Positions 1 to 64,000 of a DNA stretch of 64,000 nt are shown here, piece by piece. This stretch comes from Clostridia bacterium (GTDB lineage Bacteria; Bacillota; Clostridia; Oscillospirales; Ruminococcaceae). The stretch spans positions 1 through 64,000 of the forward strand of contig BNZN01000002.1 in the NCBI GenBank assembly GCA_026001145.1. The letters run 5' to 3'. Position 1 is the first letter of the stretch. The number at the start of each line of letters is the position of its first letter. A program made the translations under genes and the position numbers. Under the pieces are notes generated by a model, which did no database searches, was not told the DNA's origin, and saw only the letters and a list, made by a program, of their open reading frames with translations.

Positions 1-456
1 AAATTTTTTGATGGTTTCGGGTCGAATTCCTCGTTTTCTTTGCAGGTAATCCATTGCACGGTCTGTTTTTTTTAAGGTTTCATGAAAGAACTTCGCTGCT
101 TCTTTGTTGGCACGCAGAATTCTGGCATTCAAATTCGAAAAGTCAGATTGCTCAGTGGTAGGGACGGCAATCCCTGCCTTGTTTGCCAACACTTTTAGTG
201 CACCTATGTAATCGAGATTTTCAATCTTTTTGATAAACGAGATAACGTCGCCGCCAGTTTGGCACCCGAAACAATAAAAAGACTGTGTTGCGGAATAAAC
301 CACAAAAGAAGGCGATTTTTCCACGTGAAACGGGCAAAGGCCAACCTGCTTGTTTCCTCCCAAGGGTTTCAGCTCCACATATGAACTGACAATCCCTTCA
401 ATGGGGGAGGAGGCCTTTAGTTGTTCCAAAAAAGAATTAGGCAACAAATCAATCAT
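1..456 (-). CDS. dnaG: DNA primase, N-terminal part (cut by window edge)
   Basis: The first 152 codons of DnaG, which makes RNA primers for DNA replication, read leftward from ATG at 456 and run off the window. The zinc-ribbon domain is visible: Cys41 and His44 in a CPFH motif, followed by Cys62 and Cys65 in CFGC, a hallmark of bacterial primase. The sequence then continues into the start of the RNA-polymerase domain. The gene lies at the end of a leftward set rpmE-yigZ-fic-dnaG. The start is the only in-frame ATG, with a weak purine-rich stretch just upstream. In many Firmicutes sigA follows dnaG, but that would lie outside the window. Confidence 0.95.
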   Translation of the reverse strand, partial: MIDLLPNSFLEQLKASSPIEGIVSSYVELKPLGGNKQVGLCPFHVEKSPSFVVYSATQSFYCFGCQTGGDVISFIKKIENLDYIGALKVLANKAGIAVPTTEQSDFSNLNARILRANKEAAKFFHETLKKTDRAMDYLQRKRGIRPETIKKF

Positions 457-510
457 CTCTTCTTGTACATGTTGTTTTGTGTCAACAACCCTCCCGCTTT
501 AACTGTGAGT

Positions 511-1089
511 TTATTGACTCCTTGTTCTAAAGTTTTTTTGAACTTCTACCAAACAAGACATTATCATGTTGATTACTTGATCCATGTCATCTGGTCTTGA
601 CTCTGCAATCCACAATGTCATAAACTCAAGCGCCTTCATATCTAGCGTATTCATATGATACCCATTTTTGTGCAAGAATGATACAAAAAGTCCCACAGCG
701 AAGCGTTTATTTCCATCTATAAAGGGGTGATTTTTAATTACAAGATACAGTAAAATTGCTGCTTTTTCTTCCATAGATGGATACAAATCTACTCCATCAA
801 ACGTTTGATATATTGCAGACACACAAGCCTCTAAGTCATTATTATTTTCCTTGCCCCACAAATCCCCAGCACATAGTTTTTGCATTTGGGAAACAACGTC
901 TCTCGCATCGCCAATGGTTAATTGATAGATTGCTTTTGTACCACTTGGTTTGCTCAAAAGCTTTTTGTCATACTCCTCGAGAGTCCGAAAAACACTAATA
1001 TATTGTTTTAAGATATCACTATCAATTGGTACCACCCGATTCACCCCCTTGCGTGGTAGGTTTTTGATATTCCTGTCAACTTTTCTCAT
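511..1089 (-). CDS. Fic/Doc-domain protein
   Basis: A 192-residue protein with a Fic-type active-site motif HPFIDGNKR at residues 121-129. Fic enzymes transfer AMP or other phosphate-containing groups to protein hydroxyls. A lysine in place of the last glycine of the classic HxFx(D/E)GNGR motif is typical of Doc and of the C-terminal domain of RhuM-like proteins, where phosphotransfer rather than AMPylation may occur. No inhibitory helix motif or antitoxin gene is evident. Its start overlaps the end of yigZ by 14 bases and dnaG follows, so it appears inserted in a housekeeping operon and translated by coupling. Target unknown; the family call is firm, the activity is inferred. Confidence 0.8.
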   Translation of the reverse strand: MRKVDRNIKNLPRKGVNRVVPIDSDILKQYISVFRTLEEYDKKLLSKPSGTKAIYQLTIGDARDVVSQMQKLCAGDLWGKENNNDLEACVSAIYQTFDGVDLYPSMEEKAAILLYLVIKNHPFIDGNKRFAVGLFVSFLHKNGYHMNTLDMKALEFMTLWIAESRPDDMDQVINMIMSCLVEVQKNFRTRSQ

Positions 1090-1672
1090 TGTACCAAGTC
1101 ACATTCCCAGAACATACGTTGAAAACGGTAGCTCTAAAATCATCCACGTGAGTCTCCAAAACACTAAGATTTATGTGTATTTTTTCGAAGAAAGCGGTTT
1201 TTTCCACAATAATGTCATAACTTGGGAACAGGAACGCCACGGCGTCATACAACTTGTAATCTATCACAATTTCAACGTTTATGTAATGCTTTATGGGAAC
1301 TAGATCTGCATTTTTAAGTGCAAGCTGCACTGTCTTGGAATAGGCCCTAACGAGACCGCCTGCTCCAAGAAGAATTCCGCCAAAATATCTTGTTACAACG
1401 GCAACCACATTAGTCAGCTCATTATTCTGTAAAACTCCCAAAATTGGCAAGCCGGCGGTCCCTTTGGGTTCTTGGTCGTCACTGCTTTTCTGCAGGTTCT
1501 CATCCTGTAAAATCAGCGCATACACATTATGCGTCGCTTCATTAAACTCTGTTTTTACAGCTTTAATGAACGAGATGGCATCCTGTTTGTTGTTAACACC
1601 ACAGACGGTTCCAACAAACCTGGAATGCTTTACTTCATATTCAGCTGTGAAAACCCCATTAATTGTGAACAC
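1076..1672 (-). CDS. yigZ: YigZ/IMPACT family protein
   Basis: A protein of about 198 residues of the YigZ (UPF0029, IMPACT-like) family. The family core is present: HSRFVG near the N-terminus, ATHNVYA, and the glycine-rich TRYFGGILLGAGGLVRAYS segment, followed by a small C-terminal domain with the EF-G domain IV-like fold. The function in bacteria is not settled; a role linked to translation is usually assumed. I prefer GTG at 1672 as start because an AGGAG sequence lies 8 bases upstream; a TTG at 1696 is also in frame. It sits between rpmE and the Fic gene on the same strand. Confidence 0.85.
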   Translation of the reverse strand: MFTINGVFTAEYEVKHSRFVGTVCGVNNKQDAISFIKAVKTEFNEATHNVYALILQDENLQKSSDDQEPKGTAGLPILGVLQNNELTNVVAVVTRYFGGILLGAGGLVRAYSKTVQLALKNADLVPIKHYINVEIVIDYKLYDAVAFLFPSYDIIVEKTAFFEKIHINLSVLETHVDDFRATVFNVCSGNVTWYNEKS

Positions 1673-1747
1673 AAAACTAGCTCCTGCTACCCTCAAATAC
1701 TGTTGCCCTTTTGGAATCTCACGAAAATACCGGCAGCAGCAACGGGG

Positions 1748-1963
1748 TTATGAATTGCTTGATTCACTCATTCCGAAACGTTTCTGAAATCTGCCAACTC
1801 GGCCCCCAGTGTCTACTAATTTTTGCTTGCCGGTATAAAATGGGTGACACTTGGAACAAATTTCAATTGATATGTCCTTTGAGGTGGATTTGGTTTTGAT
1901 TATTTCACCACACGCACATTTGATCTCGGTTTCCTCAAATTCCGGATGTATATCTTTTTTCAT
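1748..1963 (-). CDS. rpmE: Ribosomal protein L31 (zinc-binding form)
   Basis: A 71-residue ribosomal protein of the large subunit beginning MKKDIHPEF. It keeps the CxC and CxxC cysteines that bind zinc in the 'C+' type of L31 and the conserved HPFYTGKQK segment. The preferred start is ATG at 1963; an in-frame extension of seven codons upstream does not match the family. It is the first gene of the leftward set and has its own promoter upstream (2025-2053). Confidence 0.96.
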
Positions 1964-2024
1964 GTACACCGCTCCAATCAACAAATATTTGGTTTGCGCT
2001 CAATTCCAAAAGACGCCACTGTGA

Positions 2025-2053
2025 ATGATAGCACAAAACGCTTGATTTTGCAA
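2025..2053 (-). promoter_or_regulatory. Sigma-A promoter for rpmE
   Basis: On the minus strand TTGCAA (2053-2048) is separated by 17 bases from TATCAT (2030-2025), about 60 bases upstream of the rpmE start. The TTGCAA -35 recurs at other promoters in this window. Confidence 0.6.
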
Positions 2054-2106
2054 GGCTTCACAACTCGTGTGCAAGCAGAGAACTGCATAAAATCCAAACA
2101 AAAAGC

Positions 2107-2135
2107 TTGCATTTTTGTGAGATTTTTGTTATGAT
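2107..2135 (+). promoter_or_regulatory. Sigma-A promoter for the exported glycosyltransferase gene
   Basis: TTGCAT (2107-2112), 17-base spacer, TATGAT (2130-2135), 62 bases upstream of the start at 2198. Confidence 0.55.
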
Positions 2136-2197
2136 ACATGCAACAGTAAGTTCGGTGGGGATTGATCTCAAATTTAGAAGCAATGGGAGTGGATGTT

Positions 2198-3070
2198 TTG
2201 AAAAGATCAAGAGCAACGGGTTTGATTCTTGCGATGATGATAAATTTGGCAACATGTCAACGCGCGACGTGTGAGGTTCCTTCTGATTTGCAGCGAAAAG
2301 ATGATTATAAACCCAAAGTCATAGTTTCACTAACATCTTACCCAAAAAGATTTTGTATTTTGCCATATGCTTTAAAATCACTTTGCAAACAAACCGTGAA
2401 ACCAGATATGATTTTGCTTAATTTATGTGAAGAAGAAAACCCAGATAAAACACTGATACAAAAGGTTTTTAGTGAAAATAATTTAGAAGATAAAATAACA
2501 ATAAACTGGTATGAAGAATCTATTGGTCCTTATGGCAAACTCATCCCTACACTGAAAAAATATCCCGATGATATCATAATTACAGTTGACGATGACATAG
2601 AATATGGCAAAAAGGTGCTCGCAGAATTATTACGTGCACATAAAAAATATCCGAATTGTATTATCAGTAGAGTTTGTCGCTTTTTTGCAGATGACTGCAG
2701 ATTTAATGAGTGGAGAGAAGACAAGGTAGTTCCGAAGAATCGACCTGTGTTTAATGCTGTAGTGGAAGGAGTTACTGGAGTCTTATATCCACCTTATTGT
2801 TTTGATGAAAGAGTATTTGATCAACAACGTTTTATGAAAGATTTCCCAACTACAGATGACATTTGGTTTTCTGTGTGCGCTATATTGAAAGGGACAAAAA
2901 AAGTAAAGCTGCACAATTTTTCTGCAACATGGCCTACACGGGTTGCCTGTCAGGACAAATATAAAGTTTCAGTACCGGAATTGTGCGTGAAAAATTTTGA
3001 AGGCGGTAAAAACCACGAAAATTTAAAAAAAGCAAAGGCAATATTCAAAAAAGAAAACATCAAATTGTAA
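2198..3070 (+). CDS. Glycosyltransferase with an N-terminal export signal
   Basis: About 290 residues. The body matches the family-A glycosyltransferase pattern: PKVIVSLTSYPKRF at the start of the Rossmann-like domain, a CKQTVKPDMILL segment, an acidic VDDDIEYG motif that fits the metal/nucleotide-sugar DxD site, and a DDIWFS motif further on. The preferred start is TTG at 2198, 5 bases after GGAGTGG. It gives a short basic N-terminus, a hydrophobic stretch and an LATC sequence close to a lipobox, so the protein may be exported or lipid-anchored, which is odd for a nucleotide-sugar enzyme. A remnant of a similar signal peptide lies just downstream at 3122. Acceptor and sugar are unknown. Confidence 0.7.
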   Translation: MKRSRATGLILAMMINLATCQRATCEVPSDLQRKDDYKPKVIVSLTSYPKRFCILPYALKSLCKQTVKPDMILLNLCEEENPDKTLIQKVFSENNLEDKITINWYEESIGPYGKLIPTLKKYPDDIIITVDDDIEYGKKVLAELLRAHKKYPNCIISRVCRFFADDCRFNEWREDKVVPKNRPVFNAVVEGVTGVLYPPYCFDERVFDQQRFMKDFPTTDDIWFSVCAILKGTKKVKLHNFSATWPTRVACQDKYKVSVPELCVKNFEGGKNHENLKKAKAIFKKENIKL

Positions 3071-3121
3071 TTTCGTTCTTAACTCTTAACAAAGAGTATG
3101 TAAACAGGTGTTGTTTGTATG

Positions 3122-3330
3122 ATGAAGAAGTCGAAAGTAGTTCGTTTGATTCTTGCAGCTATAATCTGATGCGCAAAAATTTAAATTTGTGAAAGTAGAA
3201 GGTAAAACGATTGAAAACTAACTAGAATAGTGGCGTTGTCACGTTTACTTATCCTCCCTCGGGTACGGGCATCATTGACGGTACACATATTCAAGCAGTC
3301 TTTGCGCGCAACTTAGGAAATCAAACTTAA
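3122..3330 (+). pseudogene. Remnant of a secreted repeat protein
   Basis: An ATG at 3122 opens a short signal-peptide-like sequence (MKKSKVVRLILAAII) that stops at once. From 3229 an open stretch encodes SGVVTFTYPPSGTGIIDG and ends at the stop 3328-3330, matching the C-terminus reconstructed for the broken surface protein ending at 11747. The middle of the gene is missing. The DNA from 3229 to about 3387 is almost identical to 11647-11804, including sequence beyond the stop. This fills the gap between the two glycosyltransferase genes. Confidence 0.6.
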
Positions 3331-3391
3331 GAGGCTTAGAATTTTTTGGCTTAGCTCATTGTGACGAACAGGTAGAAATTCGAAAAACAAT

Positions 3392-4669
3392 CTAATCAAG
3401 ATCCAAACAAACTGCATCATAAATATGTTCGCCATATCGATTGAAATTTTCTTTGTGATTCATTGCTTGCAGACATTTTTCTCGGCACTTATCGAAATAT
3501 TCCTGGCGAAACACTCCTTTTTGGGAACTGTCTGAAAGCAATGATAAGTATATGTTTGCCTGGATCATAGGGACCAAAAAGTTGTCAGATGCATTTAGTT
3601 TTCTGGTCTTATAAATCGCAGCACCAAGCCTGTTTTCGTCTGCAATATCTGTGTGAGTGCTTGCCTTGAGTTTGCCCATTATGCTATCAAAGTGTCGTAC
3701 ATATTGGCCCATGCCCCCACTGTCCAAAACTGCCAAAATCAGATATTCTGTAAAAAAATAACTAAAAGCATATCGAACATCACACAGCTTTATGAGTTCA
3801 TTCAGATCCTCATCGTTGAAGATGGTCTGAAGATATTGCATCTTATCTTCTATGTTATACGGCCACTTTTCCATATTCGAAACAGCCAAATAAATCTTGT
3901 CAAGAGCGAGGGTATTTATTACCTCAATAGTTTCTTTTCCGAGTTTCAAGGCGGTGATTAATTGTTTGTATTTCTGTTTGATTTTGTGTTCGGTGAGCAA
4001 CCGTCTGCTGTCAAACTGTGTGATTTCGGAAGGGGTTGCCGCAACGGAGGTGGTGTAGACGGGGGAGTGGATTACTCTGCAACTGCGCGCAGCCAGAAAG
4101 TAATCCAAATTAAAAAGTTCTGCTGCTCCCCACTCTCCGGCAAGTTCGTCAAATGCTAAATTGTTTTTCTTGATTATTTCTGTGCGAAAGAGCGTGTTAC
4201 CCAGCATGCTCAGCATGTTGCGGTTAAGAAGCATCCTTATGAGAGAATCTGCATCTTTATGGTTAGTGTAACACATATCATCGATGTTTTCAGGTTCGGG
4301 AACTTCTTGAATCAACATGGATGAAGAGCCTATGCAAAGGTCATAGCCATCGATTGCAGCTTTCAACTTGCTTAGTGCTTTTGGTGGTGCATTCCCGTCT
4401 TGATCCCAAAACACAACATATTCTCCAACAGCTTGTTCCAAGGCTTTGTTTCTTGCGGCCGCAAAGTTGGAGCTCGGCGTTTCGATAATCTTCAAATGTG
4501 GGATTCTCGCGGTCTTCTCTTTCAAATAAGTTTTGTGCTTCTTGTCAGAACCAGCGTCGACAAAGATAACCTCAAGTTCAAGCAAGTTCACCTGATGCCG
4601 AATGTAATCAAAAATCATGTATCTATCTTTGTCCTTAAAATTGCAATATGGGACTATAACGCTAATCAA
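3392..4669 (-). CDS. Family 2 glycosyltransferase
   Basis: A 425-residue GT-A fold enzyme. It starts with MISVIVPYCNF, has the FVDAGSDKKHKTYL segment of the nucleotide-binding half, the SSNFAAARNKALEQAVGEYV motif that precedes the catalytic aspartates, and WDQDGNAPP as the DxD-like site. About 200 C-terminal residues form a helical extension with no recognised catalytic motif. There is no membrane anchor. It probably adds a sugar to a cell-wall or surface polysaccharide, but the substrate cannot be read from the sequence. It is 14 bases downstream of ymdB on the same strand and may be co-transcribed. Confidence 0.85.
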   Translation of the reverse strand: MISVIVPYCNFKDKDRYMIFDYIRHQVNLLELEVIFVDAGSDKKHKTYLKEKTARIPHLKIIETPSSNFAAARNKALEQAVGEYVVFWDQDGNAPPKALSKLKAAIDGYDLCIGSSSMLIQEVPEPENIDDMCYTNHKDADSLIRMLLNRNMLSMLGNTLFRTEIIKKNNLAFDELAGEWGAAELFNLDYFLAARSCRVIHSPVYTTSVAATPSEITQFDSRRLLTEHKIKQKYKQLITALKLGKETIEVINTLALDKIYLAVSNMEKWPYNIEDKMQYLQTIFNDEDLNELIKLCDVRYAFSYFFTEYLILAVLDSGGMGQYVRHFDSIMGKLKASTHTDIADENRLGAAIYKTRKLNASDNFLVPMIQANIYLSLLSDSSQKGVFRQEYFDKCREKCLQAMNHKENFNRYGEHIYDAVCLDLD

Positions 4670-4683
4670 CTGACAATCTCTCC

Positions 4684-5454
4684 TTAAATCTGGCGAAATC
4701 TTTCAATTTTGGAAGCTTTTCCTGTTATCTCATCAATTGTCAAAATCACACCGCAAATTTCATGCGGCCCTCCCGCAGTCTTATGTTTTATGGGGCTGTC
4801 AGGAGATCGATTGCTGAGTGCGCTTTCTGGGCTGACTCCAACCACCGACACAATGGCTCCGACCATCCCAAGGTCTGAGATATACGCAGTACCCTTGGGC
4901 AGAATCTGTTCGTCCGCCGTTTGAACATGAGTGTGTGTACCAACCAAAGCGGAGACTCTGCCATCCAGATGAAACGCAAACGCCTTTTTTTCGCCAGTTG
5001 CTTCTGCATGAAAATCCACGAGTGTGATCTTATGTTGATTCTGAGCCAAAACTTTGTCAATTGCTTCAAACGGATTTCCATTTGCTGTTTGCATAAACAC
5101 GTTGCCTATGACGTTTATCACACAGACCTGGAATGGACCTTTGTCGTAAACAAAGAACCCGTGCCCTGGTGATTCAGGCGGAAAGTTTATGGGTCGCAGC
5201 AAAAATTCGCATTGTTCAAACATTTCTTCCATTTGGTGGTTTCGGAATGCATGATTTCCGGTTGTAATCACATCAACACCGGCATTCATAAGACTTCTCA
5301 TGCTTTTGTGGGAGATGCCGTTTTCAGCAGCTGAATTTTCTCCGTTTGCAACTATCAGGTCTAGTTGCTTGCTCCTTCTTATGTTCGGCAGTTTTAGGCA
5401 CAGGAAGTTACAGCCACCTTCACCAACAACATCGCCAATCATCAAAACTTTCAT
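4684..5454 (-). CDS. ymdB: YmdB-family metallophosphoesterase (2',3'-cyclic nucleotide phosphodiesterase)
   Basis: A 256-residue calcineurin-like phosphoesterase of the YmdB family. Metal-site motifs are intact: MIGDVVGEGG near the start, ANGENSAAENGI, TTGNHAF, DFHAEATGEK and GTHTHVQTAD. Members hydrolyse 2',3'-cyclic nucleotides and, in Bacillus, influence biofilm formation and sporulation decisions. The gene directly follows rny, as in many Firmicutes, linking it to RNA turnover. Length is normal for the family. Confidence 0.93.
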   Translation of the reverse strand: MKVLMIGDVVGEGGCNFLCLKLPNIRRSKQLDLIVANGENSAAENGISHKSMRSLMNAGVDVITTGNHAFRNHQMEEMFEQCEFLLRPINFPPESPGHGFFVYDKGPFQVCVINVIGNVFMQTANGNPFEAIDKVLAQNQHKITLVDFHAEATGEKKAFAFHLDGRVSALVGTHTHVQTADEQILPKGTAYISDLGMVGAIVSVVGVSPESALSNRSPDSPIKHKTAGGPHEICGVILTIDEITGKASKIERFRQI

Positions 5455-5521
5455 AACTTTCCACTTTCGACAGGTTTCTTAGGGAATGCTCCAGCCAGAC
5501 AACTTCAACAGGGGGGAAGTC

Positions 5522-7078
5522 TTATTTCGCAAATTCAAACACGCGCTTTTCTCTGATCAGGTTGATTTTAACCTGCCCCGGATATTCAAGTTCTTGTTCT
5601 ACCTTTTTGGCTATTTCATAACCTAAAATTGTCATTTTGTCTTCACTGATAAGCTCTGGATTAATCATTATTCTGATCTCGCGTCCTGCCTGAATTGCAT
5701 ACGATTTTTCTACCCCATCGAAAGAATTGGCAATTTCTTCGAGTTTTTCTACGCGCTTTATAAATCTCTCAAGATTTTCTTTTCTTGCTCCTGGGCGTGC
5801 GGCGGAAATGGCATCTGCTGCCTGAATCAAAAATGCTTCTGCCGTTTTGGCTTCAACATCACCATGATGCGCCTCAATTGCATGAATAACAGCGGGGGAT
5901 TCTTTATATTTTTTGACGAGATCTACACCTATCTGAACATGTGAGCCTTCCACTTCGTAACTCATTACCTTGCCAATATCATGCAACAAGCCAGCTCTTT
6001 TTGCCACAGCGGCGTTCGCACCAATATCTTCGGCCATCATGGCGGCGAGATTTGCGACTTCCAGAGAATGCAGATATATGCTTTGACCGTAACTAGTTCT
6101 ATATTTTAGCCTTCCAACTAGTTTTACTAGTTCTATATTCATGTTGTGGATTCCAAGACTGAGCAGCGCTTGTTCACCATCCGCTCTTATCTTGTGTGCC
6201 AGCTCTTTTTGTGACCTTTCAACCATCTCTTCAATTCTGCCCGGGTGAATCCGGCCATCTACGATAAGTTTTTCGATTGTCATTTTAGCAACTTCTCTTC
6301 TGAGTGGGTCGGGGCATGAAATAGTAATAACCTCCGGGGTGTCATCAATAATAAGATCCACGCCAAGTGTTATTTCGAGTGCTTTTATGTTGCGGCCTTC
6401 TCGCCCAATGATGCGGCCTTTCATTTCATCAGCAGGCAGAGAAACCACAGAAACGGTCATTTCAGAAACCTCATCAATGGAATAACGCTGAATCGCCTGC
6501 GAAATAATTTTTTTTGCTTTTTCTTCTGACTCTTCGTTCAATTTCTGTTCATATTCCGTTATTTTTATGGCTTTGTCGTGATCCATCTCTTGGTCCAGTT
6601 TGGCAAGGATCTGTTCCCGTGCTTTTGCTTTTGAAAACCCTGAAATTCTTTCTAGTAGTTCAAATTCATGTTTTTTTATGGCTTCAGTTTCTTCCAGCTT
6701 TTCTTTTATTTCTTTCAATTTTTCAGTAACTTGTTCTTCTTTTTTTTCGGTTCCTTCCAGTTTTTTGGCTAGAGAATCTTCTTTCTGTGAGATTCTCCGT
6801 TCCTGACGCCCCAATTCTGATCTGCGATCTTTGAGGTCTTTTTCGACCTCATTGCGCAATTTAAAAGCTTCGTCTTTCGCTTCAATCAGAACTTCTTTTC
6901 TTTTTGCTTCTGCCAATTTGATTGATTCGTTAATGATTTTTTTTGCTTCTTCTTCTGCACTTTTAATGCTTGCTTCTGCAACTTTTTTTCGATGGTTTGA
7001 TCCAAGTTTGAATGCTACAGGGCCCAAAATGCCCAAGCACAAGGCAAACACCAAACCCTCAATTATGCTAATGTCCAA
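5522..7078 (-). CDS. rny: Ribonuclease Y
   Basis: A 518-residue membrane-anchored endoribonuclease that initiates mRNA decay. Domains in order: an N-terminal membrane helix (IIEGLVFALCLGILG), a long Lys/Glu-rich coiled coil to about residue 200, a KH domain with GRIIGREGRNIKALE, and an HD domain with HSLEVANLAA and the catalytic LLHDIGK. The TTG at 7078 is chosen as start because AGGTGG lies 5 bases upstream; a longer in-frame reading to 7117 has no binding site and would extend the periplasmic tail. ymdB follows. Confidence 0.95.
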   Translation of the reverse strand: MDISIIEGLVFALCLGILGPVAFKLGSNHRKKVAEASIKSAEEEAKKIINESIKLAEAKRKEVLIEAKDEAFKLRNEVEKDLKDRRSELGRQERRISQKEDSLAKKLEGTEKKEEQVTEKLKEIKEKLEETEAIKKHEFELLERISGFSKAKAREQILAKLDQEMDHDKAIKITEYEQKLNEESEEKAKKIISQAIQRYSIDEVSEMTVSVVSLPADEMKGRIIGREGRNIKALEITLGVDLIIDDTPEVITISCPDPLRREVAKMTIEKLIVDGRIHPGRIEEMVERSQKELAHKIRADGEQALLSLGIHNMNIELVKLVGRLKYRTSYGQSIYLHSLEVANLAAMMAEDIGANAAVAKRAGLLHDIGKVMSYEVEGSHVQIGVDLVKKYKESPAVIHAIEAHHGDVEAKTAEAFLIQAADAISAARPGARKENLERFIKRVEKLEEIANSFDGVEKSYAIQAGREIRIMINPELISEDKMTILGYEIAKKVEQELEYPGQVKINLIREKRVFEFAK

Positions 7079-8014
7079 GTTTTCCACCTTTCCGTACTGC
7101 TTAAGTTTGTTACACACCTTTTACTATTTGCCTACATTTCTTTGAATACAGTTTAGAGTGAATTAACTTTATGCAAAAACCAGATTCGCAACTTAAATTA
7201 ACACAACAACACAGGACCCATCAAATCTAAGCACAACCTAAAATAGACAGGTCATTTTTATTAGTGACTTTATAATCGTTAGATTACAAAAACAAAAAAA
7301 TGTGTAAGGCTTTCTTGCGGTACTTTTTCTTTATGATTTCGTGGGAATACCCCACTTACGCTACTGCTACCAAATGTTAATAGTTAATAAATCAGGAGGG
7401 CTTTAATATTCATGTAGCCCGAGACATATTATATCATTATGCTGAAAATCTAGCAAGTTAAAGATTTTGCAGGTTTTAAGATTTTTTTGTAACGTCTCGT
7501 TCCCCATCTTGATACCAAAGGGATGGAGCTTCATCTTGCAGCATGTATTTCCACCGAAAAGACAGGACCACGGTTTAATGTAGTATAGCATATGGTGTGC
7601 AGTTCTGGCAATTTCATATTTGTAGCGGAAGACAAATATGTTTAGGAAAGCTTGTGGAACATAGAGTTGCATATCGATGAATTTGTTGAAATTTGGATCT
7701 TAAGATGAGATTATGGAATCATTTACTGTTGAATGTATTTGATAATTCTGTGGAATGCCGGAGTTCTTGCGTTTTTTCGCTTGACAATGTTTATCAGTTG
7801 TGGTATGATCTACCATGTAGGGAGCAGGCATGTGTATCATCCTCAAATGTTAACAATTCGTATATGAAATGATTGCGATTTTCTAAAAGATGATCAGCGG
7901 TAAGATGAAAGGCAGGTGGTGCGATTTATTGATTAGGAAATCTTTTTAGGGTTAGTGTTTTTACTAATGCAAATGTTTCTGGCAGCGGAATTTCATACGA
8001 AATTGTTTGTTATC
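7079..8014. other. Long gap without an intact gene
   Basis: Between the starts of the divergent rny and KAE-rich genes there are more than 900 bases. The only coding trace is the small leftward reading frame at 7403-7672. The rest is A/T-rich, with no rRNA, tRNA or recognisable riboswitch, and looks like decayed sequence. Confidence 0.5.
7403..7672 (-). pseudogene. Small unidentified ORF, possibly a glycosyltransferase C-terminal fragment
   Basis: An 89-codon frame whose product contains QAFLNIF, FRYKYEI and HHMLYYIKPW. The order resembles the end of family 8 glycosyltransferases (DQDxLN, a basic Tyr-rich strand, then xHYxGxxKPW), which suggests a decayed gene whose upstream part is no longer readable. 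There is no convincing ribosome-binding site. It could also be spurious. Confidence 0.25.
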
Positions 8015-8043
8015 TTGGATGGTGTGATTATGCTACGTATAAT
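8015..8043 (+). promoter_or_regulatory. Sigma-A promoter of the KAE-rich protein gene
   Basis: TTGGAT (8015-8020), 17 bases, TATAAT (8038-8043). AGGAGG follows about 10 bases before the ATG at 8084. Confidence 0.65.
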
Positions 8044-8083
8044 TTAATTAGTTTATGCTAAAATATTTAGGAGGCATTTAAAA

Positions 8084-9208
8084 ATGAATTACAAAAAGGA
8101 TAGTGTATTAATAGCTTTGATTGCAAGTTTGATTGTAGGTTGTTTTGGAGTAAGTGCTGCATCAAAAACAGAAAAGAAGGCTGAAATTGCAGCTGCAAAG
8201 AAGAAAACCGAAGCGGTGGCTACAGAGAAAGAGGCTGAGACAAAAACTGCAGAGAAGAAAACCGAAACGGCAGTTGCAGAAAAGAAAACTGAAACAAAAG
8301 AGGGTACAGAAGAAAAGACTGATGAAAGCTCAAAATCTTCAAAATCCAAAAAGAGATCTGGCAAAAAGGGCAAGAAGCTACATTCTCACGGGAAACACAG
8401 ATTTGAGAAACATGGGTTGGGGAGAGGTGATTTAGCCGATGTCTCTGTAGCTAAGAAACCTGAAGGAGCTAAGGAGAGGGCAACCAGGGAAGCCAAGGCG
8501 TACAAAGAGGCCAAAAAGAAAGCAGACAGGTTAGTCAAAAAAGCTAAAGCAGCTGAAAAGGAATCAAAGAAGTTAGCCAAGGAGACGACCAAGCTGGGAA
8601 AAGAGTCAACCAAGCTAGAAAAAGAAGCAGCTAAGCTAGAAAAAGATGCAACTGCTCAAGCTGTCGCAGCTAAGCAGACTAAGGAAGCTGAAGCGGTTAA
8701 AATTTTGGAAGCGGCTGCAGAAAAAGCAAACAAAAAAGCCAAAGAGGCTAAAGAGAAGGCCGGTGAGGCAACCAAGGCGTACAAAGAGGCTAAAAAGAAA
8801 GCAGACAAGGCCGAGAAGAAAGCTGAAAAGGTTGGAGAGCGGGCAGAAAAGGCTGCCGAGAGAGCTGAAGAACATGCAGAAAGAGTAGCTGAGGCGAACG
8901 CAGAGGCAGAGGAAGCTCAAAAAGCAGCAATCAAAGAAAAAATGGAAGCTCTGTTGAATGTAGCCGTAGATGCGGCTGCAGGGGCTCAAGCGGAGGCTGC
9001 AAGGGAAGCAGCAGAAGCTCAGGCCAAGGCAGCCGCTGCGGCGGCTAAAGCAGCTCCAGCAGTTGTGCCAGCAGCAACAACAAAACCAGCAAAAGCTCCA
9101 GTAGCCGCAAAAGTAACACCAGAAACCACACCAGCGGCAGCTACGCCAGCTGTAACACCAGCACCAGCTGCTAAAACAGCACCGGCGGCAACACCAGCTA
9201 AAAAATAG
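8084..9208 (+). CDS. Exported Lys/Ala/Glu-rich coiled-coil protein
   Basis: A 374-residue protein of unknown function. Residues 1-25 form an export signal; IVGC at 17-20 fits a lipobox, so it may be a lipoprotein, with cleavage after VSA as the alternative. The rest is built from Lys, Ala and Glu in long charged helices. A KAYKEAKKKAD unit occurs twice (DNA near 8495 and 8775), showing internal duplication. The last 80 residues are Ala/Pro/Thr-rich, like a wall-spanning or flexible linker. A short Ser/Lys/Gly and His-rich stretch lies near residue 95. It has its own promoter and terminator. TolA-like or histone-H1-like composition gives no function by itself. Confidence 0.75.
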   Translation: MNYKKDSVLIALIASLIVGCFGVSAASKTEKKAEIAAAKKKTEAVATEKEAETKTAEKKTETAVAEKKTETKEGTEEKTDESSKSSKSKKRSGKKGKKLHSHGKHRFEKHGLGRGDLADVSVAKKPEGAKERATREAKAYKEAKKKADRLVKKAKAAEKESKKLAKETTKLGKESTKLEKEAAKLEKDATAQAVAAKQTKEAEAVKILEAAAEKANKKAKEAKEKAGEATKAYKEAKKKADKAEKKAEKVGERAEKAAERAEEHAERVAEANAEAEEAQKAAIKEKMEALLNVAVDAAAGAQAEAAREAAEAQAKAAAAAAKAAPAVVPAATTKPAKAPVAAKVTPETTPAAATPAVTPAPAAKTAPAATPAKK

Positions 9209-9229
9209 AAAAACCAAAAGCATGTTAAA

Positions 9230-9258
9230 AGTTGCAGATAGCTCTGCAACTTTTTTTC
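9230..9258 (+). terminator. Rho-independent terminator
   Basis: Perfect 9-bp stem AGTTGCAGA / TCTGCAACT with loop TAGC, followed by a run of seven T, 21 bases after the stop of the KAE-rich protein gene. Confidence 0.9.
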
Positions 9259-9323
9259 TTCCCCATTCTCACATGAGACCAGTTGAATTAGCAAGGCAAC
9301 ACGAGAAGGGAGAGAAACGTTAG

Positions 9324-10454
9324 TTGAACATATTCAAAAAAAACAAGAAACACGAAGAAAATAAGGTGTGTACCCAAACGAGCCGGGGAAATCGGACGAA
9401 CATTAATGTTGGAATGTCACCAGAGAGTCAATTTGGAGTTTATTCTCAGATTCGCGAGTCAATTCCTATTGTTGATGCAGCAATCAACAAAATTATCAGG
9501 TTGGTTGGGGATTTTAAAATAGAATCCGAGAACGAATTCATGGCTGAACAGGTTGATCATTTTCTCAAAAATGTTGTGGTGATTGGCAACAGCAGTGGTA
9601 TTCACAGCTTTATGACATGTTACTTAGACAGCATGTTGACTTTTGGCAACGCGTTGGGCGAAATTGTTTTGGACCCAAAGGGTAGTGAGATTATAGCACT
9701 TTTTAATGTAAATATGAAAAACATAAGGTTGCGACGAAAAGACGCTTCATTAGAAACCGAATTCTGGGCAAGTCGAGGGTTCGATTACGAAAAGATAAAA
9801 CACCCTGAGCTGCTTGTTTTTTCAACATTAAACCCTGCAGCTGGAGAAATTTATGGGAATTCGTTAATCAAGGGATTGCCATTTGTTAGTGAGATCCTTC
9901 TTAAAATATATAAATCAATTGGGCTTAATTTCGACCGCGTAGGGAATGTCAGATTTGCCATAAACTACAAGCCGAATCAAAACAGTATGGATGCCGACTG
10001 TGCGCAGGAAATAGCACAGAATATTGCATCACAGTGGGAACAGGCGATGAGAGATTGTTCAGACGGTGTCATCAGAGATTTTGTCTCGGTTGGAGATGTT
10101 GACATCAGGGTGATTGGGGCGGACAACAACATAATTAACACGGAAGTCCCGGTAAGACAGATGCTTGAACAGATTGTGGCAAAGATGGGGATCCCGCCGT
10201 TTTTGTTAGGCTTGAATTGGTCAACAACAGAGCGAATGAGTAAACAACAAAGTGATATCTTGATTAGTGAAATTGAAAGTTACAGAAGGACTATTACACC
10301 GTGCATCAACAAAATTGTAAAAACTTGGGCCAGACTTTCTGGCTTTGACCATGAATTTGAGGTTGTTTGGAGCAAGATTAATCTTTATGATGAAATCACC
10401 CAAGCAAAAACTCAGCTCATGATAAATCAAGCAAAGCTTATTGAAACAGCATAG
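9324..10454 (+). CDS. Phage portal protein
   Basis: A 376-residue protein with the layout of a tailed-phage portal subunit, the ring through which DNA enters the capsid. Recognisable segments are SIPIVDAAINKIIRLVG near residue 55, the central FGNALGEIVLD strand, and VPVRQMLEQIVAKMGIPPFLLGL followed by SKQQSDILISEIESYR. The start is a TTG with GGGAGA upstream. It is shorter than many portals but ends naturally. No capsid, head-tail or tail gene follows; the matching terminase is 2 kb away on the other strand. It may be a relic of a prophage or a domesticated packaging gene. Confidence 0.8.
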   Translation: MNIFKKNKKHEENKVCTQTSRGNRTNINVGMSPESQFGVYSQIRESIPIVDAAINKIIRLVGDFKIESENEFMAEQVDHFLKNVVVIGNSSGIHSFMTCYLDSMLTFGNALGEIVLDPKGSEIIALFNVNMKNIRLRRKDASLETEFWASRGFDYEKIKHPELLVFSTLNPAAGEIYGNSLIKGLPFVSEILLKIYKSIGLNFDRVGNVRFAINYKPNQNSMDADCAQEIAQNIASQWEQAMRDCSDGVIRDFVSVGDVDIRVIGADNNIINTEVPVRQMLEQIVAKMGIPPFLLGLNWSTTERMSKQQSDILISEIESYRRTITPCINKIVKTWARLSGFDHEFEVVWSKINLYDEITQAKTQLMINQAKLIETA

Positions 10455-10689
10455 TTTTTACAAACAATAACTTCGAGATTGTGCATTTGTCAATGATGAG
10501 CCAATTTCCCATATTCTAATTATCTTTGTTGCTTTGTTATGAGCAAACAAAAACGGCAAATAAGCGATGTACTACGAGTTTCGGAATGCTTAGAAAGTAA
10601 GCAACAAAGCCACTCAACTCGGAAAATCAAAGAAGAAACATAAAAATTTCACAAAAGACTTGCATTTTTGATTTGTTTATGCGCAATAA
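10455..10689. other. Gap after the portal gene
   Basis: No gene. It contains the short dispersed repeat at 10517-10569 and A/T-rich sequence up to the broken surface-protein gene. Confidence 0.5.
10517..10569. repeat. Short dispersed repeat, copy 1
   Basis: About 53 bases nearly identical to 37830-37883. The core TTTGTTGCTTTG / GAGCAAACAAA can fold back as a loose hairpin. Both copies lie just downstream of a plus-strand gene (portal and obgE), so it may act in transcript termination or be a mobile-element end. Confidence 0.6.
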
Positions 10690-11747
10690 AAAGTTAGACC
10701 GAGTGTTCCTGGGGCTTCCGTCATCAAGATTGCCGCAGGCACGGTTGCGGAGGGGGGCGGCACGGTGGGTGGTTTGGTGGCGATAAACAAGAGCGAAATC
10801 TTGGGTTGTGTTTCGACGGTAGACATCACGGGCAGTGTTGGCGCAAACGGCGGCGGGTTCACCGGTGGGCTTGTCGGTGTAAATGAAGGCGACATAGCAG
10901 CCTGTTACTTTCGAGGATCGATCGCCCTTCTCGGCACTAATGGCAGCGGTGTCGGTGTCGGCGGTCTTGTTGGTTTTATGAAAAACGGAACGATTATCGG
11001 CTGCTATAGCGCAGGCACTTTTGGAGCGGCAGAGTCGAGCTACACCAACGACAGCGGAAAAGGTGGCTGTTTAGGCCGGTTTGCCACGGGCTGCACTGTG
11101 GTTACTATTTTATTCGACGTAGGCTTGGCTCCTGGTTTGGCAACTATCGATCGAGCCGGTGGTGCAAACAACCACAGCTCCGCTGGTGCCACTCCCACGG
11201 CCGATATGTTGCAGCAAGGTGTTGTCAATGCGTTGAACGTTGCATTAAACGGCGCGAGTGTGCCAGAGGCATATCGCTTCTCGATGGATTTCGAAGATCC
11301 GGATTCTATGAATGCCGGCTATCCGATTTTAGATTGGCAAGCTTCTGGAGGAGACGAGGGAGACGAGGAAGACGAGGGCGAGGGAGACAGTGAAGAAGAA
11401 GAACAGAACCAAGGAGGCGCCAGCCAAGTCACTGTTCCGTCTGTCACTTGCACAGTTGGTGCCGATCCGGGCGGAAGCATAACAGCCAGTTATAATAGTG
11501 GTTCGCAGCAAACTGTGGTGCACATTCCTGTTGAGGACGCTTCTGGCGCAAGACTGCAAATTACCGTAACGCCTGACCCAGGTTACTTATTGAAAGACGT
11601 TTTGGTTGGTGGTGTGAAACTCAATGGCGTGCCGGCTCGCCAGCCTAGTGGCGTGTAACGTTTACGTATCCTCTCTCGGGTGCCGGAATCATTGACGGTA
11701 CACATATTCAAGCAGTCTTTGCGCGCAACTTAGGAAATCAAACTTAA
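10690..11747 (+). pseudogene. Broken GLUG-repeat surface protein
   Basis: An open frame without a start begins after the stop at 10687-10689. It encodes GLUG-type repeats (GGLVAINKSEILGC, GGLVGVNEGDIAACY, GGLVGFMKNGTIIGCYS), followed by an Asp/Glu-rich linker and a beta-rich C-terminal domain. The frame is then lost at 11656-11658: the related copy at 3229 reads GGCGTTGTC where this one reads GGCGTGTA, one base short. In the restored frame it continues to the stop at 11745-11747. GLUG repeats occur in adhesins and IgA-protease-like proteins. Both ends are therefore damaged. GC content is higher than in neighbours. Confidence 0.7.
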
Positions 11748-11804
11748 GAGGCTTAGAATTTTTTGGCTTAGCTCATTGTGACGAACAAGTAGAAATTTGA
11801 AAAG
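11647..11804. repeat. Duplicated 3' end, second copy (first at 3229-3387)
   Basis: About 158 bases almost identical to 3229-3387, spanning the last 33 codons of a secreted protein and about 55 bases beyond the stop. Confidence 0.85.
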
Positions 11805-11942
11805 TGGATCAGTTCGAAAGGACTGGTCCATTCGTTTTGCTTTCAAATTCGCACGGCAAGCGTTTGCGTTAGTTGCTATTATTATTATTCTTCCAAAAAA
11901 TCTTTTATGTCTAAAATCCCCATATCTATTTTGTGTTTAAAA
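11748..11942. other. Intergenic gap with a hairpin
   Basis: No gene. At 11805-11830 a 9-bp stem TGGATCAGT / ACTGGTCCA (one G-T pair) closes an 8-base loop. Similar GGATCAG hairpins occur at 14152 and 51411, so this is a recurring terminator-like element. Confidence 0.5.
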
Positions 11943-12296
11943 TCAATATAATCCCCTCTTTTGCCCACGTTTGTGAAACAATACCGCAGGAATGCTGCAT
12001 ACATTCCGTTCTTCGCGCTCTGGCGCTTGGCGCCGCTCCTCTTGCGCCTGTTGCGAGAGTTCTGGCTGCTTGGATTCGCCGGCCATTAGCGGTAGCGCAG
12101 CAATTGCGGCTGCCTTTCTGTGAAGTATGTTTTTTTCTTCTTGTGGATCGTTATCGTCGCACTCAATCCAACGACCACCACTACCATTGGTATTAGGCAC
12201 CCATTTCCGGCCAGCAAACACTGTCGCCGTCTGCAGTGACATACTAGCCAACATAGCAACACAAAGAAGCAACGCTAAATTTTTCTTGGTTTTCAT
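11943..12296 (-). CDS. Small secreted protein, MKTKK signal-peptide family
   Basis: A protein of 117 residues. The first 30 form a clear signal peptide starting MKTKKNLALLLC and ending near VFAG. The mature part is polar, with a WIECDDNDPQEE stretch and Gln/Glu/Arg-rich helix. The signal peptide and the leader upstream resemble those of the modular family at 52.5 and 57.9-58.9 kb, but its tail differs. The ATG at 12296 is chosen because GAGGG lies 6 bases upstream. A promoter at 12360-12389 matches those of other secreted-protein genes. Function unknown. Confidence 0.65.
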   Translation of the reverse strand: MKTKKNLALLLCVAMLASMSLQTATVFAGRKWVPNTNGSGGRWIECDDNDPQEEKNILHRKAAAIAALPLMAGESKQPELSQQAQEERRQAPEREERNVCSIPAVLFHKRGQKRGLY

Positions 12297-12359
12297 AAAC
12301 ATCCCTCTTCCTTTTGATTTTAAATTTCGGAGTCAAACTGTTTAACCCTTATGTCTTTC

Positions 12360-12389
12360 AGTTTACCATAATTCACAACGGCTTGTCAA
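12360..12389 (-). promoter_or_regulatory. Promoter of the secreted-protein type
   Basis: On the minus strand TTGACA (12389-12384), 18 bases, TAAACT (12365-12360). The same boxes are found before 16011, 41638 and 57858. Confidence 0.65.
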
Positions 12390-12502
12390 TAGTTTTTTGC
12401 AGAGAGAAATAATTTCGGCTAATAGGCCAAATTAATTTGAAATATTGGTTAATTTTAGAGTGTTTAATGCAAAAAGCATCTCCGAAATCGGTGATCCCTT
12501 CT

Positions 12503-13768
12503 TTATGAGTACCTATTAGTGGAGCAAAACATGTTTGCCTGACCTGATTGCCGCCGATTTAAGATAGTTTCAACGAAATATCTGATTTCATCCATTGCAT
12601 GATCATTTTGTTTTTTGGGCTCATCATTTTTTTCACTTTTGCTCCATTCATAAAGCGAAAACTCCCGGATGCTATCTTGACACTTGTCCGAAAAGAGAAG
12701 CTTCCCGGAGCGCAGGGCATTCGAAACGTGATTTATTCCCAGCAACACTTCATTTTTTGCTTTGATCACTTTGAACCTGTTGATGCGTTTTATGCATTCA
12801 ATAAAACTCGAAGCAGAGGGATCAACGATAATCGCCTTGATATTTTTTTCTCCGGCCAACCGTTCAAGCGCCTCATAATGTTCAAGATCGGTCCTTGAAA
12901 TCCCCTCAATTTTGGAATCGTAGTAATATTCTTTAATGCGATACCACTTATCTTCACATTTGCCCCACAGACCGAAAGATGACGGGTTTATGATGCCATA
13001 GTCGCAGGAGATATAAAACTTTTCAAATACTTGCGGTAAAGAACTAACAACGTGTATTGTGGGGTCGAAGCAAGGGTAAACTAATCCATCAGAAGCTATC
13101 CAGAGACCTTGGATATATCGTTTGTAAAAAACACCAGAATAAAGCGAGTGATAACGCTGCTGGATTTCTTTTGAAAGTGTCGGATTATCTTGCATGCTAA
13201 ATTTAAGATAAAGCGCATTTTTATGGTCTTTTTTTTGTATCCACTCGGTGAAAAACCAGTGCCTTGGACCCTGAGGATTGCAGTTAAACCAAAACTTCGA
13301 GCCAGAAACCGAACATCTGGCGATAGCCTGCTCCACAAACGATCGTGGCAGCAAAGCAACCTCATCAAACAGGACTCCCGCCAATGTGATCCCCTGAATA
13401 AAACTGGCGGCGGCTTCGTCCTTGCCACCAAAAAGATAAAACCGGTTGCGTGAACCTTTGCTGCGTAGGTCAAAATAATTTTTGGATTCTTTGAAGTTAA
13501 TTTTAAAGCCCCAGGATTTTAAATTTGGCAGCAAGGGGTGAATAACGTTGCGGTTAACTGCTTGGATGGTCTTACCACACAGGCCGAACGAGCAGTTTTT
13601 AAAATATCTTTGAGCCCACAGGATAAAAGATATAGCCATGCAGAAGGTTTTGCCGCTCCTGATGGCTCCGTCGCAGATGATTGCATTTTTACTGTTATGT
13701 GGTGAACTTTCACTCCACCAATTGAGGATTAACAGCTGCTTATTCGAAAACACAAGCTTATTCTTCAT
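12503..13768 (-). CDS. Phage terminase large subunit, PBSX-type
   Basis: About 421 residues, the ATP-driven DNA-packaging motor of a tailed phage. The ATPase has a Walker A of the terminase type (AIRSGKT, preceded by CDG) and a Walker B LAGVLFDEVALL. The C-terminal nuclease half has YISCDYGIINPSSFGLW, which carries the first metal-binding aspartate, then IIVDPSAS, and a final DHAMDEIRYF motif. Length is normal and the frame intact. The ATG at 13768 overlaps the end of the upstream small-subunit gene; a GTG at 13777 is also possible. Confidence 0.88.
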   Translation of the reverse strand: MKNKLVFSNKQLLILNWWSESSPHNSKNAIICDGAIRSGKTFCMAISFILWAQRYFKNCSFGLCGKTIQAVNRNVIHPLLPNLKSWGFKINFKESKNYFDLRSKGSRNRFYLFGGKDEAAASFIQGITLAGVLFDEVALLPRSFVEQAIARCSVSGSKFWFNCNPQGPRHWFFTEWIQKKDHKNALYLKFSMQDNPTLSKEIQQRYHSLYSGVFYKRYIQGLWIASDGLVYPCFDPTIHVVSSLPQVFEKFYISCDYGIINPSSFGLWGKCEDKWYRIKEYYYDSKIEGISRTDLEHYEALERLAGEKNIKAIIVDPSASSFIECIKRINRFKVIKAKNEVLLGINHVSNALRSGKLLFSDKCQDSIREFSLYEWSKSEKNDEPKKQNDHAMDEIRYFVETILNRRQSGQANMFCSTNRYS

Positions 13769-14069
13769 GGTTTTCACCCGAAGTTATGCTTTTTTCAATC
13801 GCAGTATAAAGAGCGTTTTCAGTTTCGTCAACATCATTAATTAGTTCACAAAGCTTATCCAATGCTTTCAAACGGTCAACAAATTTTATTTCAATGCTGT
13901 TATCTTTGCCCTTTTTGATTCCGGCAATATCCAAAAAGTCCAGTTTTTTGATTTGTTTATTTCTTTCTTCTTCACTGTCAAATAACAGCCTGATTGCGTT
14001 TCTTTTGGTCCCAAAAACACATTTTTTTAACATTTTTATAATTTGGTTTCGAATTTTTTTCTGGTCCAT
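13758..14069 (-). CDS. Probable terminase small subunit-like protein
   Basis: A 103-residue acidic-basic helical protein directly upstream of, and overlapping, the terminase large subunit gene. The segment IEIKFVDRLKALDKLCELI near the C-terminus is of a kind seen in small proteins encoded just before PBSX-type terminases in Clostridia. An N-terminal helix-turn-helix is not clear. The role in recognising DNA for packaging is inferred from position. GGGGGC lies 6 bases before the ATG. Confidence 0.55.
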   Translation of the reverse strand: MDQKKIRNQIIKMLKKCVFGTKRNAIRLLFDSEEERNKQIKKLDFLDIAGIKKGKDNSIEIKFVDRLKALDKLCELINDVDETENALYTAIEKSITSGENHEE

Positions 14070-14149
14070 GTCAGTGCCCCCTTTTCCTGAGGGTTTCCAA
14101 GAAATCCAAGAGTTGCAGGACTAAGCGCAACTTAACCAAAGGGATCAGC

Positions 14150-14293
14150 TCTTTCAAACTGATTCCTCTTGATGCAGCAAACTCGCTTTTCAAGAAGCAA
14201 ACCAGGGAGGGGATCGCGATTTTCCTTTCCTGGACCTTCCCTTTAAGTGCTTTTTTCCAGAGTCTAAGGTGTTTTGCTCTCAGATTTGCATTA
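14150..14293 (+). repeat. Truncated MITE fragment with hairpin
   Basis: A GGATCAG...CTGATTCC hairpin (near 14152) is followed from about 14171 by sequence matching the right half of the MITEs at 43855 and 45968: AAGCAAACCAGGGAGGGGAT, GCGATTTTCC and CCAGAGTCTA. The left part and the terminal repeat are missing. Confidence 0.6.
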
Positions 14294-15685
14294 GTGTTTA
14301 AACTTGAGCAAGTAAGAAAGAGCTTTGCTTGCCCAAATTTTTAAATGGTCCTCGAAAACAAGCCACAGAACAACACCACTGGCAGACAGAACATAAGAGG
14401 TGCCGAGCAGTTTATTGCTTTGCGGGAGTTTCTTTTGGCGATTTGAGTCGGTTTTCAAAAAGATCGTCTTTTCTTCATTCTGAGGAAGGGAAGGCTTTTC
14501 TGTGACCTTTTTAGCAGTTTTGCGTTTTTTGTGAGCGGTGTGTTTCTTTGTCTTTTTTGGGGTTTTGACTTTTTTCTCTTTGCTGGGTTTGGTTTCTTCA
14601 GGTTCGACATTTACAGTAATCTCATCGAATGCTGGCTCGGGATCAACTGTTATAATGTCGGAGCGGGTTGCTTTGCTTACTTCTTGAAATTTTTTACCTT
14701 CCCTTGTTTCCTCTTCCTTTTCTTCCTCCTCATCCTCATCCCTTTTCTCTTTTAGAACCCTTGCTTTGGCAGGTTTGTGATCCTTGATTTTTTTTGGTTT
14801 TTTCTCTTTGATTTTGATCGATTTACTGTTTACAGGGCTTCCGGGATCTCCGTAATAATCAAAATCAATCTTATCACCAATCAAGTCAATTCCTGCCAGT
14901 AGTATAGAAGATCTTTGCTTATTTTCACTCAATTTCTGCTTTTGTCCATCGTTAAAGTAGTAATAATCGAAATTGGAAAATACTACTTTTATACTGGTGA
15001 CATTTTCTGGGATGGGAAACGAGAGTTCTTCTAAGTAGTAATTGTTGTCATCGCCACGGAACAGATTTACCTTGTCCGCCGATTCTATTGTGCAGTCCGA
15101 GACGATTTTGAATTCGAAGTTGTCATCGGATGTATAGACGTTAACACCATAAAACACCAAGTCTTTCCCAAAATTTTCGATGTTAAATTCAGAATCTGAT
15201 TTTTTGAATTGATAGTGAGAAACGGGGTCAAAATAGCATTCACGCCATTCTTTATTGAGGTGATTCAAATAAAGTTTGTCATCCCTTTTGCAGTAATAAA
15301 CCTTGAATGGATCGCGGCACTGATCTGTTTCGCTGCCGAGGATATATTTATTCTCTTCCTGATTTTGGTTATCGGTTTTGCTGGTGGCGAACGTTCCAGA
15401 GCTGTGAAAGATTTTCACTTTCAGCGTTCGGACCCCGTGAGCACGATAAACGACTGTTCCATTGTCGAGAGATAATGTCTCCCTAGTCAGGATTTTCTTG
15501 CCATTCAAAACATCCGGATTCAGCCTCGTATGAGTGTACGGAACCAGATTTACATATTGAACCCAGTCTGCGTCACCGCCTTCAAAATTTTCAAAATTAT
15601 CAGAAACAACTTCGGCAGAGACGATAAGACTGGATGACAGAATTAACAAAAAAGCGAAGTTTAAAGCAGCAAAGAATTTTTTCAT
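14291..15685 (-). CDS. Secreted, C-terminally membrane-anchored protein
   Basis: About 464 residues of unknown function. An N-terminal signal peptide (KKFFAALNFAFLLILSS, cleavage near VSAE) is followed by about 270 residues rich in aromatic and beta-forming residues, likely an extracellular beta-sandwich, then a Lys/Glu-rich disordered linker with KKPKK and EEEEKEEE stretches. A C-terminal hydrophobic helix (YVLSASGVVLWLVF) and a short basic end would anchor it. The order resembles a surface-exposed type I membrane protein with a wall-spanning stalk. A promoter lies at 15770-15799. ATG 15685 and TTG 15691 are both possible starts. Confidence 0.7.
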   Translation of the reverse strand: MKKFFAALNFAFLLILSSSLIVSAEVVSDNFENFEGGDADWVQYVNLVPYTHTRLNPDVLNGKKILTRETLSLDNGTVVYRAHGVRTLKVKIFHSSGTFATSKTDNQNQEENKYILGSETDQCRDPFKVYYCKRDDKLYLNHLNKEWRECYFDPVSHYQFKKSDSEFNIENFGKDLVFYGVNVYTSDDNFEFKIVSDCTIESADKVNLFRGDDNNYYLEELSFPIPENVTSIKVVFSNFDYYYFNDGQKQKLSENKQRSSILLAGIDLIGDKIDFDYYGDPGSPVNSKSIKIKEKKPKKIKDHKPAKARVLKEKRDEDEEEEKEEETREGKKFQEVSKATRSDIITVDPEPAFDEITVNVEPEETKPSKEKKVKTPKKTKKHTAHKKRKTAKKVTEKPSLPQNEEKTIFLKTDSNRQKKLPQSNKLLGTSYVLSASGVVLWLVFEDHLKIWASKALSYLLKFKH

Positions 15686-15769
15686 AATCAAGCAAACCTC
15701 ATAGATTTTAGAATGGTTTTAGAAAGAATTATTAGCTTAGATTTTAGATTTTGGCGCAAAGCAATCCCA

Positions 15770-15799
15770 ATCTTAGCATAACTTAAGAATGGCTGTCAA
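15770..15799 (-). promoter_or_regulatory. Promoter of the anchored secreted protein
   Basis: On the minus strand TTGACA (15799-15794), 18 bases, TAAGAT (15775-15770). Confidence 0.55.
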
Positions 15800-15918
15800 A
15801 CAAAAAAACATCTGATCACACACAATCATATTTTACGGGAGCTGCCTGAAAAATTAATAAGTATTTTGCGTGTATTTGGAGTATTATAACAAGACAACCG
15901 TTCTTATCGATAAATACA

Positions 15919-15947
15919 TTGACATGTCTCATGAGTTGTAGTAAACT
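15919..15947 (+). promoter_or_regulatory. Promoter of the secreted-protein type
   Basis: TTGACA (15919-15924), 17 bases, TAAACT (15942-15947), followed by a CTCTC...GAGAG hairpin and a GAAATTTTGAAA leader. Confidence 0.7.
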
Positions 15948-16010
15948 CTCTAAATACGGAGAGCCGAATAGTTTGGCTTTGAAATTTTGAAATTGGGAGA
16001 GGTATTTTTC

Positions 16011-17402
16011 ATGAACAGAAAGAAAAGTTTGCAGAAAGTTTTATGTGTTGCTCTCGCAGTAGTGAGTGTTTTTTCAACGATTACACCTATCTCTTATTCT
16101 GGCAGTTTGATTTCCTTTCCCCAGCCGAACGGTTTTTGGAGAGTTGATATAATTGGCGAAGTGTGTGTTGGTGAATTAAAAAACTTTTTGGAAGAAAAAA
16201 ACAAAGGAAAAACCGGAACCAAAAGTTTGTGGGAAGAAAACATGCTGATAGGTTTTAGCGTGAAGACCGAAGCTCATATGCTTTCTCCTTGCCCAAACAC
16301 TCTTATGGCCATTGTTCCCAAAAACGCGACAATTGGGCAGGTATATACTGAAATACCCTGGCTTAAGCAGTGGCTCTTGTGTAATAGACTGACACTGAGA
16401 TCATTTACGTATATTGACGGAGAGACAAGTAAAACAGTTGCAGCAGAAGAAGCAAATAATGTTCAACTTGGTGCTAGTCAGGATTTTGCAGCAAATGACA
16501 AAACTAGTGTGATTCAGCTTAATGTTGTAAATGCAAAGAGGATGCGCGCTAGAATCCATGAGAAAGAGAAGGCAGCAAGACTCTCTAAGCTAAGAGACAT
16601 CGCTAAACAGCCAGAATTCAAAATATTTTTTCCACCGGCGATGCCGTTACCAGAACGGCTAGCGCGAACATTAAGAATAAAAAACACAAATAACCTGCGA
16701 GAACGAAAAGTATTTTTCCCCAAAAAGTACGAAGTGCTGAACGGCATTCATGGTGTAGATTTAGACGTTTTTCTGCACTTGCTGCTATTTGCAAAAGATG
16801 TCTCTAGTGTATGTGCAATTTTGGGAGGTAGCGAGGAAACATGGCGGATATTCAAAAGTCGTCAAACGGAGGCGGTTCTACGCGAATTGGTAAGCAGTAA
16901 AAGTTTCCATTGGGAGCGTCTGAAAAGAACGTGTAACACAGGGTTCTCGGTGTTGCAGCAAATCATTGCTAATAGACGGTCTGCTTTGTGCTGCTCTACG
17001 CCAAACTTTTCGCCTTACTTTTGGTTTCTCGATGCAGTGAGTCACGCGCTCGTATTACTTCAAAATATAGGCGAAAATCTGAATTGTATGCCTTGGCCAA
17101 CCGATGAGGAACAGCTAGAAAATGTGGCTATGATTGGCGAAAAGTGTATACCAGTCACCTGGGCAAAACGGTTGTTGCTTAACTGCACACAGAATCTCGG
17201 TGTGCAACTAGTGGGCGCTGCCGTTACTCAAAAACTAGAAACGGATGCTAAAACGGTTGCAGAACAAAGCAATGAGCCCCCTTTTGCTACTTGTCTTTGC
17301 GTCAACCATTTCCCGCATGATGATGATCATACAATCGAACAAATTATAACTTTGTTGTTCTATTACTTGTATACAATCATGCGTATAATTTGGCAGGCTT
17401 AA
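16011..17402 (+). CDS. Large secreted protein of unknown function
   Basis: A 463-residue protein with an N-terminal signal peptide (KKSLQKVLCVALAVVSVFS). The first 120 mature residues carry SLWEENMLIGFS and AIVPKNATIGQVYTEIPW, which match the broken gene at 40908-41638 (SVWEENVALGF, VVVPKDDTIWEAFTQIP), so the two are paralogues with a shared N-terminal domain. The remainder is helical with scattered cysteines. The C-terminus ends in a hydrophobic segment (IITLLFYYLYTIMRIIW) that could anchor it. GGGAGAGG lies 8 bases before the ATG. The promoter and leader are of the shared secreted type. No known domain recognised. Confidence 0.7.
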   Translation: MNRKKSLQKVLCVALAVVSVFSTITPISYSGSLISFPQPNGFWRVDIIGEVCVGELKNFLEEKNKGKTGTKSLWEENMLIGFSVKTEAHMLSPCPNTLMAIVPKNATIGQVYTEIPWLKQWLLCNRLTLRSFTYIDGETSKTVAAEEANNVQLGASQDFAANDKTSVIQLNVVNAKRMRARIHEKEKAARLSKLRDIAKQPEFKIFFPPAMPLPERLARTLRIKNTNNLRERKVFFPKKYEVLNGIHGVDLDVFLHLLLFAKDVSSVCAILGGSEETWRIFKSRQTEAVLRELVSSKSFHWERLKRTCNTGFSVLQQIIANRRSALCCSTPNFSPYFWFLDAVSHALVLLQNIGENLNCMPWPTDEEQLENVAMIGEKCIPVTWAKRLLLNCTQNLGVQLVGAAVTQKLETDAKTVAEQSNEPPFATCLCVNHFPHDDDHTIEQIITLLFYYLYTIMRIIWQA

Positions 17403-17629
17403 TTATTATGGATGGATTTGTAGCAATTTTAATTTTTAAAGGGTCAAGGCTAGAACAGCGGATTTTTTCTAATAATCTTGAGTAACAAACAATACATACC
17501 TTGACCTCTGTGATTAAGTCTTATTTTGGGATTTTTTGGGTGACAGATTCTTAATAAACGCAATTTGACGGCATATTATGGGGGTTGAAAAATTTTTCGA
17601 AAGTAGCTGATTTTTTGTGCGTTGGGGTA
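17403..17629. other. Gap upstream of the rRNA promoter
   Basis: No gene. An inverted repeat GGTCAAGG (about 17441) / CCTTGACC (about 17500) spans some 48 bases; its role is not clear. Confidence 0.4.
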
Positions 17630-17658
17630 TTGACAAAGTAAGAATAAGGTGCTAAAAT
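17630..17658 (+). promoter_or_regulatory. rRNA promoter
   Basis: TTGACA (17630-17635), 17 bases, TAAAAT (17653-17658). A GCCCTT...AAGGGC leader hairpin follows at 17668-17684. Confidence 0.8.
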
Positions 17659-17694
17659 AACGAAGTCGCCCTTGTGAGAAGGGCGTGTACATTG

Positions 17695-17711
17695 AAAATT
17701 GAACAGCTAAG
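17695..17711 (+). other. 5' arm of the 16S processing stem
   Basis: AAAATTGAACAGCTAAG pairs with CTTAGGCTGTTCAATTTT at 19354-19371 on the other side of the 16S gene, with one bulged G. Such stems flanking 16S are RNase III substrates. Confidence 0.7.
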
Positions 17712-17796
17712 AAGTGCGAAAGGCTTTAGGAAATTAACCTGAGAGATAAAAGTAATTCACGGGTAAAAAAACAACAAGCTAGCGAAGGCTTGAGAT

Positions 17797-19342
<1,546 letters not shown>

Positions 19343-19438
19343 AGTAATAAGCACTTAGGCTGTTCAATTTTGAGGGTATATGAGGGTGTTAGTTGTTTAA
19401 GTAACACTCGCGGTTTTGGTGTGGTAAAAGCGGGAAGT

Positions 19439-19515
<77 letters not shown>

Positions 19516-19563
19516 AAGATAGTAGACAGAGATTGACTTAAAATTAGCTTGAAATTAAGAAAA

Positions 19564-19617
19564 TGCCGGAAGGTTGCGAGTGGGTTTTAAACCAAGATTC
19601 GCTCAAACGTTCCGGCA
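19564..19617 (+). terminator. Possible end-of-rrn hairpin
   Basis: Perfect outer stem TGCCGGAA (19564-19571) / TTCCGGCA (19610-19617) enclosing 38 bases with partial inner pairing. No clear T-run follows, so it may be a processing or termination structure after the 16S-tRNA-Ile transcript. Confidence 0.45.
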
Positions 19618-19655
19618 ATTGTTGTTAGGGGCGTGTGTCGGAGACAGTCCGAATG

Positions 19656-19685
19656 TTGCATTTTGTTTTGGGTATATGCTATAAT
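19656..19685 (+). promoter_or_regulatory. Promoter of the permease-yajC-scfA operon
   Basis: TTGCAT (19656-19661), 18 bases, TATAAT (19680-19685), about 110 bases before the permease start. Confidence 0.65.
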
Positions 19686-19796
19686 CTTACAGCAGTGTTC
19701 AAAGAGAACATTGATTGGGGATTGTTTGGTTTTTTTGTGCGTGAAAGTTTCAAAACATCAAAGCAAAACATAATTTTAAAAAGGGGAGTTATAAGG

Positions 19797-21179
19797 ATGA
19801 GTAGCACAGAATCCAAGGGGAAACAGTTCGGGTTGTTTTCCACAATAGCTATGATAGCTGGCATAGTTATCGGTTCCGGCATTTTCTTTAAGACAGCCGA
19901 TGTTTTAAACAAAACGGGTGGCAGTGTCATGCTCGGTGTTTTGGCGTTTTGCGTAGCAGGGATAAGCATTGTGTTTGGCAGCTTGACAGTTGCAGAACTT
20001 GCAACAAGGTCAGATGGATCTGGGGGTATTATTGCCTATGCAGACACGTTTGTTGGCAAACGGTTTTCGAGTGCTGTTGGTTGGCTGAACGTTTTTATTT
20101 ATGTTCCTGCGGTTATCAGCATTGAAAGTTATGTTTGTGGAATGTTTTGCTGTCAACTGTTTGGCATCAAAGATTCGCTTACAAACAATTTTATAGTTGG
20201 AAGTGTTTGCTTTTTGTTCTTTTTCGCGATGAATCTTGTGCCTCGCTTTGGCGGCGTTTTTCAGAATGTTTCGGCAGTGCTGAAGTTCTTGCCGCTGGTC
20301 GCATTTATTATCGTTGGCATTTGGAAGGGAGATTCTTCTGCAATTCATTTTAGTGAGCTTTCCACCGCTTGCAGTTCTCTTGGATGGCTTGCAGCAGTAA
20401 GCCCAATTGCCTTTGCTTTCGAGGGTTGGCTGGTCGCCACTTCGATTTCCAGTGAAATCAAAAATCCAAAGAAAAACATTCCGTTAGCTTTTACAATTGC
20501 TCCTTTAGTGATACTTCTGACGTATGTTCTTTATTTTGTTGGAATGAGCTTCTATTTGGGGCCGCAAGAAATTTTGACCCACGGTAATGGGCATGTTCAG
20601 ATTGCTGCTGGGAAGTTTCTTGGCAAATATGGAGGCAACATCATAATGACCTTCATTATTGTGTCAGTTATGGGTGCATTAAATGGAAATATTATGGGTG
20701 CGTTGCGCTTTGTGACACCGCTTGCAGAAAAGCGTATGTTTCCCGGATCTGGTGCTTTTTTGAAAGACCGCGGGAAATTATGTGCATCAAAAGCTACTTT
20801 TGTTTTGGTTTTTGTTTTGAGTTTTGTTTTTGCTGTTGTTTCCTACTTACTTAAGTCAACCAAGACAATTGATTCTAGTTTTGATTTTACGGAATTTGCA
20901 ATTGCGTGTTGTTACTTCCTTTACATCTTTCTTTATGCGCAGGTGATAAGGCTCAAGAGAGAGGGCAAAATAAAGAGCGCTTTCCGGGGTTATGTGTGCC
21001 CCGTCATGGCAATCATAGGGGCAATGGTAATGGTTTCGGGTGGTGTCATGAGAGGGCTAGAGTTTAGGCTTCCTTTTGGCTGCTTTATGGCTTTTGCTTT
21101 GGTTATTATTGTTACCGGCGCTATTTATGGCGGCAAAGCATTGGACAAAGAGGGAGTGACCCAGAATGGCAGCAAGTAA
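19797..21179 (+). CDS. APC-family amino acid permease
   Basis: About 460 residues with some 12 membrane helices. The first helix carries the APC hallmark IAGIVIGSGIFF, where the unwound GSG segment contacts substrate; FEGWLVATSISSEIKNPKKNIP matches the family helix-6 region. It probably imports an amino acid or exchanges amino acids across the membrane; the substrate cannot be assigned. The ATG at 19797 fits the start of homologues; a longer in-frame reading back to 19635 would cross the promoter. yajC overlaps its last 14 bases. Confidence 0.87.
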   Translation: MSSTESKGKQFGLFSTIAMIAGIVIGSGIFFKTADVLNKTGGSVMLGVLAFCVAGISIVFGSLTVAELATRSDGSGGIIAYADTFVGKRFSSAVGWLNVFIYVPAVISIESYVCGMFCCQLFGIKDSLTNNFIVGSVCFLFFFAMNLVPRFGGVFQNVSAVLKFLPLVAFIIVGIWKGDSSAIHFSELSTACSSLGWLAAVSPIAFAFEGWLVATSISSEIKNPKKNIPLAFTIAPLVILLTYVLYFVGMSFYLGPQEILTHGNGHVQIAAGKFLGKYGGNIIMTFIIVSVMGALNGNIMGALRFVTPLAEKRMFPGSGAFLKDRGKLCASKATFVLVFVLSFVFAVVSYLLKSTKTIDSSFDFTEFAIACCYFLYIFLYAQVIRLKREGKIKSAFRGYVCPVMAIIGAMVMVSGGVMRGLEFRLPFGCFMAFALVIIVTGAIYGGKALDKEGVTQNGSK

Positions 21180-21591
21180 CCCAGCAGAAGCTACGCAGAC
21201 AACGCAGACGAATTCATCACAGAGTCAACCAGCGGCGCCGTCTCTTCAAACTATGCTTTTTGGCGGCCCCAATGGTATTATGCTCATTGCACTTTTGTTT
21301 GGTCTTGTGTTTGTTTGGTTCTTCGGTGGGAAGAAGCAGAAAAAGCGCGAGCAAGAAGAAATTGCAATTCGCAAAAATGTTGAAATTGGCGATGAACTTA
21401 CTACCACTGGTGGAATAGTGGGGATTGTTGTGGCAGTCAAAGATGACGTGTTTACACTTGAAACTGGCAGCGATCGCAGCAAATTGCGAATTGAAAAATG
21501 GGCAATCAAATCAAACGTCACTGCTGCGGCAAGAAGAGCAAATCAAAAAGAAATCGAAAAGAACGAACGGAAAGGAAGGCTTGCGAAATGA
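21166..21591 (+). CDS. yajC: Preprotein translocase subunit YajC
   Basis: A 141-residue single-pass membrane protein that accompanies SecDF. A 30-residue Gln/Ser/Thr-rich N-terminus precedes the membrane helix (GIMLIALLFGLVFVWFF) and the conserved GDELTTTGGIVGIVV domain, ending in a basic tail. It overlaps the permease gene upstream and its stop overlaps the scfA start (ATGA), an arrangement that favours translational coupling. YajC next to the SCIFF precursor is typical of Clostridia. Confidence 0.95.
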   Translation: MAASNPAEATQTTQTNSSQSQPAAPSLQTMLFGGPNGIMLIALLFGLVFVWFFGGKKQKKREQEEIAIRKNVEIGDELTTTGGIVGIVVAVKDDVFTLETGSDRSKLRIEKWAIKSNVTAAARRANQKEIEKNERKGRLAK

Positions 21592-21743
21592 CGCATATTA
21601 AGACTTTAATAAATAGCACAATTAATAATTGCGATAAGACTGGCTGTGGAGAGTGTCACCTTTCTTGCCAGACTGCCAGCAAGACTTCCAACGCAGTTCC
21701 AAACCAAAAATGCGAAAATGCAGAAGCGCAAAGTGGCAGATAG
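21588..21743 (+). CDS. scfA: SCIFF-type RiPP precursor peptide, altered
   Basis: A 51-residue peptide beginning MTHIKTLINSTINNC, clearly a SCIFF (six cysteines in forty-five residues) precursor by its start, CGEC motif and NQKCEN end, and by its place directly after yajC. Cysteines are at 15, 20, 23, 27 and 42. In ordinary SCIFF peptides the central block reads CKTSCTV; here it is SKTSNAV at residues 31-37. Two of the six canonical cysteines are thus Ser31 and Asn35, and the acceptor threonine is Ala36; Cys15 is extra. The usual Cys-to-Thr thioether link therefore cannot form at that site. The maturase gene is at 32630. Confidence 0.85.
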   Translation: MTHIKTLINSTINNCDKTGCGECHLSCQTASKTSNAVPNQKCENAEAQSGR

Positions 21744-21811
21744 GGCGTTGCGCAAATAACAGTAACGACTGCTCCGATTTTGTGGGGTGGTCATTGTTTA
21801 TCCGATGGCGT

Positions 21812-21840
21812 TTGCATACTTAATTCTTTTTTGCTATAAT
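21812..21840 (+). promoter_or_regulatory. Promoter of trxA
   Basis: TTGCAT (21812-21817), 17 bases, TATAAT (21835-21840), 28 bases before the GTG start of trxA. Confidence 0.75.
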
Positions 21841-21867
21841 CTTATGGTGGAAAGGGAGTGAATTATC

Positions 21868-22191
21868 GTGGAAATACTTGAGATTACTGATGTTAATTAT
21901 GAGCAGGAAGTTGCAACCTTCAACGGTCTTGTACTGCTGGATTTTTGGGCTCCCTGGTGTGGCCCTTGCAGGGCACTGACACCTATTGTGGAAGAGCTTG
22001 CGGCTGAAATAGACGAAACAAAAGAAAAAATCAAAGTTGGCAAAGTGGATGTTGACAAAAATCCGGGGTTGGCTTCACAGTTTAAGGTGATGAACATCCC
22101 GTTTGTGGCGGTTTTGAAAAATGGAGGGCTTGTCAACAGTTCGGTTGGCCTTAAAAGCAAGAAAATGTTACTTGACATGTTGAATGTTTGA
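21868..22191 (+). CDS. trxA: Thioredoxin
   Basis: A 107-residue thioredoxin that reduces protein disulfides in the cytoplasm. The active site WCGPC is at residues 30-34 after FWAP, and the cis-proline loop NIPF is present. Start is GTG with GGAGTG upstream. The last bases overlap the start of the methyltransferase gene. Confidence 0.95.
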   Translation: MEILEITDVNYEQEVATFNGLVLLDFWAPWCGPCRALTPIVEELAAEIDETKEKIKVGKVDVDKNPGLASQFKVMNIPFVAVLKNGGLVNSSVGLKSKKMLLDMLNV

Positions 22192-22894
22192 AACAGAGGA
22201 ACTGGCCGATGGTTTCAAGATATATGTATCTGAAAATCATCGGTTCGGAACGGATGCGTTTCTTCTTGCCAATTTTTCAGCTCCAAGAAACAATGAAGTT
22301 GTGCTGGATCTTTGCTCCGGTTGCGGGATTGTCGGGTTTTTACTTTTTTTAACAAAAAAACCTAAATTAATTCACACGGTCGAAATTCAAAAAGAGGCTG
22401 TGGATTTGATGAGTCTTACAGTTGCAGAGAACGAGTTGGCAAATTTTGATGTGCAGCTGGGCGACCTCAGAAATTTGAACGGTAACGCGTTCAAGGGAGG
22501 AAATGTGAATTTAATTGTCTGCAATCCACCATATAAGGCTGGGTTCACGGGGCTTTTGAGCAAAAAAGAAGATGCTGCAATCGCAAGGCATGAAGTGATG
22601 TGCACCATTGGTGACGTTTGCAAGGTGGCAAATAAGCTGTTGGGAGTTGGTGGCAGATTGTGCCTCTGCCAAAGATCAGAGCGTTTGGTAGATACCCTTG
22701 TGGCGATGAGGGCAAACAAGATCGAACCCAAAAGAATCCGGTTTGTGAGTTCCAAAATTGAAAAATCTCCTTGGCTTTTTTTGATTGAGGGTCGGCGGCT
22801 TGGAAGGCCATTTCTAAAGATTGAGCCACCGTTATTTTTGGAAGATGATTCTGGAGCGACACCAGAATTGCTCAAGATTTATGGCTTTGCATAG
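22184..22894 (+). CDS. tRNA1(Val) (adenine-37 N6)-methyltransferase-like protein
   Basis: A 236-residue class I SAM-dependent methyltransferase of the TrmN6/YabB type. The SAM site LDLCSGCGIVGFLL and the amino-adenine-binding motif NPPY (in VCNPPYKAG) are intact, as is the N-terminal HRFGTDAFLLA segment typical of the family. It should methylate an adenine in tRNA next to the anticodon; the exact tRNA target is inferred from family. It overlaps trxA by 8 bases. Confidence 0.88.
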   Translation: MFETEELADGFKIYVSENHRFGTDAFLLANFSAPRNNEVVLDLCSGCGIVGFLLFLTKKPKLIHTVEIQKEAVDLMSLTVAENELANFDVQLGDLRNLNGNAFKGGNVNLIVCNPPYKAGFTGLLSKKEDAAIARHEVMCTIGDVCKVANKLLGVGGRLCLCQRSERLVDTLVAMRANKIEPKRIRFVSSKIEKSPWLFLIEGRRLGRPFLKIEPPLFLEDDSGATPELLKIYGFA

Positions 22895-23150
22895 CGGTGT
22901 GATGGGTGGCTTGAAAAGATCAAAAACATTCAAAAAAGTGTATTTTTTGAATCGTACTATGCAACTTTTTTGGCAAGTCCTATTATTCGTACTTTTTGGG
23001 GTTTTGGTCTAAGACGAATTTTCAGTTTCGACAACGCTCACTTTGTATTGTGGGTCAAAAGTCAAAATAAAACACATTGGACTTTATCCCTCTTTTTTTG
23101 TTTCTTTTGGAACTTTTTTCAATTGGCCGTGGAAGTTGTCGGGTTAATGG
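22895..23150. other. Gap upstream of gyrB
   Basis: No gene or RNA recognised; A/T-rich sequence ending in the gyrB promoter. Confidence 0.5.
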
Positions 23151-23179
23151 TTGCAAAATGTTCGAGAAAATGATATAAT
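23151..23179 (+). promoter_or_regulatory. Promoter of gyrB
   Basis: TTGCAA (23151-23156), 17 bases, TATAAT (23174-23179). Confidence 0.75.
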
Positions 23180-23230
23180 GCATGTGACGAAACAAGATTG
23201 ACAGATACAGAGGAAGAGTGGTTTAAAGGA

Positions 23231-25159
23231 ATGAATGATGCTCCTAAAAAATATGACGAAAGTCAGATTCAGGTTCTTGAAGGACTCGAAGCGGTAAGAA
23301 AACGACCGGGGATGTATATTGGGTCAACTAGTTCCAAGGGTTTGCATCATTTGGTTTATGAAATTGTTGACAATGCAATTGACGAGGCGTTGGCAGGTTT
23401 TTGCAAAAACATAGATGTAAAGATTCTGGAAAATAACGTTATCTGTGTAACTGATGATGGCCGTGGTATCCCTGTTGGAAAGCACCCAAAACTCGGAATT
23501 CCGGCAGTTACGGTGGTTTTTACGGTTTTGCATGCTGGTGGAAAGTTTGGTGGTGGAAGTTACAAGGTCGCCGGAGGGCTGCATGGAGTTGGCTCTTCGG
23601 TGGTGAACGCGCTTTCAGAGTGGCTCAATGTCGAGGTTTGTGATGGAAAGAACATCTTTGAGCAAGGTTTTGAACGTGGTAAAGATGTGAGTGAACTCAA
23701 GATTATTGGCAGCGGAGATAAAACCTACACAAAAGTAACCTTTAAGCCGGATGGAGAAATTTTTGAAGAAGTTGAATTTGATGCGGATGTTTTGCTAAAA
23801 AGGCTTAGGGAGCAGGCATTTTTGAACGCTGGTCTGAACATTACTTTTTCGGATGAACGTTATGAAGAGCAAGAAAATAGCGAAACGTTATGTTATGAGG
23901 GTGGCCTTGCGAGTTTTGTGGAATATATCCATGAGAAGAAGGGTGCCGATTGTGTTAACGAAGATGTGATCTATTTTAAAAGCACCAAAAATGAGCAATC
24001 CGTTGAGGTGGCGTTGCAATATAACACAAGTTACAACGAATTGATCCTTTCGTTTGCAAACAACATTCACACCGCAGAGGGTGGCGTGCATGAGGTTGGA
24101 TTTAAGACTGCGTTAACACGAGTTTTCAACGATTATGCGAGAAAGTTTGGAGTGCTTAAAGAAAGTGACAAACCATTTGTCGGCGAGGATGTGCGTGAAG
24201 GTTTGACCGCAATCATCAGCGTGAAGTTGATGGATGCGCAGTTCGAAGGACAAACAAAAACAAAACTAGGCAATACAGAGCTTCGAAAAGTCGTTGATTT
24301 TTTGGTTTACGAAAAAGTATCTGAGTTTTTTGAGGAAAATCCTGCACAAACCAGAGAAATTCTTGAAAAGGCAATGAATGCAAGCAAGGCCAGGGAAGCT
24401 GCCAAAAAAGCAAGGGAACTCACAAGGCGCAAGAGTATATTGGAATCTTCTTCTTTGCCTGGCAAGCTGGCCGATTGTTCAGATCGCAACAATGAATATA
24501 CCGAAATATACATTGTGGAAGGTGATTCCGCCGGTGGTTCTGCAAAAGGCGGCAGAGACCGAACGTTTCAAGCAATCCTTCCGCTTTGGGGCAAAATGTT
24601 GAATGTTGAAAAGGCAAGGTTAGATAAGGTTTATGGCAACGAAAAACTGTTGCCTGTTATAAAAGCTTTAGGGTGCGGAGTGGGGTTTGATCTGGATATT
24701 TCAAAAATTCGCTATGGTAAGGTGATTATTATGGCGGATGCGGACGTTGACGGTTCGCACATCAGAACCCTTTTACTTACCTTCTTTTTCCGGTACATGA
24801 AGCCTGTCATCGAAGATGGTCGGGTATACATTGCGCAACCGCCGTTGTTTAAGCTTAGCCGTGGCAAAAATGTAAGATATGCCTTTTCTGACAGGCAACG
24901 GGACGAATGTATCAAAGAACTGGCTGGGGATTCCGAAGTAAAAATAGATATTCAGAGGTATAAAGGCCTCGGTGAAATGGACGCCATTCAACTTTGGGAG
25001 ACAACAATGGATCCGAAAACGCGGACTATGCTCAAAGTTCACATGGAAGACGCAGAGAAAGCGGATGAAGTTTTTACTATTTTGATGGGTGATAAGGTTG
25101 AACCCAGAAGGTTATTCATTGAACGTAATGCGCAATATGTCCAAAACCTTGATGTGTAA
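23231..25159 (+). CDS. gyrB: DNA gyrase subunit B
   Basis: The ATPase subunit of gyrase, about 642 residues. GHKL ATPase motifs are present ([29 protein letters not shown]), then the transducer domain and the TOPRIM domain with [26 protein letters not shown] and the C-terminal QRYKGLGEM. It supercoils DNA together with GyrA, which is not in the window. The ATG at 23231 matches the family start (after GAGGAAGAG); a TTG at 23198 is in frame but has no binding site. Here gyrB is not linked to dnaN, recF or dnaA. Confidence 0.96.
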
Positions 25160-25232
25160 GGCTCCCAGTCTGAATTTGTTTTGAGTTTGCGTGGAAAGGG
25201 CGATGTTGCATCACAAACAGGAAGTGTCAAAG

Positions 25233-26450
25233 ATGAAAATTTTAGCAATTAACACTGGCGGTTCTTCCTTTAAGTACCAGCTTTTTGACATGGAAGCAGA
25301 ACGAGTTCTTGCAAAAGGTAACTGCGAGAACATTGGCGACGAAAAATGTTTTATTGCGCATACTCTTAAAGACATAAAAACCGGTTGCGGAAAAGAGACG
25401 ATAAAAAGACATGGGCTTAAAACCTACACAGATGCACTAAAAATGTTGGTCTTGTTGCTAACAGATAAAAAATATGGCATAATAAACGACATAGATGAAA
25501 TTGCTGCGATAGGGCATCGTGTGGTTCAAGGTGCTGACCTTTATTCTAAGCCAGTTTTAATAAATGAAGAGGTTGCATGTAATATCAAGAAACTTGCGGA
25601 TTTGGCACCGGTTCATAATTTGGCAAGCGCTTCTGTGATTAGTTGTTGCCTAGAAATATTCAGGAGGATTCCGGAGGTTGCGGTTTTCGACACGGCTTTT
25701 CACTCAACAATTCCAGATTATGCATATATGTTTGGGTTGCCATATAGATATTACGAAAAGTATAAAATCAGAAAATATGGTTTTCATGGGATTTCGCATC
25801 AATATGTGAGCCAAAAATATAGCGATCTTGTGGGTAAGAGCCTTAAAGAACTTAAGATTATCAGTTGCCATCTTGGTAACGGGTGTTCAGTTACCGCAAT
25901 TGATGGTGGCAGGTCGGTTGAGACCAGCATGGGATTCACACCGCTTGATGGTCTTTTGATGGGGACACGAAGCGGTTCACTTGATCCTTCTGTGGTAACT
26001 TATGTAATGAAAAAAGAAGGTCTTTCGAGTGAACAGATGGATGAAATTCTCAACAAAGAGTCCGGTTATTTAGGGCTCAGTGGGTTGGCGAGTGATTCCC
26101 GGGTGATTGTTGATGCGGCAATCAATGGCAATGAATTGGCAAACCTTGTTATTAAGATGCAAAGCCACCGAATTAAGAAATATATAGGGGGGTATGCCGC
26201 TGTTATGAATGGACTGGATGCGCTTCTCTTTACCGGTGGGATTGGAGAAAATTCGTATTTCACAAGAAAACTTGTGTGTGCTGATATGGACTTTTTTTCG
26301 CTGCAACTGGATAAAAAGCTGAACGCCGAAACAAACGAGGGGTGCCGACGCATATCGGAAAAAGACTCAAAAGACATTTGGATTATTCCGACAAATGAGG
26401 AGTGGATGATTGCAAAAGAAGCTAAAAACCTTTTGTCTAGAATAAGTTAA
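25233..26450 (+). CDS. ackA: Acetate kinase
   Basis: About 405 residues. It converts acetyl phosphate and ADP to acetate and ATP in fermentation. ASKHA-fold signature segments are complete: ILAINTGGSSFKYQ, FDTAFH, KYGFHGISH, SCHLGNGCSVTAI, MGTRSGSLDP and FTGGIGENS. Start ATG 25233 follows AGGAAG by about 8 bases. The usual partner pta is not adjacent. Confidence 0.96.
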   Translation: MKILAINTGGSSFKYQLFDMEAERVLAKGNCENIGDEKCFIAHTLKDIKTGCGKETIKRHGLKTYTDALKMLVLLLTDKKYGIINDIDEIAAIGHRVVQGADLYSKPVLINEEVACNIKKLADLAPVHNLASASVISCCLEIFRRIPEVAVFDTAFHSTIPDYAYMFGLPYRYYEKYKIRKYGFHGISHQYVSQKYSDLVGKSLKELKIISCHLGNGCSVTAIDGGRSVETSMGFTPLDGLLMGTRSGSLDPSVVTYVMKKEGLSSEQMDEILNKESGYLGLSGLASDSRVIVDAAINGNELANLVIKMQSHRIKKYIGGYAAVMNGLDALLFTGGIGENSYFTRKLVCADMDFFSLQLDKKLNAETNEGCRRISEKDSKDIWIIPTNEEWMIAKEAKNLLSRIS

Positions 26451-26543
26451 AAAATTTTTGAAGTAGTTTTTGTAACGTGTGGGTGGTGACAGAAAGGCAA
26501 AAGCGCTTGTTTTCAATTTTTATTAAGTTCCACCGGCACAGTG

Positions 26544-26572
26544 TTGCAAACGGAAAGAAAAAGTTGTATAAT
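26544..26572 (+). promoter_or_regulatory. Promoter of the PucR-type regulator gene
   Basis: TTGCAA (26544-26549), 17 bases, TATAAT (26567-26572). Confidence 0.7.
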
Positions 26573-26627
26573 GTAACGGAACAGTTTAAAGTAAAGGTCA
26601 GTAAGCAGAAAGAGAGGTGTATTTTTT

Positions 26628-27716
26628 ATGTCAAATAAACTTTTCCAAGGTGTGATTTATCAGCTGAAAGACGTTATGGATAGAACAGTCGGTGTTGTTG
26701 ATTCCGACGGAATAATAATTGCGTGCAGTGACATAGATAGGTTAGGCGAGCCAAATAATCATGTTACGAGTGAGCTTTTGGAATCGTGTGAGACTGTATC
26801 TGTGGATAACTATACCTACAAGCCATTTTCACTTAAAAAATCCAAATGTGAGTATGTTGCATTTGCAAAGGGTGGCGACGAAACGGCATCACGTTACTGC
26901 AGTCTGATTTCAATTGCTCTTGAGAACATAAAGTTTTACTATGACGAAAAATACGACAAGGTAAGTTTTTTAAAAAACGTGGTGTTAGATAATATTCTTC
27001 CCGGTGATGTGTATGTTAAGTCTCGGGAGTTGCATTTCAACACCGATGTCCAAAGAGCGGTGTTTTTGGTCAAGATATTAACCACTCCTGAAATTTCGGT
27101 TTATGACGTTTTGACCGGGCTTTTTCCAGATAGGCAGAAGGATTTTATTTTTAATATCAGCGAAAATGAGATTGTTATTGTAAAAGAAGTCAAACCTGGT
27201 TTGGAAGCCAAAGATCTTGAAAAGTTGGCAAGATCAATTGTGGATACTTTGAGTGGCGAATTTTATACCAAAGTTGTTGTTGGGATAGGCAAAATTGTTA
27301 ATGGAATCAAGGAAGTTGCCAGATCTTTCAGAGAGGCGCAGTCGGCAATCGACATTGGCAAGGTGTTTGACACAGAAAAGCCAATTGTTAATTACGATAA
27401 CCTGGGAATTGCTCGTTTGATTTATCAACTGCCACCAACCCTTTGTGAGATGTATCTTAAAGAGGTCTTCAAAAGAGGCTCGATCGAAGGCTTAGAATAT
27501 GAAACACTTTTCACAATTCAGAAATTCTTCGAAAACAACTTGAATGTGTCCGAAACAGCTAGAAATCTTTTTGTGCACAGAAACACACTTGTTTATCGTT
27601 TGGAAAAAATCAAAAAGATAACAGGCCTTGACCTCAGAGAATTTGAACATGCAATTGTTTTCAAGGTGGCACTAATGGTGAAAAAATATCTTGTTGCAAA
27701 CAAGAGCAAATTTTAA
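26628..27716 (+). CDS. PucR/CdaR-type transcriptional regulator
   Basis: A 362-residue regulator with an N-terminal sensor-like part, a GGDEF-derived middle domain of the CdaR type and a C-terminal PucR helix-turn-helix (FFENNLNVSETARNLFVHRN, then TLVYRLEKIKKITGLDLR). Family members respond to small metabolites such as sugar diacids or purine breakdown products. In Clostridia this gene is often found just before ftsE, as here, so it may have a cell-envelope role; effector and targets are unknown. It has its own promoter. Confidence 0.85.
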   Translation: MSNKLFQGVIYQLKDVMDRTVGVVDSDGIIIACSDIDRLGEPNNHVTSELLESCETVSVDNYTYKPFSLKKSKCEYVAFAKGGDETASRYCSLISIALENIKFYYDEKYDKVSFLKNVVLDNILPGDVYVKSRELHFNTDVQRAVFLVKILTTPEISVYDVLTGLFPDRQKDFIFNISENEIVIVKEVKPGLEAKDLEKLARSIVDTLSGEFYTKVVVGIGKIVNGIKEVARSFREAQSAIDIGKVFDTEKPIVNYDNLGIARLIYQLPPTLCEMYLKEVFKRGSIEGLEYETLFTIQKFFENNLNVSETARNLFVHRNTLVYRLEKIKKITGLDLREFEHAIVFKVALMVKKYLVANKSKF

Positions 27717-27790
27717 CGGACTTTTTGTTCGCGGTCAGGTGGGCAGTAGGGCAGAGTGTAAGAGATAAAGTAAATATGCGGAGGCGGGAA

Positions 27791-28501
27791 ATGATACTAT
27801 TTTCCAATGTATCTAAGGCATACCCCAACGGGACGAAAGCAGTCGATCAGATTAGTTTTTCTATTAATCCGGGGGAATTTGTTTTTATTGTGGGGCATTC
27901 TGGAGCCGGGAAAAGCACCATCATGAAGTTGATTATGCACGAAGAAAAGGCTACAGCAGGCAGGGTTGAGGTTAATGGTTATGATCTTGGCAAGATGAAG
28001 CGGAGACAAATTTCAAAATACCGAAGGTCATTGGGTGTGGTGTTCCAGGATTTCAGATTAATTAATAAGATGACTGTTTATGAAAATGTTGCGTTTGCGC
28101 TCAGGGTTACAGGGGTTGCAGGCAAAGATATCAGGCGGCGTGTTCTTTACATTTTGGATTTGGTCAGCCTTTTGCCGAAAGCGCAAAGTTACCCTGATCA
28201 GATTTCGGGAGGTGAACAGCAGCGCGTGGCTCTGGCAAGAGCGCTTGTCAACAACCCGTCGATTATTATTGCAGATGAGCCGACGGGGAATATAGATCCC
28301 GAGCTTTCCACTGGTGTGATGGGCCTTCTGGATGAGATTAATAAGTGCGGACCAACTATCGTTGTTGTTTCGCATGAGCATTCCCTTGTCAAAAAGCTTG
28401 ATAAGAGGGTTATTAACATCGAAAGCGGTGTCGTGGTTTCAGATACCAGTTGCGAAAAGTGGGTTCTTGCTGGAGCAACAGGAGAAGATCCTGGGGTGTA
28501 G
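27791..28501 (+). CDS. ftsE: Cell division ATP-binding protein FtsE
   Basis: A 236-residue ABC ATPase. Walker A GHSGAGKST, Q-loop VFQDFRLI, signature ISGGEQQRVALARAL, Walker B IIIADEPTGNID and the H-loop VVVSHEH are all intact. With FtsX it forms a transmembrane complex that switches peptidoglycan hydrolases on at the septum. The ATG at 27791 follows GGAGGCGGG. ftsX and the M23 hydrolase follow directly. Confidence 0.96.
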   Translation: MILFSNVSKAYPNGTKAVDQISFSINPGEFVFIVGHSGAGKSTIMKLIMHEEKATAGRVEVNGYDLGKMKRRQISKYRRSLGVVFQDFRLINKMTVYENVAFALRVTGVAGKDIRRRVLYILDLVSLLPKAQSYPDQISGGEQQRVALARALVNNPSIIIADEPTGNIDPELSTGVMGLLDEINKCGPTIVVVSHEHSLVKKLDKRVINIESGVVVSDTSCEKWVLAGATGEDPGV

Positions 28502-28577
28502 CTGCGTGCGGCCATCTGATTTTTCGCGGCGACGGCGGCGAATAGTTTAAAAAAGGCTTGGAGGAAGAAGAGGAAGA

Positions 28578-29471
28578 ATGGGACTAAGTAATGTAGGATA
28601 TCTTCTGAAACAGGGAATCAAGAACGTCTGGCTCAACAGGTTGCTTTCTGTTGCGTCTGTTGGGGTTTTGACTGTCTGTTTCCTTTTAATTGGGACTGCT
28701 GCCCTTTTTTCGGTTAACATGCAATCTTTTGTGCACGAAGTTGAAAAAAAGAATGAAATTGTGGTTTTTTTAGAAGATGACATGGTTAAAACTGTTAAGC
28801 TGCGCCTTGAAAAAATCAAAAACGTAGCAAAGTTGCACTTTGTTTCGAAGAAAAAAGCATTGGAAATGCAATTTTCAAAATTAGATAAGGGCGGCGAGCT
28901 TTTTAATGAGTTAAGCCAGTCAAATCCACTGCCAGATTCCTATACTGTGTCTCTTCACGATGTTAATATGATGGGAAAGACTGTTAAAAAGATCGAAAAA
29001 ATAAAAGGTGTGCAAAAAGTAAATGCGCCTAGTGATGTTGCGAAAATAATTACCCAAATGAAAGATACTGTTAATTATGCAGGGAGTATTATCGTTGTTT
29101 TTTTGCTTTTGGTGTCGTTATTCATTATTGCGACTACGATAAAGATGACGATTTATGACCGCCGCAGAGAGATAAATATTATGAAGTTTGTGGGTGCGAA
29201 TAACACGTTCATCAGAGTTCCGTTTGTTGTTGAAGGGGTAATTCTTGGTCTTCTTGCTGCGTTTTTGGCGCATGGTGTGTTGTATTTGAGTTATTCCAAT
29301 ATGTTGGATGTTATGAAGGGGTTTAAAATTGATATAAGTCCAATGATAAAAGAAGGCATAGTACCGTTTGCCGAAATTGGCAATTGGCTTGTTGTTGGTT
29401 TTGTGGGTGTGGGAAGTCTTCTTGGCGCGTTTGGCAGTATGTTTTTTGTGCGCAAACACCTAAAAGTATAG
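28578..29471 (+). CDS. ftsX: Cell division protein FtsX
   Basis: A 297-residue membrane partner of FtsE. One membrane helix (SVASVGVLTVCFLLIGTAAL) is followed by an extracellular domain of about 120 residues, three further helices, and the cytoplasmic YDRRREINIMKFVGA motif that couples to FtsE. The start has a strong purine-rich site. The outer loop is expected to contact the coiled coil of the hydrolase encoded next. Confidence 0.95.
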   Translation: MGLSNVGYLLKQGIKNVWLNRLLSVASVGVLTVCFLLIGTAALFSVNMQSFVHEVEKKNEIVVFLEDDMVKTVKLRLEKIKNVAKLHFVSKKKALEMQFSKLDKGGELFNELSQSNPLPDSYTVSLHDVNMMGKTVKKIEKIKGVQKVNAPSDVAKIITQMKDTVNYAGSIIVVFLLLVSLFIIATTIKMTIYDRRREINIMKFVGANNTFIRVPFVVEGVILGLLAAFLAHGVLYLSYSNMLDVMKGFKIDISPMIKEGIVPFAEIGNWLVVGFVGVGSLLGAFGSMFFVRKHLKV

Positions 29472-29498
29472 ATAATAATAAAAATAGGGGGCAAGTGT

Positions 29499-31010
29499 GT
29501 GCTTAGGAAATTTGCAAAGCGTTTATTTCTCCTTCTTGTTTTGCTAATCTTAGGGATAATTGGCTCCACTGGAATTCAGACTTTTGCGCGAGACGAAGAT
29601 GACTATGATTATGACGACGACACCGCTTATGCAGAAGACGCAAATTACGATGAAGATGATGATAGCGGCGATGATGATCAGTCTGCTTCAAACGATGACA
29701 ATAGTAGTAATGACAGTGATGATGAATATGATGATGGTGACGATGAAGATGGTGGCAACAAGAAAAAGAGTGCATCTGAGAAAAAGAGAGAAGCCTTGGA
29801 GAAAGAATTGGATGAACTGAAAAACGAAGAGAAAAAGTTAAAAAGTGAACGCAAAAAAGCGGAAGAAAACAAGAAACACGTCGAATATCGGCAATCAGAA
29901 GAAAAAAAGAAAAAGGGAACAATAGAGACGGAGATAGAGGCTCTTCGAAGGGAAGTTAATTTGCTTGAAAGCAAGCGACAACTGCTTGAAAAAGAAATTG
30001 GAAAAAGGAAAATAGATATAGAAGAAAGAGAGAAAAACGTACAGGCGGAGCATGACCTCTTGGCAAAGAGATTTAAGAGTATGTATGTTAGTGGGAAAAC
30101 TCAGGCAGGGGAAACCCTTGGTTTGCTGCTTGGCGCAGATGATTATTATTCTGCTCTTACGAAGGTTGAGTTTGATAAAAGATTAATGAAGCAAAATCAG
30201 CAACTTGTTGACAGAATTCGGAAGCAGAAAGAGCGAGTGGAAAAAGAAAAAGAGAAACTTGAAATAAGCAAAAAAGATTTGGAAGAAACCAAGAAAAAGC
30301 TCGAAGCAAACAAAAAAAAGCTTGAGGCAGACAATGTTGCGGTTGACAAGGTGATGTATAACCTTGCCCTTCAAAGAGCGGCATACGAGGGAGACATTGA
30401 GAGATGCGAAAGGGAAAAAAAAGAGTATCAGAGGGAAATCAGCGAAATCTATAAGAAGCTGCACCCAAGCACCGGGAAATATATAGGTGGTGAGTTTGCT
30501 TGGCCTGTTCCAGGTTATCGCGAAATATCTTCGCAGTATGGATGGAGAGACTGGGATACTTCGCCGCACAGAGATTTTCACCAAGGAGTCGACATCGCTG
30601 GTAGCAAAATCTATGGGAAGAATGTGGTTGCTGCAAACGGCGGCAAGGTGCTTTTCATTTGTCACAGTGGCGAAGACAAGCGTTACGGAAGTTACGGTAA
30701 ATATGTCCGGATTGATCATGGTGGCGGCATCTCAACCATTTATGGTCACTTGAGTGCGATAAATGTCAGTCTAGATCAAGAGATCGCAAAAGAAGAAAAA
30801 ATCGGGGAGGTTGGTTCAACGGGCTTTTCCACCGGACCACATCTTCATTTCGAAGTAAGGGAAAACGACAAGCATGTAAATCCTATGAAATATCTTGGAA
30901 AAAGAAAAAACAAGAATGAAGAAGAAGATAATAACGGGAATGAAGAAGGGGATAACAAAAGCGAAGAAGAAGATAATAAGAAAAAATCGGATTCACCTTC
31001 TTTGACTTAG
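29499..31010 (+). CDS. Coiled-coil M23 peptidoglycan peptidase (EnvC/PcsB-like)
   Basis: A 503-residue exported hydrolase, probably the FtsEX-controlled septal enzyme. Order: signal peptide; an unusual stretch of about 60 residues made largely of Asp and Glu; a long Lys/Glu coiled coil from about residue 85 to 315; and a LytM/M23 domain with zinc ligands in FHQGVDIAG and GPHLHFEV. A second acidic tail (EEEDNNGNEEGDN, EEEDNKKK) follows the catalytic domain. Start is GTG at 29499, 27 bases after ftsX. Confidence 0.88.
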   Translation: MLRKFAKRLFLLLVLLILGIIGSTGIQTFARDEDDYDYDDDTAYAEDANYDEDDDSGDDDQSASNDDNSSNDSDDEYDDGDDEDGGNKKKSASEKKREALEKELDELKNEEKKLKSERKKAEENKKHVEYRQSEEKKKKGTIETEIEALRREVNLLESKRQLLEKEIGKRKIDIEEREKNVQAEHDLLAKRFKSMYVSGKTQAGETLGLLLGADDYYSALTKVEFDKRLMKQNQQLVDRIRKQKERVEKEKEKLEISKKDLEETKKKLEANKKKLEADNVAVDKVMYNLALQRAAYEGDIERCEREKKEYQREISEIYKKLHPSTGKYIGGEFAWPVPGYREISSQYGWRDWDTSPHRDFHQGVDIAGSKIYGKNVVAANGGKVLFICHSGEDKRYGSYGKYVRIDHGGGISTIYGHLSAINVSLDQEIAKEEKIGEVGSTGFSTGPHLHFEVRENDKHVNPMKYLGKRKNKNEEEDNNGNEEGDNKSEEEDNKKKSDSPSLT

Positions 31011-31068
31011 CATAGACCGGGTTGCTTAGGTTTGCAGAAAAAACCAGACGAAAAGAGAGAGCAAAAAG

Positions 31069-32604
31069 ATGGATTATGGTTGGCTTTCGATAGTTCCCCC
31101 AATGGTCGCAATGTTGCTGGTTTTGATAACGAAAGAGGTTTTGTTTTCGTTATTCATGGGGGTTCTTTCTGGTGCTTTGATTTATGAGAAGTGGAATTTA
31201 GTGTACGGCTTAAGGACAACATTTGAGGCAATTACACGGGGCATGGCCGACATGCAACATGTAGAGATTTTGGTGTTTTTAGGCCTACTTGGTGCGTTAG
31301 TTGTGATTCTCACTGTTGCAGGAGGAGCACAGGCTTATGGAGATTGGGCAGTCAAAAGGATTAAAACAAAAAGACAATCGCAACTTATGACTTGTTTCTG
31401 TGGGCTTCTGTTCTGCATCGACGATTTTTTTCACTTTTTGGCCGCAAGTGTCATTATGAAACCCGTGATGGAAAGAAACAAGGTTTCGTCAGAAAAGTTT
31501 GCGTATCTGCTGGATTCAACCGCGGCAACAACTTCAGTAATTGCACCAATTTCCGGTTGGGCGGCGGTGATTGTCTCGCTTTTGACGAAAAGTAATGTAG
31601 AAAGTCCAATGGGTGTTTTCATAAAGGGGATACCGTTTAACCTTTATGCGATTCTAACGATCTTGACGGTATTTTTCTTTTCGGTTAGTAAGTTCGAGTT
31701 AGGCGGGATGGCTGCTGCGGAAAAAAGAGCAGAGAGAAAAAGTGTGGTGGCCGAGAGAACAGACACGGCCGCTGAAGAAGTGGAAGGGCTTGCGATAAAC
31801 AAAAATGGTAAAATTATATACATGATTCTGCCGATTTGTGTTCTTGTTTTCGGTTCGGTCCTATGGATATTGGGAACCGGTGAATATTTCACAAGCTCAA
31901 CTTCATTACTAACAGCCATAGGAAAAGCCGAGATGGGAGAATCGCTCATTGTAGGGAGTTTTTTTGCCATTGTGGCGGCGCTCTGCCTTGTTGTTCCAAC
32001 AAAGGTCGTTAGTCTTAAAATTTTTATGGAAAGCTTCGTTGCTGGAGTAAAAACAATGATACCGGCTATCTTAATTTTGATTTTGGCATGGGCAATCGGG
32101 GATATCTGTGGGCAAGAACATCTTAACACAGGGTCATTCGTTAAAGAGGTTTTAAGTGCTTCCATTTCTGAGCACCTCTTCCCCATCATTATGTTTGTCG
32201 TGTCATGTTTCCTCTCTTTTGCCACGGGAACCTCGTGGGGTACCTTTGGCATATTCATTCCGATTGCCGCCGATTTGTGCAATGGCTTGTCGGACAATAT
32301 TTTGGTAATCTCGGTTGCAGCAACACTTGCGGGTGCAGTGTTCGGAGATCACGTTTCCCCTATTTCGGGAACAACAGTTATGGCGTCAACAGGAGCTGGT
32401 TGCGACCACCTTAAGCACGTCAGTACGCAAATGCCCTATGCTCTACCGGTAGCTTTTGCCTCCGCAATAGGATTTTTGGTTGCCGGTTTTTGGGGGAATA
32501 TCTTTGTGGTGCTCGGTGTGAGTTTGGTTGTGCTGGTTGGTTCGATTTATGCGGTTAAAATAATGCTTAAAAGCAAAGAAAAGCTGGAACAGTCGTATGA
32601 GTAA
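31069..32604 (+). CDS. NhaC-type Na+/H+ antiporter family protein
   Basis: A 511-residue membrane protein with about 11-12 helices. Family motifs include CIDDFFHFLAAS, STAATTSVIAPISGWAAV in the first half and SFATGTSWGTFGI, GAVFGDHVSPISGTTVMAS in the second, which form the ion-binding core of the NhaC group. It likely exchanges Na+ for H+, possibly together with an organic acid. A charged loop near residues 210-240 links the two halves. It is followed by scfB. Confidence 0.85.
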   Translation: MDYGWLSIVPPMVAMLLVLITKEVLFSLFMGVLSGALIYEKWNLVYGLRTTFEAITRGMADMQHVEILVFLGLLGALVVILTVAGGAQAYGDWAVKRIKTKRQSQLMTCFCGLLFCIDDFFHFLAASVIMKPVMERNKVSSEKFAYLLDSTAATTSVIAPISGWAAVIVSLLTKSNVESPMGVFIKGIPFNLYAILTILTVFFFSVSKFELGGMAAAEKRAERKSVVAERTDTAAEEVEGLAINKNGKIIYMILPICVLVFGSVLWILGTGEYFTSSTSLLTAIGKAEMGESLIVGSFFAIVAALCLVVPTKVVSLKIFMESFVAGVKTMIPAILILILAWAIGDICGQEHLNTGSFVKEVLSASISEHLFPIIMFVVSCFLSFATGTSWGTFGIFIPIAADLCNGLSDNILVISVAATLAGAVFGDHVSPISGTTVMASTGAGCDHLKHVSTQMPYALPVAFASAIGFLVAGFWGNIFVVLGVSLVVLVGSIYAVKIMLKSKEKLEQSYE

Positions 32605-32629
32605 TTCGCATAAATGAGGGGAGTCAGTG

Positions 32630-34006
32630 ATGCATAAATATTATTTACACGGATTTCATGTCGTAGTGGATCCTAGCAGTGGCAGCGTTCATCTGGTTGA
32701 TAAGTTGGTGTTTGATCTCCTGGATTACGTTAAAGGGCCGCTTTCTGAAGAGCTACCTAACGAACTGCTTTTCTGTCAGGATTATGATCTTAAAGATATA
32801 GAAGAAGCTTATGGTGAAATTTATAAACTTTACAAAAACAAGTTGTTGTTTTCGGAACCAAGAAAACCAAATGTTAGCTACATAGTCGGACATAAAATTC
32901 CGATCAAAGCTGCATGTTTGCATATATCGCATGATTGTAGTTTAAGGTGCAGATATTGTTTTGCAGGAACAGGTGCTTTTGGCGGCAAGAGGATGAATAT
33001 GAGCCTGGATGTTGGCAAAAAGGCGATAGATTTCTTGATGAAAAGGTCACTTTCTCGCAAAAACATCGAGGTAGATTTCTTTGGCGGGGAACCACTTTTG
33101 AATTTTGATGTGGTTAAAGGGGTGGTCAGTTATGCCAGGGAGCAAGAAAAGAAGACAAACAAAAAATTTCGGTTTACTCTGACAACAAATGGAATTGGTT
33201 TGGACGATGAGAAAATAGAGTACCTTAATCAGGAAATGGCAATTGTTGCGCTTTCAATTGATGGGCGTAAGGCAACAAATGATCGAATGCGTGTTCACAC
33301 GGATGGAACAGGTTGTTATGACGAGGTTTTGCCAAAGTTCAAAGATTTAGTTGCAAAAAGAGGTGGCAAAAATTATTACGTAAGAGGAACCTTCACAAGG
33401 ATGAACCTAGATTTCACAAATGATATCCTGAACCTTGCAGATGAAGGATTTAAGGAAATCTCGCTGGAGCCAGTTGTTGCAGATGAAGCTTCCCCTTATT
33501 CAATAACGAGAAAAGAATTGCCGCAGGTTCTTAAAGAATATGAAAAGTTGGCCGTGGCGATAACTAACAAAGAAAAACAAAAGCAAGGATTCAACTTTTA
33601 TCACTTTTCTGTTATAGGGAAGAATTCACCGTGCATGTCGAAACGGGTTAAAGGTTGCGGTGCCGGAGCTGAATATGTTGCAATAACTCCAGATGCCGAC
33701 ATTTATCCGTGCCATCAGCTTGTTGGGATGAAAGAATATATTATGGGGAATGTGCTGGAAGGAATGGTTGATGTCGGCAAACAAGCACAATTTGCGAACA
33801 TCAGTGTCAGTTCCAAGAAAAAGTGTGCCAATTGTTGGGCAAAGCTTTATTGCAGTGGCGGATGTAATGCGAACAATGTTAAATTTGGGTATGATTTCTC
33901 GAAGCCACACGAAATAAGCTGCGAGATCCAAAAAAAGAGGTTGGAGTGCACCTTTGTGATTGAAGCAGCACAGGAGATGTTGGGGCAAAATTCCCTCTCG
34001 ACTTAG
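32630..34006 (+). CDS. scfB: Radical SAM SCIFF maturase
   Basis: A 458-residue radical SAM/SPASM enzyme that forms Cys-to-Thr thioether bonds in SCIFF peptides. An N-terminal peptide-recognition domain covers about residues 1-85. The radical SAM motif is C103-C107-C110 (CSLRCRYC). The SPASM domain holds the expected set: CGAGAEYVAITPDADIYPC, CANCWAKLYCSGGC and a final Cys pair for two auxiliary clusters. No key residue is missing. Its substrate gene scfA is 11 kb upstream. GAGGGGAGTCA precedes the ATG; a GTG one codon before is also in frame. Confidence 0.93.
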   Translation: MHKYYLHGFHVVVDPSSGSVHLVDKLVFDLLDYVKGPLSEELPNELLFCQDYDLKDIEEAYGEIYKLYKNKLLFSEPRKPNVSYIVGHKIPIKAACLHISHDCSLRCRYCFAGTGAFGGKRMNMSLDVGKKAIDFLMKRSLSRKNIEVDFFGGEPLLNFDVVKGVVSYAREQEKKTNKKFRFTLTTNGIGLDDEKIEYLNQEMAIVALSIDGRKATNDRMRVHTDGTGCYDEVLPKFKDLVAKRGGKNYYVRGTFTRMNLDFTNDILNLADEGFKEISLEPVVADEASPYSITRKELPQVLKEYEKLAVAITNKEKQKQGFNFYHFSVIGKNSPCMSKRVKGCGAGAEYVAITPDADIYPCHQLVGMKEYIMGNVLEGMVDVGKQAQFANISVSSKKKCANCWAKLYCSGGCNANNVKFGYDFSKPHEISCEIQKKRLECTFVIEAAQEMLGQNSLST

Positions 34007-34188
34007 TGAGAAACTGTTGATGAAAAAACAAAGGAAAGGGAAAGAAAAAGTAATTGGAATGCTTTCAAAAGTTACACATCAATTGCAACCTTTCAGTGTC
34101 GCGTTTTATCTTTTTCGTGCCACGTATTGACAGCTTGCCGATTTCGTGATTAAATTGCATAAACTAATCTTTTCAAGAAAGAAATGGG

Positions 34189-35058
34189 GTGTACTCTTGT
34201 CTATATCTAAGATCTTGCGTCGTATATGGAGTGTTCCTTTATCCCGTACTAATCTCTTGGGGCATGCAGATTGTTGCCGTGATTTGTGTAGTGATATACA
34301 TGATGGTTGCGTTGCATATCCCTGCTGAAGCACTTCAAGCTAGCCTGACTAACCCACCGGAGTGGTTTGTGCCGGTTTATATTCTAATTTTTACTATTCT
34401 CAGCCTCATAATTTTGTTCTTATTATGGCGAAGAGAACGGAAAAAATGCAATATTAACAACAACAAATTGAGTATACTCACCGCTGTCTTAATTGTTTGT
34501 TTTGGTATTGCATCCAACCTAGCTATCGGTTGTGCGGTTGCTGCGGTAAGGCAATATTCCCCTTCGTATGAAGTGATTGAAAAAGCCGTTTCTAGCGGAA
34601 GCTTTACGTTCCAGTTGGTGTCTTTTTGCGTTGCTATCCCAATTGTTGAAGAGCTTTGTTTTAGAGGTATTATTTTAAATCGCCTTCTGGATTGGATGCC
34701 TACGTGGGCAGCTGTGTCAATTACAAGCTTTTTGTTCGGTTTGTATCATCTTAATCTTTTGCAGGGCGTGTATGCTTTTGTCGTAGGAATTGCTCTCTCG
34801 CTAATATATGTCCGTTTTCGCACAATATGGGCACCAATCATCTTACATATGGCTTTCAATTCCGCAAAAATTATACTAGCTCATATATTATCTTCGGTGC
34901 TATCTCAAACCTCTACAACCTCTGCTGCTGATGTAAAAGCACCATCTGCTATTTCCACTTTCGTAGTTTTCATGACTTTTGTTGCTTTGTCGGGTCTTTT
35001 TGTCTGGTTGCTCAGCAAAAGACCTGTTGCGACAACGAATTTGATCAAAGAAACCTGA
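34189..35058 (+). CDS. CPBP-family intramembrane protease
   Basis: About 289 residues with 7-8 membrane helices. The catalytic motifs of the CPBP (Abi/Rce1-like) family are intact: EELCFRG (EExxxR), FGLYH (FxxxH) and HMAFN (HxxxN). Members are glutamic proteases used in bacteriocin self-immunity or peptide maturation. The start is uncertain: the Arg/Lys-rich N-terminus expected before the first helix (SISKILRRIWSV) is encoded from TTG 34197 in another frame, and reading moves to the main frame near 34231, so a one-base insertion may have broken the N-terminus. A downstream start at MQIVAVIC is an alternative. Confidence 0.75.
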   Translation: MYSCLYLRSCVVYGVFLYPVLISWGMQIVAVICVVIYMMVALHIPAEALQASLTNPPEWFVPVYILIFTILSLIILFLLWRRERKKCNINNNKLSILTAVLIVCFGIASNLAIGCAVAAVRQYSPSYEVIEKAVSSGSFTFQLVSFCVAIPIVEELCFRGIILNRLLDWMPTWAAVSITSFLFGLYHLNLLQGVYAFVVGIALSLIYVRFRTIWAPIILHMAFNSAKIILAHILSSVLSQTSTTSAADVKAPSAISTFVVFMTFVALSGLFVWLLSKRPVATTNLIKET

Positions 35059-35146
35059 AGTGGTCTCACTCATGGAGCGATAATGTCACGTTGCAAGAAG
35101 CAAAACGTGATGGGAAGTCTGCTTGTGATGCATCAGTTGGCGAATC

Positions 35147-35176
35147 TTGACATGTTCGCAAGGTTTGTGCTAAAAT
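35147..35176 (+). promoter_or_regulatory. Promoter of the rplU-prp-rpmA operon
   Basis: TTGACA (35147-35152), 18 bases, TAAAAT (35171-35176). Confidence 0.7.
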
Positions 35177-35260
35177 GTGAGAGCCGCATGTTAGAAGGTT
35201 CTGCTAAAGGGTCAAAACCCTACCTTTTGCAGCGAGATGATAAAATAGGTGGTCGGGTCA
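35177..35260 (+). promoter_or_regulatory. Leader of rplU, possible L21 autoregulatory structure
   Basis: Between promoter and rplU lies a hairpin AGGGTcaaaACCCT inside an outer CTGC / GCAG pairing (about 35201-35234). Firmicutes rplU genes often carry an L21 leader that controls the operon; this matches in position, but the consensus could not be checked. Confidence 0.4.
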
Positions 35261-35575
35261 ATGTATGCAGTAATAAAAACGGGGGGCAAACAATATAAGG
35301 TTGCGCCGAACGACGAGATTTATGTTGAAAAGCTCAGGGTGGATGAAGGCAAGGAATTGGATATCAAAGAGGTTGTTGCAGCGCACAATGGCAAAGAATT
35401 TACTTTTGATCCAGAGAAGTTACAAGAAGTGTGCGTAAAAGCAAAAGTGTTGAAAAATGGCCGCGCAAAGAAAATGACAGTCTTTACATACAAACCCAAA
35501 AAGAACCAGAAACGCAAAATGGGGCACCGGCAGGAGTATACAAAGCTACAGATTTTGGCAATAGAAGGCGTATGA
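35261..35575 (+). CDS. rplU: Ribosomal protein L21
   Basis: A 104-residue large-subunit protein starting MYAVIKTGGKQYKV, with the conserved KPKKNQKRKMGHRQEYT segment near the end. ATG 35261 fits the family; an extra four codons upstream do not. Its stop overlaps the prp start (ATGA). Confidence 0.97.
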   Translation: MYAVIKTGGKQYKVAPNDEIYVEKLRVDEGKELDIKEVVAAHNGKEFTFDPEKLQEVCVKAKVLKNGRAKKMTVFTYKPKKNQKRKMGHRQEYTKLQILAIEGV

Positions 35576-35898
35576 TTACGGTTCGGTTTGGCCGAACTGA
35601 CGGCAAAGTAAAAAGTGTTAGTGTTTCTGGCCACGCAGAGCATTCGAACCATGGACAAGATATTGTTTGTGCAGGAGTTTCGTCGGCAGTGCAGATGGTT
35701 GTGAATGGCTTGGTGGAGATTTTGAAGCTCGAATGTGATGTTCAAAAGAGCAAAAACAAAGTTGAGGTTCTGCTTAAAGATCTGCATTGTGAAAACACAG
35801 AGGCAGGGCACATGTTTTTGGAAGCGTTTCGTCTGCATATGGAACTTTTATCGAGAGAATATGAAGGGACAATAAACGTGATAGTAACGGAGGGATAG
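35572..35898 (+). CDS. prp: Ribosomal-processing cysteine protease Prp
   Basis: A 108-residue YsxB-type protease that removes the N-terminal extension of L27. The catalytic His21 and Cys33 are in SGHAEHSNHGQDIVCAGVSS, as in characterised Prp enzymes. It is located between rplU and rpmA, its substrate gene, as in most Firmicutes. Confidence 0.94.
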   Translation: MITVRFGRTDGKVKSVSVSGHAEHSNHGQDIVCAGVSSAVQMVVNGLVEILKLECDVQKSKNKVEVLLKDLHCENTEAGHMFLEAFRLHMELLSREYEGTINVIVTEG

Positions 35899-35901
35899 CA
35901 A

Positions 35902-36180
35902 GTGTTTGTTTTAGGTTTGCAGTTTTTTGCACACAAAAAAGGAGCAAGTTCAACCAAAAACGGAAGAGACTCAGAATCCAAAAGGCTTGGTGTTAAAAGA
36001 AGCGATGGACAGATGGTTTTGGCGGGGAACATTTTGATAAGGCAGCGTGGGACTCATATTCATCCGGGTAACAACGTGCGAAGAGGAACTGATGACACAC
36101 TTTTCACGACCATTACGGGTAAGGTGAAGTTTGAACGGTTGGGTCGCAATCGGAAGCGGGTTAGCGTATACGCTGTTTGA
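35902..36180 (+). CDS. rpmA: Ribosomal protein L27 with cleavable N-terminus
   Basis: A 92-residue L27 precursor. The first nine residues (MFVLGLQFF) form the extension that Prp cuts before AHKKG, exposing the residues that reach the peptidyl-transferase centre. GTG start with GGAGGG 7 bases upstream. The gene is followed by a repeat-filled gap of 360 bases before obgE. Confidence 0.96.
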
Positions 36181-36542
36181 AAACTTTTTTAACCTTTTTA
36201 CTTTTTAAAATTCGCCTGATGACTTCAATCGCTTTGCACCGTTTTGGGGCGGTCGAGCGGTTGTTTTTTTGCATCTGTGTTTGCGTTCCAAGCGTTCCGA
36301 AATTTGTAAGAAAGCTCTGTTCATTCTCTTTTATTTCCTTCAATATATTTGAAAAGCACCTTTTACTTTGGCAAAAAGCGTTGTGGAGAGGGTCCAGGGG
36401 GAGGAGTTCAGCATCTCCCCTTGGTTCGTTTTGAAAAGCGAGTTGGCGAAACCCAAGAAAAGTACGAGAAAGCGAATTTGTTTTGTATTTCGGAATGATT
36501 GGAAAGCGAAGGAGAATGCCTTTTTCGAAGGAGAATAAAATC
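36181..36542. other. Gap between rpmA and obgE
   Basis: No gene. The right half (36367-36510) is a truncated MITE-like repeat in reverse orientation; the left half is A/T-rich. Confidence 0.6.
36367..36510 (-). repeat. Truncated MITE-like repeat
   Basis: Reverse-orientation fragment sharing GCAAAAAGCGTT, GTACGAGAAAGCGAATTTG and TTTCGGAATG with the complete elements at 43855 and 45968. Terminal repeats are absent. GTTGTGGAGAGGGTCCAG is shared in near-identical form with the fragments at 51511 and 52612. Confidence 0.6.
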
Positions 36543-37826
36543 ATGTTTGTTGATGTTGCAGAAATACGCATAAAATCCGGGAAGGGTGGCAACGGAGCGG
36601 TAAGTTTTCATCGCGAAAAATATGTTTCTGCCGGTGGCCCTGATGGTGGAGATGGCGGAAAAGGCGGAAATGTCATCTTAAGAGTTGATCCGCACTTGAA
36701 CACGTTGGTTGATTTCAGATATCGTGTAAAATATATCGCCAAAGATGGGGAAGACGGTGGACGAAACAACTGTTCTGGCAAATCTGCACCAGACACAATC
36801 ATTCGAGTTCCAAGCGGGACAATTGTGAAAGATAAAGAAACCGGCAGCATTATTGTAGACATGTCGCAAAAAGAGAGTTTTATGATTGCGAAGGGCGGTC
36901 GTGGAGGACGTGGCAATCAACATTTTGCAACTCCGGCGCGGCAGGTTCCTCAGTTTGCGATTCCAGGAGAAGATGGTGTTTCAATGGATCTTATCTTGGA
37001 ACTCAAACTGCTTGCTGATGTGGGATTGATTGGCTTCCCCAACGTGGGGAAATCGACATTAATTTCTGCAATCAGTAACGCAAGGCCCAAAATTGCCAAC
37101 TATCATTTCACAACCTTGCAGCCAAACCTGGGAGTGGTTAGCATAGATGAAGGAGAGTCTTTTGTGGTGGCGGATATTCCGGGGCTAATTGAGGGAGCCA
37201 GCGCAGGAGTTGGCTTGGGGCATGATTTTTTGCGGCATGTAGAGCGTTGCAGAATGCTTTGGCATGTGGTTGATGCTGCGGCACTTGAGGGCAAAAACGC
37301 AGTTTCTGATATCGAAGTGATCAACAAGGAACTGGCGTGTTTTAGTGAGGAATTGACTCAAAAACCGCAAATTTTGGTTGCAAACAAGTTGGATCTTGCC
37401 ACAGGGGATCAGGTTAAAGAATTAGAGGATTATGCAAAGCGTACTAAAACTCAATTTTTTGGTGTTAGTGCACTTGAAAGAAGTGGCCTTGACTCACTCA
37501 AGAAGGCAACCCTGCAAAAACTTAAAGAGTTGCCGCCAATTAAGGTTTTTGAGTCGGACTTTGATGACGATTTTGCAAAACCCCACCGCTTAGGATCTGA
37601 CAATGGGTTCGAAATTAAGGTGGAAGACGGAGTGTTTAAGGTCAAATCAGAGCTGCTTCTTCGAATTTTGAAATCGGTTGATTTGTTTGATTATGGGGCA
37701 CTTCTTTATTTTCAGAAGATGCTCATCAAAATTGGTGTGGATGCGCAGTTGAAAGCGCTTGGGATTCAAGAGAAAGATGTTGTGGTTATTGATGGAATCG
37801 ATTTCGATTTTGAATATATAACATGA
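36543..37826 (+). CDS. obgE: GTPase Obg
   Basis: A 427-residue essential GTPase in ribosome assembly. The glycine-rich OBG domain fills residues 1-158; the G domain follows with P-loop GFPNVGKS (164-171), DIPGLIEGA and NKLD; a C-terminal OCT domain of the Firmicutes type ends the protein. ATG 36543 has AAGGAG upstream. Obg after rpmA is standard. Confidence 0.97.
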   Translation: MFVDVAEIRIKSGKGGNGAVSFHREKYVSAGGPDGGDGGKGGNVILRVDPHLNTLVDFRYRVKYIAKDGEDGGRNNCSGKSAPDTIIRVPSGTIVKDKETGSIIVDMSQKESFMIAKGGRGGRGNQHFATPARQVPQFAIPGEDGVSMDLILELKLLADVGLIGFPNVGKSTLISAISNARPKIANYHFTTLQPNLGVVSIDEGESFVVADIPGLIEGASAGVGLGHDFLRHVERCRMLWHVVDAAALEGKNAVSDIEVINKELACFSEELTQKPQILVANKLDLATGDQVKELEDYAKRTKTQFFGVSALERSGLDSLKKATLQKLKELPPIKVFESDFDDDFAKPHRLGSDNGFEIKVEDGVFKVKSELLLRILKSVDLFDYGALLYFQKMLIKIGVDAQLKALGIQEKDVVVIDGIDFDFEYIT

Positions 37827-38346
37827 TTTTAATTATCTTTGTTGCTTTGTCATGAGCAAACAAAAACGTCAAAATAAACGATGCTTTCCGAACATTCCGG
37901 GATTCGCAACAAACTCGCCTTCTCGAACTTTTTTGTGTTTTGACAAAAAAGTTCCAAAAAAACAAACCAGAGAGGGAATTGCGATTTTCCCTCCCGGAAC
38001 CCTCCCTTGAAACGCTTTTTCCCAGAACCCAAGGTTGTTTGCTATGAGATTTTGAAATTGTTTGGAAAGTCTCAAATCAATTGTAACACTATGGGAATAT
38101 GCAAAAGGTGCTCAGAAATATTTGTAGTGTAAAATTTAAAAAAGTTTGTTACTTTTTTGAGAACTGAAAAAGTGAGGGCACGAGCGGAAATTTGAGAACC
38201 TTAAATTTAAATGAGATAATATGGATGATTTTGATGTTGTCGAAGTTGTCTTGTTTTTACAAGTATTGAAACAGCACTTATAATAAACATTTTGCTAGTG
38301 AGCAAAAATGCTTGCATTTCCACCTAATTTCCCGTAACTGGAAAGC
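37827..38346. other. Gap between obgE and the nrdD promoter
   Basis: No gene. 37830-38060 is a dispersed repeat; the remainder is A/T-rich with no clear signal. Confidence 0.5.
37830..38060 (+). repeat. Dispersed repeat: short repeat copy 2 plus truncated MITE
   Basis: 37830-37883 matches 10517-10569. From 37884 the sequence follows the MITE core, including TTTTTTGTGTTTTGACAAAA and the flanking inverted halves GAACTTTTTT / AAAAAAGTTC, then CCCTCCCGGA. The outer terminal repeats seen in complete copies are missing. Confidence 0.65.
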
Positions 38347-38375
38347 TTGACTTTCGCGATGAGATGCGCGATAAT
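38347..38375 (+). promoter_or_regulatory. Promoter of nrdD
   Basis: TTGACT (38347-38352), 17 bases, GATAAT (38370-38375). Confidence 0.6.
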
Positions 38376-38417
38376 ATATGTGTGACCGATGACCTGTTGT
38401 GCAAAAGTGTTGTGTGG

Positions 38418-38448
38418 CAAGCCATGGAGTGTGTGGCTTGTTATTTTT
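38418..38448 (+). terminator. Possible attenuator in the nrdD leader
   Basis: Stem CAAGCCA (38418-38424) / TGGCTTG (38434-38440), nine-base loop, then TTATTTTT. It lies between the promoter and the nrdD start, so it may terminate transcription conditionally. Confidence 0.5.
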
Positions 38449-38537
38449 GCCGGATTTTCCGTAAAGTTTATGGCTTTGATTGCGAGAGTATCGGGTTTTG
38501 GGTTTGAAAACGGTATGATTGGAGGTTGTTTTTACGT

Positions 38538-40688
38538 ATGTTGATGAAGATAAGAAAAAGAGAAGGAAATTTGGTTCCGTTTATTAAAGACAAGGTAACG
38601 CTGGCCATCTTCAAGGCTGCTTGCAATGTTGGCGGTGATGACTGGAACCGGGCAGAGGAATTATGTGAACAGGTTGTTGATTTGGCAGAAAAGGCTTTTC
38701 CAGATGGAATTGCAGAAGTTGAAAAGGTTCAAGATATAGTTGAGAAAGTGTTAATTGAAAATGGTCATGCCAAGACTGCGAAAGCATATATTCTTTATCG
38801 CGAAAGGCGCAGGACAATGCGGGAATCGAATGCGCTAATCGATGCGACAGTCAGAATGTTTTCTGAATATATCGAAGACGAAAGTTGGGAAATTAAAGAA
38901 AATTCCAACACACAAAAATCGATAAACGGCATGAACAATTATGTAAGAGAAGCGTTCACCAAGCAATATTGGCTGAATGAAATCTATCCACAAGATGTTA
39001 AAGATGCTCACCTATCCGGAGACCTTCACATTCATGATCTTGGATTTTTCGGTTCTTATTGCGCTGGCTGGGATCTTTATCAATTGTTGACCAAGGGATT
39101 TGGAGGGGTCGATGGAAAGGTTGAATCCAAGCCTGCCAAACATCTAAGATCGTTTTTGGGGCAGGTTGTCAACTCAACATTCGTTACACAGGGTGAAACC
39201 GCAGGAGCTCAGGCGTGGTCTTCATTTGACACCTATTGCGCTCCGTTTGTTAGGCATGACAACTTAAGTTACACTGCGGTTAAGCAGGCAATGCAAGAGT
39301 TCGTTTTTAATCTTAATGTTCCGACCAGAGTAGGGTTCCAGTGCCCGTTTTCTAACATAACATTAGATGTTGTTTGCCCAAACAACCTGCGCGACAAGGC
39401 TGTTGTGGTTGGCGGGAAGGTGAAAGACGAGACTTACGGTGAGTTTCAGGCTGAGATGAACATGATCAATATGGCGTTTTGCGAAGTCATGATGGATGGT
39501 GATTCCAAGGGGCGTGTTTTCACCTTCCCGATTCCAACGATCAATGTGACAAAAGACTTCGATTGGGACGCACCGGTTGTGAACAAAATCATGGAAATCA
39601 CTTGTAAATATGGAGTACCGTATTTTTCAAATTACATAAATTCCGACCTTTCGCCGGAAGATGCCCTTTCGATGTGTTGCAGATTGAGGTTGAACACCGG
39701 GGAGCTCAGAAAGAGGGGCGGAGGGCTGTTTGGTTCGAATCCTTTAACGGGTTCGATTGGTGTGGTAACCTTAAATTTGCCGCGTGCTGCGTTTCTTTCG
39801 AAAACAAAGAGTGAGTTTAACGAGCGCTTGAAGAGGTTAATGAAAATTGCCGTTTCTAGCCTTGAAATTAAAAGAAAAATTGTCGAAACACAGACAAGAA
39901 AAGGAATGTACCCCTATTCTGCGAGTTACTTGCAAGGGCTTTATGATAGGACTGGCCAGTATTGGTACAATCATTTCAACACGATCGGGATTATTGGGAT
40001 GAACGAGGCTTGCATTAATCTGTTCGGAGAAACCCGAGATTTGACCACAAAAGAGGGGCAGAAATTTGCAATCGAGACTTTAGATTATATGCGGGATTTC
40101 ATAAAGAATGTGCAGGAGGAAACTGGGCATTATTATAACCTTGAAGCAACACCAGCGGAAGGGACAAGTTACCGGTTAGCCAAAAAAGACGTGGAGAAGT
40201 TCAAAGCAATTAAAACCGCAGGTGGTGGCACTCCTTATTACACAAATTCATCTCAACTTCCGGTTGGGTTCACCGATGATATCTTCGAGACGCTAGATCT
40301 TCAAGATGAGTTACAGAACCTATATACGGGTGGAACTGTTTTACATCTTTACTTGGGGGAAAACATTAAAGATATCGAAGTCGCGAAGGCATTGATCAAA
40401 AAGGTATTCACTAACTATAAATTGCCTTACATTTCGATAACGCCAACATTTTCGGTGTGCAGTGACCATGGGTATATTTCGGGTGAGCATTTTGAGTGCC
40501 CCGAATGTGGCAAGGATGCCGAAGTCTGGAGCAGGGTTGTTGGGTTTTGGAGGCCAGTGCAAAACTATAACAAGGGTAAATATGCGGAATATATGGAACG
40601 AAAGAAATATCAACTTCCGGGCGAAAGTGCAAGTGAGCGGCAAATTTCTGCGAAGAGTTTCCCCGCAGAACAAGAAATAATTGCGTAA
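38538..40688 (+). CDS. nrdD: Anaerobic ribonucleoside-triphosphate reductase
   Basis: About 716 residues. This oxygen-sensitive glycyl-radical enzyme makes deoxynucleotides. Order: an N-terminal ATP-cone domain (about residues 10-100), the ten-stranded catalytic barrel with DLHIHDLGFFGSYCAGW and FQCPFSNITLD, a C-terminal zinc site with two cysteine pairs (CSDHGY... and CPECG), and the glycyl-radical loop SRVVGFWRPVQNYNKGK. The activating enzyme nrdG is not adjacent. ATG 38538 lies 12 bases after GGAGG; TTG 38526 is too close to it. Confidence 0.94.
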   Translation: MLMKIRKREGNLVPFIKDKVTLAIFKAACNVGGDDWNRAEELCEQVVDLAEKAFPDGIAEVEKVQDIVEKVLIENGHAKTAKAYILYRERRRTMRESNALIDATVRMFSEYIEDESWEIKENSNTQKSINGMNNYVREAFTKQYWLNEIYPQDVKDAHLSGDLHIHDLGFFGSYCAGWDLYQLLTKGFGGVDGKVESKPAKHLRSFLGQVVNSTFVTQGETAGAQAWSSFDTYCAPFVRHDNLSYTAVKQAMQEFVFNLNVPTRVGFQCPFSNITLDVVCPNNLRDKAVVVGGKVKDETYGEFQAEMNMINMAFCEVMMDGDSKGRVFTFPIPTINVTKDFDWDAPVVNKIMEITCKYGVPYFSNYINSDLSPEDALSMCCRLRLNTGELRKRGGGLFGSNPLTGSIGVVTLNLPRAAFLSKTKSEFNERLKRLMKIAVSSLEIKRKIVETQTRKGMYPYSASYLQGLYDRTGQYWYNHFNTIGIIGMNEACINLFGETRDLTTKEGQKFAIETLDYMRDFIKNVQEETGHYYNLEATPAEGTSYRLAKKDVEKFKAIKTAGGGTPYYTNSSQLPVGFTDDIFETLDLQDELQNLYTGGTVLHLYLGENIKDIEVAKALIKKVFTNYKLPYISITPTFSVCSDHGYISGEHFECPECGKDAEVWSRVVGFWRPVQNYNKGKYAEYMERKKYQLPGESASERQISAKSFPAEQEIIA

Positions 40689-40721
40689 GTTGCCTGTAAA
40701 ATTCGTTCGAGACGCATTTTG

Positions 40722-40748
40722 AGAGCCACCCCTCTGGGGTGGCTCTTT
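40722..40748 (+). terminator. Terminator after nrdD
   Basis: Perfect 11-bp stem AGAGCCACCCC / GGGGTGGCTCT with a TCT loop; only a short T-run follows. Confidence 0.75.
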
Positions 40749-40907
40749 GCCTGTAATTTTTTTCCAATTGCTTTCCGATTCCCCTATCCCCGATCAGCAA
40801 TAAACCGTAGAACTTGTTGCCCTTATTTGTGTGGCTTCCATAAAAATGGCTCGGCGTGCCCCGCAAGGGTCTCTCCGTGCGTGCTCTTTTTGGAATCGGG
40901 AATGCAT

Positions 40908-41638
40908 TCATTCGTCTTCGTATGCGGGTGGCACAATTCGTGTGCCGCGAGGAGGAGGAACTGAAAACCCGCGACTTAGACAGTGTGCATCAATTTGCGC
41001 ATCAATTTCTGCGAATTTTTTTTCTCTATTTTTGGCAAGCTCAGTTTCTGCGGCAAGCTTACTCCCAGGCAAGGCCGTACACCGGGGCCTGTGCCGCCGG
41101 GTTTCTCCGGGCCCTTTGCCTAAATCTTCTGTCACCCAGACTATATTTATCCTCCCGGTTTCTGGCAAATTGGGCAAAAAATAAAGCTCAGTCTGCTGTG
41201 CAGCTTCTGGAGTAAACGAACAGCTCTGTGTATTTGTATTAAAAAGCGCTTCAAAAAGAAATCTTGGCGTTGTGAACCGCTCTCTTACTCCTGGAATCTG
41301 GGTAAATGCCTCCCAAATTGTATCGTCTTTAGGCACCACAACTATATAGAGCCCTACAAAAAATTTGACGTGAAACCTAGTGCTACGTTTTCTTCCCACA
41401 CACTATCATAAGAAGACATAACTACTTCATTCTTTTTTTCCAACATCAATGTTACATTCGGGTTTTTAAAACACAGCGAGTTACCTTCTCTCCAATCAGC
41501 CAAAAAAAGCCCTATAAAGTGATTTTTCTGAGGGAACGAAATAGGAGCAGCAAAAGAGAGCGAAGAAAACAGTGGGAAAATACTTACCAGCGCGAGAAAT
41601 ACCAATGAAATTTTCTGGAGTTGTCCCTTTTTGTTCAT
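40908..41638 (-). pseudogene. Frameshifted secreted protein, paralogue of 16011-17402
   Basis: Starts at ATG 41638 with a signal peptide (KKGQLQKISLVFLALVSIF) and reads as far as DSVWEENVALGFTSNFL before a stop near 41354. One frame over the match to the paralogue continues (VVVPKDDTIWEAFTQIP). The break lies in a run of six T near 41359-41365; seven T would restore the frame. The restored product would end at 40908, with a Glu/Lys-rich helix, and is much shorter than the 463-residue paralogue. Promoter and leader are of the shared secreted type. Decay, phase variation or a sequencing slip are all possible. Confidence 0.7.
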
Positions 41639-41694
41639 AAATACACATCCTTTCAAAATTTCGGAGGCAGAACACCTACCTCTCTACGCCTATA

Positions 41695-41723
41695 AGTTTA
41701 CCACAATCTATGTACTGTGTCAA
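41695..41723 (-). promoter_or_regulatory. Promoter of the secreted-protein type
   Basis: On the minus strand TTGACA (41723-41718), 17 bases, TAAACT (41700-41695), followed by a CTCCGAAATTTTGAAA leader. Confidence 0.7.
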
Positions 41724-41856
41724 TAATCTTTTGAGTGAAAAACCTAACTTCAAAGAACAATCTAAATTAATGGAGAATATTAAATAAATATTTTATATGT
41801 TTTGTGCAAAATATGTTTAGCCACACATGTGAGTGCGTGTTGCAAACCGTTGATTT

Positions 41857-43044
41857 TTATTCAGACACTTTCTCTGTTCTTATCGAATACGCATCCGCCA
41901 AAACAGAGCCGGATTCATCCAGCAACACCCCACGCAGACTGGTTTCTGCTTCTCTTATTTTTTCAATCTCTGGGTTGGTCTTTGGGTGTTTGGGGACAAA
42001 AACCGTGCAACAATCTTCATATGGCAAAATGGAAGTTTCAAATGTCCCTATTTTGCGTGCTATTTCGATGATTTCGCGCTTATCCATCCCGATAAGCGGC
42101 CTGAAAATGGGGAGGGTGCAGACTTCTTCAGTGCAGGTTATGGCCTCTAAAGTTTGGCTTGCAACCTGCCCCAGACTTTCTCCGGTAATTAGTGTTCCTT
42201 CTTTATTTTCAAAAGCAATTTGCTCTGCCATCCTTAACATAAACCGCCGCATTATGATCGTAAATAATCTTTCTGGGCAAAGTTTTTTAATCCGCTCTTG
42301 AATGTATGTAAACTCGATTGTATGCAGTGTGGCCGCACCGCAATATTTAGTTAACTTTCTGAGCAAATCCACAACCTTCATGTGGGCAAACTCACTGGTA
42401 TATGGCGGACTTTCAAAATGTGTATAGCTGAGGCTCAAACCTCTCTTGGCAAGCATATACGCCGCAACAGGACTATCAATTCCTCCTGAAATGAGCACGT
42501 TCCCTTTGCCACAACATCCAACAGGCATTCCACCGAGCCCACGAATTTCAGAAACATAAACATAAGCTCCATCTCGTCTGACTTCTACCTTAAGGGTCAG
42601 ATCCGGGTTGTGTACATCTACGCAAATCCCTTTTACATTTTGCAAAATATAATTACCGATTTGTGGGCAGAGTTCCGCGGAACGTGGCAGAAACTTCTTA
42701 TCTGCTCGTTTTGCCTCCACTTTGAAGCTGTTAAATGGTTCGGATTCATTTACCAACTGCAAGCAACATAACTTTATGACATCAAGATCTTTGCTGCAAA
42801 GTTTGGCCATCCCCAGTTTGCTGATTCCGAAAACATTTTTAACCAAATCCAGAGCTTTATTTAAATCTGAATCTTTTTGGTTCGCTTTAACAACAAAGGT
42901 TGAATCAGATTCCAAAAGAAGGAATTCACCTAAACTTTTCAGTTTTCCTTTTATGTTACGGCAAAGAAGAGCTACAAATCTCCCCTTGTTGAGACCTTTC
43001 AGAGCAATTTCTCCGGGTTTTATTAAGATCACGTCTTCGAACAT
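41857..43044 (-). CDS. thiI: tRNA 4-thiouridine synthetase ThiI
   Basis: About 395 residues. It adenylates and thiolates uridine 8 of tRNA and supplies sulfur for thiamine. Order: ferredoxin-like and THUMP domains (about 1-165) and a PP-loop ATPase with SGGIDSPVAAYM. The rhodanese domain of the E. coli enzyme is absent, as in most Firmicutes. ATG 43044 follows GGAAGGAA. The cysteine desulfurase gene that often accompanies it is not adjacent. Confidence 0.93.
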   Translation of the reverse strand: MFEDVILIKPGEIALKGLNKGRFVALLCRNIKGKLKSLGEFLLLESDSTFVVKANQKDSDLNKALDLVKNVFGISKLGMAKLCSKDLDVIKLCCLQLVNESEPFNSFKVEAKRADKKFLPRSAELCPQIGNYILQNVKGICVDVHNPDLTLKVEVRRDGAYVYVSEIRGLGGMPVGCCGKGNVLISGGIDSPVAAYMLAKRGLSLSYTHFESPPYTSEFAHMKVVDLLRKLTKYCGAATLHTIEFTYIQERIKKLCPERLFTIIMRRFMLRMAEQIAFENKEGTLITGESLGQVASQTLEAITCTEEVCTLPIFRPLIGMDKREIIEIARKIGTFETSILPYEDCCTVFVPKHPKTNPEIEKIREAETSLRGVLLDESGSVLADAYSIRTEKVSE

Positions 43045-43338
43045 ATTTTTCCTTCCAATTCCTCCACAGTCAGAAACTGGCCGCATCAAGCGGCCAACAA
43101 TCTCCCACAATCTTTTTTAACCTTTGAGTAGAGTTCAAAAACTTCCCCGCTGTGCCGTTTTGCAGCCAAATTAAAACCCGAAGGTTTCAAATAATGGAGA
43201 TTCCTTGCATATTTCATGTTTTCTGCTATGTTTAATTTCGCCGCAGACATACAACTCCATACCAAGAGATTGTCTCCTCAAAACTAACTGTTGGATTATA
43301 AAAACCACAAATATCGAACACAGCAGGTTCGGCGAAAG
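43045..43338. other. Gap upstream of thiI
   Basis: No gene. A hairpin TGGCCGC / GCGGCCA (about 43078-43096) lies 34 bases before the thiI start on its leader side. Confidence 0.45.
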
Positions 43339-43767
43339 CTATTCACAATTGTCGCAACCTTTGCCACACTCCTCGTCGCAATCTTCGTCGCAACATTCAC
43401 AGTCACAGCCATCTTCATCCGAACAATCACAATCGCAATCATCTTCCAAAATATCAAAAAACTCCGAGAGCTGCTCTGTGAACAACTTTGAGATTTTGGC
43501 AAATTCTTCCTCATCCTCGAGCAAAACAAACGTTTCTTCGCCATCTTCCATAACGGCCTTTGCTACAACCAACTCATCTGACTGCGGCTCGTCGCCTTCT
43601 TCTTCCAGCCCTGCCGTGGATAACAGAGCAAAATATCTAACATCATCCACACACAATTCGTCTATTATCTCAAATTCATATTCCTTGTTATTTTCGTCCA
43701 CAAAAACAACAAATTCGGCTTCTGATTCAAGTTCCTGCTCAACATCCATATCTTCTTCCAATGTCAT
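43339..43767 (-). CDS. DUF1292 protein with Cys/Asp-rich tail
   Basis: A 142-residue acidic protein. Residues 20-110 match the DUF1292 (YrzB-like) pattern: FVVFVDENNKEYEFEIIDEL and a later ETFVLLEDEEEF strand. The last 35 residues are unusual, alternating Cys with Asp/Glu (DDCDCDCSDEDGCDCECCDE), and could bind metal. GAGGAGGGG lies 7 bases before the ATG. Function is unknown; small DUF1292 proteins are common in Firmicutes. Confidence 0.8.
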   Translation of the reverse strand: MTLEEDMDVEQELESEAEFVVFVDENNKEYEFEIIDELCVDDVRYFALLSTAGLEEEGDEPQSDELVVAKAVMEDGEETFVLLEDEEEFAKISKLFTEQLSEFFDILEDDCDCDCSDEDGCDCECCDEDCDEECGKGCDNCE

Positions 43768-43854
43768 TCTCAAACCCCTCCTCAACAATAAGACATTGCC
43801 ACTAGATTGATAATAACACTATTTCGTTAAAAAATCAACTTTACAAAGACACAC

Positions 43855-44241
43855 GGTTCTTCTCCAATTGTCGTAATGGATTAGGACAAGCAAGTTCAAA
43901 TTTGGCTGCAGCGAGACAGAGCTTGTTATTTTGTCTTCCTGTCAACAGTAGTTGCAATTGATGTGAGACTTTTCAAGCAATTAATTTGCTTTTCAAACGC
44001 TCCGAGATTTGGAGCAAGTTTGCTTTTTCACGTGCTTTTCAAACATTCCGGAATTCGAAACACATCGCTTTCTCGAACTTTTTTGTGTTTTGACAAAAAA
44101 GTTCCAAAAAAACAAACCAGGGAAGTAATTGCGATTTTCCTTCCCTGGACCTATCCTTAAAACGCTTTTTCCATAGCCTAGGGTTACTGCTTTTGATTTT
44201 GCAAATAAAAAGTCAGACTTTTACGATTTTGGGAGAGAACC
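43855..44241 (+). mobile_element. Complete MITE, copy 1 (387 bp)
   Basis: Non-coding element bounded by GGTTCTTCTCC and GGGAGAGAACC, with flanking target duplications AAGACACAC (43846-43854) and AAGACACAA (44242-44250), 8 of 9 identical. Internally it carries AATTGTCGTAATGGATTAGG, CTGCAGCGAG and the core with TTTTTTGTGTTTTGACAAAA. Same length as the copy at 53520. Confidence 0.85.
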
Positions 44242-44250
44242 AAGACACAA

Positions 44251-44365
44251 ACCAGCTATTAATCGCCAAGTCAAAACTCCCCTTTTGTAATTCAGATGAC
44301 AGATTCTTTGATAAAGAGATCACACCCTGGTGTTTGATTCACTTCAATATTAAAATTCAGATTTC
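44251..44365 (-). pseudogene. Decayed 3' end of an ATP-grasp gene
   Basis: Leftward translation gives EVNQTPGCDLF and LGD in the same order as EANHMPGYDAY and LGDKRG at the C-terminus of the intact gene at 46342, with several stops between. The DNA is also similar beyond the stop (AGCTATTAATCGCCAAGTC versus AGCTGTTAATTGCCAAGTC). It is a duplicate of the gene end, now sitting between a MITE and the ABC-F gene. Confidence 0.7.
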
Positions 44366-45838
44366 CACAATGTTATCAGCTATTTTTTCCACAAACATTT
44401 TATCGTGCTCAACAAATAAAAGCGTTGGTTTATATTTTAAAATTAGTTCTTCAATTTGCATCCGTGACAAAACGTCAACAAAATTCAGCGGTTCATCCCA
44501 AATATAAAGGTGTGCACTTTCGCAGAGACTTTTCGCAGTTAAAATTTTTTTCTTCTGACCCTCGCTAAATTCCGAAATGTCTTTTTCAAATTGAATCCTT
44601 GAAAAATCAAGTTTACGCAAAATGGCTTTAAACAAGCTTTCGCTTATGTTGTGAATTTTAGCAAATTCGGTTAAATTTCCGGAGAGCTCTGAAGTATCTT
44701 GCGAAACATAAGAAACTTTTAAATGGTTTGCAACATTGATTGTGCCTGAAGTTTTAATATCTTCACCCAAAATCAATTTCAGAATGCTAGATTTTCCGCA
44801 GCCATTTTCCCCTTTTAACGCAATTCTACCTCCGGTATTCATCACGAAGTTTATGTTTTTGCAAACAACTTTTTCGCCATAAAATATAGATAAATTAGAA
44901 ATTTCAAGCAATTTGCTTTGATGGTAAATAAGCGGACTTAACTTCAAGTCTTCGGCAATTTCCACATTTTTTAAAAGCTTGGATTTTTCTTCAATTGCTT
45001 TGTTTTTGCGACTTTCAGCAGACTTTGATCTTTTCATCATTTTTGCAGCCTTGTGGCCAATAAAACCTCTGTCGGGTTTAAGTCCCGATGAGCGTTTACC
45101 TCCATATTTTGTGGCTTCGACCGTATCAGACCAATTTGCAGATTGTTTTGCGGATTCATGCAACCTGCTGATATCTTTTTTAAGTTTTTCATTTTCAGAA
45201 AGTTCAAAATTGGCTTGAAATTCTTTGTTTTGCCACCAAGATGAAAAATTTCCTCGCTGAACCTCAATGTTTGTGAGGTTTATAGACAAAATATGATCAA
45301 CGCAAGAATCTAAAAAGTTTCTGTCGTGCGAAACCAAAATAAAGCCATTTTTTCGGTTCAAATATTCTGACACGATTTGGCGCGATTCAAAATCAAGGTG
45401 ATTTGTGGGTTCGTCAATTAGCAAAAAATTATTATCTTTCAAAAACAAAATTGCTAAAAGCAACTTTGTTTGCTCGCCATTGCTTAGACTTTCAAATGGT
45501 CTGCTTAAAATTTCCTCTGATAATTTTAAAAGTGAAATTTCTTTGTTAAGCTGCCAAAGCTCAAATTTAGGATGAATTTTTTCTGCAATTTCTAAACTGG
45601 TTTTTGATTTATCTTTCACTTCAAACGGAAAATAATCGAAATTCACAGATTTTGCAATTTCCCCCGAATATTCGTATTTGCGAAGCAATAGTTTCAAAAA
45701 AGTTGTTTTGCCACGGCCGTTTCTTCCGACAAAACCTAATTTCCAGTCGGTATCAATCGAAAATGAAACATTTTCAAAAATATTATCGTAACTGCCATCA
45801 TAGCCAAAAGTTAACTTTGAAACATTTATCAAGGACAC
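44357..45838 (-). CDS. ABC-F ribosome-protection ATPase, Lsa type
   Basis: A 493-residue protein with two ABC domains and no membrane part. The first has DTDWKLGFVGRNGRGKTTFL, LSNGEQTKLLLAIL and LLIDEPTNHLD; the second has GENGCGKSSILKLIL, FSEGQKKKILTAKSL and LYIWDEPLNFVD. The interdomain linker contains ANWSDTVEATKYG. The pattern matches the Lsa group, which dislodges lincosamides, streptogramin A and pleuromutilins from the ribosome. GTG 45838 follows AGGAGGCG by 6 bases. The gene looks A/T-richer than its neighbours and lies between two MITEs, which suggests acquisition. Confidence 0.85.
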   Translation of the reverse strand: MSLINVSKLTFGYDGSYDNIFENVSFSIDTDWKLGFVGRNGRGKTTFLKLLLRKYEYSGEIAKSVNFDYFPFEVKDKSKTSLEIAEKIHPKFELWQLNKEISLLKLSEEILSRPFESLSNGEQTKLLLAILFLKDNNFLLIDEPTNHLDFESRQIVSEYLNRKNGFILVSHDRNFLDSCVDHILSINLTNIEVQRGNFSSWWQNKEFQANFELSENEKLKKDISRLHESAKQSANWSDTVEATKYGGKRSSGLKPDRGFIGHKAAKMMKRSKSAESRKNKAIEEKSKLLKNVEIAEDLKLSPLIYHQSKLLEISNLSIFYGEKVVCKNINFVMNTGGRIALKGENGCGKSSILKLILGEDIKTSGTINVANHLKVSYVSQDTSELSGNLTEFAKIHNISESLFKAILRKLDFSRIQFEKDISEFSEGQKKKILTAKSLCESAHLYIWDEPLNFVDVLSRMQIEELILKYKPTLLFVEHDKMFVEKIADNIVEI

Positions 45839-46341
45839 AAAAAACGCCTCCTGTCCACAAAGACATAAACCTCCACGGTTGACGCATGAACCACAGGGCA
45901 AAGACCCACGACTTTCGAAAAAAGCAGCACATCAAATGCCAAAAAATGCAAGCCATTTACGGGAACCGGTTCTATTCCAATTGTCGTAATGGATTAGGAC
46001 AAGCATGTTCAAATTTGGCTGCAGCGAGATAGAGCTTTTTGTCTTCCTGTCAACAGTAGTTGCAATACGAATTCGCTTTTTCACGTGCTTTCCAAACATT
46101 CCGAAATTCTGGGCAAATTCGCTTTCTCGTACTTTTTTTGTGTTTTGACAAAAAAAGTACCAAAAAAAACAAACCGGGAGGGACTTGCGATTTTCCCTCC
46201 CGGGCCCTCCCTTAAAACGCTTTTGCCAGAGTCTATGGTTACTGTTTTTGGTTTTGCAACCAATAAATCAGGTTTTTACGATTTTGGGAGTAGAGCCACG
46301 GGAACCTTAAAGTTTGTTCATGCGTCAACTGTGAATACAAA
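45839..46341. other. Gap upstream of the ABC-F gene
   Basis: No gene; mostly the MITE at 45968-46297. Confidence 0.7.
45968..46297 (+). mobile_element. Complete MITE, copy 2 (330 bp)
   Basis: Bounded by GGTTCTATTCC and GGGAGTAGAGCC, flanked by an exact 9-bp duplication ACGGGAACC (45959-45967 and 46298-46306). Shares AATTGTCGTAATGGATTAGG, CTGCAGCGAG and the fold-back core with copy 1, but lacks about 57 internal bases. Confidence 0.9.
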
Positions 46342-47346
46342 TCAGCTGTTAATTGCCAAGTCAAAACGTTCTTTAACCCCTCTCTTATCACCCAAGTAAC
46401 AGGTTCCCTGATAAGCATCATAACCTGGCATATGATTCGCTTCAATTATCACCGGGCCCTCACTTCCAAATGCCACATCCCACCCGACATATCTCAGTTC
46501 TTTAGTCACTACTGCTGCGCTCTTTACCAACTTGATTGCATCTTTGAAGAACGGCACTTCAAACCCAACGATGTTGGTCCCGGTTTCTGGGTGGCAAATA
46601 AATAGCTCCCCAGCGCGATCTGCTGCCGGATCCATGACCTTCCCGGAGGAAAGATCAACAATTGCAAGCATTCCGCCACTGTGAAGGTTATCCACCTGAG
46701 CACAATGGCCAATTCTTAATGCTGCAAAAACAACATTAACGCTGCCAGATCGTCCCAAAATTGTAATTACTCGGAGTGTATTAACCGAATTTCCATAAAG
46801 TTCATTCATCTTCGGATGCTGCACAATGAACTCCTCAACTAATGTTTGTTTTTTGTTCATAAGCTCATGATAAAGTCGCTGAATGTCTGTTCCTGTAAGC
46901 TCTATAATACTGACTTCGAGTCCCCCTGTCCCATGAACAGTTTTTGCCACAATTTTCTTTCTGCCCTGTAAAAACGATTCAAATTGTGTGGGCTCGATCG
47001 AACTCAAATCCAGCCACTCACGATTCAAATAAGCAGCATAAATCGTATTAAATTTGATTTTATCGTCAACGTTATCCCAATACTCCCGCATGTTTAGGTC
47101 ATTAATATATTTCTCATTAATTCGGCGTGTGATATATGTTCCTCTAAGTTTTTCGGGGATGCTGTGTAAAGCAAGCAAAAAGTAATCGGTATAACCAGCC
47201 CCGTATTTTATCCCGCAATGAAACACATCTACTAATATTTTTAAGAAGCCAAGCCCCGTCTTCGATTGCACCTTTTTGATTGTCTTGTACATTTCCCTGT
47301 AATCCATTGCCAGGGCCTTTTTAAAAACATACCAAACACGTCCCAT
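46342..47346 (-). CDS. Sugar-transfer-associated ATP-grasp protein
   Basis: A 334-residue enzyme of the ATP-grasp group found near sugar-transfer genes. Readable motifs include KTVHGTGG (ATP-binding loop), LVEEFIVQHP, NTLRVITILG and the metal-binding VIIEANHMPGYDAYQ. Such enzymes join a carboxylate to an amine or similar group, probably in cell-surface glycan modification; substrate unknown. A decayed copy of its 3' end lies at 44251-44365. The ctpA-like gene is upstream on the same strand. Confidence 0.75.
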   Translation of the reverse strand: MGRVWYVFKKALAMDYREMYKTIKKVQSKTGLGFLKILVDVFHCGIKYGAGYTDYFLLALHSIPEKLRGTYITRRINEKYINDLNMREYWDNVDDKIKFNTIYAAYLNREWLDLSSIEPTQFESFLQGRKKIVAKTVHGTGGLEVSIIELTGTDIQRLYHELMNKKQTLVEEFIVQHPKMNELYGNSVNTLRVITILGRSGSVNVVFAALRIGHCAQVDNLHSGGMLAIVDLSSGKVMDPAADRAGELFICHPETGTNIVGFEVPFFKDAIKLVKSAAVVTKELRYVGWDVAFGSEGPVIIEANHMPGYDAYQGTCYLGDKRGVKERFDLAINS

Positions 47347-47388
47347 ATATCGTCTACCTCCTAACCGATGAGCGGCCGGCTAACTTGT

Positions 47389-48855
47389 TTAATCCGGTTT
47401 GTTTTTATTGTTTTCTTTCAAGTATTTTATTGCGGCAGATAGCTGAGGATCGTGTTCCGAATTCCCAAAAGCTGGGCTGTTCAAATAAGGGCCAGGCACC
47501 TCAAGGTCTGGGGTTACACCAACTTTGTTTATGCTGACATTCCCTGGCATTGCAACCCATTCACGTGTTGTGAGCCACAAAGTCATCTCATCGCAAGCAA
47601 ACGGGTATATATCTTGAATAACCCCTTTGCCGAATGTTTGCGTTCCTATAATAGTGCCTCGTCCATGCGCCTGCATCACAGCTGCAAACAACTCAGAACA
47701 GCTCATTGATTTTTCGTTGACAAGAACTACTACCGGGATATCTGTTTTTGAAATATCTTTGCTAATAAAAGCGGGAGAGGTGAATTTTTTGCCGACACAT
47801 TTGTAAATTTCTCCCTTTTTGATGAACATGCCTATTATCTTATTGCATTCTTCCACTATTCCGCCTGGATTGAACCTTAGGTCGATTATGAGCCCTTTCA
47901 CGCCTCTTCTAAGAACTTTATTTAACTCTGCTGCAAAAACATTTCCTGCACCCAAATTAAAATCCCTTAGCCTTATGTAACCAATATCATCATCTTCAAA
48001 TATAAAGTGGTGGGCGCTGCTTATATAACCTGTCACTTTAGCGACAGAGGCAGAAAACCTTTCTCTGGTTCCTGTTTTGGTATTATGTCTCAGCACTTTG
48101 AGCAAAACATTTTTGTTCTGACTTTCTCTTTTTTGTTCAGGAGTAATCAGCCTTACTTTGTCTAGCATCTGTAAAAGTGAATCGCTCCAAACTACCTGTT
48201 CTGTTTCTGCTGTGATCAAAAACACGTCTCCGAGCCCTGCCAAAAGATAATTTATATCATTTGGGTCTTGTGTAAGCTTTGTAATTTTAGGGTCTTCAAG
48301 TTCGGCCTTTGTTGCTTCTGATTCGACAATAAAACTATTAACCCCCACAATTATATCTCCGGTCTTAAACCCGGCTTTTTCCAATTGTGAACCGGCACCT
48401 ATATGACCAAATCTGCAAGAAAAATTTCCTAGATGTGCGTTATCTACAAATACATATATGTAACCAACTATTCCAAACATTTCTTTCCTTGGAACAATCA
48501 TTCCGATCTCTTTATTTTGCTTTTTCGACCAAACGTTTGCCCAAGGATCGCCAAGAGCACGAACCATTCCCTGATAAGCACCCAAATAAAGCTCACTATC
48601 TGGAGGTACCTCACCAAGATAGTCCCGAGATATCTTGTATTTTATATCACGGAAATTTAGCATAAAATCAACAAACTCGGGTTCAGAAAGATCGCTAGAT
48701 ATTTCATCTTTCCTATCGTGAAAAGCTCGTATGAGGTTAACGAACGCCGGTTCTTTAAAAAAATAATAGGTTGTTAAAATGCCGGTTAACGCAGAAACAA
48801 CTACCGATATGGTGAGAATTGTAACCTTCACACCATGCAATATTTTCTTGCCCAT
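47389..48855 (-). CDS. S41 carboxy-terminal processing protease (CtpA-like)
   Basis: A 488-residue exported protease. An N-terminal membrane anchor (VTILTISVVVSALTGILTTYYF) is followed by a helical domain, a PDZ domain (GAGSQLEKAGFKTGDIIVGVN) and the S41 catalytic domain with GLIIDLRFNPGG, the serine region NEKSMSCSELFAA and the lysine in TFGKGVIQ. It trims or degrades exported proteins at the cell surface. The PDZ is interrupted by an insert of about 80 residues compared with short CtpA forms. Confidence 0.85.
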   Translation of the reverse strand: MGKKILHGVKVTILTISVVVSALTGILTTYYFFKEPAFVNLIRAFHDRKDEISSDLSEPEFVDFMLNFRDIKYKISRDYLGEVPPDSELYLGAYQGMVRALGDPWANVWSKKQNKEIGMIVPRKEMFGIVGYIYVFVDNAHLGNFSCRFGHIGAGSQLEKAGFKTGDIIVGVNSFIVESEATKAELEDPKITKLTQDPNDINYLLAGLGDVFLITAETEQVVWSDSLLQMLDKVRLITPEQKRESQNKNVLLKVLRHNTKTGTRERFSASVAKVTGYISSAHHFIFEDDDIGYIRLRDFNLGAGNVFAAELNKVLRRGVKGLIIDLRFNPGGIVEECNKIIGMFIKKGEIYKCVGKKFTSPAFISKDISKTDIPVVVLVNEKSMSCSELFAAVMQAHGRGTIIGTQTFGKGVIQDIYPFACDEMTLWLTTREWVAMPGNVSINKVGVTPDLEVPGPYLNSPAFGNSEHDPQLSAAIKYLKENNKNKPD

Positions 48856-48925
48856 TTATTCTTTCCCCTAACTAATTATCTTCTTATGGTAAATCGACTA
48901 AATATTAAATCAGATCGCTATAACT

Positions 48926-51235
48926 TCAATCAATCACAAGATTCGTATAATTAGCCATCAACCTCTTCACTCCAAGCCCTTCAAATTCGATCTCTAGAAG
49001 TTGATCATTCCCCGATGAGTTGACTTTTTTGATCTTTCCAAGCCCAAATTTAGGGTGCCTAACCATCTCTCCACCAGTGAATTTGGTTCCATTTCCTTGG
49101 GAGTTTGTTTCACTTTTGATATATCCAACATATTCGCTCTTTCTGGCAACCTGTTTCTTTTTCTTCATGAATCCGGCTGGCACTTCATCAAAGTGGATTT
49201 CACATAGATCTTTCGGAACCTCTTTGAGGAACCGGGAGGGTTTGTTAAACGATGTTTTGCCAAGGTAGGTTCTTCTTCCTGCCCGTATCAGAAACAACTT
49301 TTTCTTTGCCCTGGTGAAACCAACATAAGCTAATCTTCGTTCTTCTTCTAGCTCTTTTTCATCAAAAAACACTTTATTGCCGGGGAAAATCCCGTCTTCC
49401 ATCCCCACTATGAAAACATTTTCGAACTCTAACCCTTTTGCAGAGTGTAATGTCATCAAATTGACGCGGTCTGCATCTATTTCGGGGTCTCTTAACTCTT
49501 CATAGATCGCAATATCATTCAAAAACCCTTCCAATGTGGGGTTTTCTTCAGTTTTCGAATAAATTAGCAGGTTCGATTTCAGTTCATTTATGTTTTCAAG
49601 TTTGCCCAAGCCTTCCATTCCGGTTTTCTTAAGCATGTCTTTGTAGCCGGTTTTTTCTACCAGTATGTCAATAAAATCAGGCAAACTTGTTGTTTTTAGG
49701 TCGTTTTCCAGCTCACGAATCAACTCTGCAAAGCCCTGTAACTGACGACTTTCCGTGGTGGCCTCAATCGCCTCAAACAGGCTTTTGCCCTCACTTTGTT
49801 TGGTTTCATAAAGTGTGGCAATCGCTTTTATTCCAATTTTGCGCTTTGGTTCGTTGATAATTCTGAGCAACCTGATTTCGTCATTTCTGTTGACAATAAC
49901 GTTTAGATAAGCCAAAATATCCTTGATTTCTTTTCTTTCATAAAATCGCAGGCCACCTAAAATACGATACGGTAGGCTCTTCTTAGAAAAGATGGTTTCA
50001 ATCACATTCGATTGGGCATTCATTCGATAAAGCACCGTGCAATCGCTATATTTGCCATTTTTTTTGATAATTTCCCTGATTTTCTCTGCAATATATATAG
50101 CCTCTCTGTGTTCGTCTTCGGCCTTGAAAATCTCAACTTTAGATCCTTTTTCATTCTGTGTCCAGAGTTTTTTCCCTTTGCGCGACTGGTTGTTAACAAT
50201 CACTGCATTGGCGGCTTCCAGTATGTTCTGCGTGCTTCTGTAATTTTGCTCTAATCTGATCAATTTTGCGCCCTTAAAATGTTTTTCAAAATTTAAAATG
50301 TTATCTATATCCGCTCCTCTGAATCTGTATATACTCTGGTCATCATCTCCCACGACACAAAGATTATTATGGCCTCTTGCCAGTAGTTGCACCAATACAA
50401 ATTGCGCGTAGTTGGTGTCTTGATATTCATCTATCATGATGTGGCTAAAACGATTTTGATAACGTGTCAAAATCTCATTATTTTTGCGTAGCAAGGAGAC
50501 CGTCAACATGATCATGTCGTCAAAATCAATGGCGTTCCCAGCTCTCAGCTCGGCCTGATATGCCTTATAAATTCCGGCAATGATCGATTTTCTGTAATTC
50601 TCAGTCACTGCATTTTGATAAACATCGGGGGATAAGAGATTGTCTTTTGCGCGTCCTATTTCGGCAAGAACCGAATTGACGCTAAATGTTTCTTCATTCA
50701 CCTCCTGGGTCTTGAAGATGCGTTTAATCAACCTCTTTGAGTCATCCGTGTCATAAATTGTGAACTTTCCATTAAAGCCTACTTCATCAACGTGATTGCG
50801 TAAAATCCGCAAACAAAGCCAATGAAACGTCCCGGCGTTGATGCTATCAGCCGCTTCACCAACCGTTTGTTTAAGGCGTTCCTTTAATTCTGTTGCAGCT
50901 TTGTTTGTAAAGGTTATGGCCAGAATATTCCAGGGTTTTACTCGTTCGCCCAAGACCATATTACAACTAATCCAGTCAATATCTTCGGCATCTTTGTTTT
51001 TAAGTTGCTCCAAAACTATTTCATTTGCGTCATCAGACGAAGTAAAATTGAAATCTATCCCGTATTTTATCATGTTGTGAATGCGGTTCACAATAACTGT
51101 TGTCTTGCCGCTTCCAGCACCAGCCAAGATTAAAACAGGACCTGTCAAGCTTCCGATAGCGGCTTGTTGTTCTTTGTTCATATCACTGAAATAGTGTTTT
51201 ATTAAATCGGTTTTAAGTCTGTTGTAAGGTTCCAT
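48926..51235 (-). CDS. pcrA: ATP-dependent DNA helicase PcrA/UvrD
   Basis: A 769-residue superfamily 1 helicase for repair and for clearing replication obstacles. Motifs are intact: Q-motif MNKEQQAAI, Walker A GAGSGKTTVI (about 39-48), TFTNKAA, DEYQDTN, GDDDQSIYRFRGA, LEQNYRST, MTLHSAKGLEF and EERRLAYVGFTRAKK. The C-terminal tail has the VRHPKFGLGKI motif that contacts RNA polymerase in PcrA. AAGGAG lies upstream of the ATG. Confidence 0.95.
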   Translation of the reverse strand: MEPYNRLKTDLIKHYFSDMNKEQQAAIGSLTGPVLILAGAGSGKTTVIVNRIHNMIKYGIDFNFTSSDDANEIVLEQLKNKDAEDIDWISCNMVLGERVKPWNILAITFTNKAATELKERLKQTVGEAADSINAGTFHWLCLRILRNHVDEVGFNGKFTIYDTDDSKRLIKRIFKTQEVNEETFSVNSVLAEIGRAKDNLLSPDVYQNAVTENYRKSIIAGIYKAYQAELRAGNAIDFDDMIMLTVSLLRKNNEILTRYQNRFSHIMIDEYQDTNYAQFVLVQLLARGHNNLCVVGDDDQSIYRFRGADIDNILNFEKHFKGAKLIRLEQNYRSTQNILEAANAVIVNNQSRKGKKLWTQNEKGSKVEIFKAEDEHREAIYIAEKIREIIKKNGKYSDCTVLYRMNAQSNVIETIFSKKSLPYRILGGLRFYERKEIKDILAYLNVIVNRNDEIRLLRIINEPKRKIGIKAIATLYETKQSEGKSLFEAIEATTESRQLQGFAELIRELENDLKTTSLPDFIDILVEKTGYKDMLKKTGMEGLGKLENINELKSNLLIYSKTEENPTLEGFLNDIAIYEELRDPEIDADRVNLMTLHSAKGLEFENVFIVGMEDGIFPGNKVFFDEKELEEERRLAYVGFTRAKKKLFLIRAGRRTYLGKTSFNKPSRFLKEVPKDLCEIHFDEVPAGFMKKKKQVARKSEYVGYIKSETNSQGNGTKFTGGEMVRHPKFGLGKIKKVNSSGNDQLLEIEFEGLGVKRLMANYTNLVID

Positions 51236-51410
51236 TTGTTAAATCTCCTTGGCTCTCCTCTGTTAATTACTGGTGGGAATTCTATCCACCTTCTCCCAAT
51301 TATAGCACAAAATGAGAATTATAGCACAAAACTAGCGGCTTGTGGTTTGATTCGGTTGGTAATTACACGGCTGAAGCATGAAGGAAACTAAAAGTGAAGC
51401 AACACAAAAG

Positions 51411-51441
51411 GGATCAGCCTTTTCAGACTGATCCATTTTTT
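51411..51441 (+). terminator. Terminator-like GGATCAG hairpin
   Basis: Stem GGATCAG / CTGATCC with a 10-base loop followed by six T. Related hairpins lie at 11805 and 14152. No plus-strand gene ends nearby, so it probably came with the repeat. Confidence 0.55.
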
Positions 51442-51510
51442 AAATTCTCTTTCTTAAGTTTCAATAAGTCATTCCGATTGTTTTCCAAACAAGTTCAGGT
51501 TCAAAGCAAA

Positions 51511-51664
51511 CAACTTTGGACTCTGGAAAAAAGCGTTGTGGGAGAGGGTCCAGTTCAGTTTCGGGGTCTCTCTCTGGTTTGCTTCTTGAAAAAGTAAGTT
51601 TTCAACCCAAGATAAAGTTCGAGAAAGCAAATTTATTTCAAATTCCGGAATGTTCGGAAAGCAT
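51511..51664 (-). repeat. Truncated MITE-like repeat
   Basis: Reverse fragment with GAAAAAAGCGTTGTGGGAGA, GTTCGAGAAAGCAAATTT and TCCGGAATGTTCGGAAAGC, matching the core of the complete elements; terminal repeats absent. Confidence 0.6.
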
Positions 51665-51700
51665 CGAACTTCTTCCGAAAAAGCATTGCACAAACTCGCC

Positions 51701-51735
51701 GAGAGGCCGCCTTTCCAGATGGCCTCTCTTTTTTC
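51701..51735 (+). terminator. Hairpin with T-run shared with copy C
   Basis: GAGAGGCCGCC ... GATGGCCTCTC followed by six T on the plus strand. An equivalent hairpin lies at 59771 after copy C, so it belongs to the duplicated 3' unit. Confidence 0.65.
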
Positions 51736-51755
51736 TTCTCTAATTGCATATACCT

Positions 51756-52563
51756 CTATTCGTTCGTACTAGTTGCACTCCCACCTGTCATTGTTTGTGA
51801 GTCGTTGCTGCCACTCGCGTCACTTCCATATAGCGATGTCGTGTCTGTTGTTTAGAAAATCAAATCTGGCAATGCGGAATCTGTTAACACCAAATCTGTC
51901 GCTGATGAGTCAATGGATTCTGAGAGTGAGTTTGGCAATAAAGCGCCTGCTGACGTCGATTCTACCTGCGTTTGAGTAGGTAGCGGATTAACCGCAACTC
52001 TCTCCGGTATCGCTTGTTGTTCGTTCTGTCCCATCGCGCTGTCGTTTTGTTGTTCGTTCTGGTCGACATCGCGTGTCGCAAACCGATTCCGCCCTTCGGC
52101 CGACAAAAGAACGCTATCTCCGTCGCGTTCCACGTACGCCTCCCCCGCTTGCAAGTAACCGCGCGGCGGCTGCCCGAAGTGCAGCGGCGACGGCGTTGGT
52201 ATGGAAGCGTCCCACCAGGCTTGTCCAAAACTATGCCGCGGCAGGGGTGGCAGCTGGTCCATCAGTTGCAGCGCTTTCTGGATCGTTGGCTGCGTGCCTG
52301 CTGCCGCGCGCTCAGCTTCGCGTTGTTGTATCTCCGAGCCGAAAATGGACGTGGCGGCTGCGGCCTTGCGTTTAGCCGCCAGCAGGCGCGCCATCGCTTG
52401 CCGCACTTCCCCCGGCGTTGGAGCACGGCGCGTTGCAGCAACCGGCAGGTGCGCAGCAGGTGTCGGTCCAACACGGCCGGGCCGCAACAATTGGCGCCAG
52501 CGAACCTGCGCTAGCCACAACCGCTGTGCCCAGCAAAAACGATACCATCTTCTTGGTTTTCAT
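51756..52563 (-). pseudogene. Modular secreted protein, copy A (broken)
   Basis: Starts at ATG 52563 with signal peptide MKTKKMVSFLLGTAVVASA. Just after VAA the frame is lost: GCGGCCCGGCCGT carries one more C than GCGGCCGGTCGT in copy B, near 52478. In the restored frame a GC-rich middle follows (RQAMARLLAAKRKAAAAT), then the family tail NPLPTQTQVESTSAGALLPN ... DSALPDLIF. A TAA at 51854-51852 replaces the GAA found in copies B and C, and the tail continues untranslated to 51756. A MITE fragment replaces the promoter. Function unknown. Confidence 0.75.
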
Positions 52564-52611
52564 AAAAATCCCTCTTTCTTCTTTTTTGATTTCAAATTTC
52601 GAAGTTAGAAC

Positions 52612-52684
52612 TCCTCCTCTCTGGACTTTCTCCACAACGCTTTTTGCCAAAGTAAAAGAGGTCTCTTGCCCTGAGATTTGCAAG
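52612..52684 (+). repeat. MITE fragment fused to the copy A leader
   Basis: Carries GGACTTTCTCCACAACGCTT and GAGATTTGCAAGT, right-half sequence of the MITE family, immediately upstream of copy A where a promoter would be expected. Confidence 0.55.
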
Positions 52685-52693
52685 TGAAAATTC

Positions 52694-53485
52694 GAGAGTG
52701 TTTATCAAAATATAGATAACAGGCATCGTTGAAGCACAAGAAACCAATTTGTAGTTGTAACAGCATGCCAAATTCGTAGCGTTAGGTCAACCATTTTGCT
52801 GCTTTTAAAAACTACCTTCGTCCGACTTGTAAAGCTTCCTAGATGGTGCCGTGTATTGCTGTTATCTTGCTCAATTGCTGTTGTATGTGTTCTCCCTATG
52901 ATATGCCGCTCTGGTGGCAAAACTTTCGCAAATGTGTCCCAATCATCAGTATAAAAATTGCAATTTTTCAGATGTTTCACTTTATTATAGAGCCGTTGGA
53001 ACGTTTTAGTATCACGATTGCCGAGCACCCAGGCCACAGTTCGCCGTGTACGACGATCAATGGCTTTGATGGTCCAAAGTTTGTTTTTTTTGACCATCAA
53101 AATGCCACATTTCATCAAATTCCATTTCCTTGATCTCCCCAGGCACTTCCGGTTCTGGTAAGCTCTCCCCAAACGCACGAATCCAACGATATACAAGAGC
53201 ATGATCAATATTAAGAATGCGTCCCAACATTCTGTACGAACCCTTTGCCATTGCGTAAAGCAAGATGCAAAGCGCTTTTTTGGCCATTACCTTACTGTTT
53301 GTACGTTCATCACCTTCCCGAAAATTGTGCCCACATTTCTTACAGCAATATCGTTGTTTCCCCGCGACGATTCCATTTTTCACGGTTATTTCGGATCCAC
53401 ACTTCTTACACGCAGGCATTATTTCCATCTCCTGACCTCATAATGGAAATATTATACCACATATCTATATATTAGTCCGCACTCT
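52694..53485 (-). mobile_element. IS1-family insertion sequence
   Basis: About 792 bp. Ends are imperfect inverted repeats of roughly 28 bases: AGAGTG outermost, AATATAGATA inside on the left and the corresponding AATATATAGATA on the right. It is flanked by a direct repeat TGAAAATTC (52685-52693 and 53486-53494), which fits the 8-9 bp duplication of IS1. It carries a two-frame transposase. Confidence 0.85.
52705..53428 (-). CDS. IS1-family transposase, in two frames
   Basis: The first frame (53428-53057, 123 residues) has two zinc-finger-like cysteine pairs (CKKCGS, CCKKCG), a helix-turn-helix and the first catalytic aspartate in FDEMWHF. The second, ending at 52705, continues with LWTIKAIDRRTRRTVAWVLG, the second aspartate in YTDDW and the glutamate in AIEQDNSNTRHHL. 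The DDE triad is therefore complete across the two frames. They meet at a run of eight A before a C (about 53086-53093). The second frame is +1 to the first, not -1 as for InsA-InsB; seven A would join them directly. Confidence 0.85.
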
Positions 53486-53519
53486 TGAAAATTCTAAAGT
53501 AGGGTGAACTGTGTAAAGT

Positions 53520-53906
53520 GGTTCTACTCCCAAAATCGTAAAAGTCTGACTTTTTATTTGCAAAATCAAAAGCAGTAACTCTAGACTATGGAAAAGCGTT
53601 TTAAGGATGAATCCAGAGAAGGAAAATCGCAATTACTTCCCTGGTTTGTTTTTTTGGAACTTTTTTGTCAAAACACAAAAAAGTTCGAGAAAGCGATGTG
53701 TTTCGAATTTCGGAATGTTTGGAAAGCACGTGAAAAAGCAAACTTGCTCCAAATCTCGGAGCGTTTGAAAAGCAAATTAATGGCTTGAAAAGTCTCACAT
53801 CAATTGCAACTACTGTTTGCAAGAAGGCAAAACGACGAGCTCTGTCTTACTGCAGCCAAATTTGAACTCGCTTGTCCTAATCCATTACGACAATTGGAGT
53901 AGAACC
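53520..53906 (-). mobile_element. Complete MITE, copy 3 (387 bp)
   Basis: Inverted relative to copies 1 and 2. Ends GGTTCTACTCC / GGAGTAGAACC extend to an imperfect repeat of about 22 bases. Flanked by an exact 9-bp duplication GTGTAAAGT (53511-53519 and 53907-53915). It inserted 35 bases from the IS1 element, just before the promoter of the DUF4340 gene. Confidence 0.92.
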
Positions 53907-53922
53907 GTGTAAAGTCTGACAA

Positions 53923-53951
53923 TTGATATTTACTCCGCATTATAGTATAAT
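53923..53951 (+). promoter_or_regulatory. Promoter of the DUF4340 gene
   Basis: TTGATA (53923-53928), 17 bases, TATAAT (53946-53951). Transcription would start close to 53958, which argues against a start codon at 53959. Confidence 0.75.
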
Positions 53952-53982
53952 GGTAGCTATGAGTTGGATGGGAAGTTTAGGT

Positions 53983-55335
53983 GTGTTCAAGAAGGAATCA
54001 TTTGAGAAGAAGCAGACTCTCTTCTGGATAGTGTCTGTGCTGATTCTCGCTGTTTTTTTTGTTTTGATGTTTTCCGGGGAAGATGTTTCTGAATTACCTG
54101 GGGATAGATTGCTTGATGTTAAGTTCAAAACAGTTAAGAAGATGGAAGTAACAAATCCAAACGGTGGTTATGTCATATGTAATGACGCTTCTGGGTTGCG
54201 GCTTCAATCGGTGGCCACGGAGCTTGTGGACATCGCCAAGTTGAAGGATTTTATTAATGATTTATTTGGTTCAAAAATAAGCAGAGTAGATGTTGACAGA
54301 ACTAAAGACACAAGCAATGCACAAGTTACTCTTAAAATAGAATGTAAAGGCAAAACTTTCAGCATTTTGGTCAGAGATGAAGCTCCGGCGGATCTTGGTT
54401 GCCACGTTAGTGTTTCGGGCAAACCAGGTGTTTATCTTCTGCCAAAATCCGCAGCGGATCCGCTTTTTTATTCTCATTTGGATTTTGTTTCAAAAGGATT
54501 GTTCAAGAATTTTGATGTTAGTGGCAATTTTGATGAAATGGTTTTTCTGGACTCTGGTGCGGATGCAGTTAGTGTTTTGAAAACAGCAGAAGAAAATTCT
54601 TTGGTGGTGACTAACAAAGGGAAAAAGATGCTCCTTTTGGATGCGTACAACGATCAGATTAACAAATTAGTTGGGTTGCAGGCCAATGCGGTGAAGGTGC
54701 TAGATCCAACACGAGAAGATCAAGAGACTTGTGGTGTTTTTACTCCGTATTTTCAGATAACAATAAAACGTGGAGCCATCTCAGAAACCATCAGAGTTAG
54801 CGAACCAGTTGACAATATGTGCTTTGTTTTGAGCGGTGATGGGCGTCGTATCCTTGAGTGTAATGCAGCGGATTTTGATTTTTTGAAGACAAAGTTTGAT
54901 GACCTTTGTAAGAAGCGTCTTGTTGAGGAGAATCTGGATAAAATCAAGAGTTTGGTGATTAAAAAGCAAAAAAAACATTTGAATGTGAAATTGCAAAATG
55001 CGTCAAATAGTGTGGAGGTAAACGGTAAGGAATCCACTGATGAGAAGATTATTTTGGGTTTGAATGATTTGCTTAAGTTACTAACCGAATTCCCGCTCAA
55101 GGAGAGTGTTTTGGGCGAATTGAACGAAGATAAACAACCGGAACTTTCCTTTGAGATTGGGTATGAATCTGGCGGGTTGGACAGTTATGAGTTTTGGGTG
55201 AACGATTCTAACGTGCATGTCAAATATGGCAAAAATGGTCTTTGCTTGGCGGCATTGGAGTCTGACCTGAAAAAGTTATTGGACGCGGTTGACACCTTGA
55301 TGGCAGATGCAGAAGCAACTGGTTTGCGAGTTTGA
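53983..55335 (+). CDS. Membrane-anchored DUF4340-like protein
   Basis: About 450 residues. A short cytoplasmic N-terminus, one membrane helix (LFWIVSVLILAVFFVLMF) and a large extracellular part with repeated beta-strand motifs (TVKKMEVTNPNGGYVICND, LVDIAKLKDFINDLFGSKIS) of the DUF4340 kind. These proteins often accompany Gld-type ABC exporters; none is visible here. GTG 53983 is preferred, 7 bases after GGAAG; ATGs at 53959 and 53968 lie at or just after the predicted transcript start. Function unknown. Confidence 0.65.
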   Translation: MFKKESFEKKQTLFWIVSVLILAVFFVLMFSGEDVSELPGDRLLDVKFKTVKKMEVTNPNGGYVICNDASGLRLQSVATELVDIAKLKDFINDLFGSKISRVDVDRTKDTSNAQVTLKIECKGKTFSILVRDEAPADLGCHVSVSGKPGVYLLPKSAADPLFYSHLDFVSKGLFKNFDVSGNFDEMVFLDSGADAVSVLKTAEENSLVVTNKGKKMLLLDAYNDQINKLVGLQANAVKVLDPTREDQETCGVFTPYFQITIKRGAISETIRVSEPVDNMCFVLSGDGRRILECNAADFDFLKTKFDDLCKKRLVEENLDKIKSLVIKKQKKHLNVKLQNASNSVEVNGKESTDEKIILGLNDLLKLLTEFPLKESVLGELNEDKQPELSFEIGYESGGLDSYEFWVNDSNVHVKYGKNGLCLAALESDLKKLLDAVDTLMADAEATGLRV

Positions 55336-55368
55336 ATTTGGGAGTTTAAAAAATTGGGAGAATTGTTA

Positions 55369-56150
55369 GTGTGTCGCAGTTTCGGAGCTGCTTTTGAGGA
55401 CGTTCGTAAGGTTTGGGGGTTGAATTCCGGTGAAAAAGTAATGATAGCAGGGCCTTGTGCGATATATGATGCTGTTTCGTTCGAAGAGACGGTGGCGTTT
55501 TTGAAAAGCTGGGGAACAAAACTTGTTCGTGCGGCGGCTTTTAAACCAAGAACATCTCCTTTCCTTATTCATTTCAGGGTTTGGGACATGATGCAAAACA
55601 GATTATTCAAGCAGTGAAGAAAAAATATGAAATGCGCTGTGTCACCGAAATAATGGACCCGAGAGCACTCGCAGACATCTTGGAATATGCTGATGTTTTG
55701 CAAATTGGAGCCAGAAATATGCAGAATTTCAGCTTGCTGAATGAAGTGGGTGGCTGTGGAAAGCCAATATTGCTGAAACGGGGATTTGCCTCCACTTTAG
55801 AGGAATTTATGCTGGCTGCGGAATATCTGGCAGTTCGTGGCAGCAGGTCAATTACCCTTTGTGAACGCGGAATAAGAGCTTCTCAGCCACATGTGCGGAA
55901 TATGATTGATATAGCGGCGATTCCACTTTTGAAAGTTGAAACAGATCTGCCAATTATCGTGGATTTGAGCCATTCTCTCGGGCGAACGGATATTGTGTGT
56001 GAAGTTGCTCGAGGGGTTATGGCAGCTGGTGCAGATGGAATTATGGTTGAAGTTATAAAAGAACCGAGTAAAGCAGCTTCTGATGCAAAACAACAACTTG
56101 ATTTTGGCGAGTATTCACAGCTGCTGAATGCGCTTAAAATAAGGGATTAG
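55369..56150 (+). pseudogene. aroF: 3-deoxy-7-phosphoheptulonate synthase, frameshifted
   Basis: A DAHP synthase of the short KDPG-aldolase-like class, first enzyme of the shikimate pathway. The first part has VMIAGPCAIYD and VRAAAFKPRTSP; the second has QIGARNMQNF, PILLKRGF, CERGIR, PIIVDLSHSLGR and GADGIMVEV. A 5-base tandem duplication (TCCTT twice, about 55557-55566) breaks the frame right after FKPRTSP; removing one unit restores YSFQGLGHDAKQ. All catalytic segments are otherwise preserved, so the damage looks recent. The start is probably GTG 55369, 8 bases after GGGAG. Confidence 0.88.
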
Positions 56151-56235
56151 GTCTGATTACTTTCCGAAATAATTAAACCACTACAAAACATTATGGCAAC
56201 TTTGCCGTTTTTTGTGACTTGCTTATTTTCCACAA

Positions 56236-56265
56236 TTGTGTTAGAATTTTCTCTCAGAGTATATT
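56236..56265 (+). promoter_or_regulatory. Probable dnaA promoter with adjacent DnaA-box-like site
   Basis: TTGTGT (56236-56241), 18 bases, TATATT (56260-56265). TTTTCCACA at 56226-56234 differs by one base from the DnaA box TTATCCACA. Confidence 0.5.
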
Positions 56266-56315
56266 CGGAAAGGAGAGTTGTCCGTCCAAAATTTCTTTTG
56301 GTGGTTATTTATGTT

Positions 56316-57665
56316 ATGACAAATTTAAATGATATTTTTACTAAGGTATGTGAATATTGTAAGGGGCAGATTTCCTCTGTTGGGTATAATCTGTGGATAG
56401 ATGTGATCGATCCGATTAGTATGGAGCATGATGTTGTTAACTTGGGGGTTAAGAGTTCTTTTCAGAAAAAAATCATTCTAGATAAGTATTCGACTTTGTT
56501 GCATTCTGCGTTTGAGGCTATTTTGGGGTTTCCGATAAAAATCGAGATCACCTGCAACGATGACAATCTGCAAAACAAGAGGTTATCTCGCAAAAATTCG
56601 TTTGATGAGTCGTTTTTGCAAGAAGACGCCGAAAAGCAAGAGCCAATTATTAATAATTATGAATATTGTTTCGCAAACTTCATTGTTGGGCCTTCTAACA
56701 AGTTTGCCCACGCGGCAGCGCTTGCGGTTGCTGCCAATCCCTCTGGTGCCTATAATCCCCTGTTTATTTATGGTGGGTCGGGGCTTGGGAAAACGCATCT
56801 TCTGTGTGCAATTTGCCACGAGATGCTGGAAAACAATCCTAAGTTCAATGTGCTTTACGTTAAGGGCGAAGAGTTTACAAACGAATTAATTGAAGCCATC
56901 GGGCGTGATTCAACAAAAGGTTTTCACGACAAATACCGCAAATCCGATGTTTTGTTGGTTGATGATATCCAGTTTATTGCGGGTAAAGAGCGCACTCAAG
57001 AGGAGTTCTTTCACACTTTCAATGAGCTTTATCAGGCGGGACGGCAGATTGTTTTGACTTCTGACAGGCCGCCCAAAGAGATCAGAACTCTTGAAGATCG
57101 GTTGCGCACGCGCTTTGAATGGGGGCTGATTGCAGACATTCAACCTCCGGATTTTGAAACTCGTGTTGCGATAATCAGACGAAAAGCCGAAGTTTTAGAG
57201 ATTAAAATTCCAGACGACGTTGCAGAATATATAGCTAACAGAATAAAAAACAACATTCGGCAGCTTGAAGGGGCTGTTAAGAAGTTGAAAGCTTATAGGA
57301 CTCTTGCGGGTACGGTTCCTTCTGTGGCGATTGCTCAAACGATTACCAAAGATATCTTGACCGAAGAGCAGCCACTCGAGTTGACCTTTGAAAAGATTAT
57401 TAGCGAAGTTGGCCGAACATTTGGAGCCACTGCTTCCGATCTTAAGTCTCAAAGGCGTGCTGCTCAGATTTCCAAAGCTCGTCAAGTCGCGATATATGTG
57501 GCGCGGGTGATTTTGGAATTGCCAACGGCGGCAATTGGTGAATATTTCGGCGGGCGAGATCATTCCACGATAATTTATTCACTTTCTAAGATCGAAAAAA
57601 CGCTCAGACAGGACGTTAAACTTAGAGAGATCGTTGATGACATAATAAAGAACATTAAGAAGTGA
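56316..57665 (+). CDS. dnaA: Chromosomal replication initiator DnaA
   Basis: A 449-residue initiator that binds DnaA boxes at oriC and melts the origin. Domain I (1-85) and a short linker are followed by the AAA+ domain with NPLFIYGGSGLGKTHLL and VLLVDDIQFIAGK, and by the DNA-binding domain IV with SKARQVAIYVARVI and GGRDHSTIIYS. ATG 56316 gives the usual N-terminus. dnaN does not follow; instead a broken secreted-protein gene does, so the classic dnaA-dnaN arrangement is lost. Confidence 0.95.
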   Translation: MTNLNDIFTKVCEYCKGQISSVGYNLWIDVIDPISMEHDVVNLGVKSSFQKKIILDKYSTLLHSAFEAILGFPIKIEITCNDDNLQNKRLSRKNSFDESFLQEDAEKQEPIINNYEYCFANFIVGPSNKFAHAAALAVAANPSGAYNPLFIYGGSGLGKTHLLCAICHEMLENNPKFNVLYVKGEEFTNELIEAIGRDSTKGFHDKYRKSDVLLVDDIQFIAGKERTQEEFFHTFNELYQAGRQIVLTSDRPPKEIRTLEDRLRTRFEWGLIADIQPPDFETRVAIIRRKAEVLEIKIPDDVAEYIANRIKNNIRQLEGAVKKLKAYRTLAGTVPSVAIAQTITKDILTEEQPLELTFEKIISEVGRTFGATASDLKSQRRAAQISKARQVAIYVARVILELPTAAIGEYFGGRDHSTIIYSLSKIEKTLRQDVKLREIVDDIIKNIKK

Positions 57666-57761
57666 TCACTTTGTGTTCTGTTTAATGTGCTTAAAAATTA
57701 ATAAATATTTTGAATTAATTTGGCTTATTCTCCGAAATTGTGTTTTTGGATTAAAAATGTA

Positions 57762-57790
57762 TTGACAAGCCATATATATTGTGATAAACT
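57762..57790 (+). promoter_or_regulatory. Promoter of the secreted-protein type
   Basis: TTGACA (57762-57767), 17 bases, TAAACT (57785-57790). A GAACCA / TGGTTC hairpin and CCGAAATTTGAAATCGAAAG leader follow. Confidence 0.7.
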
Positions 57791-57857
57791 AAGTAACATA
57801 GAGAACCAGGAGGTCTGGTTCCGAAATTTGAAATCGAAAGAAGAAAGAGGGATTTTT

Positions 57858-58832
57858 ATGAAAACCAAGAAAATGGCATCGTTTTTGCTGTGCACAGCGG
57901 TTGTGGCTAGTGCGATTTCCCTTTCACCAATTGTTGCGGCCGGTCGTCGCGACGACGTAACTATCAACGAAGAATTCCATAAGAGTGAAGAGCGCGAGCG
58001 GCAGCGGGTGGAGGCGGAACAAGAAATCGCGACCCGGCGCAAGTTGCTGTGTTGCGCGGAGCGGGAAGACAGCCGACAAAACGAGTACAAATCAGCGCAA
58101 TGCGCGCGTGAGCTGCGTGAACTGGCGGAAGCGCTGAAAGCATGTGTGGCTCGCGGTCGGACGCTCCTCAACGAGCGCCAAGCCGCCATACGAAACTAGC
58201 GCACCTCAGAGCAACGCACCCAAGCGTCACGCACACTGACGGAAACGCTGAAAGAGATCGGCGATCTTGCTCTGGCGGAGGCCGGTGCCGACCGGCGCCA
58301 AAAAGGCGAGCCGGCAGCACGCACGATCGGAGCACAGGACGAGGTATTTCGTCAAATGGCGCTACAGCCGATGGTGCACCGGCAAGTGCAGAGCAGGCAA
58401 GCGTTATTGCAGTCTTTAGCGGAAGCTTCTCCAAGCGCGCAGCGCAGCAAGCCTCTGTTGCAGTGGGGCGAGGAGCTCTGTGAGCGCATCATGCTAGAGT
58501 CGATACGCCGGAGGCAACTCGAACGCGAGGGGCCGGCTCTGGTTGCGGCCACCGACGCGCAGAACGAAACGTAAGTCGCTGCCGAAGGCAATGCGGTTAA
58601 TCCGGCGGCTATGCAAACGCCGGCAGAATCGACGCCGCCAAACGCTTTGTTGCCTAACTCGCTCGCGGGATCCGCCGACTCACCAGCGACAAACTTTTCC
58701 GTATCAACAGATTCCACATTGCCGGATTTGATTTTCGAAACAACAACAGCATCGGTAGACGGAAGTGACATGAGTGGCAGCAACAACTCACAAACAACGA
58801 CAGGTGGGAGTGCAACTAGCACGAACGAATAG
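57858..58832 (+). pseudogene. Modular secreted protein, copy B (two in-frame stops)
   Basis: ATG 57858 opens the family signal peptide (MKTKKMASFLLCTAVVASA ... IVAAGRR). One continuous frame runs to the family tail (NALLPNSL ... LPDLIFETTTASVDGSDMSG ... GGSATSTNE) at 58832, but it is interrupted by TAG at 58197-58199 and TAA at 58572-58574. The middle is GC-rich and forms Arg/Glu/Ala helices (SEERERQRVEAEQEIATRRK) unrelated to copies A and C. The stop-free remainder argues for recent damage. Readthrough is possible but unsupported. AGAGGG lies 6 bases before the start. Confidence 0.75.
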
Positions 58833-58885
58833 AGGGTATATGCAATCTTCGAAATTTGAAATCGAAAAAAGAAAGAAGGATTTTT

Positions 58886-59741
58886 ATGAAAACCAAGAAA
58901 AAATTAACATTATTGCTGGGCACAGCGGTTGTGGCTAGCGCGATTTCCCTTTCGTCAATTGTTGCGGCAGGCCGGCGGGAAGGGACACCACCACCAGCGG
59001 CGCGTGCGGTTGGTGGACAGCCCGGGTTTCCAACTCTGCGTGCTATGGCGCGACTCCTGCTGGCGGAGCATAGGAGCTCGCAAGAGGTTCTGACCGGTTC
59101 TGCCGGCGGCAACCGAAGCGAAACGCAGCGTGCGGAAACGCCGGGCACGGCGGTTCAGAACGGGCCGCGCGCGCGCAGCAACGGTCTCCAACGAGCGTCG
59201 GGAGAAGAACCGGCAAGCGATGAACGAGCCGACGAGAACCCATTCCCCGAGTCATTGGTACTCGCCATCGACGAAGTGATTCGAAAAGCTGATGACATCG
59301 TGCCGCTCGTGCGCGCGGAGCTGGACGCGCGCGGGTTGCCCACAGACGGCCTGTGGAAGGCATTTGTGCAAGTGGACCACTTGCGCTTGTCGTTGATAGG
59401 TCGCGGTTCCGTTCTGCTTGCCGTTGGCCAGGACGTGACTGAACAACAACGCGATAGCGAAGCGCAGCGCAACGAACATCAAGAGACATCGCAGAGAGTT
59501 GCGGGTTAATCCGCCTGCTACTCAAACGCCGGTAGAATCGACGTCAACAGACGCTTTATTGCCAAACTCACTCTCAGAATCCGTTGACTCATCAGCGACA
59601 GGTTTGGGGTTAACAAATTCAGCATTGTCGAATTCGATTTTCGAAACAACAAACACGGCATCGCTAGATGGAAGTGACATGAGTGGCAGCGCCGACTCAC
59701 AAACAACGACAGGCGGGAGTGCAACTAGCACGAACGAATAG
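58886..59741 (+). pseudogene. Modular secreted protein, copy C (frameshifted near the tail)
   Basis: Begins with signal peptide MKTKKKLTLLLGTAVVASA and reads 207 codons to a stop at 59507-59509. The middle is GC-rich and differs from copies A and B, apart from a short LRAMARLL similarity to copy A. Near 59495 GTTGCGGGTTAAT has one more G than GTTGCGGTTAAT in copy A; without it the frame enters the family tail (NPPATQTPVESTSTDALLPN ... GGSATSTNE) ending at 59741. No promoter precedes it: its leader follows directly on the end of copy B. Confidence 0.75.
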
Positions 59742-59763
59742 TAGAGTATATGCAATTAGAGAA

Positions 59764-59798
59764 GAAAAAAGAGAGGCCATCCGGAAGGGTGGCCTCTC
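59764..59798 (-). terminator. Terminator of recG, shared with the copy A unit
   Basis: Perfect stem GAGAGGCCATCC / GGGTGGCCTCTC (one G-T pair allowed) with GGAA loop at 59771-59798; on the minus strand it is followed by six T. It lies 38 bases past the recG stop. Confidence 0.8.
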
Positions 59799-59835
59799 GG
59801 CGAGTTCGCTTTATTGTGAAGATCTTGAACAGCTT

Positions 59836-61812
59836 CTAAAATTTTGAAGATTCAAAAATTTCTTTTGCGATCTCTTGTGCTTTTATGAGCAGGTTGGCAT
59901 TGTGGCAATCTGCAAGTTTAAAACTGAATGTTCCATATTGTTTGGTGCCAAAAAAATCACCTGGCCCCCTGATTTCAAGGTCAAATTCTGCAATTTCAAA
60001 GCCATTTGTGTGCTTTGCCACAAACTCCAGGCGTTTTTTCACTGCGGGGATGCCGCTGTCTGACAGCAAAATACAATAAGATTGCAGATCACTTCGGCCG
60101 ATTCTTCCTCGCAGCTGATGCAATTGTGCAAGGCCAAATTTTTCTGCATTTTCGATGAGGATAACTGTCGCATTTGGGACATCAATTCCAACTTCGATTA
60201 CGGTTGTTGAAACAAGAATCTGGGTTTGTTTCTCTTTGAAATCTTGCATTATTTGTTCTTTTTCTTTTTGTTTCAGCTTTCCGTGAATAAACCCAATTTT
60301 ATAGTCGGCAAATGGACCCTCTTGCAGTTCTTTTGTGTGCTTGATTACCGATTTCAAAGATTCGACTGATTCATCCTCCAGATCGTTTTCGTCCTCGGCT
60401 TCGATCAGCGGGCAGACAATGTAACACTGTCTGTTGTTTTTTAGTTCCCGCTTTATGAAATTATAAATTCTGTCGCGGTAGCTTGAATCCACAAAGCAGG
60501 TCTTCGCTGGCTTTCTGCCCGGCGGCATTTCGTCGATAATTGATATATCAAGGCCGTTATATGCCATCATAGCCAGAGTTCTTGGGATTGGTGTCGCAGA
60601 CATGATCATAATGTGTGGGTTTGGCCCTTTGGCTCCTAATTTTTGCCGCTGCGCAACGCCAAATTTGTGTTGTTCATCCACAACCACCAGGCCCAAGTTT
60701 TTGAATTCAACCAGATCGGAAATTAGCGCGCACGTGCCAACAGCGCAATCAACCTCACTCGTTCTTATCTGTTCTCGGATTTGGGTTTTTTTCGCTTTTG
60801 TGAGATACCCTGAAAGAATTTCAACTTTTATACCAAGGGATTCAAACAATTTTTTTATGTTGCCATGATGTTGGGTTGCCAAGATTTCGGTTGGTGCCAT
60901 GATTGCCGCCTGATACCCATTTTTGCAGGCGATATATATGCCGGCTATAGCTACCAGAGTCTTTCCGCACCCCACATCGCCTTGAATTAATCTGCGCATG
61001 ACCTTTTTTTCTTGCATGTTTGAAATTATTTCGTCGATTGCTCGTTTTTGCGCATTTGTGGGCTCAAACCCAACCGCTTCATAAAGTGGGGCAAGATCAA
61101 CATTTTCAATTTGCACTTGGCTCGGGATTTTCCGTTTATCTGTAAGTTTCAGAATATTGAGGCTAAAGTTAACTAACTCATCCAGTGCTAATCTTTTTTT
61201 TGCCGCTATAAGTGCCTCTTTGTTTTTTGGGAAGTGGATATTTTGAAACGCATATTCTAAAGTAACGAGATTCATCTCTTCTTTCGTCTTTTGCGAGATT
61301 AAATCTTGAAAGTGAGGAAGTTGCTGCAGTGCATCCTTGATGGTTGCCGCAACCATTCGGGAATTAAGACCTGCAGTCAGATTATATAAAGGTTGCATTG
61401 TTAAATCTGTTTCGAATTTCACAAACGATTTTAACTGCATTTGTAAAATTCCGTACGCTCTTGTTATTTTCCCCCAGAATAGGAACTCTTCGCCCAGAAC
61501 GAGCGCTTGGTATACATATTTTGCATTGAAAACTTTAACGTCCATCAGGTCTTCACCGTCAGTGATCGTGATTGTGTAGATCAGCAATCTTTTTTTGAGT
61601 GTGCTTTGCCTTTTGATAACTTTGCCATTTATTGCAAACGTCCCTTCGTCTCTGACCTCTCCTATTTTCAGAGGAGCGTTAAAATCTATGTAATTTCTGG
61701 GGAGATGCCAAATTAAATCGTCAATCGTGTGTATGCCTAATTTAGCATAGAGTTTCTGCCGTTTTTCTCCTACATTTTCAAGTTTTTTCACTTTGTCAGA
61801 AACATTCAGCAT
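59836..61812 (-). CDS. recG: ATP-dependent DNA helicase RecG
   Basis: A 658-residue branch-migration helicase for stalled forks. The N-terminal wedge domain with an OB fold (about 1-250) is followed by a superfamily 2 motor: Walker A QGDVGCGKTLVA, DEQHKFGVAQR, MSATPIPRTLA, then TTVIEVGIDVPNATVI and QLHQLRGRIGRSDLQSYC. The C-terminal TRG-like segment GDFFGTKQYG is present. Slightly shorter than E. coli RecG but complete. Confidence 0.95.
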   Translation of the reverse strand: MLNVSDKVKKLENVGEKRQKLYAKLGIHTIDDLIWHLPRNYIDFNAPLKIGEVRDEGTFAINGKVIKRQSTLKKRLLIYTITITDGEDLMDVKVFNAKYVYQALVLGEEFLFWGKITRAYGILQMQLKSFVKFETDLTMQPLYNLTAGLNSRMVAATIKDALQQLPHFQDLISQKTKEEMNLVTLEYAFQNIHFPKNKEALIAAKKRLALDELVNFSLNILKLTDKRKIPSQVQIENVDLAPLYEAVGFEPTNAQKRAIDEIISNMQEKKVMRRLIQGDVGCGKTLVAIAGIYIACKNGYQAAIMAPTEILATQHHGNIKKLFESLGIKVEILSGYLTKAKKTQIREQIRTSEVDCAVGTCALISDLVEFKNLGLVVVDEQHKFGVAQRQKLGAKGPNPHIMIMSATPIPRTLAMMAYNGLDISIIDEMPPGRKPAKTCFVDSSYRDRIYNFIKRELKNNRQCYIVCPLIEAEDENDLEDESVESLKSVIKHTKELQEGPFADYKIGFIHGKLKQKEKEQIMQDFKEKQTQILVSTTVIEVGIDVPNATVILIENAEKFGLAQLHQLRGRIGRSDLQSYCILLSDSGIPAVKKRLEFVAKHTNGFEIAEFDLEIRGPGDFFGTKQYGTFSFKLADCHNANLLIKAQEIAKEIFESSKF

Positions 61813-62229
61813 CTTAAATTTCTTCCTTCGTCTGTTTTTATTTTGGAGTCCAGCAATTTTCTCTCACATCTTTCAATGTTTTTCGCCTTTTCCATTATAT
61901 CAAAAAATATTTTTTAGTGCCACCTTTTTGTTCAAGATGAAGGGGTGCTCTTTTTATAAGCTGCAAGTCGGGGTTGTAAGTTGTTTTGATTGCTTCCGTG
62001 AAATCAAAACAATGATGTTATTCAAGTAACACAAACATAAAATTTCCAAAATATAGAAACAAAACGAGCAAAGTTAACAAAAATTTAACAACTGCAAAAT
62101 GGTTATGTGATAGACTACTGTCAATCAGCATTGTGTATAGAATATTCTTTGAAGAAAAGTAAAAAATATTAATTCTAACCATATATGGTTGCGTATTAAA
62201 ATGCGCAATGTAGATTGGTGGAAGAGTTT
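61813..62229. other. Divergent gap between recG and the AAA+ gene
   Basis: No gene. A/T-rich; contains the two palindromes at 62178-62209 close to the AAA+ start. Confidence 0.6.
62178..62209. promoter_or_regulatory. Two adjoining palindromes, candidate operator
   Basis: AACCATATATGGTT (62178-62191) is a perfect 14-bp palindrome. It overlaps TTGCGTATTAAAATGCGCAA (62190-62209), an inverted repeat with one mismatch. They end 20 bases before the AAA+ start, a position suited to a dimeric repressor. Confidence 0.45.
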
Positions 62230-64000
62230 ATGTCTAAGAATAATGTTTTTTTGAACAAATGGTGTGAATTAATTTGTGTTTTATTAGACGATTTATTCAA
62301 AAACGGAGTGACTGGCAGAAATGATGTTTTGCGGCTGCAGAATTTAAGTGATTATAAGGTAAAGGAATATTTAGCTAGATTTAGAGCTTTGAATGACTTG
62401 GATTTGTGGCCTAAATGCGGGCTAAAAGATGTTTTTAAGTTATTTAAATTGAGTGAATTTGAAAGGTTTTGTTTGGTCTTTGGTTTTTTGTTTAAAGAAA
62501 ATCGAAGGGTTCGGAACAAGGTTTTGCGAGCCCAGGGTTCTTGGGGAAATGGTTTGTTGGTGGAGTTTTGTGAGGAAATTTTTGAGATTTGCTTTAAGAT
62601 GAATGGAAAAATTCAAAGAGAATCATTAAAAATGAGACTTTTGGGGCTGAAAAAACGAGACGGCGTTGAAGTTTTATCTGTGGGTGTTTTGCTTGTTGAA
62701 TATGTGAAGGGGCTTGAAGGTAGAGATGATTGGCCCAGCGGAGTTTCTTGGTTTGGTTTGTGTGAACCCATTGAAAAGTTGTTTGAATTTTCGACGCAGA
62801 GGGAACTGGGGTTTTATTTGGCAAAAATCAGAAGCTTCGAAAGCGGGAATAACTTGTTGATTCTGGAAGGTGATAGGTTTTCTGGCAAAAAAACACAGCT
62901 TGCTTTGATGGCAGAGAAAAACGACATGCCAATGCTTTTGGTTGATTTTGAAATTTGGGAAAGTTTCGAGAGAGAAGAATTGGAATGGGCTTCGCTTGAT
63001 GTTTGCCTCAGAGTGATTTTGAGAAATGCTTGGTTATGTTTTGAGAATGTTGGCAAGAGGCCAGAAAGCAGAAGAACTTTATATGTTGTGGTTAAAATTT
63101 TAAAGCGTTATGTTCGTTTTTTTAGCATTGCAGTAACGGAAGATGTCGATTTTTTGAAGGTAGTTGAGAATTATACAGTAACAAAGTTCAGGTTGGCTCG
63201 TTTGCGTGGCAAGAGTTGTGAACTTTGTTGGAAGCACCTCTTGGGTGTTTATGGTTTGCGCTTCGATGCAGCTGATTTGGTTTCTCGAAATTTTCTGTTT
63301 GTAGTGGGTCAGATTGAACAGGTTATTAAGAGGATGAGATTACTTGGTAAGGCAAATGACGAGGTGAGTTTACCTCAGGTTTTGAAAATATGTCAAGAAA
63401 TCTCTGGGGAGAACTTTGGAGAAAAGGCAAAAAGGATGAATAGTGCATTCAGTTGGGAAGACCTGGTGGTGACCGAAGAATGCAAACAGGCTTTAAAGAC
63501 GGTTTGCGACCTTGTTAAGTTTTCGAGTGTGGTATATGACGAATTGGGATTTGGGAGAAAGATGGCATACGGGCGCTCGACTTCGGCTTTGTTTTATGGG
63601 GCGCCTGGAACCGGGAAGACCATGGCGGCACAGGTGATTGCGAACGAGATAGGGCTGCCACTTTATAGGATAGATCTTTCTCAAATAATTAGTAAGTATA
63701 TAGGCGAAACAGAGAAAAGATTAAACGAAATTTTTGATATTGCGAAGCGAACCAATGTGATTTTGTTTTTTGACGAGGCGGATGCCTTGTTTGCAAAGCG
63801 AACGCAGGTGGCGACTTCAAATGACAGGTTTGCTAATGTGGAAACGTCGTTTTTGTTGCAGAAAATAGAGGATTATTCTGGGGTTGTGATTTTGGCAACT
63901 AATCTTCTTGCGAACTTTGATGACGCATTTAAAAGAAGAATAAAGATAATGGTGAATTTTGCTTTACCAGACGAAGGCATGAGGTTAAAACTGTGGGGTA
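62230..64000 (+). CDS. Large AAA+ ATPase, contractile-injection-system type (cut by window edge)
   Basis: At least 590 residues, open to the end of the window. The N-terminal third includes LSEFERFCLVFGFLF, like the start of the helical domain in the AAA+ ATPases of extracellular contractile injection systems. A degenerate P-loop (GDRFSGKKT, 214-222) marks an inactive first ATPase domain. The second is active-looking: GAPGTGKTMAAQVIANE (Walker A 457-464), SKYIGETEKRLNEIFD, ILFFDEADALFAKR (Walker B), then ILATNLLANFDDAFKRRI. This two-domain layout matches Afp15-like proteins, but similar ATPases occur alone. GGTGGAAGAG precedes the ATG. Confidence 0.7.
   Translation, partial: MSKNNVFLNKWCELICVLLDDLFKNGVTGRNDVLRLQNLSDYKVKEYLARFRALNDLDLWPKCGLKDVFKLFKLSEFERFCLVFGFLFKENRRVRNKVLRAQGSWGNGLLVEFCEEIFEICFKMNGKIQRESLKMRLLGLKKRDGVEVLSVGVLLVEYVKGLEGRDDWPSGVSWFGLCEPIEKLFEFSTQRELGFYLAKIRSFESGNNLLILEGDRFSGKKTQLALMAEKNDMPMLLVDFEIWESFEREELEWASLDVCLRVILRNAWLCFENVGKRPESRRTLYVVVKILKRYVRFFSIAVTEDVDFLKVVENYTVTKFRLARLRGKSCELCWKHLLGVYGLRFDAADLVSRNFLFVVGQIEQVIKRMRLLGKANDEVSLPQVLKICQEISGENFGEKAKRMNSAFSWEDLVVTEECKQALKTVCDLVKFSSVVYDELGFGRKMAYGRSTSALFYGAPGTGKTMAAQVIANEIGLPLYRIDLSQIISKYIGETEKRLNEIFDIAKRTNVILFFDEADALFAKRTQVATSNDRFANVETSFLLQKIEDYSGVVILATNLLANFDDAFKRRIKIMVNFALPDEGMRLKLWG

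Follow-up and report, generated by a model that had tools for sequence, protein, structure and literature searches.

A selected SCIFF-family precursor lacking the mapped sulfur donor Cys32, with a conserved ScfB maturase, in a genome-reduced clostridial genus

SCIFF, widespread in Clostridia as described, is a small bacterial peptide that is normally made into a ring by a partner enzyme, with Cys32 giving the sulfur. The window analysed here, a 64,000-nucleotide stretch of a draft clostridial genome, encodes a SCIFF-like peptide with a serine at the position of this cysteine as well as a SCIFF maturase, which raises the question of what the pair can still make. The features concerned are as follows.

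21166..21591, + strand: yajC, with a 4-base overlap with the scfA start (profile models); the order yajC, then scfA also occurs in three of the four other relatives examined over longer stretches
21588..21743, + strand: scfA, SCIFF-family precursor of 51 aa (ORF and Pfam model)
21630..21632, + strand: codon of the extra cysteine, Cys15
21666..21674, + strand: C27-Q28-T29, a candidate relocated crosslink, with a Cys-x-Thr arising from S30T (canonical numbering)
21678..21698, + strand: SKTSNAV block, residues 31-37, with donor Cys32, Cys36 and Thr37 replaced and Thr34 (window T33) kept
31069..32604, + strand: NhaC-like Na+/H+ antiporter, the gene before the relocated scfB in the window genome and two congeners
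32630..34006, + strand: scfB, radical SAM/SPASM SCIFF maturase of 458 aa (profile models); an alternative GTG start three bases upstream is possible
32936..32959, + strand: ScfB CxxxCxxC, Cys103/107/110, of the radical SAM cluster (ScfB alignment)
33632..33922, + strand: ScfB Cys335 and SPASM cysteines 343, 361, 399, 402, 408, 412 and 431, all kept (ScfB alignment)

The precursor peptide and its maturase

The window ScfA reads MTHIKTLINSTINNCDKTGCGECHLSCQTASKTSNAVPNQKCENAEAQSGR, with frame, strand and coordinates in agreement with the original prediction. Alignments with relatives showed that it is one residue shorter between Cys15 and C20 of the CGEC motif, so that window residues 31-37 correspond to canonical residues 32-38 (CteA numbering), with S31 equivalent to C32, T33 to T34, N35 to C36 and A36 to T37. 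Relatives read SCQSACKTSCTVANQKC. The original prediction of SKTSNAV in place of CKTSCTV, together with an extra Cys15, was borne out by the ORF translation and the alignments; among the Cys32-bearing relatives seen, the block is CKTSC followed by T, G, S or A and then V or I. Its statement that the thioether-forming residues were lost applies to donor Cys32 and acceptor Thr37 but not to the second published acceptor, Thr34, which is retained. This retention, and the replacement of Ser30 by Thr29 that creates a new C27-Q-T29, were not mentioned in the original prediction.

Family models and sequence hallmarks placed the peptide at the edge of the SCIFF family. It scored 49.2 bits with the Pfam SCIFF model PF13165 (cut-off 27) and 47.3 bits with the NCBI equivalog TIGR03973, narrowly below the cut-off of 50. 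SCIFF peptides have six cysteines in about 45 residues, whereas the window peptide has five (C15, C20, C23, C27 and C42), Cys32 and Cys36 being gone and Cys15 added; in place of a Cys32 donor with a Thr34 or Thr37 acceptor it has Ser at 32, Thr at 34 and Ala at 37, and its gene lies 10.9 kb from scfB rather than adjoining it. The canonical leader residues H3, K5 and L7, four core cysteines, and K33, T34 and S35 of the block are all kept. Because the tested parts are SCIFF-like except for the bond residues, cysteine count, equivalog score and gene adjacency, we call the peptide a SCIFF-family variant and not a standard SCIFF.

The maturase, predicted to be intact, also looks intact in our comparisons. 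Window ScfB scored 607 bits with TIGR03974 (cut-off 425) and aligned with CteB (PDB 5wgg) over residues 1-449 (E 3e-165). The CxxxCxxC motif and the seven SPASM cysteines were found in all four ScfBs of the genus, from the window genome (G000), its sister G001, G002 and G003, which are the four genomes of the genus in our collection. When these four were compared with the remainder of a 121-row alignment, each of the 13 family-common cysteine columns (96, 103, 107, 110, 335, 343, 361, 399, 402, 408, 412, 431 and 440) held Cys in all of them. Window ScfB matched 85 of 92 columns conserved at 95% or more in the 113 rows that exclude the genus and the SKTSCS group. Changes shared by all four members were N104 to S or D, L330 to G or H, and G333 to S or A; three of them also have A for G356, and only the window genome and G001 have L for F364. 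Residues 330 and 333, changed in the window by the genus-specific L330G and G333S, sit immediately before Cys335, in the stretch entering the SPASM domain, and may shape the substrate-sulfur binding site.

The precursor and maturase families are those of CteA/CteB (thermocellin, Clostridium thermocellum) and Tte1186a/Tte1186 (Caldanaerobacter). The window peptide keeps the leader type, CGxC...C core and C-terminal Cys of these canonical SCIFFs but, unlike CteA and Tte1186a, lacks Cys32, Cys36 and Thr37. A further likeness, by enzyme family, is to PapA/PapB (freyrasin) and the NxxcA ranthipeptides, whose radical SAM/SPASM enzymes make non-alpha thioethers according to the accessible text of PMC8326336. 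The bonds in those systems are Cys-to-Asp or Cys-to-Asn, unlike in SCIFF, and window ScfB scored 268 bits with the PapB model, below its cut-off of 340.

Reported bonds and natural variants of the crosslink block

Two groups of publications name different Thr residues as the crosslinked one, and natural variants offer an independent line of evidence. In the accessible text of the reviews PMC8326336 and PMC8172795, a Cys32-Thr37 bond is reported in vitro for Tte1186a and CteA and, for CteA produced in E. coli, a Cys32-Thr34 bond via the gamma carbon, the discrepancy being left open. Since donor Cys32 is absent, neither reported bond is possible in the window peptide. Our census comprised 138 distinct genomic SCIFF sequences, which are the best scorers of several searches plus 30 low scorers and not a random draw, with tandem precursors counted twice; its search pattern required C24, N/T40, C43, C/A/S at 21 and at least 9 of 13 consensus residues, and placed no requirement on positions 30, 32, 34, 36 and 37. 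The states at 32/34/36/37 were C/T/C/T in 91 sequences, C/T/C/G in 36, S/T/C/S in seven and C/T/C/A in one, with three singletons: the window (S/T/N/A), G001 (S/T/S/A) and G002 (A/T/C/S). Thr34 and Cys28 were thus present in 138/138, Cys36 in 136/138, Cys32 in 128/138 and Thr37 in 91/138.

Among the 47 sequences without Thr37, 37 have Cys32, whereas Cys32 without Thr34 occurs in none, which favors Thr34 as the general acceptor: judged from these variants, Thr37 cannot hold that role and Thr34 can. The invariance of Thr34 may also have other causes, for example structural ones. An early idea, reading the bond from Cys32-Thr37 covariation in a biased protein sample, was dropped, as 36 CKTSCG peptides and one CKTSCA peptide keep Cys32 without Thr37.

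The variation also showed where the window peptide stands apart. Cys32 was absent from ten of the 138 census sequences, all with Thr34, and Cys36 only from the window genome and its sister, a pattern that is more than chance. A class-wide draw contained a SCIFF in 331 of 392 genomes; in 29 of 30 low scorers chosen by eye from it the block reads ACKTSC (including L199, cut by a contig end), and the other, L200, gave no readable peptide, indicating that the distant SCIFFs examined vary outside the block while the window peptide varies inside it. A profile of the doubly altered peptides matched 292 of the 394 genomes of an order-wide draw, and among the best 29 new loci the full alteration was found in the window alone, the others being canonical (24), SKTSCS (three) or CKTSCG (one). 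A separate pattern search for Cys32-less blocks matched nine of 394 genomes, in each case by chance, and missed the window because its code for Ser lacked the AGY codons.

Further Cys32-less groups came from protein searches, in which 120 of 6899 homologues were listed by likeness to Cys32-less forms, so that frequencies among them are biased. SASKTSCSV was the most frequent among the matches listed, along with SASKTSCG/SSG tandem precursors, SAVKTSSAV with a conserved Cys15, SASKTSSSV and SASKTSNSV. The SASKTSCSV peptides (e.g. G010, G113, G167 and G730, in records named Mogibacterium, Anaerovoracaceae and Lachnospirales) resemble the window's in lacking Cys32 and keeping Thr34, and ScfB is intact in all four of their genomes that were inspected. 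They differ in keeping Cys36, in having Ser37, in an scfB no more than 1.5 kb from scfA, and in ScfBs that form a separate group together with the CKTSCG type. The SAVKTSSAV peptides (P0014, P0019, P0150, P0158, P0164 and P0212) likewise lack Cys32, Cys36 and Thr37 and have Thr34 and Cys15, but carry Val rather than Ser at 32, Ser30 and another leader. P0088 and P0104, with SCQTASKVDNTV (SASKVDNTV), were the only peptides without Thr34 among the matches listed; they keep Thr37 and have gained Thr30.

A quick maximum-likelihood tree of 121 ScfBs placed the genus in one clade (support 100) within a group of support 99, whose other members of known state are canonical. Four SKTSCS rows grouped together (support 82) inside a separate clade of 36 rows (support 100) with 32 CKTSCG rows. 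With Cys32 taken as ancestral, the tree implies at least two losses, and on this sequence evidence a Cys32-less SCIFF is a recurrent state that is not unique to the genus. The 36-row clade (e.g. L035-L043 and L141-L170), with its CKTSCG and SKTSCS cassettes, spans many families including the window's own, and this mixture suggests horizontal spread of scfA-scfB. According to a remark in the accessible text of PMC5300114, every clear homologue of ScfA seems to be equivalent in function, with which the donor-less lineages fit poorly. Among the open-licence matches listed, titles and abstract openings contained no discussion of Cys32-less SCIFFs; the main primary papers fell outside that scope. 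In C. beijerinckii, disruption of the genes for the precursor and the radical SAM enzyme is described, in the accessible text of PMC8102284, a review on clostridial sporulation, as lowering sporulation genes and raising the agr locus.

Two other kinds of variant were seen. Tandem precursors of about 87-94 aa carry two leader-plus-core copies per frame (P0122-P0131, L182 in G524 and L185 in G705), several with Cys32 missing from both halves. L179, L181 and L184 (G571, G484 and G624) have CKECANSC for CGECQTSC in the first core half, with an unaltered crosslink block.

Candidate donors and the role of the maturase

We propose, giving the idea an even chance, that the window scfA is a working, selected SCIFF-family precursor whose mapped donor was lost in a genome-reduced genus, and that ScfB continues to act on it, drawing the sulfur from a different cysteine. 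ScfB would bind the ScfA leader through its RRE domain and make a 5'-deoxyadenosyl radical, which would activate a Thr of ScfA, the sulfur coming from a cysteine other than Cys32. The donor of such a thioether must be C15, C20, C23, C27 or C42. The leading candidate would be window Cys27 (canonical Cys28), favored on two grounds: every census sequence has it, and with S30T the spacing within C27-Q-T29 equals that within Cys32-Lys-Thr34. As putative acceptor, Thr29 would bring back the C-x-T spacing reported for Cys32-Thr34 in E. coli; Thr33 (canonical Thr34), which is still present, is an alternative candidate, and Cys15 a second candidate donor. In the accessible text of PMC6231123 and PMC8326336, the Aux I cluster of CteB has an open site that binds substrate Cys21, which is not the donor, so that this site accepts more than Cys32.

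Thr30 was found in none of 247 Cys32-bearing but in four of 91 Cys32-less unique peptides, counted with a script that admitted only Ser or Thr there; in the census, where position 30 was unconstrained, Ser occurred in 136/138 and Thr in 2/138. The four Thr30 peptides fall into two lineages, one being the species group of the window and the other P0088, in which Thr34 is lost too. As G002 and the SASKTSCSV group have neither Cys32 nor Thr30, C27-T29 is not a general solution, and as the SASKTSCSV ScfBs have the consensus at L330 and G333, loss of Cys32 alone does not force enzyme changes. More broadly, and with slightly less than even confidence, we suggest that SCIFF could combine a fixed acceptor, Thr34, with a movable donor. 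On at least two occasions a lineage would have given up Cys32 while under selection and either rebuilt the bond from a different conserved cysteine or done without it, and the conserved role would not rest on the mapped thioether.

A possible but distinctly less probable explanation is that the function of the peptide never needed the mapped thioether: C21, C24, C28 and C43 would be the working part, perhaps binding a metal or serving in redox chemistry, the crosslink would be accessory, and in Cys32-less lineages ScfB would modify the peptide differently or just bind it. These four cysteines are present in all 138 census sequences, although the search pattern itself required C24, C43, C/A/S at 21 and at least nine of 13 consensus residues, and the repeated losses of Cys32 in the ScfB tree left the remainder of the peptide in place. 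However, ScfB is strongly selected and has all of its cluster cysteines, which would be surprising in a protein that does no more than bind the peptide, and K33, T34 and S35 of the block are retained too.

It is unlikely, in our view, that the genus ScfB now acts mainly on another substrate, with ScfA as a left-over partner, but the gene order of the genus bears on this idea. The distance between scfA and scfB is at most 400 bases in 41 of 42 other relatives having both genes (1.6 kb in the remaining one, G024), compared to 10.9 kb in the window, 11.8 kb in G001 and 172 kb in G002. In relatives L203, L204 and L202, yajC lies 0.5, 0.5 and 2.3 kb upstream of scfA and scfB follows scfA immediately, while a fourth, L201, has scfA-scfB only. 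In the window genome, G001 and G002, yajC-scfA is unmoved and scfB instead lies behind the NhaC-like antiporter, an arrangement (window 31069-34006, antiporter then closely scfB) not seen in G003, where the contig covers 1,050 bases upstream of scfB; we know of no tie between this antiporter and SCIFF. The separation of the genes would fit a weakened functional tie, a point against our preferred reading. The relocation beside the antiporter in three of four genomes, the genus's own changes adjoining Cys335, and the existence of an NCBI model for ScfB-related orphan maturases (NF040492, with which window ScfB scored 519 bits against a cut-off of 855) all speak for another substrate. Against it, scfA is about as constrained as scfB, a second SCIFF was not found in the window's own genome or in congeners G001 and G002, and there is little space for a peptide gene beside scfB, with 25 bases upstream and 182 downstream to the next long ORF.

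Selection and loss of the donor across the genus

Our preferred reading, a moved donor, presupposes that the altered precursor is still in use, and comparison of the window genome with G001 supported this. For scfA, dN was 0.099 and dS 1.009 (dN/dS about 0.10, Nei-Gojobori), and for scfB dN was 0.074 and dS 1.087 (dN/dS about 0.07), values that are evidence of function, not of crosslinking; other genome pairs were mostly near or past synonymous saturation. In rounded counts, scfA had 18 changes at 32 synonymous sites versus 11 at 121 non-synonymous sites (Fisher p 4e-8). Because both genomes already lack Cys32, Cys36 and Thr37, the selection measured acts on the altered peptide. Both genes also persist in near-complete genomes of just 0.8 Mb (G001, 94% complete) and 0.7 Mb (G002, 97%). 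Since the sulfur-donor residue was lost while both genes stay under selection, the known Cys32 bond, as far as these comparisons of sequence reach, cannot be what keeps the scfA/scfB pair alive in the genus. Donor-less lineages with an intact enzyme are natural mutants for studying the activity of ScfB and the requirements of the peptide.

These results do not support the suggestion that the precursor is the first of the two to lose its function, and we consider early decay in a genome-reducing symbiont improbable. The genomes are small (0.7-0.9 Mb), the scfA-scfB neighborhood is disrupted, and G003 has ScfB but no scfA match; yajC was also unmatched in G003, which is 89% complete, so that the region may be absent and nothing on scfA loss follows from it. 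Purifying selection after the loss argues against decay, as do 27 columns invariant across the four ScfAs (window, G001, G002 and protein record P0002), the open reading frames in G000, G001 and G002, and the higher conservation of scfA than of the neighboring yajC between G000 and G001 (84% versus 70%).

That the observation stems from faulty sequencing or assembly, or that a canonical copy was missed, is highly improbable, although the window genome (a draft, 68% complete in 78 contigs) leaves room for a further copy. Cys32 loss recurs in two congener genomes, which carry synonymous changes of their own, and in P0002, and a second SCIFF was not found in the window's own genome, nor in G001 or G002, which have one each. 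Both outcomes had been named in the original prediction as ones that would overturn it. The search for a second canonical scfA covered the window's own genome and 61 genomes including the congeners, and none was found in the genus. A Treponema match (L034) was dismissed as chance by its translation.

A lineage-wide SKTSNAV block, suggested beforehand as support for a new bond pattern, was found in part, in that the loss is common to the lineage but the block is variable. It reads SKTSNAV in the window, SKTSSAV in G001 and P0002, and AKTSCSV in G002.

The extra Cys15 is present in all three ScfAs of the genus. Among unique peptides it was found in 11 of 19 without Cys32 and Cys36 versus eight of 319 others, where two of the eight are the G002 peptide counted twice and six of the 19 are tandem-precursor halves without Cys15. 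A tail Cys was present in four of eight genomic peptides without Cys32 but with Cys36 versus two of 137, whereas 57 of 69 protein-record peptides of this type simply have five cysteines. General cysteine compensation stays a hint, since the query profiles carried Cys15 themselves. P0005 combines the leader type of the genus, and its Cys15, with a canonical block, which suggests from sequence that Cys15 probably arose before Cys32 was lost.
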